In this document: in pieces, positions 1 through 36,706 of the stretch
Position numbering within the stretch: position 1 is the stretch's first letter
How the letters are laid out: each line of letters begins with the position of its first letter
Assembly (NCBI GenBank): GCA_025935855.1
Contig: JAICUM010000003.1
Span: forward strand, 1 to 36,706
DNA: 36,706 nt
Reading direction: 5' to 3'
Source of the DNA: Pirellulales bacterium
GTDB taxonomy: Bacteria; Planctomycetota; Planctomycetia; Pirellulales; Lacipirellulaceae
Notes under the pieces: generated by a model
What the model was told of the DNA's origin: nothing
Databases searched by the model: none
The model's input: only the letters and a program-made list of their open reading frames with translations
Program-made: the position numbers and the translations under genes

Positions 1-179
1 CACGGCATTTAAGGAAGCCCTCCAGTCGCAAAAGACTCCCGACCCCTTCAGGCTACCATCCCGTCGAGTTTGAACATCACTTTACATCCCAATAGGTGAA
101 ATCCAAATCGCGGGTTGTTATCATAGCCGAGGACTGCGTTCCGCAGTCGATATCTTTTCACCTCGCACGCCAATCGCTT

Positions 180-914
180 ATGCCAAAGCGGCTGGAACAT
201 GCAGCTTCCTACCACCCACGCGTCGCCGTCGTCGCGACGTTGGCGATTCTCTTGGCGGCCGCGCCATCGGCTCTCGCCGCCCAGCCGCTCGAGGTCAGCT
301 CCTCCGGTCGCTGGCTCGCCCGGTTTTTGGACAAGCTCGACGTCGAACACCACTGGCTCCGCGGTCGCGAGCACGTCGCCTGGAAGACCGGCGTCATCTT
401 CAAAACTCGCAACGGCCAGCCCGTGCCTCCGCGCAAGGACGAAGGCACGTACTGTAGCGCGTTTGCCGCCGCCGTCGCCCAGAAGCTCGGCGTGAAGCTG
501 CTCTGCCCGCCGGACCATTCGCTTACCCTGCTGGCGAACGCTCAGCACGACTGGCTCGCCAGCCGCGCCGGCCGCGACGCCGGCTGGACGCCGCTCGACT
601 CACCGCTCGCCGCGCAAGAGTCCGCCAACGCCGGGCAGTTAGTGATCGCCGTGTGCAGAAACCCCGACCCTACCGAGCCCGGCCACATCGCGTTCGTCCG
701 CCCCGCGAAGAAGTCGCCCGAACGCATCGCCGCCGCCGGCCCGCAAATCATCCAAGCCGGCTACAAAAACTATCAGTCGATCGACCTGAAAACCGGCTTC
801 ATGCACCACCCCGAAGCCTGGCCCACCCCCGGCAAACCACGCAGCGTGAAGTTCTTCTCGCACGCCCTCGACCCCGACAAACTCGCCGGCGAAAAGGCGG
901 TGGCAATCAGATAG
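180..914 (+). CDS. secreted hypothetical protein
   Basis: ORF; internal ATG at 180 gives an N-terminus MPKRLEHAASYHPRVAVVATLAILLAAAPSALA resembling a signal peptide (ORF track starts at 96). No family recognised with certainty. Confidence 0.65.
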   Translation: MPKRLEHAASYHPRVAVVATLAILLAAAPSALAAQPLEVSSSGRWLARFLDKLDVEHHWLRGREHVAWKTGVIFKTRNGQPVPPRKDEGTYCSAFAAAVAQKLGVKLLCPPDHSLTLLANAQHDWLASRAGRDAGWTPLDSPLAAQESANAGQLVIAVCRNPDPTEPGHIAFVRPAKKSPERIAAAGPQIIQAGYKNYQSIDLKTGFMHHPEAWPTPGKPRSVKFFSHALDPDKLAGEKAVAIR

Positions 915-1150
915 TTCTCACGCCGAGGCGCGAAGAAAGAAAAGGGTTTTTGCCGCGAATCTCGCGAATCTTCACGAATAAGGACGGATTGAACAGGAGA
1001 AAGCGGAGCAACAGAGAGGTGGTGGATAATCCAATGTTTCTCTGTTCCCTCTATTCTCCTGTTCATTTTTTTCTTGTTCGTTGATTCGCGTCTATTCGCG
1101 TGATTAGCGGCAAAAAACTCTTCTCTTCTTTGCGTCTCTGCGTGATACCC
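913..1150. repeat. Long imperfect palindromic intergenic repeat (family A, full copy 1)
   Basis: Left half TCACGCCGAGGCGCGAAGAAAGAAAAGG..TTTTTGCCGCGAATCTCGCGAATCTTCACGAATAAGG..TTGAACAGGAGA..AACAGAG is mirrored by CTCTGTTCCCTCTATTCTCCTGTTCA..GATTCGCGTCTATTCGCGTGATTAGCGGCAAAAA..CTTTGCGTCTCTGCGTGA. Confidence 0.8.
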
Positions 1151-1157
1151 CTCTTTT

Positions 1158-2576
1158 CTACCGGCGCAGAATCGCGTTCATGTTCTTCTTATACGCTTCC
1201 ACGCCCGGCTGCCCATACGGATTGATCCCAATCAACCGCCCTTCAACCACCGTCGCCAGCATCATCATCTGGAAGAACTGCCCCAGCGTGTATTCATCCA
1301 GCCGTGGCAGGCGAATGTCCGCCGTCGGCCGATTGTCTTCGCGGTACGCCTGATTCGTCCCCTCGATGGCCGCCGCCATAATGTCCGCCAGCGACTTCCC
1401 GGCCAGTTCGTTCAGCCCGTCCTGATTTAAGTCGCTCTTGCCAACGTGCAGCAGCTCTCGGCTCGGATGTTCCACGATCAAATTCGTGATCAGCTTGTCG
1501 CGCCGCCCCTCCTGATGCTGCTGCCCGCGGCTGTGCAAGTCGCGCGTGTTGACCACCGTCAGCGGCAACGCCCCGCGCTCCTGCTTGCCCAAACTCTCGG
1601 CCAGCAACTGGTCATACCACAGGCCCGCCGCCTCCAGCCGCTTCCCCCAGGTGGAGAGCACGCGCGTCGTGTATCCACGCTCCTCCATCAGATGGCACAC
1701 GCCCACGTACTGAAGCACGATGTTCTTGTCCGGTCCGTGATTGCGAAAATGCTCGTTCATCGCCGCCGCCCCGGCCAGCAGCCGCTCGATGTCCAGCCCC
1801 ATCACCGCCGCCGGCACGAGCCCCACCGCCGACAGCACCGAGAAACGCCCCCCCACGCCATCCGGCACTTCAAAGATGTCCCGGCACCCCAGTGATTTCG
1901 AAAGCTCAAACAGCTTCCCGCTCTTGCCGGTCACAGGAATCACAAACTTCGCGACCTCCCTTTCAGCCGCGCCGCCCCCCGCCGCTTCGCGGCTTAGCGC
2001 TTCCTTCAATTCACGCAAGAGTATCCGAAACGCTGCCGCCGTCTCCAACGTCCCCCCGCTCTTGCTGATCACCACGATGCCCCACCGCTCCTCCCGGCTC
2101 TTCAGCAACTGCTCCAAGTCCACCAGCGCATCGTTATCGACATTGTTCCCCTCAAAATAAATCCGCGGCCGCCCGCCACGCATCGCCGCCGTAACCTCGT
2201 TGTAGTACTGGTGGCAGCACGCCTCGAGCAGCGCCCGCGCCCCCATGTACGAACCGCCAATCCCCAGCACGACGGCGCTTCCTACCGCAGACGCCAGCCG
2301 ATCCGCCGCCGCCTTGATCTGCCCCAGCTCGCTGTTCGCGCGATGCGTGCGATAATCCGCCAGCAGCCGATCCGGCAGCTCATGAAACCCCGCATCGAGC
2401 GGCTCCTTCTCCGCCGGAATCTCCTTCACCGCATCCGCCCAAAGCTGCGCATCCGCCAACACCTCATCCCGCGCATCATCCAGCCGCTCCCCCAGCGCCG
2501 CCAACTCCGCCGGCGAAATCCCATGCTCCGGCAAAAACACCCCTCGCGGATCGTAGGTCATTAACTCGTCAGCCAT
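1158..2576 (-). CDS. pgi: glucose-6-phosphate isomerase
   Basis: 472 aa; GIGGSYMGARAL, VISKSGGTLET, GGRFSVLSAVGL, GINPYGQPGVEAYKKN motifs of the PGI family. Confidence 0.95.
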   Translation of the reverse strand: MADELMTYDPRGVFLPEHGISPAELAALGERLDDARDEVLADAQLWADAVKEIPAEKEPLDAGFHELPDRLLADYRTHRANSELGQIKAAADRLASAVGSAVVLGIGGSYMGARALLEACCHQYYNEVTAAMRGGRPRIYFEGNNVDNDALVDLEQLLKSREERWGIVVISKSGGTLETAAAFRILLRELKEALSREAAGGGAAEREVAKFVIPVTGKSGKLFELSKSLGCRDIFEVPDGVGGRFSVLSAVGLVPAAVMGLDIERLLAGAAAMNEHFRNHGPDKNIVLQYVGVCHLMEERGYTTRVLSTWGKRLEAAGLWYDQLLAESLGKQERGALPLTVVNTRDLHSRGQQHQEGRRDKLITNLIVEHPSRELLHVGKSDLNQDGLNELAGKSLADIMAAAIEGTNQAYREDNRPTADIRLPRLDEYTLGQFFQMMMLATVVEGRLIGINPYGQPGVEAYKKNMNAILRR

Positions 2577-2606
2577 CGAACACTCTCATTGGTGGGTCAG
2601 AAACTT

Positions 2607-2858
2607 CGCACGCAAAGGCACAAAGTGGGCGAAGAATAGAAGATAAAAATTCTTTTGCCGGGAATCTCGCCAATCGACGCTAATCAACGAAGAAGAAAAA
2701 ACTGAACAGGAGAGAACAGAGGGAACAGAGAAACATTCGATTATCCGCCACTCCTCTGTTTCCTCCGTTCTCTCCTGTTCAATCCGTTCCTATTCGTGAA
2801 GTTTCGCGAGATTCGCGGCAAAAAATCTTCTTTCTTCTTCATGCCTTTCGCGTGACAC
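2607..2858. repeat. Long imperfect palindromic intergenic repeat (family A, full copy 2)
   Basis: CGCACGCAAAGGCACAAAG..TTTTGCCGGGAATCTCGCCAATCGACGC..CTGAACAGGAGAGAACAGAGGGAACAGAG mirrored by CTCTGTTTCCTCCGTTCTCTCCTGTTCAATCC..CGAGATTCGCGGCAAAAAATCTTCTTTCTTC..CTTTCGCGTGAC. Confidence 0.8.
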
Positions 2859-2983
2859 TATTGTCCGCCCTAGCCGCAGGAGGACACAAGTGCCCCTGCC
2901 GGCAACCAAGCGGCAGCAGTAAAATTATCCCTGCGTTCGACCGTCTTCCTCCAGCCTCCGGTCTCCAGCCTCCAGCCTGCCAC

Positions 2984-4204
2984 ATGGACATCCACGACCT
3001 CACCCGCCAGCTCTTCGTGAAGAACGATTCCAAAATCGTCATGTACGTCGCCGACGGCCTCGGCGGGCTCCCACAGCACCCCGGCGGGAAGACGGAGCTC
3101 GAAACCGCCAACACCCCCAACCTCGACAAGCTAGCGAAGGAGGGCGTCTGCGGCGGCAGCATCCCCGTCGCCCTCGGCATCGCCCCCGGCAGCGGCCCCG
3201 GCCACCTCGGCCTGTTCGGCTATGACCCGGTGAAGTACCTCATCGGCCGCGGCGCTCTGGAAGCCACCGGCATCGGCTTCAAACTCGAAAAAGGCGACGT
3301 CGCCATCCGCGCGAACTTCTGCACCATCGACGCCAGCGGCAACATCACCGACCGCCGCGCCGGCCGCATCCCGACCGAGGAAAGCGCCCCGCTCGCCATC
3401 AAGCTCCGCGAAGTGAAGATCCCCAACGTCCAGGTCTTCGTCGAGCCAGTCAAAGAGCACCGCTTCGTCATCGTCCTCCGCGGCACAGGCCCCAACCAAG
3501 GCAAGCTCGGCGACTTCGTCCACGACACCGACCCCCAAGTCACCGGCGTCCCGCCGCTCGAAGCCAAAGCCGGCAATCACGAAAGCGAACCGACCGCAAA
3601 GATACTCAACGAATTCATCCGCCAGGCGAAGGAACTGCTCAAGGGCCAACCCAAAGCCAACTGCGCTACCCTCCGCGGCGTGGCCTCAAAGCCGCATCTT
3701 CCCAGCTACGAAGAAGTCTACGGCCTCCGCGCCGCCGCCATCGCCGTGTACCCCATGTACAAAGGCCTCGCGCAACTGGTGGGCATGGACGTCATTGGCC
3801 AGGCCAAAACACTCGACGAGCAAATGGAGGTCCTGAAGGAGAATTGGTCAAAGTACGACTTCTTCTTCATCCACTTCAAATACACCGACTCGACCGGCGA
3901 GGACGGCGATTTCGACGCGAAGGTCCGACGCACCGAAGAATACGACGCCGCCGTCCCCAAGATCATGGCCCTGAAACCGGATGTCTTCATCGCCACTGGC
4001 GACCACTCAACGCCCAGCATGCTCAAAAGCCACAGCTGGCACCCCGTCCCCACGCTCCTCTGGTCCAAGCACTGCCGCACCGACGCCTGCGAAAAATTCG
4101 GCGAAGCCGACTGCCTCCGCGGCGGCCTCGGCCAATTCGAAGCCAAGCACCTCATGACGCTGGCCCTGGCAAACGCCGGGCGACTCGGGAAGTACGGAGC
4201 TTGA
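2984..4204 (+). CDS. apgM: 2,3-bisphosphoglycerate-independent phosphoglycerate mutase, archaeal (ApgM) type
   Basis: YVADGLGGLP, ANTPNLDKLAKEGVCG, GIAPGSGPGHLGLFGYDP, FIHFKYTDSTGEDGD, ATGDHSTP. ATG at 2984 preferred; the ORF-track N-terminal extension from 2852 lies largely in repeat DNA. Confidence 0.9.
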   Translation: MDIHDLTRQLFVKNDSKIVMYVADGLGGLPQHPGGKTELETANTPNLDKLAKEGVCGGSIPVALGIAPGSGPGHLGLFGYDPVKYLIGRGALEATGIGFKLEKGDVAIRANFCTIDASGNITDRRAGRIPTEESAPLAIKLREVKIPNVQVFVEPVKEHRFVIVLRGTGPNQGKLGDFVHDTDPQVTGVPPLEAKAGNHESEPTAKILNEFIRQAKELLKGQPKANCATLRGVASKPHLPSYEEVYGLRAAAIAVYPMYKGLAQLVGMDVIGQAKTLDEQMEVLKENWSKYDFFFIHFKYTDSTGEDGDFDAKVRRTEEYDAAVPKIMALKPDVFIATGDHSTPSMLKSHSWHPVPTLLWSKHCRTDACEKFGEADCLRGGLGQFEAKHLMTLALANAGRLGKYGA

Positions 4205-4228
4205 GTCGCAACAGGGAGAAACTTGCCA

Positions 4229-5128
4229 ATGGATGACACCGTCTCGACCGCAGTGCTGCTTCCGCCGCGCCGCGCATGGGTTGCAGCTCTTTTCGGGCTA
4301 CTTTTCAGTCCGCTCGCCTTTCTGTACTGCGGCCGACTGCGACGCGGAATCGCGTGGTATGTCGCCGGAATGCTCGTCGCCGCCATCGGCTGCTTCTTGA
4401 TGGTTTACTTTGCCAACGGTCCCAAGAGCATGCTTTTCTGTATGCTTTTGATCGCGATTCCACAGTTTGCCATGTGGTTCGACGCCATTCGTCTGGCCCA
4501 TCGCACCGAGGAATCTCCACGAAAGCCTTATCAGCAATGGTGGGTTTACCTAGCAGTTGCGGCTTCGTTTGCGTTCATCGGGCCGCTGTTCGCGGACTTG
4601 ATTCGCCATTACTGGGTGGAAGCCTTTTACCTGCCGACGGGATCCATGCGAAACACGTTAATGGCAGGAGATCGTTTCCTGGTCGATCGTCTGGTTCGGC
4701 GGCATCAAGATCCGCGGCATGGCGAGATCGTGGCGCACTATGCCGGAGATCAGACCGGGCAGATTTATGCAAGGAGAGTTATTGGCCTGCCAGGCGATAC
4801 AATCGAGATTCGTAACGAGCGAGTGTTTCGAAATGGCGAACCACTTGATGAACCCTATGCAAACTTTGATGACCCGCTGCCTCCGCTAGAGATCTTCAGC
4901 AACTTTAGCCCGCACAAAGTGCCGGCTGAAAAAGTCTTTTTGCTTGGCGATGCACGGCGTCGCTCCAAAGACAGCCGCTACGACGGCGACTACCAATTGG
5001 CTGACATCATCGGCATCGCGCGTGTCATCTTCTGGTCGCGAGAGTATGAGATCGGCGATCCGCGGCGCCAGCAACCCGAGAAATGGGGCAGCTTCCGCTG
5101 GAACCGATTTGGGCTGCGTTTGGACTGA
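4229..5128 (+). CDS. signal peptidase I-like membrane protein (S26 family)
   Basis: Several N-terminal hydrophobic segments, then PTGSMRNTLMAGDRFLVDR, RRVIGLPGD and GDARRRSKDSRY (S26A boxes). ATG at 4229, alternative TTG at 4223. Confidence 0.85.
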   Translation: MDDTVSTAVLLPPRRAWVAALFGLLFSPLAFLYCGRLRRGIAWYVAGMLVAAIGCFLMVYFANGPKSMLFCMLLIAIPQFAMWFDAIRLAHRTEESPRKPYQQWWVYLAVAASFAFIGPLFADLIRHYWVEAFYLPTGSMRNTLMAGDRFLVDRLVRRHQDPRHGEIVAHYAGDQTGQIYARRVIGLPGDTIEIRNERVFRNGEPLDEPYANFDDPLPPLEIFSNFSPHKVPAEKVFLLGDARRRSKDSRYDGDYQLADIIGIARVIFWSREYEIGDPRRQQPEKWGSFRWNRFGLRLD

Positions 5129-5190
5129 ATGTCAGGAGTTGCTCCGAGGTCGTACAGCCCTACATCTGACGCTTCTGCTACAATTCAAGA

Positions 5191-5412
5191 ATGACCAAAG
5201 CCCTCCAAGAAGCCATCGATCGCCTGCAACAAATGTCCGAAGATCGGCAAGACTCGCTTGCGCGCCTCTTGCTCCACGAGATCGAAGAAGACGAAAAATG
5301 GTCGCGCTCGACGGCCGCCAATGCAGCGAAGCTAAAGACTTTCGTCGACGAAGTCCTGGAAGCCAATCAACGCGGCGAATACGATTTCGATACCGCAATT
5401 GAGTTCAACTAG
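5191..5412 (+). CDS. small antitoxin-like protein
   Basis: 73 aa, acidic, MTKALQEAIDRLQQMSEDRQDSLARLLLHEIEEDEKW; 11 nt upstream of a TA pair. Confidence 0.55.
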   Translation: MTKALQEAIDRLQQMSEDRQDSLARLLLHEIEEDEKWSRSTAANAAKLKTFVDEVLEANQRGEYDFDTAIEFN

Positions 5413-5423
5413 TCGGGGTCTTC

Positions 5424-5603
5424 ATGCAAAAGCAACGAGTTCAACACCTACTTGACGCCTTTCCAGAAGACGTGAACGTCGATGAATTCCTGGAGAAGGT
5501 TTACCTTCTCGAAAAAATCGACGTCGGTGAGCGTCAGATCGAAGTCGGCGAAACCATTTCACATGAAGACGCCAAGAAGCGGCTCGAAAAATGGCTCGCT
5601 TGA
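5424..5603 (+). CDS. putative antitoxin of the following ParE/RelE toxin (absent from the ORF track)
   Basis: Read by eye: MQKQRVQHLLDAFPEDVNVDEFLEKVYLLEKIDVGERQIEVGETISHEDAKKRLEKWLA*, 59 aa; its 3' end overlaps the toxin start by 13 nt. Confidence 0.75.
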   Translation: MQKQRVQHLLDAFPEDVNVDEFLEKVYLLEKIDVGERQIEVGETISHEDAKKRLEKWLA

Positions 5604-5887
5604 TCTGGACGTCCAGATGCCTCGATGATCTGGAGCGGCTTCTCGAATACATTGAACGCGATGCGCCGATAGCTGCACGCCGCTTCGGTCAGCAGATTAT
5701 TGATCGCGTCGAATTGCTGCAGACCAACCCGTATCTTGGCAGCGTTGTTCCCGAAGATGATACCTCGACGTATCGCCAGATCTTGCAGGGGAACTACCGG
5801 ATCATCTATCGCGTTAGCGGGGATATCGTTTATTTGGTAACGATCCATCATGCTGCTCGGCTTTTAAACGTCGAAGACCTCAACTGA
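5591..5887 (+). CDS. RelE/ParE-family toxin
   Basis: 98 aa; LDDLERLLEYIERDAPIAARRFGQQIIDRVELLQTNPYLGSVVPE..YRQILQGNYRIIYRVSGDIVYLVTIHHAARLL is a ParE/RelE pattern. Confidence 0.85.
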   Translation: MARLIWTSRCLDDLERLLEYIERDAPIAARRFGQQIIDRVELLQTNPYLGSVVPEDDTSTYRQILQGNYRIIYRVSGDIVYLVTIHHAARLLNVEDLN

Positions 5888-5904
5888 TTGCGCTGCGGTT
5901 TTTC

Positions 5905-5942
5905 ATTCGCGCCCATTCGCGTGATTCGCGGCTAAAACTCTT
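5905..5942. repeat. Family A repeat, half-arm
   Basis: ATTCGCGCCCATTCGCGTGATTCGCGGCTAAAACTC matches the arm seen at 1083-1120 and 31871-31908. Confidence 0.7.
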
Positions 5943-5948
5943 TCGCCC

Positions 5949-6638
5949 ATGAACAACCACGCCCACGACCAGCGCCCCGACTTCATGGTCACCCTCGGCC
6001 TCCTCCCGCCATACACCATCGAGGACGTAAAAGCCGCCTACCGCGACAAAGTCAAGCTCGCCCATCCCGACCGCGGCGGCTCGGTCGAGACCTTCAACGA
6101 AATCCAAACCGCCTTCGAACGCGCCCAGGCCTATCTCGAATTCCGTGGCGACCGCCGCACGTGGATCGCCGCCAAGATGGCCCACTACGTCGAGCTGCAG
6201 GATGCCGTCAACCGCCTGGAAAAACTTGGCGCCAAGGTGACCGTCCACGCCCCCGGCTGGCTCGAGCAATCCTACGGCGATTTCGCCCAGCTCACCGAAA
6301 CGGTGCAACTGGTCCGCCTTGAAGGACCCGCCGACGGCGACGCCTTCATCCGCGAGCTGCTCGCCTCGCATCACGCGCTCAAAGAGCTGCAAGCGCTCGA
6401 AATGCCGCACTGCCGGGTGAGCGACGACGCTGTGCTCAGCCTCGCGCAATTTCACCAGCTCAAACGCCTCGACCTCTCGCACACGTCCATCACCTCGCGG
6501 GCACTCGACCTCATCGACGCCATCGAAACGCTCGTAGATTTCAACTTCGACCACACCAACGTCGGCTGGTGGGCCCGCCGCCGCGCGAACAACAAACTCA
6601 TCGACCGCCGCGAAACCGCCCCGCCGCTCTTGGCCTGA
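5949..6638 (+). CDS. J-domain protein with C-terminal leucine-rich-repeat-like region
   Basis: YTIEDVKAAYRDKVKLAHPDRGGSVETFNEIQTAFERAQAYL (HPD motif); C-terminus LKELQALEMPHCRVSDDAVLSLAQFHQLKRLDLSHTSITSRALDLI. Confidence 0.8.
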   Translation: MNNHAHDQRPDFMVTLGLLPPYTIEDVKAAYRDKVKLAHPDRGGSVETFNEIQTAFERAQAYLEFRGDRRTWIAAKMAHYVELQDAVNRLEKLGAKVTVHAPGWLEQSYGDFAQLTETVQLVRLEGPADGDAFIRELLASHHALKELQALEMPHCRVSDDAVLSLAQFHQLKRLDLSHTSITSRALDLIDAIETLVDFNFDHTNVGWWARRRANNKLIDRRETAPPLLA

Positions 6639-6643
6639 AAGCC

Positions 6644-6973
6644 TTACGGCAAATCGTCTGGCCCCAGCGGCGCCTGCGATACGTGCTGCACAGTCAAGAC
6701 CGAGATACGACCGGGGCGGATTATAAACAAGACACGATGCGTCGGTCGCCGGCCAAGTCCGAAGAGAAGCTGTCGTACTTCAAAAGGAAAACGAGCATTC
6801 TCCGGCGCAAGCGAATGGTGCAAATACGTGGTTCCTAAACCGAGTATCGCCTTCTCCACACCTTTTTCCCAACGATCTGCCTGCTCGACGGATCGGTGCT
6901 CTGCCCACCACTCATGGGCCAGATCGATGTCATCATGCGCGCGAGGGGAGACTTCAACGGGCAGTTGCTTCAT
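6644..6973 (-). CDS. RelE/ParE-family toxin
   Basis: MKQLPVEVSPRAHDDIDLAHEWWAEHRSVEQADRWEKGVEKAI..FPFEVRQLLFGLGRRPTHRVLFIIRPGRISVLTVQH. Confidence 0.8.
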   Translation of the reverse strand: MKQLPVEVSPRAHDDIDLAHEWWAEHRSVEQADRWEKGVEKAILGLGTTYLHHSLAPENARFPFEVRQLLFGLGRRPTHRVLFIIRPGRISVLTVQHVSQAPLGPDDLP

Positions 6974-7212
6974 CGCTTCGTCGCGCCGTGATTTCGTCTT
7001 AATTCTGCAAAGACCTCTTCGGCAGGACGGCCAAGACCTGCGTTAATTTGATCCATCCCCTCTTGGATGGCCGCGCAGGTTTCCTCAAATTCCCGCTGCT
7101 CGCGCCACGTGCGCAGCAGTGCTTCCGGCGGCGTCTCACGAGAGCCCGTGCTCAGCGACTGCCCCAGAAACTGGTAAAACGACTCCGCGTCGGTCATCAA
7201 CTGCGTGCTCAT
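6970..7212 (-). CDS. cognate antitoxin-like protein
   Basis: Overlaps the toxin start by 4 nt (ATGA); MSTQLMTDAESFYQFLGQSL..; ATG at 7212 or 7227. Confidence 0.65.
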   Translation of the reverse strand: MSTQLMTDAESFYQFLGQSLSTGSRETPPEALLRTWREQREFEETCAAIQEGMDQINAGLGRPAEEVFAELRRNHGATKR

Positions 7213-7350
7213 GGCAATCTCCTCCACGCCCCATTATACCAAACGGGGGTGGCCAAAAACGCCGCTGGTTATTAGCCGCGCCGCGCGGGATAATAGGCGC
7301 GACCAAGAGCAGAAGCCTCGCGCAAGCGTAGCCGTCTCGCCAAGTGTAGC

Positions 7351-7369
7351 CGTCTCGCTCCGCGAGACG
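7351..7369. repeat. TCC-triloop hairpin (family B)
   Basis: CGTCTCGC-TCC-GCGAGACG, perfect 8-bp stem, preceded by TGTAGC. Confidence 0.75.
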
Positions 7370-7371
7370 GT

Positions 7372-7395
7372 CGCCTCTCGCGCCAGCGAAAGGCG
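7372..7395. repeat. adjacent imperfect hairpin
   Basis: CGCCTCTCGC-GCCA-GCGAAAGGCG, 10-bp stem with one mismatch. Confidence 0.55.
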
Positions 7396-7541
7396 CAGAA
7401 CGAGTTTAGCCAAGGTATATGACGAGGACAAAACTAGCTGCCGTCTTATCAAATCGAAGATCGCATGCTTTCCTGAAGAATCGTGCGATCCCGAGATCCA
7501 ACTCCACCGCCGAACAACGACTTTTGTCTACCCACCCCCCC

Positions 7542-8756
7542 ATGTTCCCCACCAAGGACACAGCCCAAAAGTCCCAAAACTCAAATTCGCCGCGAACGAG
7601 ACGCCTCCGGCAACCGATTCCAACTACTTTTGTCCAGTTCGCACTCGCGATTGCCGCACTCACAGCCCCAAAAGTCCCAACGCTCACCGCCGCCAAATAC
7701 GACGCGTCTCTTGTGGCGCGCGTCAAACAAGTACTGCCCAATTCCCCCGGCGCCTGCGTCCTCGCCATCGACGGTGGCCAAGTCGTCTTCAAGCAAGGCT
7801 TCGGCGTGGCCGACGTCCAGTCCAAGGAACCCTGCACTCCGGCCACCAACTTCCGCATGGCCAGCGTCTCCAAGCAGTTCACCGCGACGGCGGTGATGCT
7901 GCTCGTCGATCGCGGCAAGCTCTCGCTCAACGACACGCTCGACAAATTCTTCCCCGGCTTTCCCAAGTACGGCGAGAAGATCACGATCCGCCATCTGCTC
8001 ACGCACACGTCCGGTCTGCCGGAATACGAAACGCTCGTCCCCAAAGGCACGACGCTGCAGCTCGACGACCTGGACGTATTGCATCTTCTCATGGACGCCA
8101 AAGCACCGCTGTTCCCCGCCGGCGAAAAATGGGAGTACTCCAACTCGGCGTTCGTGCTCCTTGGCCTCATCGTCGAAGTCGCTGCCAAGAAGCCCTTCCA
8201 CCAGTTCATGGCCGACGAAATCTTCAAGCCGCTCGAAATGAACGACACCGTCCTCTATCAACGCGGCTTCAACGAAGTGAAAAATCGCGCCTATGGCCAC
8301 TCGAAAAAGGACGGCCACTGGGTCCGCGACGATCAAAGCGTCACGAGCGCCACGCGCGGCGACGGCGTGGTCTACACCTCGCTCGACGACTACCAGAAAT
8401 GGCTCTTCGCCCACGCCCAGCGGAAAATCCTCGGCGAAAGCTCCCACCACCAAATGTTCTCGCCCCAGGTGAAAACCACTCGCGGCGACAGCTCCTACGG
8501 CTTCGGCTGGTTCATCGACGAGTACCGTGGCACGCGCCGCGTGTACCACAATGGCGATACGCGCGGCTTTCGCATCTGCGTCCAGGCATTCCCCGACCGG
8601 CTGGCTGCCATCCTGCTGCAGTGCAACGGCGAAGTCGAGGAGGACATGACCAAAGTTGGCGAGCGGCTGGCCGATGTGCTGATTTTCGACCGCGAGCAAA
8701 GCCTGACAACTAAGCCAGTTACGGCAAACCGAACACATCCGGCTGCCAGCCCGTAA
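7542..8756 (+). CDS. serine beta-lactamase/PBP4*-family hydrolase
   Basis: SxxK motif in MASVSKQFTATAVMLLVDRGKLSLNDTL, plus ITIRHLLTHTSGLPEYE and SYGFGWFIDEYRG..YHNGDTRGF. ATG at 7542 preferred; the ORF track opens at 7419. Confidence 0.88.
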   Translation: MFPTKDTAQKSQNSNSPRTRRLRQPIPTTFVQFALAIAALTAPKVPTLTAAKYDASLVARVKQVLPNSPGACVLAIDGGQVVFKQGFGVADVQSKEPCTPATNFRMASVSKQFTATAVMLLVDRGKLSLNDTLDKFFPGFPKYGEKITIRHLLTHTSGLPEYETLVPKGTTLQLDDLDVLHLLMDAKAPLFPAGEKWEYSNSAFVLLGLIVEVAAKKPFHQFMADEIFKPLEMNDTVLYQRGFNEVKNRAYGHSKKDGHWVRDDQSVTSATRGDGVVYTSLDDYQKWLFAHAQRKILGESSHHQMFSPQVKTTRGDSSYGFGWFIDEYRGTRRVYHNGDTRGFRICVQAFPDRLAAILLQCNGEVEEDMTKVGERLADVLIFDREQSLTTKPVTANRTHPAASP

Positions 8757-8823
8757 AATGTAACGGTCAAGACTACCGATTGACGTCTGCTCTACTCGAA
8801 CTCCCCAGACGTGCGCCAACACA

Positions 8824-9555
8824 ATGAATACCAATCCTCGCCCCATCCGACTCGCGGCCCTGGTCGCCGCCGTTCTTACCGGAGTTGCTTCGATGGCCAG
8901 TATGAACATCGCCAACGCTGACTCGGCTGCCGAAGGTTCCTCTTCGGCGAGCGATGACGCGTCCAAGAAAGATGACGGCGCCAAGGGCAAGTACCAGCAG
9001 GCCACGTTTGGCAGCGGCTGCTTCTGGTGCAGCGAAGCCGCCTTTTCGCAGCTCAAAGGCGTCAAGTCGGCCGTCTCCGGCTTCAGCGGCGGCCGCGTCA
9101 AGAACCCGACTTACAAGCAAGTCTGCAAGGGCCACACCGGCCATGCCGAGGTTGTGCAGGTGACCTACGATCCCAAGGTGATCACCTATCCGGAGCTGCT
9201 TGAGGTCTTTTGGGAGATCCACGATCCCACCACGCTCAACCGCCAAGGCGCCGACGTCGGCACGCAGTACCGCTCGGTCATCTTCTATCACAACGAAGAG
9301 CAGCAGAAAGCGGCCGAGCACTACAAGAAGAAGCTGAACGATTCCAAGGCGTTCGGCAAGCCGATCGTCACCCAGATCGTCAAGTTCGACAAGTTCTATC
9401 CGGCGGAAGATTATCACCAGGAATACTTCGCTCAGAACCCGCAGGCGCCTTACTGCCAGATGGTCATCCGGCCGAAGATCGAGGAATTCCGCCAGGTCTT
9501 CGCGAACAAGATCAAGGGCCCAAACGAGCGGCAAGCAGAAAGCGTCCAGCAGTAA
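8824..9555 (+). CDS. msrA: peptide-methionine (S)-S-oxide reductase, with export signal
   Basis: GSGCFWCSEAAF, GGRVKNPTYKQVCKGHTGHAEVVQV, DPTTLNRQGADVGTQYRSVIFYH; hydrophobic N-terminus. Confidence 0.93.
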   Translation: MNTNPRPIRLAALVAAVLTGVASMASMNIANADSAAEGSSSASDDASKKDDGAKGKYQQATFGSGCFWCSEAAFSQLKGVKSAVSGFSGGRVKNPTYKQVCKGHTGHAEVVQVTYDPKVITYPELLEVFWEIHDPTTLNRQGADVGTQYRSVIFYHNEEQQKAAEHYKKKLNDSKAFGKPIVTQIVKFDKFYPAEDYHQEYFAQNPQAPYCQMVIRPKIEEFRQVFANKIKGPNERQAESVQQ

Positions 9556-9615
9556 GGTCTCCGGCATCGTAGCGATGCGAATCGCGTGCAGAGCAAAGTG
9601 AAAGGGCTATCGATC

Positions 9616-10338
9616 ATGAATAAGTTTATTGTTCTCGGCGGCTTGTTCGTCTTAGCGCTCAGCGCCGTCGCGTATTGCGATACAGCGGATAAGGAAGCTC
9701 AAAGCGCCGGCGAGAAATCACCCGTCACAAAATCCGATTCGACGAAGGATGACTCGGCGATCAAATCCACAGCGAAGGCCGAATCCGACTCCAAGAAGAA
9801 GGAAGAAGAGCCGGACAAGATTGACTGGAAGAAAGTCAATTGGAAGAAGCGGCTCACCGAGTGGCAGTACCAAGTCACCCGCCGGGCCGAGACCGAACCG
9901 GCGTTTCACAATGAGTACTGGAACAACTTCAAGGACGGCGCCTACAAGTGCGTCAGTTGCGGCCTGCCGCTGTTTGAATCGACGTCCAAGTTCGAGTCCG
10001 GCTGCGGCTGGCCGAGCTTTGACAAGACGATCAGTAAGGACGTGATCACCACGCGCAGCGATTTCAAGCTCGGCTACAAGCGCATTGAAGTCCGCTGCAA
10101 ACGCTGCGGCGCCCACCTCGGCCACGTCTTCAACGACGGCCCCACGCAAACCGGCCTGCGCTACTGCATGAACTCCGCCGCGATGAAGTTCGTGCCCGCC
10201 AAAGACGCCCTTGCCAAGGACGCGAAAAAGGAGGAGGCAAAAGAGGCTAAAAAGGAAGGCTCAACTACCGACGCCAAGGCCGAAACCAAACCCGCCGAAG
10301 CCACCAAGGAGACCGCCAAAACCGATGTCGCCAAGTAA
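9616..10338 (+). CDS. msrB: peptide-methionine (R)-S-oxide reductase, with export signal and low-complexity Lys/Glu/Ala tails
   Basis: CVSCGLPLFESTSKFESGCGWPSF, RCKRCGAHLGHVFNDGP, LRYCMNSAAMKF; N-terminus MNKFIVLGGLFVLALSAVAYC. Confidence 0.93.
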   Translation: MNKFIVLGGLFVLALSAVAYCDTADKEAQSAGEKSPVTKSDSTKDDSAIKSTAKAESDSKKKEEEPDKIDWKKVNWKKRLTEWQYQVTRRAETEPAFHNEYWNNFKDGAYKCVSCGLPLFESTSKFESGCGWPSFDKTISKDVITTRSDFKLGYKRIEVRCKRCGAHLGHVFNDGPTQTGLRYCMNSAAMKFVPAKDALAKDAKKEEAKEAKKEGSTTDAKAETKPAEATKETAKTDVAK

Positions 10339-10351
10339 GCAACATTTAGCA

Positions 10352-10367
10352 CCCGGCCTTGGCCGGG
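10352..10367. repeat. short perfect hairpin 3' of msrB
   Basis: CCCGGCC-TT-GGCCGGG; no following T-run, so a terminator role is uncertain. Confidence 0.55.
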
Positions 10368-10432
10368 AGATGTACGCGGCCGCCAGAAATCGGTCATAAA
10401 TTCCGCCGCAGCGAGCTACACTTGGAGTACCG

Positions 10433-12055
10433 ATGCCCCAAATACCCATGGACGGACCCCCGCTCTCGCCGCCGCGAATGACCGAGCAACAAACCTATCT
10501 CTCACCCGACGTCATCCCGCGACTTGCGGCCATCGACGTTGGCAGCAACAGCATTCGCCTGGTCGTCGCTGAAGCTCAAGCCGGCGGCCGCTACCGCATC
10601 TTGGATGAAGAGCGCGAAACTACGCGCCTCGGCCGGGCGCTCGCGACCACCGGCGAGCTGGACCCGGCCTCGATCGAATCTTCTCTGGCCGCGCTGCGGC
10701 GGTTCAAGTCGATCATCAGCGGCCTGAACGTCGAAAGCATCCGCACGATCGCCACCTGTGCGGTTCGTGAGGCGAAGAACGGCGCCGAGTTCTGCCGGCG
10801 GGTACAAGAGGAAACCGGCCTGGAAGTCGAGGTCATCGACTCCGATCAGGAAGCCGACCTCGCCTTTCAAAGCGTCCGGCGGCGCTTCGATCTTTCTGGA
10901 AAAAGCACCGTGCTCGCCGATATCGGCGGCGGCAGCACCGAGATTGTCATCGCTTCGGGCGACATCATCGAATCGATGTACGCCACGAAACTTGGCGCCG
11001 TGCGCCTGGCTGAAAAATTCGGCAGCGATCTTTCGGACGATGGCAGGTTCGCGAGCCTGAAGCGGTGGATCGATCGCGAGCTTCGCAAGACAACGGAGAA
11101 ACCGTCGGCGCCGCTGCACTTATTAATCGGCTCCGGCGGCACGTTCACCAGCCTCGCGAGCATGCTCATGGCCAGCCGCGGGCTGTCACGCTTGCCCGCC
11201 TCCGGCTTTCGCGCTTCGCGGGCTGACGTGTGTCATCTGATCGACCGCCTGCGCGGCATGTCGCTGGAGGAGCGCTGCCAGGCGCCGGGCTTGAACGCTG
11301 ACCGCGTGGACATCATCGTGCCGGGGCTGGCCATCATCGACGGCATCATGCGCCGCTTCCGCGTCAACACGCTGCAGGTGCATACCTATGGCGTGCGCGA
11401 CGGCGTACTGCTCACGATGATCGACAATATGCAGGGCGCGGCCGACATCAGCTCGCCCAATGTGGACGAACAGATCGACCGCTTTACGGAAGCTTGCGGC
11501 GTTGGCGTCGATCACTCGCGGCATGTTGCGAAGCTCGCCGGCGAGATTTACGCGGGCCTGGCCGCGATTTACGACCTGCCGACGAGCGATCGCCGCTTGC
11601 TCGAAGCCGCTGCCAGGATGCAGGACGTCGGCTACCTCATCAGCTACCAGGGGCATCACAAGCACTCGTACCATCTCATTCTGCACAGCCGGCTCGAAGC
11701 GTTTGAACCAGAGGAGTTGGAGATCATCGCGAACGTCGCCCGCTACCACCGCGGCGCCGAGCCGAAGAAAAAACATGAATCCTTCGCGGGCCTCAGCGGC
11801 GAAGACCGCAAGCGCGTGCGACGCATGGCGGCCATCCTGCGGCTGGCCGGCGGGCTGGATCGCAGCCACAACCAAATCATCAAAGCGGTCGAGGTGACCG
11901 GCTCGCCCGGGCAAATTGAGCTCACCGTTCACGCAGCCGAGTATCCGGAAGTGGATCTTTGGGCCTGCCGCCGCCGAGCCGAAATGTTCCAGAACGAGTT
12001 TGACGCGGAGCTCATCGTTCGCTGGGCGGGCCAAGCCGCGGCCGCGACCGCCTGA
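10433..12055 (+). CDS. ppx: Ppx/GppA exopolyphosphatase-family protein with C-terminal HD-like region
   Basis: AAIDVGSNSIRLVVAEA, IRTIATCAVREAKNG, VLADIGGGSTEIVI; C-terminal DHSRHVAKLA..MQDVGYLISYQGHHKHSYHLI. Alternative ATG at 10478. Confidence 0.88.
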   Translation: MPQIPMDGPPLSPPRMTEQQTYLSPDVIPRLAAIDVGSNSIRLVVAEAQAGGRYRILDEERETTRLGRALATTGELDPASIESSLAALRRFKSIISGLNVESIRTIATCAVREAKNGAEFCRRVQEETGLEVEVIDSDQEADLAFQSVRRRFDLSGKSTVLADIGGGSTEIVIASGDIIESMYATKLGAVRLAEKFGSDLSDDGRFASLKRWIDRELRKTTEKPSAPLHLLIGSGGTFTSLASMLMASRGLSRLPASGFRASRADVCHLIDRLRGMSLEERCQAPGLNADRVDIIVPGLAIIDGIMRRFRVNTLQVHTYGVRDGVLLTMIDNMQGAADISSPNVDEQIDRFTEACGVGVDHSRHVAKLAGEIYAGLAAIYDLPTSDRRLLEAAARMQDVGYLISYQGHHKHSYHLILHSRLEAFEPEELEIIANVARYHRGAEPKKKHESFAGLSGEDRKRVRRMAAILRLAGGLDRSHNQIIKAVEVTGSPGQIELTVHAAEYPEVDLWACRRRAEMFQNEFDAELIVRWAGQAAAATA

Positions 12056-12061
12056 ACGATC

Positions 12062-12952
12062 TCATCGGTGTGGGGTCTGCTTGAACGCCCCGGGCAGAAA
12101 AGCAAGCAGATCGCTCGCTGTGAGCGAGACTTGCCCTAACCGCTCCGCCGCCAAATCCCCGGCGAGACCATGCACGTGTACGGCCAGCCGTGCGGCATCC
12201 CATGGCCCCAGATGCTGGCCAATCAGCGCCGCCACGATGCCCGTCAGGCAATCGCCCGTGCCGCCAGTTGCCATGCCGGGATTGCCGGTGTGATTCACCG
12301 CGTATCGCGACGAATCGCAAACGACCGTTTCATGGCCTTTAAGCACAACGACCGTCAATCCTGAGGAATCGCACTGACAAAGCGATGAAGCCTGGGCGGC
12401 GCGTTCCGCGGCGGCGCCTTTCGCCGTCTCGCCGCTTAGCCACGCGAACTCGCCCTGATGCGGCGTTAGCACGCGCGGCCCGGCGGGCTTGTCGAGCAGC
12501 TTGGGATTGCGCTTCAGCATCATGGCGAGCGCATTTAACCCGTCGGCGTCCACCACCATCGGCCGCGGAATGTCGCGATACAGCTGTGCCACCAGCTCAG
12601 CGACGCCTTCGGTTCGACCCAGCCCGGGGCCGATCGCCCACACGTCGAACCGCTCGCTCGCGTCCATGAGATCGACCACGTTTGCCATGTCGGCGATGCC
12701 GTAATCGTCCTCGATGAGCGGGATCGTCATGTAACACGAATTGAACGCCGCGACGGTCGGCTGCGCGCTGGCCGGCGTCGCCACCGTGACCAGCCCGGCG
12801 CCGCTGCGCAGCGCCGCCATGCCGCAGATCGAAGGCGCTCCCGCCATCCCGCGCGACCCACCCAAGATTAGAACGCGGCCGTAGTCGCCCTTATGGCTAT
12901 CGCGCTTACGAGGCTCCAACCGCCTCATCGGTTCCTTCGTGACGTCGATCAT
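12062..12952 (-). CDS. nnrD: ADP-dependent NAD(P)H-hydrate dehydratase
   Basis: KGDYGRVLILGGSRGMAGAPSICGMAALRSGAGLVTVATP, VVDADGLNAL, VLTPHQGEFAWL, GNPGMATGGTGDCLTGIVAALI. Confidence 0.92.
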   Translation of the reverse strand: MIDVTKEPMRRLEPRKRDSHKGDYGRVLILGGSRGMAGAPSICGMAALRSGAGLVTVATPASAQPTVAAFNSCYMTIPLIEDDYGIADMANVVDLMDASERFDVWAIGPGLGRTEGVAELVAQLYRDIPRPMVVDADGLNALAMMLKRNPKLLDKPAGPRVLTPHQGEFAWLSGETAKGAAAERAAQASSLCQCDSSGLTVVVLKGHETVVCDSSRYAVNHTGNPGMATGGTGDCLTGIVAALIGQHLGPWDAARLAVHVHGLAGDLAAERLGQVSLTASDLLAFLPGAFKQTPHR

Positions 12953-12970
12953 CAGCTCACATGAAAACGA

Positions 12971-13012
12971 GAAAAGAGATTCGCGATCATTCGCGAGATT
13001 CGCGGCTAATGC
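12971..13012. repeat. Family A repeat, half-arm overlapping the larB 3' end
   Basis: GAGATTCGCGATCATTCGCGAGATTCGCGGCTAA matches the family A arm core. Confidence 0.7.
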
Positions 13013-13784
13013 TCTTGTGGTGAACGCGCGTCGCCACCAGCCCGGCGAGGTAACCGGCTTTAAACCCCGCGTCGATGTTCACGACCGCCACATTCGCCGC
13101 GCAGCTGTTCAGCATGGAGAGCAGCGCCGAGACGCCGCCGAAGTTCGCCCCATAGCCGACGCTCGTCGGCACGGCGAACACCGGACAGGGAACGTACCCG
13201 CCCACGACGCTCGGCAGCGCGCCTTCCATCCCCGCCACGACCACCACCGCGTCGCAATCGACGAATTCCGCCAACCGCGCCGGCAGCCGATGCGGCCCGG
13301 CGACGCCCACGTCCTGCACCATCGCGACGTCCACGCCCATCCACAGCAGCGTTTCGCGGGCTTCTTCCGCCACCGGCAAATCGCTGGTACCGGCCGTGAT
13401 GACCGCCACCCGGCGCTGGGGCAAATGGTCGCCGTCATCGAGATCCACTCGAAACGTGCGCGCCGTGGCGTTATACGCTCCGTCCGGCAACAGTTCACTG
13501 AGCGGCGCCGCCTTCTCCGCGATCACTCGCGTGACGAGCACCGGTTGGCCGCGGTCCAGCAGCTGCCGCGCGATCGACGCTATGGTTTCCGCGGTTTTTC
13601 CCTCGCCATAAATCACCTCGGGAAAGCCACAACGAGCAGCACGATCGACGTCCACGGTCGCAGCCTGCGGACGCGCCTTTACGTCGCTCGATTGCACGAC
13701 AAGTTTAATAAATGTTTCGGCCGTGCATTGGCCGTTGAGAAGCTGCTCGGCGAGGTCATTGAGTTCGTGCGGCGCCATGTCCAC
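12987..13784 (-). CDS. larB: nickel-pincer cofactor biosynthesis protein LarB (AIR-carboxylase-like)
   Basis: PEVIYGEGKT, VITAGTSDLPVAEEARETL, VQDVGVAGPHRL, VVVAGMEGALPSVVGG, VPTSVGYGANFGGVSALLSMLNSCAANVAVVNIDAGFKAGY. Confidence 0.88.
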   Translation of the reverse strand: MDMAPHELNDLAEQLLNGQCTAETFIKLVVQSSDVKARPQAATVDVDRAARCGFPEVIYGEGKTAETIASIARQLLDRGQPVLVTRVIAEKAAPLSELLPDGAYNATARTFRVDLDDGDHLPQRRVAVITAGTSDLPVAEEARETLLWMGVDVAMVQDVGVAGPHRLPARLAEFVDCDAVVVVAGMEGALPSVVGGYVPCPVFAVPTSVGYGANFGGVSALLSMLNSCAANVAVVNIDAGFKAGYLAGLVATRVHHKSISRESRE

Positions 13785-13810
13785 AGTCTAATGCACGACG
13801 CCTCTCGCAA

Positions 13811-14635
13811 CTACGCCGCGAGCGGCACGGCGACGAGTTCGCCGTGGATGGCGTGGAGCGTCTCGGCGTCAATCGTGTGCTGGCCATTGGCGAATCCCAC
13901 CAGCAAGGCCAGGTCGCACAGCCGGTTGATCCGCCGCGGCAAGCCCGCCGAAAGCTGGTACACTGCATCCAAGCCTTCGGCCGAGAAAATCTCGCGCGAA
14001 GCGCCGGCCGCGCTCAGTCGATGGCTCACGTACTCCGCCGTTTCCTCGGCGGTGAGCGGCTGCAACAGCACCTTGATGTCGAGCCGCTCGTCCAGCGGTC
14101 CGCAGCGCTGGATCATCGGCAGCAGCGTCGGCTGCCCGACCAACAGCAGCGTAAACGACGGCTGCTCGACCGATCCAAGGTTCAGAAGCAGCCGCAACGG
14201 CTCGAGCAGCCCGCTGTCTTCGAGCAGATGCGCCTCGTCAACGACGATCACGGCATGCCGGCCGGCCTGAACGTTCTCGCCGAGAGTGTACTCCAGCCGC
14301 CGTAGGCTTTCCTCGATGGTGTGCCGCGGCGGATCGGCCGACGGCGCCCCGAAGTGCTCGGCGAGATACACCAGCAAATCGCGGTCGCTCATCTGCGGGA
14401 AGACGACGCGAACGAACGGCTGGAACCGCTCGCCAAGCTGCTGCCGCAGCGATTCGACGAGCAGCGTCTTGCCGACCCCCGCGGCACCGGCCACAAGTCC
14501 CGCCGCGCGGCCGTTTTCGATCGCGTAACGAAGCTTGTGCAGAGCGGCTTGCTGGGCGGCGGCTTTGTAATACATCCGCGCGTCGTAGCCCGGCTCGAAG
14601 GGCTTCGCGTCCAGTTGCCAATAGTCTAGGTACAT
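13811..14635 (-). CDS. ExeA/GspA-like AAA ATPase
   Basis: MYLDYWQLDAKPFEPGYDARMYY, Walker A GAAGVGKTLL, Walker B VIVVDEAHLL, LPRRINRLCDLALL. Confidence 0.85.
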   Translation of the reverse strand: MYLDYWQLDAKPFEPGYDARMYYKAAAQQAALHKLRYAIENGRAAGLVAGAAGVGKTLLVESLRQQLGERFQPFVRVVFPQMSDRDLLVYLAEHFGAPSADPPRHTIEESLRRLEYTLGENVQAGRHAVIVVDEAHLLEDSGLLEPLRLLLNLGSVEQPSFTLLLVGQPTLLPMIQRCGPLDERLDIKVLLQPLTAEETAEYVSHRLSAAGASREIFSAEGLDAVYQLSAGLPRRINRLCDLALLVGFANGQHTIDAETLHAIHGELVAVPLAA

Positions 14636-14690
14636 GGGCAGCTTAAGTGGTTAGCGGTGACCGGTAGTGAATGGCAACGCCGGGGCGGCG

Positions 14691-15626
14691 CTAGGCGGCG
14701 ATGTTCACCTGGCCGAGGCAAAGTCTGGCAAGGTCGGGAGCGGTTTGCGCGAGCCGCTGCGAGTTAAGTGATGGATCGTGGCCGCGGCTGTTGGCGATGA
14801 TCACCGCATCGAGTCGGCACTGCTTGGCAACTTGGCAGGCGACGCTGGCTTGAATCGGATCATCCAGAGCGCCGAGGTCTACCAGCACGATGTTGTAGTG
14901 ATAACGCAGCACGCCCGCCGTAACAGACGCATGGATTGAGCCGATCTTTTCCGCGGCTGCCGCGCCGCCGCGTGCCAGCGGCAACACCGCAAGTTGGTCG
15001 CCCAGCGAATGCACGACTGCCTCGGCCAGCGGCGTTTGGCCGGCGAGCACATCCTCCCAGCCGGCCTGGATGGCCATTCCCAGTGCATTGGCCAGGCCGG
15101 GCGCCGCGAAGTTGGCGTCCACAATTGCCACTGTTTTCCCGGCGTCAATTAAGAGCCGGGCAGCGGACGCCATGAGCGTGGTGCAGCCGGCGCCGCGGCT
15201 CGTGCCGGCAATGCCAATCAGGCTGCGGCCGGCGTCGTCGGCGGCCAGCAGGGTGCTGACCAGATTGTCGAGACTGCCGGCATGGTGACGAACAAGTGTT
15301 TCAGAGACAGAGGACCAGCGAAAGCGATCCACTTCGAGCGCCGGCTTGAACTGCTGTTGAGGCGCCTGTGCCGGCCGAGCAAACTCCGACAACGGCCGCC
15401 GTGCGGTTGGCGTTGTCGTCACTTCTGCGTCGACGGATTGATTTAATGTCAGCGTCGAGCGATCAGCCACGCCAAATCTCAAAGCTAGCCCCGACCAAGC
15501 TTGGTCGGGGCTATTTAGTTGAGGCAACGCGGCGCGATCTGCTGGCGAGGTGGTGGCTTGAGGCGCGCCTACAGGCGGTCTTTCGTTCTGATAGGCGCGG
15601 ATGAACGCCTCGTCGATGGCACTCAT
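14691..15626 (-). CDS. ParA/BY-kinase (CpsD)-like P-loop protein with altered Walker A
   Basis: IGIAGTSRGAGCTTLMASAARLLIDAGKTVAIVDANFAAPGLANAL..YNIVLVDLGALDD; long low-complexity N-terminal region. Confidence 0.7.
   Translation of the reverse strand: MSAIDEAFIRAYQNERPPVGAPQATTSPADRAALPQLNSPDQAWSGLALRFGVADRSTLTLNQSVDAEVTTTPTARRPLSEFARPAQAPQQQFKPALEVDRFRWSSVSETLVRHHAGSLDNLVSTLLAADDAGRSLIGIAGTSRGAGCTTLMASAARLLIDAGKTVAIVDANFAAPGLANALGMAIQAGWEDVLAGQTPLAEAVVHSLGDQLAVLPLARGGAAAAEKIGSIHASVTAGVLRYHYNIVLVDLGALDDPIQASVACQVAKQCRLDAVIIANSRGHDPSLNSQRLAQTAPDLARLCLGQVNIAA
15486..15513. repeat. perfect 28-nt palindrome inside a coding sequence
   Basis: TAGCCCCGACCAAG|CTTGGTCGGGGCTA; the two halves are exact reverse complements. 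Confidence 0.9.
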
Positions 15627-15648
15627 GGAGAGCGTTCCCTTGCGTTGA

Positions 15649-16638
15649 TCAGCGTGTGGACGGGGCGGGCCCGTTGTCGGCAGGCGTGGCGTCGCCGTTG
15701 GGATCGAGCGTTATCCGCAATCGGTCGGCGGAAATGGCCGCGTAGGGCGTCGTCGGGTAAGCCGGCTCCGGCGTGGGCGTCGTTGCTGGCGCCAATTCGG
15801 AAGCCGGCGCCGCCGCCACCGGCGTGTTGTCGCCCACCTCCGTCGGCTTGGGCAGCGTGCTCTCGGGCGTCGCGGGCTGCTCCAGTTTTTCCGCGGAACT
15901 GTTGTCTTGATGCGCCAAGGGCGCCGTGGGCACGGATGCGTCGGTCGCTGGAACCGCCTTCGGCAACAGCCGGGCCGACCAAGAGAATTGTGACAGGTCT
16001 TCCGTCGGCGAGAGGCCGGCAGGCTGATTTAACGTCAACGGCGCCGCCGCTTCTTGGTCCGGCCACAAGCGAATCTGAGCCGACTTGTTCGCCGGCGAGG
16101 AAACGGATCGAGGCCCAAATGTAAGCCACGAGAGGACGGCGACCGCCGTGATGAGGGCCGCGGTCGTAGCCAATCCGGCATGAGGCGCCAGCGCCGCATG
16201 GAGTTGAAATAATCGGGCGGCGACCGTCACTTTCTCGCTCGCAAATGCTGGACTGTGCGGCGGCGCGATGGCTTCGATTGGCATTTCCGCGACTGAGTCA
16301 ATGCGCCATCGCCGCGAAGGCTCCGCCTGCGAATTCACCGTGGCCGCTGAGGAGCACAACTCGTCGCCAGCGCGGCGCAACGCGGCGACGCGTGCATAGC
16401 GCGGCGGAGCAACGACGGACTCCCCAGGTTGAACGCCAGGATCGAGCCGATAATTCGCCCCGGTGTACGCGTCGTGACTCTCGACCGAGGCGTCGATCCA
16501 CGGCAGCGTCGCGAGGATCGGCCACTCCGTAGTCGCGGACTCGATGGACGGCGCCGATCCAGCAGCAACAGGGCCGGCGGCGAGCGGTTGACGATTCACC
16601 ATGCTGTCTGTGCTCGCGGAGCCGAACCTTGCTAGCAA
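15649..16638 (-). CDS. single-TM hypothetical protein
   Basis: Hydrophobic segment GLATTAALITAVAVLSWLTFG followed by a Pro/Ala/Thr-rich region; 22 nt upstream of the ParA-like gene on the same strand. Confidence 0.6.
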   Translation of the reverse strand: MLARFGSASTDSMVNRQPLAAGPVAAGSAPSIESATTEWPILATLPWIDASVESHDAYTGANYRLDPGVQPGESVVAPPRYARVAALRRAGDELCSSAATVNSQAEPSRRWRIDSVAEMPIEAIAPPHSPAFASEKVTVAARLFQLHAALAPHAGLATTAALITAVAVLSWLTFGPRSVSSPANKSAQIRLWPDQEAAAPLTLNQPAGLSPTEDLSQFSWSARLLPKAVPATDASVPTAPLAHQDNSSAEKLEQPATPESTLPKPTEVGDNTPVAAAPASELAPATTPTPEPAYPTTPYAAISADRLRITLDPNGDATPADNGPAPSTR

Positions 16639-16775
16639 CGAGGATGCTCGGGGCGGAGAATCGCCCCTCTCACGTATCGGAAGCGGTTGCGACGATCTTG
16701 AGGGTCACCGCGATTGCGCGAAGGGTCGCGAGAAACTCGGGAGTAAGCTCCGCGGCTAGATGAAGGCCGTTGCCA

Positions 16776-19700
16776 TCACTGCTGGCTTAAAGTGGCGGGC
16801 GCTTTCCAATCGAGCGCCGGCCACAGCAGCGTACGACCGTCCCGGCCGCTGGTGAGCGCCGCGCGGCCGTCAGGCGAGAAGCTTACCGAGGTCACCTCCT
16901 CGGCATGTCCGGCCAGCGTAATGATTTCTTTGCCGGTCGCGGCGTCCCACAGCTTCGCGGAATTGTCCTCGCTGCCGGTGATCGCGCGGGCATTGTCAGC
17001 CGATAGGGCGACGCTTGTTAGCGCGGCTGTGTGACCCTTGAGCGTCTGCAAAGCCTTGCCCGTCGCCGCGTCCCACACGATAGCCGTGTTGTCCTCGCTG
17101 CCGGTAATGATCCGCGAGCCGTCGCGTGAAAAAGCGCCCGATCGCACCGCCCATTCATGGCCGGTGAGCGTGAGCAAGACGTTGCCGGTTTTCGCATCCA
17201 CGACGTTCGCCGTCTTGTCGCTCGATACGGTGAGAATCCGCGAGCCGTCCGGCGAGAAGCACGCCTGCAGCACGCCGCCCTTGTGATGCTTCAGCACCGG
17301 CTCGAGCGGAGCGCCGTCCGCCGCGTCGAACAGGCGGGCCGTGCCGTCGTCACTCGCCGTAAGAATCCGCGAGCCGTCCCGCGAATAGCAAACGCTGTTG
17401 ATATAGCCCGAGTGAATGTTGTCGAGCTTCACCAGCACCTTGCCGGTGGCGACGTCCCAGATTTTGGCCGAGCGATCCCAGCTTCCCGTGACGATGCGTT
17501 TTCCGTCGGGCGAAATGTCGGCCGAAGCGACCACGCCGTGCGGGCTGAAGCGCACGGCGAGTTTGCGCGTAACGATGTCGTACAACCGGGCGTCGTTGCC
17601 GCCGATGACCAGCAACCGCTCGCCGACGGGTGCGAAGCGGGCCGCCCACACGATGCCGCCGCGGCCGCCCATGTCGAGCCAGGACTGCGGTTGGCCCTTG
17701 TCGTTCGCGATGGTGATTTCCTGGCCGGCGTCCAAATTCCACAGCTGCACCGTGCCGTCAGCGGCGCACGCCGCTGTGGCGAGCCGGCCGTCGGCGGAGA
17801 GGTCGATTGAGGTGAAGGCGAGGTCTTTTTTGCGTGGCTCGAGCGTTCGCAGCAACCGAGCGTCGGCGAGCGACCACAGCCGCAGTTTGCCGTCGTCGCA
17901 GCAAGTGAGCCCGAGCCGCCCGTCTGCGGACACGGCCAGATCGGCGACATAATCGGGATGCCGCAGTAAACCCGCTGGGATTTCCTGGCCGGTCGCCACG
18001 TCCCACTGACCGCAGGTGTTATCGCCGCTGGCCGTCACAAGCCGCGCCCCGCGATTGATGAAGTGCATCGCCGTGATTGTGCGGCTATGACCCCGCAACA
18101 CCGGGCCGGCGGTCCACTTGTTCGTCGCCGCATCGAGCCGCCACAGCCGGACGAAGCCGCGGTCGCCGCCGCTGGCGAGCAGCGTTCCGCCGGGGCCGAA
18201 ACGCAACGACGTGACCTCGGCTGCATGCCCGGTGAGCGCCGCCACTTTCGCTCCGTTGGCGGCGTCCCAGATCTGCACTTCATTGCCGCCGCCGCCAGTG
18301 GCGATGAGCTTTCCATCGTCCGAAACGTCGAGGGCCGCCGTTCGGCCGGTATTTTCCAGGTGCGAAAGCTCCGTGCCGGCCGCCACATCCCACATCCGCA
18401 CGGTGCCATCGCCGGCGCCCGTGGCCAGCCGCGTGCCATCGGCGAAGAACACCGCGGACGAGGCGAGGAAGTCGTGCCCCTCGTGGAACCACTGCTGGCG
18501 GGCCAGCGTCGCGGCGTCCCATAGCGAGGCCGTGCGATCGTGGCTGGCGGTCACAATTTCCTTACCGTCCCGCGAGAAGCGCGCCGACAGGACAGAGTCA
18601 GGGATCTCATTGTGGTCCACTGCCAGCGCTAGCGTTTCACTATGGCCCGCCGGGTTCCAGAGTTTGATTTGTGCGTCGCGGCCACCCGAGAGGATCCACG
18701 CGCCTTCGGGAGAATAGGCGACGCTGTTGACGTGGCTGGCGTGGCCGCGCAGCTGCCTGAGCTCTTTGCCGCTCGCGACGTCCGACAGGACGACCATGTT
18801 GTCCTGTCCGCCGCTGGCCAGGCTCTTGCCATCCGGAGAGAACGCGATCGTGCGCACCGGGCCGCGATGGCCGGCCAGTGCCGTGAATGGCACGGGCGCC
18901 TCGGGCTCCTTGTCCAGCCGGCGCTCAATATCCACGGGACGCGTTTCTTCCAGGTTCCAGATGAGCACTCGCCCGTCGTACCCCGCTGAGGCGATGTGCA
19001 GGCCGTCGGGCGCGAATTTCGCCGCGTACACCGGCCCGTGGTGTTGCGTGAACTCGGTTTCGTTGACGAACTCCTCGGGCGGCAAGTTCTTCGCCGCCTC
19101 GCGCAGGGCGGCCCCGCGGCTGTTTTTCGCGATCGAGGCGCGGAGCCAAACGATGGCTTTGCCGTCCTGCCCGGCGGTGACGATGCGATTGCCGTCGGGC
19201 GAGAATTCCGCCGACCACACCCACCAGCTATGGCCACGGAGGATTTGGGTCGTCTGGCGCGTGGCAAGGTTCCACAAGCGAGCGGTTTGATCGTAGCCGC
19301 ACGTGACGAGCCACTGGCCATCCGGCGAGAAACGAACGCTTAACACGCCGTCGGTGTGGCCATCGAGCGGCGCCATGAGCGCACCGTCGGCGGTGCGATA
19401 AATGTGAACGCTGCCGTCACTTCCGCCGGCGGCGAGGCGCTCGCCGCGCGGATCGTACCCCACTGAGTACACATACTGAGCTTGCGACAACTCGCGTTCG
19501 GGCTTGCCGGTTTGCAGATTCCAGATCGAAGCCTTGCCGGCGCGATCGCCGATGGCGAAGTGCATGCCGTCCGGTGAAAACGCGACTGCCTCAACCGGCG
19601 CGGCGTTCTTCCAGGACTTATCGGCGAGGTTGCACAGGTAATTCAGCCGGCCCCATTCCCAGTTCCGCAAACTCGGCGGGCACTCGGCCAGCAGCTCCGC

Positions 19701-21752
19701 GGCGCGGTCGAAGGCATTCTCGTCGATCTTGGTTTTGGTCAAGCCAATGCGGGCGATGTACGCGGAGTACTCTTCGGCTTTCTTGGATTCGTTGGCCAGG
19801 TCGCGCTGCTTGGTGGCCTCAACAGTTTGCGCGTCGGCGATGTTTTTCTGCTTCACGGCCTCGACCAGATTGGTCTTCGCCTCGCCTTCAGCCTTGGTGG
19901 CGCGATCCCGTTGCTGCTCAGCAGTATTCTTTTGAGCCAATGCTTCCTGGCGTGCGGTTTCCGCTTCCTTAAAGTTCTTATTCGCCTCTCCCTCGGCCAC
20001 GACCGCGCGATCGCGCTGCACGACGGCCTCGTTGCGTTCCTTGCGCACGGCGGCGAACGCCACCGACACGACGACGATGACGGAAGCCACGAGCGCGGCG
20101 ACGGCTCCTTTCAAGACACGGATGCGACGCTTGCGCGATTCACGCTCGCGGCGGCCGGCCTCGAGCATCGCGAGCAGCTCGCGATGCTCCGCGACCGCGG
20201 AGTCCAGCAGCGACGCCCCCAGATCGAAATCGCCCTTGTCGAGCGCCAGCTTGGCGTATTCAATTCGCGCGGTCGAAAGCAGCGCGGTCGCCCGCGGGTT
20301 CTCCGGCCACAAGGCGAGCGACTCTTCCAGACCATACATCACGCGAGCGTACAGCTCGTAATCCTGCCGCTCCTTCGCCAAGAGCATATTCCGCTGGGCA
20401 TGCTCGACCAGTTGAATGCTCTGCGAATGCGACTGATACTCGCGCACGGCCCGCTGGAAGGCCGGCACGCTTTCGTGCCGATCCTCGGCCTCGGTGGCCA
20501 TCGCCTTCTTGGCAATCTCGAACAGCTCGCCGGAAACGCCTTCGGCCGGCTGAATTTGGTTCTTCGCGGCGGCGAAGAGGCAGGCCATCACCGTCTTGCC
20601 GGAGTGCGGCGGCCTGCCGGCCAGGATTTCATACAGGATGGCGCCGAGCAGGTAGACGTCGCTGGCCTTTGTGATCTTCTCCAGCGGCCCGGTGGCCATC
20701 TCCGGCGCCATGTAGGCCGGCGTGCCGCCCATCGCGTCCGACTGGCTGACGGATGCGGCATTGGGGAATTCGGGGCTCACGCGCGCCAGTCCCCAGTCCA
20801 TTACCAGCACTTCGCCGAAGTCGCCCAGCATGACGTTCTCGGGCTTCAAGTCGCGATGGATCACGCCGTTCACATGGGCGAACGCCACCGCGTCCGCCAC
20901 GCGCAGCAGAATCGTCAGATTGTCGTCCAGCGATTTCTGCTTGAGGACCTTGTTCCACGGCGTCCCTTTGACGCGCTTCATTGAGTAGAAGAGCGCGCCT
21001 TGGTTATCGGCGCCAAGGTCGTAAATCGGGACGATGTTCGGGTGGTCGAGCTCGCCGGTGACCACCGCTTCGGAGATGAACTTGTCGCGCTGGGCCACGT
21101 TTTTGTGGTCGCCGTCCTTGAGCATCTTCAGGGCGACTGTCCGCGCGATCGACGATTGCCGGGCCGCGTACACGACGCCCATGCCGCCTTCGCCGATGAT
21201 GTTCAAGAGCTCGTAGTCCGGCGCGTCGGCGGGCGACGTGCTCGGCGATGTCACGGCTCCGGTCGGCACCACTTGCCGTGACTTGACCACCAGCGAAGAG
21301 CTGGTCATGAAGGAACCGCGGATGGTTTCCTTCTGCTTGATCGTCGCTCGCGAGTCCGTCGCCGCGGATCCCGCGATATTCCCCTCCCAGTGCGAGGTGA
21401 GCATGCTTTCGTCGATTTCCTTGCTTCCGCCGAGGAACTCGATCGTTTGCTCGGCGCTGAAATCGACCGTCAGCGGCTGAATCGATGGACCGTCGAACGA
21501 CGACCGGCTTTGGCTCAGCTCCAGCGAGGCGAGCGTCTCCTGATCGACCGAGTGGCCCGCGGTGTCTCCGGCGGGGAGTTCGATCGTAACTTCGTTCGGC
21601 GGATACTCCTCGATCGTGTTGGCCGTCGGGAAGCGAACGTCCGCGATCGTGCGCTGGGGAAGCTGCCGCCATACGGCCCCGCACGAGGGGCAGCGGGCCG
21701 CTGTGCGAGAGGCTTCGTCAAGCTCGTGTTGGCAACTAGGACAAGCAGCCAT
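16776..21752 (-). CDS. transmembrane Ser/Thr protein kinase with zinc-ribbon-like N-terminus and C-terminal WD40 propellers
   Basis: CPSCQHEL..CPSCGAVW; GEGGMGVVYAARQ, VALKML, HRDLKPENVMLGDFGEVLVMDWGLA; TM GAVAALVASVIVVVSVAFAAV; about 21 WD40-type units. Confidence 0.93.
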   Translation of the reverse strand: MAACPSCQHELDEASRTAARCPSCGAVWRQLPQRTIADVRFPTANTIEEYPPNEVTIELPAGDTAGHSVDQETLASLELSQSRSSFDGPSIQPLTVDFSAEQTIEFLGGSKEIDESMLTSHWEGNIAGSAATDSRATIKQKETIRGSFMTSSSLVVKSRQVVPTGAVTSPSTSPADAPDYELLNIIGEGGMGVVYAARQSSIARTVALKMLKDGDHKNVAQRDKFISEAVVTGELDHPNIVPIYDLGADNQGALFYSMKRVKGTPWNKVLKQKSLDDNLTILLRVADAVAFAHVNGVIHRDLKPENVMLGDFGEVLVMDWGLARVSPEFPNAASVSQSDAMGGTPAYMAPEMATGPLEKITKASDVYLLGAILYEILAGRPPHSGKTVMACLFAAAKNQIQPAEGVSGELFEIAKKAMATEAEDRHESVPAFQRAVREYQSHSQSIQLVEHAQRNMLLAKERQDYELYARVMYGLEESLALWPENPRATALLSTARIEYAKLALDKGDFDLGASLLDSAVAEHRELLAMLEAGRRERESRKRRIRVLKGAVAALVASVIVVVSVAFAAVRKERNEAVVQRDRAVVAEGEANKNFKEAETARQEALAQKNTAEQQRDRATKAEGEAKTNLVEAVKQKNIADAQTVEATKQRDLANESKKAEEYSAYIARIGLTKTKIDENAFDRAAELLAECPPSLRNWEWGRLNYLCNLADKSWKNAAPVEAVAFSPDGMHFAIGDRAGKASIWNLQTGKPERELSQAQYVYSVGYDPRGERLAAGGSDGSVHIYRTADGALMAPLDGHTDGVLSVRFSPDGQWLVTCGYDQTARLWNLATRQTTQILRGHSWWVWSAEFSPDGNRIVTAGQDGKAIVWLRASIAKNSRGAALREAAKNLPPEEFVNETEFTQHHGPVYAAKFAPDGLHIASAGYDGRVLIWNLEETRPVDIERRLDKEPEAPVPFTALAGHRGPVRTIAFSPDGKSLASGGQDNMVVLSDVASGKELRQLRGHASHVNSVAYSPEGAWILSGGRDAQIKLWNPAGHSETLALAVDHNEIPDSVLSARFSRDGKEIVTASHDRTASLWDAATLARQQWFHEGHDFLASSAVFFADGTRLATGAGDGTVRMWDVAAGTELSHLENTGRTAALDVSDDGKLIATGGGGNEVQIWDAANGAKVAALTGHAAEVTSLRFGPGGTLLASGGDRGFVRLWRLDAATNKWTAGPVLRGHSRTITAMHFINRGARLVTASGDNTCGQWDVATGQEIPAGLLRHPDYVADLAVSADGRLGLTCCDDGKLRLWSLADARLLRTLEPRKKDLAFTSIDLSADGRLATAACAADGTVQLWNLDAGQEITIANDKGQPQSWLDMGGRGGIVWAARFAPVGERLLVIGGNDARLYDIVTRKLAVRFSPHGVVASADISPDGKRIVTGSWDRSAKIWDVATGKVLVKLDNIHSGYINSVCYSRDGSRILTASDDGTARLFDAADGAPLEPVLKHHKGGVLQACFSPDGSRILTVSSDKTANVVDAKTGNVLLTLTGHEWAVRSGAFSRDGSRIITGSEDNTAIVWDAATGKALQTLKGHTAALTSVALSADNARAITGSEDNSAKLWDAATGKEIITLAGHAEEVTSVSFSPDGRAALTSGRDGRTLLWPALDWKAPATLSQQ

Positions 21753-21844
21753 GAAAGTTTCGCATCAGTGCGAGCAGCGGGGCAAGGATTCTATTGTAAT
21801 CGAGACAAGCAGCGCTCGCCGCCACGCGGTCCGGGATGCGGCAT

Positions 21845-24800
21845 TTACCGAGGTTTCTTGCGAGAACGCCCTCGCGCCGCCCGCAGCCGCTTCCACTGGC
21901 TCGGCTTGGCCGCGGCCAGCGTCTTGTCGAGCTGCCGTTGCCAATCGCGGCCGGCGCCGGATAGCGCCAGCGCCGCGCCGGCCAGCGCCGCGCGGTGATA
22001 AATCGTGCTGGACGAGCGCATCCGGGGCGACCCCTGGATCGCGTCATCGACGGAATTGGTTCCACTTACGGCGTCAATCGCAGACGTGGCGGCCGGAACC
22101 GGCTCATTGATCGGCGAAATCGGTTGGATATTTTTTGCGGCGGCCTTGTTCGCGCCGGCATCGTTTGGATTCGCGTCGGTCGGCGGCTTCAGCTCCGCGG
22201 CCGGCTTCGCATCTTCCGTCGGCGGCTTGTCGCGGCCGCCTTCGCTGTCGTCGCCCGGGTCGACCAACTTGCCGTTGCGAACAACCACCTCGATCACCAG
22301 CCGGCTTTTGTTATTCTCAGGCTGCACGAGGTAAATCGCATAATGGTTGTCCGGCAGATTGCGGAACAGCCCCGGCAAGTTTTTCATCACCTCGGGCCGC
22401 AGGCGATAGCCCTCGCTCATCGTGCCGTCGGGATTGATGACCCGCAGCTCGAAGTACCGCTCGCCGGCGGCTTGCGATTCGCCCGCCGAGCCGCGCACAT
22501 CATTCGGCGCCAGGGTCGCGAGGCGCGTGTCTTGCGTCGTCAGCACTGGCGGCGAGGCGGGCCGCTCAGGGAACGTCAGCACCGCGACCGCCGGCGTCAA
22601 ATCAATGCGGATGAACTGGTTACCGATGCCCGGGTTCTTCAGATCGCGATCGACCGGATTGCTCTGGCCCGATTCATCGGGCGGCGCGACCACGGTTTGC
22701 GGCTGCGGAAAGTCGTCGTCATGAATGCGAACGACGATGGGAATGGTCGCCGATGGGTGAAGCGGATCAGGAGCCTCGGTATAGGTGTGCGTGGCCGTGA
22801 ACATGTGCAGACCGGATGTTGCCGCCGCCGGCGTCACGGTGAACGTTTCCTCGTGCGGCCCTTTGTTGTCGCCCCAATCGACAAACAGCTTGTACGTGTC
22901 GCGGCCGGGATCGGTAAACGTGCCGGTGATCGTCGTTTGGCCCTTGGTGTTCACGTCGGTGGCGAAGAACGTAGCGTCGCTCAGCGTTGGGCTGACGTTC
23001 TTCACATCGACGCTCAGCGTTTTCACGGTGACGCCGCCGTCGTCGTCGCGGATGGTGATGGTGACTGTGTAAACGCCGTTATCGACATAGGTGTGCTGGG
23101 CGTCGAACGAGCCGGCTGTGAGTACGCCCGGGCTGCCGAAGACATCGGTTGTCGGCACGCCGTTCTGCTCGACCGGATCGTCGCCCGGCTGGAACCGCGG
23201 CTGGTCGCCCCAGTTGATCGTGTAAGTAAACGTTTCCTGGGTCTGGCCGCCGTTCGTGACGTTCCCCGCGTTGAGCGGATTGTCGAAGCCGGGGTCGGTG
23301 AACTGCGAGATGTTCAGCACCACCAACTGGCTGCCTTCATGAATCGTCTGGTCGGCCGCCACTTGAACGGTCGGCGCCACGTTGTTCACCGTGATCGTCA
23401 ACGTGCGGGAATCGACTGGACCATCGTCGTCCGAGAGCTTCACCGTGACGGTGTAGACGCCGTTGTCCGCATAGGTATGCGGCGCGTGGTCGAAGTCGGC
23501 GGTGGTCGGCACGCCAGGCGAGCCGCTGACACGATTGACGGTGGTCACCGGCGTGAGGGCCGTGCCGTCGCCCCAGTCGATCGTGACGCCCGCGAAGGTT
23601 TCCTCGAACTCGCCGCCGTTGGACGCGTTGCCGGCGTTCAGCGGATTGTCGAACCCCGGATCCTCAATCCGCACGCCAAGCCCCGCGAGGGTGAACGCCT
23701 GGCCTTCGTCCCGCACCAGTCCTGACGTGCCTGTGAGCGTCGGATCGACGTTCAGCACCGTCACGGTGAACGTCTGCTGGTGCTGCCCGCCATCGTCGTC
23801 GAACACCGTCACCGCGACGGTGTACGTGCCGTTGTCGGCGTAGGTGTGCGAGCCGTCGAACGACCCGGCGGTCAGGACGCCAACGCTGCCATGCACATCG
23901 ATCGTGGCATCGCCGGTGTTCGCCGCCGTGCCGTCGCCCCAATCGGTGCTGAAGGTAAACGTCTCGACGGTCTCGCCGCCGTTGGACGCGTTGCCGGCGT
24001 TGAGCGGGTTGTCAAAGCCTGGATCGGTAAACGTCCCAATGTTCGTGAGCGAGAGCAGGCTGCCTTCGTCAATCGTCTGGCTGCCGACAACCGAAAGCGC
24101 CGGACTGACGTTCAAGACGTTGACCGTAAACGTCGTCTGATCCTGCCCGCCGTCGTCGTCAAAAACCGTGACGGTGACGGTGTAATTGCCGTTATCGGCG
24201 TAAGTGTGGGAGCCGTCGAACGAACCGGCGGTGAGCGTCCCCGGGCTGCCGTGTACGTCAATCGTCCCATTGCCGGAATCAGTCGCCGTTCCGTCGCCCC
24301 AATTCACGGTGAACGTAAACGTCTCGACCGTTTCGCCGCCGTTCGCCGCGTTGCCGGCGTTCAGTGGATTGTCGAACCCGGGATCGGTGAACGAACCGAT
24401 GTTCGTCAGCGTGAGCAAACTACCTTCATTGATGGTCTGATTGACCGGGGCCGACAGCAAAGGCGCGACATTCAGCACCGATACTTGAAACGTCTTCGCG
24501 TCGCTGCCGCCATCATCGTCGAAGACCTTGACAGTTACGGTATACGTGCCGTTGTCAGCATAAGTGTGCGAGCCGTCGAACGAGCCCGCCGTCAGCACAC
24601 CCGGACTTCCAATCACGTCAACGGTTGCATTGCCGGCGTCAGTGCTCGTACCGTCTCCCCAGTTGACCGTGAAAGTGAACGTCTCCACCGTTTCGCCGCC
24701 GTTGTTTGGATCGAGCGTGTTCAGCGGATTGTCGAAGCCCGGATCGGTAAACGTCCCAATGTTGGTCAGCGATAGCAGCGATCCTTCGTTGATCGTCTGA

Positions 24801-27250
24801 TTACTGACGACCGCAAGCGTCGGACTGACGTTCAACACCGCCACTTGGAACGATTTCTGGTCCTGCCCGCCGTCATCGTCGAACACGGTCACAGTGATGG
24901 TGTAATTGCCGTTGTCGGCAAAGGTGTGTGATCCGTCGAACGACCCGGCCGTCAACACGCCGGCACTTCCCGCGATGTCCACGGTCGCATTTCCAGCGCT
25001 CATGGCCGTGCCATCACCCCAGTTGATCGAGTAGGTGAAGGACTCCACCGTTTCCCCGCCATTGGAGACGTTCCCGGCGTTGAGCGGATTATCGAAGCCC
25101 GGATCGGTAAACGTCCCGATATTCGTCAGCGATAGCAGCGAGCCTTCGTTGACCGTCTGATTGCCGACCACCGTCAACGACGGGCTGACATTCGTAACCG
25201 TCACGCTCGCCGAGCCGAGACCGACGCCGGAGTCGTCGTCCGTCACCGCAACCTGCACGGCGTACGTGCCGTTGTCGGCATACGTGTGGCTGGCGGAGAA
25301 GGAATGCCCTGCCGCCGCCCCCACGGTCACCGCCGTGCCGTCGCCCCAGTTGACTTGGTAGGTGTGCGTGTCCAGTGTGCCCGGATCGTCAAACGTGAAC
25401 GCCAGCGACACCAGGTTTCCTTCAGCCACCGTCGGCGAACTGGGCGTCACTTGCACGTTGAATGGCGCGACGTTGTTCACCGTGATTGGGGCGCTGGCGA
25501 TCCCGATGCCGCCGTCATCGTCCAAGACGCGCACCTTCACCATGTACACGTCCGACGGCGTGCCGGTCGGATTGTCATCGAGATACTGATGGTTGGCTGT
25601 GAATGTCCGCGCTCCCGCGGCCACGGGTAGCGTCTGCAGGGCAGAGCCGTCGCCCCAATCCACCTCGACCATGTGCGTGTCGAGCGTCCCCGGATCGGTG
25701 AACGAAAGATTCAGCATCGCGACGCCGTTCTCATCGACGGGCGAAAGCGGCGTAATCACAATCGCCGACGGCGGCACGTTGCTCACCGTAACCGACGTCA
25801 TCGCCGTACCTTCGCCGGTGTCGTCGTCGATGACGCTCACCTTGATCGTGTAATTGTCCGACGAAGTGCCCGTCGGGTTGTCGTCCAAATACTGGTGGCT
25901 CGCAGCGAGCGTCCGGGCTCCCGCCGCGACGGGCAGCGTCTCCACGGCCGAACCGTCGCCCCAGTCCACCTGCACGGTGTGCGTGTCGAGCGTGCCGGGA
26001 TCGGTGAACGACAAGTTCATCATCGCCACGCCGTTCTCGTCGATCGGCGTGACGGGATCGAGCTGAATCCCCGACGGCGCCACGTTGTTCACGGTGATCG
26101 ACTGCGCGCCGCTCACCTGCCCGCCATCGTCGTCCGCCACCGTCACCTTCACGGTATACATGTCCGACGGCGTGGCCGTGGGATTGTCGTCCAAATACTG
26201 GTGCGTCGTGCCGAACAGCCGCGCGCCCTGCGACAGGTTGAACGACTCGACCGAGCCGTCGCCCCAATCCACTTGGACCGTGTGCGTGTCGAGCGATCCC
26301 GGATCGTCGAACGAGAGGTTTAGCTGAGCAAGGCCGTTCTCGTTGATCGTTCCCAGCGCGCCGATTTGTAGATTCGACGGCGCCACATTGTTCACCAGCG
26401 CCGGCACGGTGGCGCTCGCTTCGCCGCCGTCGTCATCCAGCACGCGGACCTTGACCGAGTAAATGTCGAACGTCGTTCCGCTCGGATTGTCATCCAGGAA
26501 TTGGTGCGTCGTGCCGAAGAACCGCGCGCCCTGCGAGACATTGAACAGCTCAGTCGAGCCATCGCCCCAGTTCACCTCGACCTGGTGCGTGTCGATCGTG
26601 CCCGGATCGTCGAACGTTAGCTCGAGCGACGCCACGCCGTTTTCATTTACCGGCAGAATTGGCGCGATCTGCAGATTCGACGGCGCCACGTTGTTCACCG
26701 TGATCGGCGTGGAGGACGACGCGGACCCGCCCTGCGAGTCGGTCACCGTGGCCTTGACGATGTACGTGTCAGCCGGCGTGACGCTCGGGTTGTCGTCCAG
26801 ATACTGGTGCGTGGTGCCAAAGAACTGCGATCCGGCCGGCACATTGAACAGTTCGGTCGACCCGTCGCCCCAATCCACCTCGACGGTGTGCGAGTCCAGT
26901 GGGTCAGGATCGTCGAACGTTAGCTCCAGCGAGGTAATGTCGTTTTCGGGAATCGCCTGCAAGGGCGCGATCTGCACGTTCGACGGCGGCGTGTTTGACG
27001 AGCCGGTGGGGACGATGATTAGCGGTTCGGCCCGGTCCGTCTCACCCTGCGGGGTCGAATCCTTGCTGGTCTGCACGTAGTCGTGCTGCGTCGCGGCGAG
27101 GTCGAGGGTCAGCGCCGGAGCCGCGGCATCGAGCATGCGGCGGGGTTCCAGCCGTCGAGCCACCAGCTCCAGCCGCGTGGCGGCGGCAGCATCGGGCCGG
27201 CGGCTAAACAGCTCGGACAATCGTCGGCGTCGGCGCGGTCGGGCAGCCAT
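21845..27250 (-). CDS. giant PKD-repeat extracellular/surface protein with LEPR-type N-terminal motif
   Basis: 1801 aa; N-terminal LVARRLEPRRMLDA; about 13 PKD-like units with VxWGDG..HxYxDNGxYTVxVxVxDDDGG; hydrophobic stretch and basic C-terminus. Confidence 0.9.
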   Translation of the reverse strand: MAARPRRRRRLSELFSRRPDAAAATRLELVARRLEPRRMLDAAAPALTLDLAATQHDYVQTSKDSTPQGETDRAEPLIIVPTGSSNTPPSNVQIAPLQAIPENDITSLELTFDDPDPLDSHTVEVDWGDGSTELFNVPAGSQFFGTTHQYLDDNPSVTPADTYIVKATVTDSQGGSASSSTPITVNNVAPSNLQIAPILPVNENGVASLELTFDDPGTIDTHQVEVNWGDGSTELFNVSQGARFFGTTHQFLDDNPSGTTFDIYSVKVRVLDDDGGEASATVPALVNNVAPSNLQIGALGTINENGLAQLNLSFDDPGSLDTHTVQVDWGDGSVESFNLSQGARLFGTTHQYLDDNPTATPSDMYTVKVTVADDDGGQVSGAQSITVNNVAPSGIQLDPVTPIDENGVAMMNLSFTDPGTLDTHTVQVDWGDGSAVETLPVAAGARTLAASHQYLDDNPTGTSSDNYTIKVSVIDDDTGEGTAMTSVTVSNVPPSAIVITPLSPVDENGVAMLNLSFTDPGTLDTHMVEVDWGDGSALQTLPVAAGARTFTANHQYLDDNPTGTPSDVYMVKVRVLDDDGGIGIASAPITVNNVAPFNVQVTPSSPTVAEGNLVSLAFTFDDPGTLDTHTYQVNWGDGTAVTVGAAAGHSFSASHTYADNGTYAVQVAVTDDDSGVGLGSASVTVTNVSPSLTVVGNQTVNEGSLLSLTNIGTFTDPGFDNPLNAGNVSNGGETVESFTYSINWGDGTAMSAGNATVDIAGSAGVLTAGSFDGSHTFADNGNYTITVTVFDDDGGQDQKSFQVAVLNVSPTLAVVSNQTINEGSLLSLTNIGTFTDPGFDNPLNTLDPNNGGETVETFTFTVNWGDGTSTDAGNATVDVIGSPGVLTAGSFDGSHTYADNGTYTVTVKVFDDDGGSDAKTFQVSVLNVAPLLSAPVNQTINEGSLLTLTNIGSFTDPGFDNPLNAGNAANGGETVETFTFTVNWGDGTATDSGNGTIDVHGSPGTLTAGSFDGSHTYADNGNYTVTVTVFDDDGGQDQTTFTVNVLNVSPALSVVGSQTIDEGSLLSLTNIGTFTDPGFDNPLNAGNASNGGETVETFTFSTDWGDGTAANTGDATIDVHGSVGVLTAGSFDGSHTYADNGTYTVAVTVFDDDGGQHQQTFTVTVLNVDPTLTGTSGLVRDEGQAFTLAGLGVRIEDPGFDNPLNAGNASNGGEFEETFAGVTIDWGDGTALTPVTTVNRVSGSPGVPTTADFDHAPHTYADNGVYTVTVKLSDDDGPVDSRTLTITVNNVAPTVQVAADQTIHEGSQLVVLNISQFTDPGFDNPLNAGNVTNGGQTQETFTYTINWGDQPRFQPGDDPVEQNGVPTTDVFGSPGVLTAGSFDAQHTYVDNGVYTVTITIRDDDGGVTVKTLSVDVKNVSPTLSDATFFATDVNTKGQTTITGTFTDPGRDTYKLFVDWGDNKGPHEETFTVTPAAATSGLHMFTATHTYTEAPDPLHPSATIPIVVRIHDDDFPQPQTVVAPPDESGQSNPVDRDLKNPGIGNQFIRIDLTPAVAVLTFPERPASPPVLTTQDTRLATLAPNDVRGSAGESQAAGERYFELRVINPDGTMSEGYRLRPEVMKNLPGLFRNLPDNHYAIYLVQPENNKSRLVIEVVVRNGKLVDPGDDSEGGRDKPPTEDAKPAAELKPPTDANPNDAGANKAAAKNIQPISPINEPVPAATSAIDAVSGTNSVDDAIQGSPRMRSSSTIYHRAALAGAALALSGAGRDWQRQLDKTLAAAKPSQWKRLRAARGRSRKKPR
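23600..25190. repeat. about 360-bp-period tandem repeat within the PKD gene
   Basis: Blocks such as GCGGATTGTCGAAGCCCGGATCGGTAAACGTCCCAAT recur near 24001, 24361, 24721 and 25081. Confidence 0.85.
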
Positions 27251-27302
27251 AGAGTTCCCGGGCGAAAGTCAAAGGACGAGCAGGGCTTACGCCATGATTG
27301 CG

Positions 27303-27375
27303 TGCCATGCCCACGGCTCGGCGTGGGCATGGATGGTCCGAGAGCTGCCATGCCCACGCGCACGTAGACATGCCA
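27303..27375. repeat. hairpin pair with TGCCATGCCCACG motif
   Basis: CCATGCCCACG-GCTCGG-CGTGGGCATGG (27305-27332, perfect 11-bp stem) and a second TGCCATGCCCACGCGCACGTAGACATGCCA (imperfect stem) from 27346. Confidence 0.7.
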
Positions 27376-27617
27376 CCCAAGCGTCGACGCGTAACCTCGA
27401 TTATTCGATCAATCCGGCAACCGTGTCAAACATCTGGCGCCGGCGCCGGCCTAAGGTCCCTCGCCTGGATGGGACGGCCGAGGAAGCTGAAAGCGCTGAC
27501 AGGGGGGCGACCTTACTTATTCTGCTGAAGTTGCCGGTTGTAACGGGCCGAAGAACATCCGATAGGCCGCGTTCTGCGGCCGCCGGTTTCCTTATCTCCC
27601 TGTAATCTCGTGAGCCT

Positions 27618-28409
27618 ATGGCTGCCTCGTCTCCACATTTCGGAACGGAGGCCGTGGACTGGCGGCGCCGCCTGGCCACGCTTATCGCGGCAGGCGCCGC
27701 TTGCTTAAGCGTGACCACCCATGCCGCGGAAGCGACTCGCCGCTGGCCGACAGCTTCACTGAAAGTCGCCGCCGCCGTCGATGAAGGAACTGCTGTCGAA
27801 ACAGTTATCCTCGCCGAGTCGAACGAGCCGGCCGACAACGATACGTCCGGCGGCCTTCCGCCGACCAGCCTTGTCCACACGGCTCCGCAGACTCCGGCCG
27901 CTGAAGAGATCGCCGCCCAAGAACAAACGTCGCCGCGCATCCTCCGCGGCTTCCGTCCGATCGCGCAGGTGACGGCCAATGTTGCGCTGCCGCCAGGGCT
28001 GCTTCCCGAGCAAGCCGAACGGCAAGAAGGCCAGCCGCAACCCGAGCAGGCGCGCGAAGTCGGCGACATGCGATTCGAGGGTGGTTGGGCCGAGAGCGAC
28101 TACCAATGGTCTGCCACGCGGCTTTGTCACGGGCCGCTGTATTTTGAGGAGATCAACCTCGAACGTCACGGCTATCAGTGCAATCCTCTGATCCAGCCGC
28201 TGGTGTCCGGCGCGCATTTCTTTCTGACCGTGCCGACGCTGCCCTACCAAATGACCGTGCATCCGCCGCGCGAGTGCATCTACACGCTCGGCTACTACCG
28301 TCCGGGCGACTGCGTGCCCTGGCGGCGGCAGTGCCCCTACCCATGGGACCCGCGGGCCGCCGCCGTCGAAGCCGCGACCGCAATGGGCCTGGTGTTTTTG
28401 ATTCCGTAG
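27618..28409 (+). CDS. hypothetical exported protein
   Basis: 263 aa; Cys-containing C-terminus FEGGWAESDYQWSATRLCHGPLYFEEINLERHGYQCNPLIQPLVSGAHFFLTVPTLPYQM. Confidence 0.65.
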   Translation: MAASSPHFGTEAVDWRRRLATLIAAGAACLSVTTHAAEATRRWPTASLKVAAAVDEGTAVETVILAESNEPADNDTSGGLPPTSLVHTAPQTPAAEEIAAQEQTSPRILRGFRPIAQVTANVALPPGLLPEQAERQEGQPQPEQAREVGDMRFEGGWAESDYQWSATRLCHGPLYFEEINLERHGYQCNPLIQPLVSGAHFFLTVPTLPYQMTVHPPRECIYTLGYYRPGDCVPWRRQCPYPWDPRAAAVEAATAMGLVFLIP

Positions 28410-28419
28410 TTCGGCCGAG

Positions 28420-28612
28420 CCATCCCGGTAGGGATGCCCTGAGAATTGCCCAGCGTTTCAACGCTGGGTTTAAAGGCAGGTGTATTCTGTAGTAGTCCCG
28501 GTAGGGACGATTGAGGTTTCAGTCGTCCCTACTGGGACTATTGATGGTACTTGTGCCTCAATACCCAGCGTTGAAACGCTGGGCTATTCTCACTTTGCCC
28601 CGATGGGGCAAT
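28420..28612. repeat. symmetric cluster of hairpin repeats
   Basis: CATCCCGGTAGGGATG; TGAGAATTGCCCAGCGTTTCAACGCTGGGT (28440-28469); AGTCCCGGTAGGGACGA; TCGTCCCTACTGGGACT; ACCCAGCGTTGAAACGCTGGGCTATTCTCA (28563-28592); TTGCCCCGATGGGGCAA. Confidence 0.85.
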
Positions 28613-28646
28613 GACGCGAATTCATCAGGATTCGCGGTTAACACCG

Positions 28647-30851
28647 TCAGAATACGCGTTGAAACGTTCGCCGCAGCTCATCCAGCACCAGCGCGCCGAC
28701 GGTGCTACGATAGGCGTCGATTTTCGCCGTGCCGCGTGCTCCAGCGAACAGTGGCGCGTCTGCGTCGTTAATCTCGATCTGCACGACGTGATACTTGTTC
28801 TCGCTCGTCGCCGGCTTGAAGCGTGAAGTGTTCGCTGCTCTGCCGCTTTCGTTAGATCGCGCGCGGCGAGCGACTGAAATTACGCTGCCGTTCAGGATCG
28901 ACGACGGCGCATCATCGGCGACGACGCGGACGGACTGACCGATTTCGACCGCCGGGACGTCGGCTTGCTCGACGCCGGCCCATGCTGTCCAGCCGCCGGG
29001 TTCGGCGACAATGGCCAGCGGCGTGCCCAATTCGATCCAGGCGCCTTCATTTCGACGATCCAGCGGCGAGCCGCTCCACACGCCAAGCTTGTCGGGCGAA
29101 TGCTCCTCGGACGCGCGAGCCGGCGGCGGAAGCAGCCGGCCGGCAGCCGGTGAGCGAATCATAAGCGAATCGACCTGCGATTGCCGTTCGGCCAACTGCG
29201 CCTCGGCGTCGGCGAGCTCGGCAATTGCCGCGGGAATCAATCGGGCTGCCGTTGGCTGCACGACTTGCAGCGTGCGTAATTGCTCGAGCCTGGTTCGCAG
29301 CTCGGCAACCTTGCCCTGTTGTTCCGCGAGGGCCATTTCCAGTTCCGGATTTTGCAAGCGAGCGACAACTTCGCCGGCCTTTACGTCCGCGCCCGCGGGC
29401 AGAGCAAATTCGAGTTCGCCAGGCAGAACCGCAAAGAGCGGGTGCGAGTGCGACGGCACGATGGCCAGCGGCGCCTTGACGCGCCGCGTGACGGGAACGA
29501 TCAGCACGCCGCCGACCACCGCCGCGAAAATGCCGCAGGCCGCGATCAGTCGGAGCCAACGAAATCGCGACCTCGCCGCGGGATTACGCATCAACTTCAC
29601 CGTGCTCATCACTGGCTGCATTAGCATGCCCGCGATCGCCACGACGGCGAGCGTATAGACGAGGTTCTGCAGTTGATAGGGCCGGGCGAGCTTCAGCATC
29701 AGCATGAAGACGCCGGCCAGCACTAGGGCCAGGTAGAGTTTTGCAAGCACCGCATAGATCCACAGTGCTCGCCGCTTGTGCGGTCCTAGGAGCGGATCGT
29801 CCCGCCGCGGCTCATCCAGCAACCATTGCCGCCACGATGAGGATATCAGTCCGCGCGCCCGGTCCGCCAGATTCGGCACTTCAAGCCCGTCGGCCAGTAG
29901 ATAGTAGCCGTCGTAACGCAAGAGGGGATTGGCGTTCACCAGCAGTGTGCCCACCGAGCAGACGACGATCAAGCTCAGACACAACGTGCTGAGCAGCCCC
30001 GACGCGGCGTAGCTCCACACAATCGCCGCCGAGGACGCGATGACCAGTTCGACCGCCATTCCCGCGCTGGAGACGGCCATCCGCTGCCACTTGCTCGGCA
30101 GCCGCCAAGCGTCCGATACGTCGCAATACAAACTCGGCGCTCCCGCTAAGAGCAACATGCCGATTTCCTGCGGCCGCGCGCCGAAATGCCGGCACGCGAG
30201 CGCATGACCCAACTCATGGAGGATTTTCACGCCGATCACCGCGGCGATCCACACGGGGATCAGGCCGGGGCGCGTTAATTCGCGAATGTGCGGCAGCCGG
30301 GCGGCGAGCTCCGTTGCGTTACCCAGCACGAGCAGTACCGCAAGGACCACCAAGCATCCGGCCGCCATGAGTGCCAGCGGCGTGCATAGCCAACGTACAG
30401 CGGCATAAAGTCGATCGATCACTGGGTCGGCGTCGATGCCGCCCAAGCGGATCGACAAGAGTTGCAGCCAACTCATCCGGCGTTCGAATCGCTGCCGCTC
30501 ACGGTCGCGCTTCAATAGCTCGCCCCCTTGGCCGGGGTTCTCGCCGAGCAGCAGTCCCTGTTCATACAGCCGGCTCACGAACTGCTGCAGTTGCGTGATC
30601 GACGCGCGCCGCGGCGCGAACTGCGACTCCAGCCGCCGCTGAAGCATCCGCAAGCTGGCGGGGTCCCGCAGCGCGTCCAGCAGCGCGTACTCCTCGGCCG
30701 TCAGATGGAACGACTCCCCCGCCACTGGATCCTTCACTACAAAGGTCGCGCCCCCTCCGATCGCCACTTCGATGACCTGCAAATCCGCGCGCATCCGCAG
30801 CGGCAGCGTGCGCTCGGCAGCCGAACGGTTGTGATCGTTTGCGCGATGCAT
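28647..30851 (-). CDS. PqqD-like/M50 metallopeptidase/HlyD-type fusion membrane protein
   Basis: PqqD-like N-terminus; M50 zinc motif HELGHALACRHFGARPQEIG; NANPLLRYDGYYLL; C-terminal lipoyl/HlyD region LPAGADVKAGEVVARLQNPELEMALAEQQGKVAELRTRLEQL. Confidence 0.85.
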   Translation of the reverse strand: MHRANDHNRSAAERTLPLRMRADLQVIEVAIGGGATFVVKDPVAGESFHLTAEEYALLDALRDPASLRMLQRRLESQFAPRRASITQLQQFVSRLYEQGLLLGENPGQGGELLKRDRERQRFERRMSWLQLLSIRLGGIDADPVIDRLYAAVRWLCTPLALMAAGCLVVLAVLLVLGNATELAARLPHIRELTRPGLIPVWIAAVIGVKILHELGHALACRHFGARPQEIGMLLLAGAPSLYCDVSDAWRLPSKWQRMAVSSAGMAVELVIASSAAIVWSYAASGLLSTLCLSLIVVCSVGTLLVNANPLLRYDGYYLLADGLEVPNLADRARGLISSSWRQWLLDEPRRDDPLLGPHKRRALWIYAVLAKLYLALVLAGVFMLMLKLARPYQLQNLVYTLAVVAIAGMLMQPVMSTVKLMRNPAARSRFRWLRLIAACGIFAAVVGGVLIVPVTRRVKAPLAIVPSHSHPLFAVLPGELEFALPAGADVKAGEVVARLQNPELEMALAEQQGKVAELRTRLEQLRTLQVVQPTAARLIPAAIAELADAEAQLAERQSQVDSLMIRSPAAGRLLPPPARASEEHSPDKLGVWSGSPLDRRNEGAWIELGTPLAIVAEPGGWTAWAGVEQADVPAVEIGQSVRVVADDAPSSILNGSVISVARRARSNESGRAANTSRFKPATSENKYHVVQIEINDADAPLFAGARGTAKIDAYRSTVGALVLDELRRTFQRVF

Positions 30852-30882
30852 TTAAAGGATGGAACAGGGGGTAACAGCCTGT

Positions 30883-31863
30883 TCAAATCCCTTCCTTCTT
30901 TTGGCTCGTAACTTCTTTACCCGGCAGAAGTAGCTGCCCCTGTTGTCCGGGACGGAGCTTGAGGTCGTGGTTGTCGATCTCCGCCCAGATGCGAACTTGC
31001 TTGCTCACGGGATCGATTTCCGGGCTGCTGAACCGCAGCACCCCTTCGACAATGGCTGGCCCGGCCGGCTTGGCATCTTTCGTAAGCACAAACCGCACTT
31101 TGGCGCCCAACAGCGTGCCATCCGCGGCCTCCGCCGGCGCGAACCCTTCGGCGCGCAGCTTTTGCACAGCGACCAACCGCAGCACGGGCGCGCCGGGTTC
31201 CACCCATTCGCCGGTGCGGCCGTGAACCAGAGCGACGACGCCGGCGAACGGCGCCCGCACGGAGTGCAGCTCCAGGTCGAGCTTCGCCGATTCCAGGGCG
31301 TTCTCTTTCAGTTGCAGATCAAACCGGTCGAGCGTCTGATCGTGTTCCGCCTGCCGCCGTTCGAGCTGCAGCTTGTCGACGGTGAGCTGTTCGACGTCCA
31401 GCTGCGACTGCGAGATGCTTTTGGCGAACTGGGCGTTTGATTCGCTGGAACGCTTCATTTCGGCGCGGGCGACCTCCAGGGCCTTGTCGGCATACTGCAC
31501 TCGCAAGTCATTGCTCGCCTTGGCGGCCGCCTGCTGCCGTTCGAGGTCGGCCTTTTGCAGGCTCAGCTTCGCCGCGCGATCGTCGAGCGAGGCCAGGACG
31601 TCGCCTTCTTTCACCATCGCGCCTTCTTCAACGGCGATTTTCGCGAGCACGCCCGTTTGCCGCGCTGGAACCTCTGCCTCGACCATCGGCCGCAACACGA
31701 CTGCGTCAATCCGCAGCGGCTCGGCCGCCTGACCGGGAGAAAACAGAAGAGTTGCCGCGAATAGCGCGAATAGACGCGAATAGGATTTAACAGGAGGTAA
31801 CAGAGGTTTGCAGAAAAGCTCTGTTCCCTCCCGTTTCTTCTTCTTAATTCTTATGTGATTCAT
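30883..31863 (-). CDS. HlyD-family periplasmic adaptor
   Basis: PARQTGVLAKIAVEEGAMVKEGDVLASLDDRAAKLSLQKADLERQ (lipoyl half-motif), coiled coil, SVRAPFAGVVALVHGRTGEWVEPGAPVLRLV. Confidence 0.85.
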   Translation of the reverse strand: MNHIRIKKKKREGTELFCKPLLPPVKSYSRLFALFAATLLFSPGQAAEPLRIDAVVLRPMVEAEVPARQTGVLAKIAVEEGAMVKEGDVLASLDDRAAKLSLQKADLERQQAAAKASNDLRVQYADKALEVARAEMKRSSESNAQFAKSISQSQLDVEQLTVDKLQLERRQAEHDQTLDRFDLQLKENALESAKLDLELHSVRAPFAGVVALVHGRTGEWVEPGAPVLRLVAVQKLRAEGFAPAEAADGTLLGAKVRFVLTKDAKPAGPAIVEGVLRFSSPEIDPVSKQVRIWAEIDNHDLKLRPGQQGQLLLPGKEVTSQKKEGI

Positions 31864-31908
31864 TGTCTTAATTGATTCGCGTCTATTCGCGTGATTCGCG
31901 GCAAAAAA
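31751..31908. repeat. Long imperfect palindromic repeat (family A, copy 3) overlapping the HlyD gene 5' end
   Basis: GTTGCCGCGAATAGCGCGAATAGACGCGAATAGGATTTAACAGGAGGTAACAGAG mirrored by CTCTGTTCCCTCCCGTTTC..GATTCGCGTCTATTCGCGTGATTCGCGGCAAAAAAC. Confidence 0.8.
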
Positions 31909-31916
31909 CCTTCTAC

Positions 31917-33965
31917 TTAAAACGTCAGCCAGCGGTACAGCGTGGCGCCGGCGTCGTGCAGCCAGACGTAGCCGAGCGAACGCTTGCCGCAGTGGACTTG
32001 CACCGACGCGGTCATTCCTGGCCGGGCTGCCGGCGGCACGTCACCGTCGAGCGCGATCCGGACCTTCACCGGCGGGGCTTCATTCTCCAATCCTTCCGGC
32101 TCCAGCGGCGCCGCGGAACTGATTTGAACGACATGGCCCTCATACGTTTGTTGCACGTCGCCGGCGAGCCGTAGGCTCACGGCTAGTTTTTCCGTTTCTT
32201 CTTGTTGTGCTTTAAGGACGTGGCCAATCTGCCGTTGGGGCACATCGGCGACAAGTTCCCAGCCACTGCCGGTGTCGGCTACAGTGAGCAGCGCTTGCCC
32301 GCGCTCGACGGGCCGCGAGGCGAGCAGGCTATCCACGTCGCGCGTCAGCACCTGCCCGGCGATCGGGCTGCGTAGCGTCAGGGCCTCGTGGTTCTGCTGC
32401 AGCAGCGTCCGCTGAGCCTGAAGGCTGGCCAAACGCTCTTCAAGCTGCCGCTGTTCGGCGGCCAGCGGCAGGCGATCTTCTGTTTGCTTGCTCTCCCGGA
32501 GTGTACGATCAGTCCGCGTGACAGCCAGGGCCTCCAGCCGTTTTTGGGCGGCATCGATTTCGCCCCGGACCTGCTGCAACTTGAGCGACAGTTCCGGATC
32601 GTTCAGCACGATGAGCACATCGCCCTTGGCGACCATTTGACCGTGTTTGACGTGTATCTCGCTAATCGAACCCGTGGCGGTCGCGAACACTTCTCGTTCA
32701 ACGGCGGCATGCACCGTAGCCGGCGCCTCCACATGAAAACCGGCCGGTACAAAAACGAGGGCCGCGATAACAGCCGCGATGGCGCCGACGACGGCCATCC
32801 TTCGCGTGAGCCGGCCGGGTTGAATGGCGTCATTGAACGCTTCCGACAACTTCAACAATGAGCGCATGGGAAAGCGGTCGAGCGCCGCCGCCCGACCCAG
32901 CGCCGGGCCGCACATCTCGCCAAGCTCCACGACCTGCTCGCGCCAGCCGGCAGGCGCCGCGGAATCGAAGCGCTCGGCGATCAAGACCGCATCGAAACTG
33001 CTCTTCGTGCTTCGCTTGAGCGATGTTTCAACTTCTTCGGGACCTGAGACTCGAAAAGCGATTGGCACACAGGCCAGTTCGCGTGCATGGGAGTGATCGA
33101 CGTGTTCCTCGAGCACCGCCGTCACGCTCGGCGGCAGGAGCTCTCCGTCCGGGTCGTCGGCCGGGTAACTTAGCGGTTCGCCCCATTTGGCGACTTGCTC
33201 GGCAAGCCGTTCGGTCCGATGGGCGTACTCGGTCCGCCGCTCGACGCGGCTGGCGCCGCTCGCGGCGAGAAGCCGCCAGCGTCCACCGCGTTTGACGAGG
33301 ACGCTGAGCCGGTCGCAGGAGAGGAGCCGGCGGCCTTCGTTGGCGATTTCGAAGGCCACGCCCTTGAGATCGCGCGGCGACTGAACTCGGCGCAAGAAAT
33401 CGGCCGCCTGTCGGTGGAGCAGGGCGCTCGCGCGCAGTTGGCGCAGCTCATCGAGCGCGTGGAAATCCTCGGCGACGTCGCCGAGCGTCGCGGCGAATTC
33501 CAGCCAGCCTTGCTGCACCAGCGGGCTTGACACGCCGGCGAACCACAGTTCAAAGGCCGCGACCGCGTAAAAGTGCTCGGCGGCGTCCTCGGCCGCAACT
33601 GGATTGGCAACCGGCGCCACCAAGCACTCAAGCTCTCCGGCGGCCGTCGCGTGAATTTCTGCGGCGTTAGTTTCGAATGCCGCGCCGATCCATTTGCGGC
33701 GCTGAGCGGGCTGGATGGAATCGATCTCAGCATTCGCTCTGCCGCTGGACGCCCATTGGCAGACGAGCTCCAGCGTACTATCGGAGCGCCGTCGCCAGGC
33801 CGCTCCGCCGACAGCGCCGACGGCCGCACCCGCTTCCGCTAGCAGCCGCCGGTAAAATTCGCGGACGTCTAATCCCGCGCGGGCGGCTGCGTGCTGGCGC
33901 TCGACGGCCGATTCCAGCTGCAGCCAGCTAGCAACAGGCGCATCGAGGTCGTCGCGGTCGGTCAT
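31917..33965 (-). CDS. GAF-like-TM-HlyD fusion protein
   Basis: Soluble N-terminal about 400 aa with GAF-like region (VAFEIANEGRRLLSCDRLSVLVKRGGRWRLLAASG), TM MAVVGAIAAVIAALVFVPAGF, then lipoyl/HlyD (VFATATGSISEIHVKHGQMVAKGDVLIVLNDPEL). Confidence 0.8.
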   Translation of the reverse strand: MTDRDDLDAPVASWLQLESAVERQHAAARAGLDVREFYRRLLAEAGAAVGAVGGAAWRRRSDSTLELVCQWASSGRANAEIDSIQPAQRRKWIGAAFETNAAEIHATAAGELECLVAPVANPVAAEDAAEHFYAVAAFELWFAGVSSPLVQQGWLEFAATLGDVAEDFHALDELRQLRASALLHRQAADFLRRVQSPRDLKGVAFEIANEGRRLLSCDRLSVLVKRGGRWRLLAASGASRVERRTEYAHRTERLAEQVAKWGEPLSYPADDPDGELLPPSVTAVLEEHVDHSHARELACVPIAFRVSGPEEVETSLKRSTKSSFDAVLIAERFDSAAPAGWREQVVELGEMCGPALGRAAALDRFPMRSLLKLSEAFNDAIQPGRLTRRMAVVGAIAAVIAALVFVPAGFHVEAPATVHAAVEREVFATATGSISEIHVKHGQMVAKGDVLIVLNDPELSLKLQQVRGEIDAAQKRLEALAVTRTDRTLRESKQTEDRLPLAAEQRQLEERLASLQAQRTLLQQNHEALTLRSPIAGQVLTRDVDSLLASRPVERGQALLTVADTGSGWELVADVPQRQIGHVLKAQQEETEKLAVSLRLAGDVQQTYEGHVVQISSAAPLEPEGLENEAPPVKVRIALDGDVPPAARPGMTASVQVHCGKRSLGYVWLHDAGATLYRWLTF

Positions 33966-34165
33966 AAGCTCAGTATAGGCATCGCGCCGCGGAACTTACC
34001 CGCATTCGGCGCACACTTCGCGGGTCAAAACTTGCGAGCGATGGCATGCCGGCGCCATCCGCGCTGATGAGTCAAATCGGGCAAACTTTCTCTGTTGTAA
34101 CGAATTTAATGATTCTGACGGCCGTGCCGTGACGAAAACCAGTTCGAGGCTGCATGTTCTGCTAC

Positions 34166-34222
34166 CTGTAGTCGAGTCTCTCCGAGACTCGAATCGCCGG
34201 TTTCTCCGAAACCGGCCTACAG
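34166..34222. repeat. double TCC-triloop hairpin in the leader of the TolC-like gene (family B)
   Basis: CTGTAG-T-[CGAGTCTC TCC GAGACTCG]-aatcg-[CCGGTTTC TCC GAAACCGG]-c-CTACAG; both stems are perfect 8 bp and are enclosed by CTGTAG/CTACAG. Confidence 0.85.
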
Positions 34223-34246
34223 CAGCCGGCTTACTCATCGCTCGTC

Positions 34247-36436
34247 ATGGCTTTTTTCCGACAACGGTCGCTCGTGTGGTCGCTCCTCGCCTGCCTAATG
34301 CTGGCGGAGGGGTGCCGGCTGCGCGACGAGAACGCGTTCAAAACGTGCGGCGACGAGTGCTACCGGGCGATGGCGTCGCAGATTGAGTATCCGGCCGTCT
34401 CGCAGTGTTCGGCGACGGACGCCGACTGGGCGTCGGCCGAGCCGGTGACGCTCACCTCGCCAACTGACATCAAGTACCGCGACATGACGCTGCAGGAAGC
34501 GGTGCAGATCGCGCTGACGCAGTCGAAAGTCATCCGCGACCTGGGCGGCAGCGTGCTCCGCTCGCCGGCGCAGGTCGAAACGTTCTGGGATCCGGCGGCG
34601 GTCGAGACTGATCCGCGGTTCGGCATCGACGCCGCGCTCAGTGCGTTCGACGCCCAGCTCTCGGCCAGCGCGTACGGCGCCAAGAACGACCGGGCGATCA
34701 ACAACGAGTTCTTCGGCGGCGGCACGCGGCTGTTGCAGCAGGACACGGCAACCGTGCAGGAGCAGTTATCGAAGAAGGCCGCCACGGGTTCGCAATTCGC
34801 TTTGCGGCATTACACGAACTACGACGCGAACAACGCGCCGAGCAACCTGTTCCCAAGCGCATGGACCACGTGGTTTGAGACCGAGGCCCGCCAGCCGTTG
34901 CTGCAGGGCGCCGGCACGACGTTCAACCGCATCGCCGGTTCGAGCAACATTCCGGGCTTGTACACCGGCGTACTGGTGGCCCGCGTGAACACCGACGTCG
35001 AGCTCACCGAGTTCGAAATGGCGGTGCGCGACCTGGTGAGCAACGTCGAGAACGCCTACTGGGACCTGTACTTCGGCTACCGCGACTTGGACGCGCGGAT
35101 CGCCGCCCGCGACGCGGCGCTCGATACGTGGCGGCGAATTCACGCGTTGTACGTGGCCAATCGCCGCGGCGGCGAAGCCGAGAAAGAAGCTCAGGCCCGC
35201 GAGCAGTATTACCGGTTCCAGGAAGACGTGCAGAACGCGCTTTCGGGGCGGCTGTTCCAAGGCACGAGCGTGAACAATGGTTCCAGCGGCGGCACGTTCC
35301 GGGCGATGGGCGGCGTGCAGGTGAGCGAACGCCGGCTGCGGATGCTGATCGGCCTGCCGCCAAGCGACGGCGCGCTCATCCGCCCGGCCGACGAACCGGT
35401 CACGGCGCCGATTCATTTCGATTGGCAGGAGATCAGCCGCGAGTCGCTGGTTCGCCGGGCGGAGCTGCGCCGGCAACGGTTCATGACGCGGCGGTATGAG
35501 CTGGAGCAGATCGCCGCGAAGAACTACTTGCTGCCGCGGTTGGATGCGGTGGGCTTGTACCGTTGGCGAGGCTTTGGCGACGACCTTTTGCACAGCGACA
35601 GCGCAGGCCGGGCGGAATTTGACAACGCGTACATGAACCTCACCAGCGGAAACTTCCAGGAATGGCAGATCGGCATGGAGCTGAACATGCCGCTGGGCTT
35701 CCGCCAAGGCTCGGCCGCAGTGAAGAACGCCGAGCTGCAACTGTGCCGGGCTCGGGCGATTCTGCGCGAGTCGGAACACCAGGTGCTGCACGACGCGGCG
35801 AACTCGGTCGGCGAGTTCGATCGCGCGATCGTCGTGGCGCAGACAACCGCTCATCGGCTGGATGCGGCGCGGGCTCAGCTGGCGGCGGTGCAGGCGGCGT
35901 TCGAGGCGGACAAGGCGCCGCTCGATTTGCTCTTGGAAGCCCAGCGGCGATTGGCCGACGCGGAAATTCGGCATTACCAGTCGCTGTCTGAATACGCGCT
36001 GGCAATCAAGAACGTGCATTACGCCAAGGGTACGCTCTTGGAATACGATGGCGTGGTGCTGAACGAGTCCCAGTGGCCGGCGAAGGCGTACGCCGATGCG
36101 GCGGAGCGGGAATCGCTGCGGTTCAAGCCGCGGCCGCTGAACTACGTTTCGTCGCGGGCCCCGCGGACGGCTGATGGGCCATACGATCAGCACTCGATGG
36201 TGCATGAGCTTGGACCGACGGCTTCGGCGGATTCGCAGCAAGGCGAGCCGACTCAGCCGCAGCAGCCCAACTCGGTGCAGCCGGCGCCGAGCGCCAACCC
36301 GAGCGAGCCAATCTCAACACCTCCGGCTGCACCGACGGCGCCGATCATTCCCACGTCGAATTCGACGCCGTTGTCGGCAAAGCCTGAGAACGCGCGGGAT
36401 CTGGCGGCAGCGCTGCAAGCGGCGGCAGAGCAGTAG
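34247..36436 (+). CDS. TolC-family outer-membrane efflux protein, predicted lipoprotein
   Basis: Lipobox-like LLACLMLAEGC; YRDMTLQEAVQIALTQSKVIRDLG; VENAYWDLYFGYRDLDARIAARDAALDTW; long coiled-coil repeat ADKAPLDLLLEAQRRLADAEIRHYQSLSEYALAIKNVHYAKGTLLEY. Confidence 0.88.
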   Translation: MAFFRQRSLVWSLLACLMLAEGCRLRDENAFKTCGDECYRAMASQIEYPAVSQCSATDADWASAEPVTLTSPTDIKYRDMTLQEAVQIALTQSKVIRDLGGSVLRSPAQVETFWDPAAVETDPRFGIDAALSAFDAQLSASAYGAKNDRAINNEFFGGGTRLLQQDTATVQEQLSKKAATGSQFALRHYTNYDANNAPSNLFPSAWTTWFETEARQPLLQGAGTTFNRIAGSSNIPGLYTGVLVARVNTDVELTEFEMAVRDLVSNVENAYWDLYFGYRDLDARIAARDAALDTWRRIHALYVANRRGGEAEKEAQAREQYYRFQEDVQNALSGRLFQGTSVNNGSSGGTFRAMGGVQVSERRLRMLIGLPPSDGALIRPADEPVTAPIHFDWQEISRESLVRRAELRRQRFMTRRYELEQIAAKNYLLPRLDAVGLYRWRGFGDDLLHSDSAGRAEFDNAYMNLTSGNFQEWQIGMELNMPLGFRQGSAAVKNAELQLCRARAILRESEHQVLHDAANSVGEFDRAIVVAQTTAHRLDAARAQLAAVQAAFEADKAPLDLLLEAQRRLADAEIRHYQSLSEYALAIKNVHYAKGTLLEYDGVVLNESQWPAKAYADAAERESLRFKPRPLNYVSSRAPRTADGPYDQHSMVHELGPTASADSQQGEPTQPQQPNSVQPAPSANPSEPISTPPAAPTAPIIPTSNSTPLSAKPENARDLAAALQAAAEQ

Positions 36437-36447
36437 TCCGGATCATA

Positions 36448-36499
36448 TTTTCCTTTATTCGCTTTTTCCGCTTCAATGTCGGAAAAAGCGAAAGGAAAA
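36448..36499. terminator. putative bidirectional terminator between the convergent TolC-like and rlmN genes
   Basis: TTTTCCTTTATTCGCTTTTTCCG-cttcaatgt-CGGAAAAAGCGAAAGGAAAA hairpin with A/T-rich flanks. Confidence 0.65.
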
Positions 36500-36528
36500 A
36501 AGGAGCCTTTAGGGCCTCCAATCGGCGG

Positions 36529-36706
36529 CTAAGTCGCGACGTCGACGCGTGAAGAAACACGAGCACGTTTTTCTGACGTTGCTCGATTCTCTTTCCGCAC
36601 CAACTGACCGCAGGCAGCGGTGATGTCGGCGCCGAGGCTGTAACGGATGGTCGTTTTTAGGCCGGCGGATTTGAGGCGGCGGCCGAAGGCTTCGCGCGTT
36701 TCGCGG
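36529..36706 (-). CDS. rlmN: 23S rRNA (adenine-C2)-methyltransferase RlmN, C-terminal fragment (gene continues past window end; absent from the ORF track)
   Basis: Minus-strand translation RETREAFGRRLKSAGLKTTIRYSLGADITAACGQLVRKENRATSEKRARVSSRVDVAT*; GADITAACGQL is the RlmN C-terminal signature. Confidence 0.85.
   Translation of the reverse strand, partial: RETREAFGRRLKSAGLKTTIRYSLGADITAACGQLVRKENRATSEKRARVSSRVDVAT

Follow-up and report, generated by a model that had tools for sequence, protein, structure and literature searches.

A dispersed palindromic repeat that probably encodes the start codon and hydrophobic core of a predicted secretion signal in a planctomycete HlyD-type protein

The window considered here, which is the whole stretch of 36,706 nt that was analysed, includes three genes of an HlyD/M50 export cluster (Table 1). 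The middle gene matches the Pfam families HlyD_3 (E = 2.5e-13), HlyD_D23 and Biotin_lipoyl, and its protein is 65–70% identical to same-genus orthologues. The upstream neighbor is syntenic in three same-genus genomes (G001, G003, G004), and the downstream neighbor in four (G001–G004); all three genes keep their order in three genomes of the genus. By codon usage the middle gene as a whole is strongly coding, while its residues 11–30 are atypical for the genes of the genome. Other features of the window include a palindrome, CCCAGCGTTTCAACGCTGGG, found at 28449–28468 and 28564–28583 just 3' of the M50/HlyD gene, with four further copies in the draft genome, and two long repetitive open reading frames. 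One of these, of 1801 aa (21845–27250, reverse strand), has tandem repeats of approximately 360 and 303 nt (22868–26964), as do large repetitive surface/adhesion-like proteins, and the other, of 1658 aa, has many units of approximately 126–129 nt over 16776–21752 and resembles a WD40-type repeat protein.

Table 1. Coordinates of the genes and repeat features discussed in the text
Feature	Position	Strand	Remarks
Gene downstream of HlyD CDS	28647..30851	(-)	734-aa M50 peptidase/HlyD protein (Pfam Peptidase_M50, HlyD_3)
HlyD-type membrane-fusion protein CDS	30883..31863	(-)	326 aa, ATG at 31863; from translation, Pfam and orthologues
Gene upstream of HlyD CDS	31917..33965	(-)	682 aa, C-terminal HlyD domain (Pfam HlyD_3)
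Coding arm	31754..31781	(-)	Encodes Y28–A37 (YSRLFALFAA); exact match to ATTCGCGNNNATTCGCGNNATTCGCGGC
Arm position 19	31763..31763	(-)	T on coding strand, giving Leu34 (CTA)
Inner palindromic module, AACAGGAGG-N-AACAGAG and reverse complement	31789..31835		In frame in the CDS
Start codon ATG	31861..31863	(-)	Within the element, between its arms; only in-frame ATG/GTG/TTG
Partner arm	31875..31902	(+)	Upstream of the start codon; exact pattern match
Full-length element copy	952..1111		Intergenic, between convergent genes
Full-length element copy	2657..2819		Intergenic, between divergent genes

The repeat whose copy is found at the start of this gene is abundant. In the source genome, a 5.16-Mb draft in 827 contigs with a completeness of 82%, the arm ATTCGCG-NNN-ATTCGCG-NN-ATTCGCGGC occurs in 92 copies (at most three mismatches), versus none for a reversed-pattern control, so its recurrence is far above chance. 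A total of 94 distinct arms were gathered; on grouping they gave 59 elements, of which 34 are inverted pairs and 25 have one recognizable arm only, in some cases owing to a nearby contig end. In the long class the arms are separated by approximately 93–117 bp, and between them there is frequently another inverted module, AACAGGAGG-N-AACAGAG, of which the genome has 50 copies; the element, of approximately 150–165 bp, consists of an inner palindrome flanked by two outward-reading arms. A periodicity of roughly 10 bp is apparent within the arms. The preliminary description had placed the same repeat in two intergenic regions, and these copies are real (near 950–1118 and 2655–2826), their arms being related to those at 31752–31781 and 31875–31904. 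Arms without a partner are found at 5905–5932 and 12979–13006, and the latter overlaps the final 20 bp of an open reading frame (12987–13778, reverse strand) and provides its stop codon. Arms overlap 3' gene ends in a like manner at four further loci (L045, L125, L168, and L210), several elements providing the last few codons of a gene along with its stop. Of the elements with both neighbors called, 44 of 52 lie between co-directional genes, compared to 42 of 62 control pairs, a weak excess (Fisher p = 0.049).

One intergenic copy, folded as 930–1130, is predicted to form a hairpin of −91.3 kcal/mol (z = −9.1). A covariation check on the NNN spacer triplets gave agreement between partner arms for just 3 of 33 pairs, which suggests that conservation of the arms is at the level of sequence rather than structure. 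Arms are present in all five other genomes of the genus, and variants are found in other genera of the family and in other Pirellulales. A scan of the 36,706-nt window against Rfam matched no family, a search of the available literature for the arm sequences found no description of such a repeat, and a scan of IMG/VR with the exact arm returned no match, thus giving no sign of a viral origin. With 92 arms, 34 inverted pairs and hairpin z scores of −8.8 (the copy within the gene) and −9.1, the family has, like the protein-coding palindromic repeats of the RPE/RU type, the properties of a dispersed multicopy palindromic element.

As to the copy within the gene, the translation quoted earlier for this frame, beginning MNHIRIKKKKREGTELFCKPLLPPVKSYSRLFALFAATLLFSPGQAAEP, was reproduced exactly, and the claim that 31863 is the sole compatible ATG is also borne out: the frame, which stays open upstream into the preceding gene, has no further ATG, GTG or TTG, leaving this as the only canonical start. 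In a draft sequence such as this, one wrong base would be enough to shift the frame. It lies, as had been noted, between the two arms, which are 93% complementary to each other when compared as an inverted repeat (31752–31781 versus 31875–31904). The partner arm, 97% identical to the arm at 1081–1118, and the upstream gene's stop are 14 bp apart. The coding arm supplies residues 28–37, in agreement with the proposal that the hydrophobic core is encoded by the repeat; the share of the signal peptide credited to the repeat was, however, understated. The inner module, made of two inverted matches to CTCTGTTNCCTCCTGTT (31789–31805, reverse strand, and 31819–31835, forward strand), adds much of the n-region, and as this module is itself a dispersed repeat, approximately the first 37–40 of some 46 signal-peptide residues appear to derive from the element. 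No Shine-Dalgarno sequence was seen ahead of the ATG. The RNA of this copy is predicted to fold with −75.9 kcal/mol, and in the resulting hairpin the ATG falls within an internal loop that is rich in A and mostly unpaired. Translation would begin at 31863.

Sec signal peptides have a positive n-region, a hydrophobic core of approximately 7–15 residues and a cleavage site of small residues. Read by this rule of thumb, the HlyD N-terminus has all three: a predicted n-region with a net charge of +7, the core LFALFAATLLF, with a mean Kyte-Doolittle hydropathy of 2.57 over 11 aa (versus 2.20–2.55 in four orthologues), and a cleavage-like end, GQA/AEP. By hydropathy, the coding reading ranks third among 564 readings of the elements. 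The N-terminus may be expected, on these features, to work as a secretion signal.

Comparison with close relatives, which had been suggested as a check, is informative in this respect. The four same-genus orthologues possess signal peptides free of any repeat, ordinary-looking and approximately 20–30 aa long (for example, MKLRFHITMVAVLLCGTLAGA). From the upstream stop to the conserved motif IDxVVLRP there are 206 nt in the window versus 101, 138, and 127 nt in three relatives, whose repeat-free junctions are thus approximately 70–105 nt shorter. As the element takes up approximately 150–165 of the 206 nt, there is too little room for the ancestral start and signal peptide besides it, suggesting that older sequence was lost or overwritten, beyond mere insertion. 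Most likely, then, the element is a newcomer to the lineage of the window, where it has superseded the original start codon and the greater part of the signal peptide. As with RPE and RU elements, in-frame residues from the element are present in a conserved gene and absent from its orthologues. MITEs are recognized by a target-site duplication and by the terminal inverted repeats of a known transposase; terminal inverted arms are present here, none of the relatives with an empty site is near enough for a duplication to be recognized, and the junction arithmetic suggests replacement of ancestral sequence rather than its simple splitting.

One position of the coding arm deserves separate mention. 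Of the 94 copies, 91 have G at arm position 19 and two have A; the only T is that of the coding copy. Translated in the frame of the gene, the arm gives x-S-R-x-F-A-(NNA)-F-A-A, and a G at position 19 turns the variable codon into NGA, for Arg, Gly or stop; with the family-typical Arg instead of Leu34 the hydropathy of the core would be 1.82, versus 2.57. The mean mismatch rate at the specified positions of the arm is 3.8%. The G-to-T change fits selection for a hydrophobic core, and it is suggestive only, being a single substitution spotted post hoc.

Such a gene start appears to be rare. The proposed scan for other repeat-encoded starts was carried out on 138 elements in six genomes (59 in this genome, 46 in G004 and G005, and 33 in G001–G003), with approximate gene calls from a simple codon-usage finder, and revealed no second clear case, that is, no other coding sequence among these elements with its start and N-terminus inside an element and no plausible later start. 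Other overlaps with gene starts amount to 2 bp and 12 bp in G001–G003, with none in G004 or G005. A response regulator adjoining an arm in G001 was considered as a second case and rejected; it has a plausible later start and looks like an over-extended gene call. ATG-started readings that leave the elements are not rare in themselves (33 paired elements gave 66 outward readings, with 22 ATG starts among them).

The latter count is relevant to the reading that the insertion simply disrupted the gene, with chance accounting for the ATG and the open frame, and with the protein no longer exported or an incipient pseudogene. The frequency of such chance readings and the lack of a visible Shine-Dalgarno sequence speak for it. 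However, the mature part is intact at the identity to orthologues given above, the core is of signal-peptide grade, as its rank shows, with a cleavage-like site following, and the unique T removes an Arg, Gly or stop codon, and we consider a broken gene unlikely. It is also conceivable that translation begins at a non-canonical codon 3' of the arm, or is coupled to the upstream stop, leaving the repeat as leader only. In-frame CTG codons are found near the end of the arm, many N-terminal overlaps of REPs may be extragenic, as translation can start downstream of them, and REPs that annotation places in N-termini often lie outside the gene in fact, the gene calls being over-extended (PMC3733652); the G001 response regulator is reminiscent of such a call. 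Yet no ATG, GTG or TTG follows the arm. The most that such a start would leave is a short remnant, for instance LLFSPGQAAEP, which lacks the length of a signal peptide; the orthologues from the genus, four in all, do possess one. A downstream start is thus improbable in this gene, as none could make a signal peptide.

The least probable of these explanations, and a very improbable one, is misassembly, with a copy of the repeat misjoined into the junction. The draft is in 827 contigs with many dispersed copies; against this, the flanking genes are syntenic neighbors in three relatives, which supports the assembly at the repeat junction, the coding copy differs from every other copy, and a misjoin would rarely preserve the frame. 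The exaptation of repeat DNA into a predicted secretion signal, as put forward in the preliminary description, is supported by the repeat-free signal peptides of the orthologues, by their shorter junctions and by the lack of a later workable start. We put at roughly three in four the probability that repeat DNA has in this way come to serve as a secretion signal.

From these observations we infer an order of events, including export and selection, whose probability as a whole we rate the same. A dispersed palindromic element would have inserted where two co-directional genes of an HlyD/M50 export cluster meet at a short junction, displacing the ancestral start codon of the second gene along with most of its ancestral signal peptide. 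Translation would now begin at the ATG of an A-rich stretch inside the element, a positively charged n-region would be read partly from the inner module, the outer arm would provide most of the core LFALFAATLLF that follows, and the element reading would join the gene at the cleavage site near GQA/AEP. The G-to-T change in the arm would then have put Leu for Arg in the core, and was probably kept by selection for secretion. A further, rather doubtful proposal is dual use of the element, in which the arms would specify the secretion signal and, in the mRNA, also form a long hairpin that leaves the start codon in an open loop. If so, one piece of selfish DNA would control both secretion and translation, and, given the frequently hydrophobic reading of the outward strand, new signal peptides could arise repeatedly from such elements in planctomycetes.

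The phenomenon is of a kind already known, given the precedents of RU-2 in Yersinia and RPE in Rickettsia, while novelty lies in the repeat family, the phylum, the host gene and the unique substitution. In Yersinia, an RU-2/YPAL element makes up residues 1–30 of the predicted signal peptide of YPO1552, whose homologues in other genera possess unrelated, repeat-free signal peptides (Delihas, 2007; PMC2759123). In both cases a small dispersed palindromic element supplies the start of a predicted signal peptide; here, however, the repeat family and the phylum are unrelated to those of Yersinia, the host gene belongs to a conserved cluster and encodes a conserved protein recognizable as HlyD, and no other copy of the repeat family shares the substitution found in the coding copy. 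An enterobacterial RU-1/ERIC element is fused to an HlyD-like fragment, PLU3667, in Photorhabdus (PMC2759123), so that there too an HlyD-type reading frame has a repeat at its 5' end, but PLU3667 is a short frame (145 aa) that is HlyD-like in its C-terminal region, whereas the protein described here is full length. According to the review PMC2229807, the RPEs of Rickettsia (Ogata et al., 2000), palindromic elements of 105–146 bp, add in-frame residues to conserved proteins and are fused in frame in many genes, in 19 reading frames as reported. The present element also gives in-frame residues in a conserved protein, but it does so at one N-terminus, which it appears to have replaced and turned into a predicted targeting signal. 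The many short copies, often as inverted pairs between co-directional genes, are reminiscent of REP/BIME sequences with RAYT transposases; unlike these, the arm consensus carries no GTAG/CGTC tag, the arms are not hairpins themselves, and no arm is found near any of the five Y1_Tnp loci found and examined, so that an association of the repeat with RAYT was rejected. Overall, this would be a clean case of a conserved gene whose predicted targeting signal was made from a non-coding repeat; the state before is visible in relatives, and there is a candidate selected substitution. It would illustrate the tolerance of signal peptides for random sequence and extend repeat-to-protein exaptation from Proteobacteria to Planctomycetes.

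Follow-up and report, generated by a model that had tools for sequence, protein, structure and literature searches.

The pair of hairpins ahead of a TolC-like gene in the window (the whole stretch of 36,706 nucleotides of Pirellulales DNA analysed here) is very probably one copy of a non-autonomous GTAG REP doublet, or REPIN, belonging to a family that we call B, spread by a RAYT transposase and tolerated in the leader of that gene. The odd hairpins of this genome are explained in this way as ordinary GTAG REP doublets. What is new is a further set of such doublets, linked to RAYT genes, in the Pirellulales; the class itself is published. GTAG REPs are known in Rhodopirellula baltica, which has several families side by side, and in other PVC bacteria (Di Nocera et al. 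2013, PMC3733652). The doublet of inverted REPs is established as a repeated unit, the REPIN (Bertels and Rainey 2011, PMC3116915), and rayt genes occur with inverted REPs of the same family on either side (Nunvar et al. 2010, PMC2817692). Heterodimers, including a preference for them, and intragenic copies of GTAG REPs have also been published already. The initial annotation of this DNA had not recognised the class, and took the flipped loop of one hairpin as part of its rule.

Architecture of the window copy

The three hairpins singled out in that annotation, two in the leader of the TolC-like gene and one near 7.35 kb, all exist where it placed them (Table 1), with stems of 9 bp instead of 8. 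The leader pair is indeed closed by CTGTAG and CTACAG, and 24 nt separate its end from the start codon of the TolC-like gene. In each of the three hairpins a GTAG tag lies directly 5′ of the palindrome, on the hairpin's own strand. Whether taken as DNA or RNA, and on either strand, the doublet is predicted to fold into a two-hairpin junction, that is, two hairpins on a closing helix.

Table 1. Coordinates of the repeat elements in the window and of the adjoining gene
Feature	Position	Strand	Sequence or remark
REP doublet (REPIN), family B	34166..34222	.	head-to-head heterodimer, closed by CTGTAG/CTACAG
Enclosing CTGTAG	34166..34171
Enclosing CTACAG	34217..34222
Doublet span, GTAG to CTAC	34168..34220		53 bp
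First REP of doublet	34168..34192	+	GTAG + TCGAGTCTC-TCC-GAGACTCGA; canonical loop
First hairpin without tag	34172..34192		TCGAGTCTC-TCC-GAGACTCGA; stem 9 bp
Second REP of doublet	34196..34220	-	minus-strand reading GTAG + GCCGGTTTC-GGA-GAAACCGGC; loop inverted relative to other family B copies
Second hairpin, plus-strand reading	34196..34216		GCCGGTTTC-TCC-GAAACCGGC; stem 9 bp
REP, family A	7346..7370	+	GTAG + CCGTCTCGC-TCC-GCGAGACGG; CCAAGT just before, as in other family A copies
7.35-kb hairpin without tag	7350..7370		CCGTCTCGC-TCC-GCGAGACGG; stem 9 bp
Probable decayed partner of family A REP	7371..7391	-	tcgCCTCTCGC-gcc-aGCGAAAGG; read by eye, missed by the GTAG hairpin scan
Outer membrane efflux protein, TolC-like (PF02321)	34247..36436	+	downstream context, outside the element

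The TCC triloop, formerly held to be invariant, is present in the first hairpin and in that at 7.35 kb; the second hairpin departs from it, reading GGA from its own minus-strand GTAG. The doublet at C682 has both stems identical to those of the window pair (CGAGTCTC and CCGGTTTC) in the canonical form: where the second hairpin of the window pair reads TCC, the matching strand at C682 has GGA. Since, furthermore, a genome-wide search for family B hairpins with a flipped loop returned the window copy as sole match, we take the plus-strand TCC of the second hairpin to be a loop inversion. In Stenotrophomonas, reverse-complementing the loop severely affects cleavage by TnpA(REP) and largely compromises its binding (PMC8266576), and by this analogy the second (GGA) end of the window doublet may be inactive.

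Copies, families and stem pairing

Comparison with shuffled DNA, a check proposed in the initial annotation, revealed an excess over chance. A sample of 448,829 bp from this genome contains 17 perfect hairpins abutting GTAG (stem of at least 8 bp, 3-nt loop), where its shuffles average 0.1, and TCC or GGA loops among the hairpins of this sample number 13, against 0.5. The sample was made of contigs taken by number, blind to their content, and ten dinucleotide-preserving shuffles served as control. The motif does recur elsewhere in the genome: family B (GTAG-N-CNNGTYTC-TCC; search pattern GTAGNCNNGTYTCTCCGARACNNG) has 47 copies genome-wide, and family A (GTAG-N-CNTCTCGC-TCC; search pattern GTAGNCNTCTCGCTCCGCGAGANG) has 63, the reversed-pattern control giving 0 in both cases. 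The stems are therefore not unrelated and freely varying, as had been thought, but recurring variants of two sister families, the 34-kb pair falling into B (CNNGTYTC) and the 7.35-kb hairpin into A (CNTCTCGC), with the TCC loop common to both. The pattern GTAG-N9-TCCG proved too loose (295 matches, 167 in its control), and the family patterns were used in its place. A loose search of the window for further partial copies, allowing 3 mismatches, gave 13 matches for 10.5 by chance, which is no excess.

Intact head-to-head doublets of 50-54 bp are found 15 times for family A and 9 times for family B in the genome. Identical stems occur in none of the 15 family A doublets, for 4.9 expected (P ~0.003), in a test where the pairs were copied by hand and where two of the 15, at C220 and C244, seem to be one sequence; for family B the count is 0 of 9, for 1.5 expected, which is not significant. 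Several GTAG hairpin families were catalogued in the genome (~0.75 Mb scanned), and 71 of the 73 members of families A-F are extragenic, the coding share of the sequence being 82% according to a simple codon-usage caller that left the RAYT frame at C670 uncalled. A further family of GTAG hairpins has a 5-nt loop, TGCCG, and stems GTCCCTTC or GTCCCGCT (L050 796-942, L127 4882-4970).

Across the copies of families A and B the stems stay paired, and GTAG and the TCC loop are fixed. Family B was collected from other genomes in 139 distinct contexts, and its three variable stem positions form Watson-Crick pairs in 137, 131 and 137 of them, where independence of the two stem sides would give 80.7, 50.8 and 82.0; because related genomes are not independent samples, these figures are descriptive and carry no P value. 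The records concerned are mostly titled planctomycetes or plain 'bacterium', and one, Candidatus Hatepunaea, comes from another phylum. This covariation supports the earlier proposal of selection on structure around a fixed loop. TnpA(REP) is known to read GTAG and the pairing, to which group 3 enzymes add the loop (PMC8266576), and with such recognition a fixed loop together with a tolerant stem is what would be expected.

RAYT genes and related genomes

An association with a transposase, also put forward initially as something to look for, is present. At C670, in the same genome, a RAYT-like gene is flanked on each side by family A doublets and holds one more within its reading frame. Its product scores 60 bits (E 1.9e-16) against NF047646, under the model cut-off of 80, and 24.8 bits against PF01797, above the cut-off of 23, with the PNHVH and YIxxNP motifs visible. 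The frame (L034 1441-2211, minus strand) stays open across the complete family A doublet, which adds ~20 residues. The activity of this gene is uncertain because of the doublet inside it. The inserted stretch is missing from two aligned orthologues (G035 and G040), and the orthologue of G069 has, in the same region, a single REP of that genome's own family. The orthologue at C116 of G035, another genome of the order, is 50% identical to that at C670 and has family B REPs on either side, while those of G069 (C5) and G040 (C1) are bracketed by GTAG...TCC hairpins with stems CAACTCTC and GGCAYGG, respectively. No RAYT gene with family B REPs on either side was found in the genome of the window, whose assembly is 82% complete.

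The genome has five matches to PF01797, and only around C670 do REPs of families A or B occur. Other transposase genes keep other company. An IS200-type Y1 transposase gene at C133 (L033 1249-1870) lies between inverted GTAG-CCTGGGGC-AAC hairpins and adjoins a moaA-like radical-SAM gene. The strong RAYT at C71 (L171 1126-2113; 192 bits) has GTAG-GGCATGC-ACC hairpins on both sides, which form another REP family of this genome. At C463 (L035 240-1130), the repeats around a strong RAYT (NF047646, 191 bits) are of the GATGGGTT type and not GTAG hairpins. The RAYT at C275, in a second scan of the genome, has no GTAG hairpins alongside.

Two relatives of the same genus (G120 and G121) have the orthologous TolC-like gene, with the position of its ATG (34247) conserved and an alignable leader that contains no REP, although the leaders have diverged so far that the junction cannot be placed. 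To be sure, the lack of the element in these relatives, taken by itself, could in principle be due to loss. The short sequence TGACGAAAA (34131-34139) is kept upstream of the gene in both, possibly as part of a promoter or operator.

Spread of the doublets and other readings

A doublet exposed as single strand, for instance on the lagging-strand template, would fold into the two-hairpin junction, and the RAYT, an HUH Y1 single-strand transposase, would read the GTAG tag, the pairing of the stem and the TCC loop, then cut beside the element, so that copies would spread among intergenic sites. As the stem would require pairing more than any one fixed sequence, it could drift by compensatory change, GTAG and TCC being kept. 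The copy in the leader of the TolC-like gene would most likely be a tolerated insertion. Mobilisation by a RAYT, a single-strand mechanism and neutrality at the window site are what we infer. We would add only tentatively, as something rather unlikely in its entirety, that a clade of Pirellulales RAYTs keeps a code made of GTAG and the TCC loop, that stems turn over between genomes, and that the window copy has one end disabled by the GGA inversion.

The position of the doublet so close to the ATG might suggest a cis-regulatory RNA, the fold of the leader controlling translation or stability of the TolC-like message, and the 111-nt leader RNA does fold far better than its shuffles (z -4.3). 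This is highly improbable, however, for an element that has dozens of further copies across the genome and is lacking from the leaders of the same gene in two relatives of the genus. Where a terminator or leader regulator should be a gene-specific structure conserved with its gene, we find a genome-wide repeat absent from same-genus leaders. The doublet might still have a secondary influence on expression here. Another role can be imagined, since REPs of E. coli have been proposed to act as terminators or to bind chromosome proteins: the hairpins would then be intrinsic terminators or sites for host chromosome proteins, kept for their function and not mobile DNA. Extragenic location and conserved structure fit that role as well. 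Yet the patchy spread (family B in 5 and family A in 8 of 118 genomes of the order) and the RAYT genes bracketed by the same hairpins better fit a mobile repeat, and the doublet of the window is found ahead of a start codon where two genes diverge, and not at a gene end. This role, too, is highly improbable. As for hairpins arising by chance in G+C-rich DNA, nothing speaks for them except the 63% G+C of the window; the excess over shuffles and the empty reversed-pattern controls leave them a negligible likelihood.

The mobile doublet resembles the published GTAG REPs (PMC3733652) in its GTAG tag, stem of 6-9 bp, short loop, head-to-head doublets, heterodimers, extragenic location, several families per genome and some intragenic copies, a likeness drawn from architecture and not from a published stem or loop consensus; it differs in the spacing of partners, 3-5 bp here and usually 20-100 there. 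With REPINs and their RAYTs (PMC3116915, PMC2817692) it shares the inverted-REP doublet as unit and the rayt gene set between inverted REPs of its own family. The host phylum here, in contrast, is Planctomycetota, a doublet sits in frame within the genome's own RAYT gene, and for family B no RAYT was found in this genome. In the group 3 TnpA(REP)/REP pairs of Stenotrophomonas and Marinomonas (PMC8266576), a perfect stem, a specific short loop and GTAG are the recognition determinants, which would account for a fixed loop with a tolerant stem here, but the loops are GCT and TTTA instead of TCC. We found no biochemistry of a planctomycete RAYT enzyme in the literature. Orthologous Pirellulales RAYTs that sit beside REPs with GTAG and the TCC loop in common and with different stems constitute a natural test series for RAYT recognition. 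As a matter of caution, such a structure should not be read as an RNA that regulates the efflux gene.

Elsewhere in the window, a CCCAGCGT hairpin occurs twice in inverted orientation (28449-28583), with a third palindrome (28501-28532) enclosed, between converging genes, and two adjacent, very long reading frames, of 1658 and 1801 aa, occupy the minus strand at 16776-27250.
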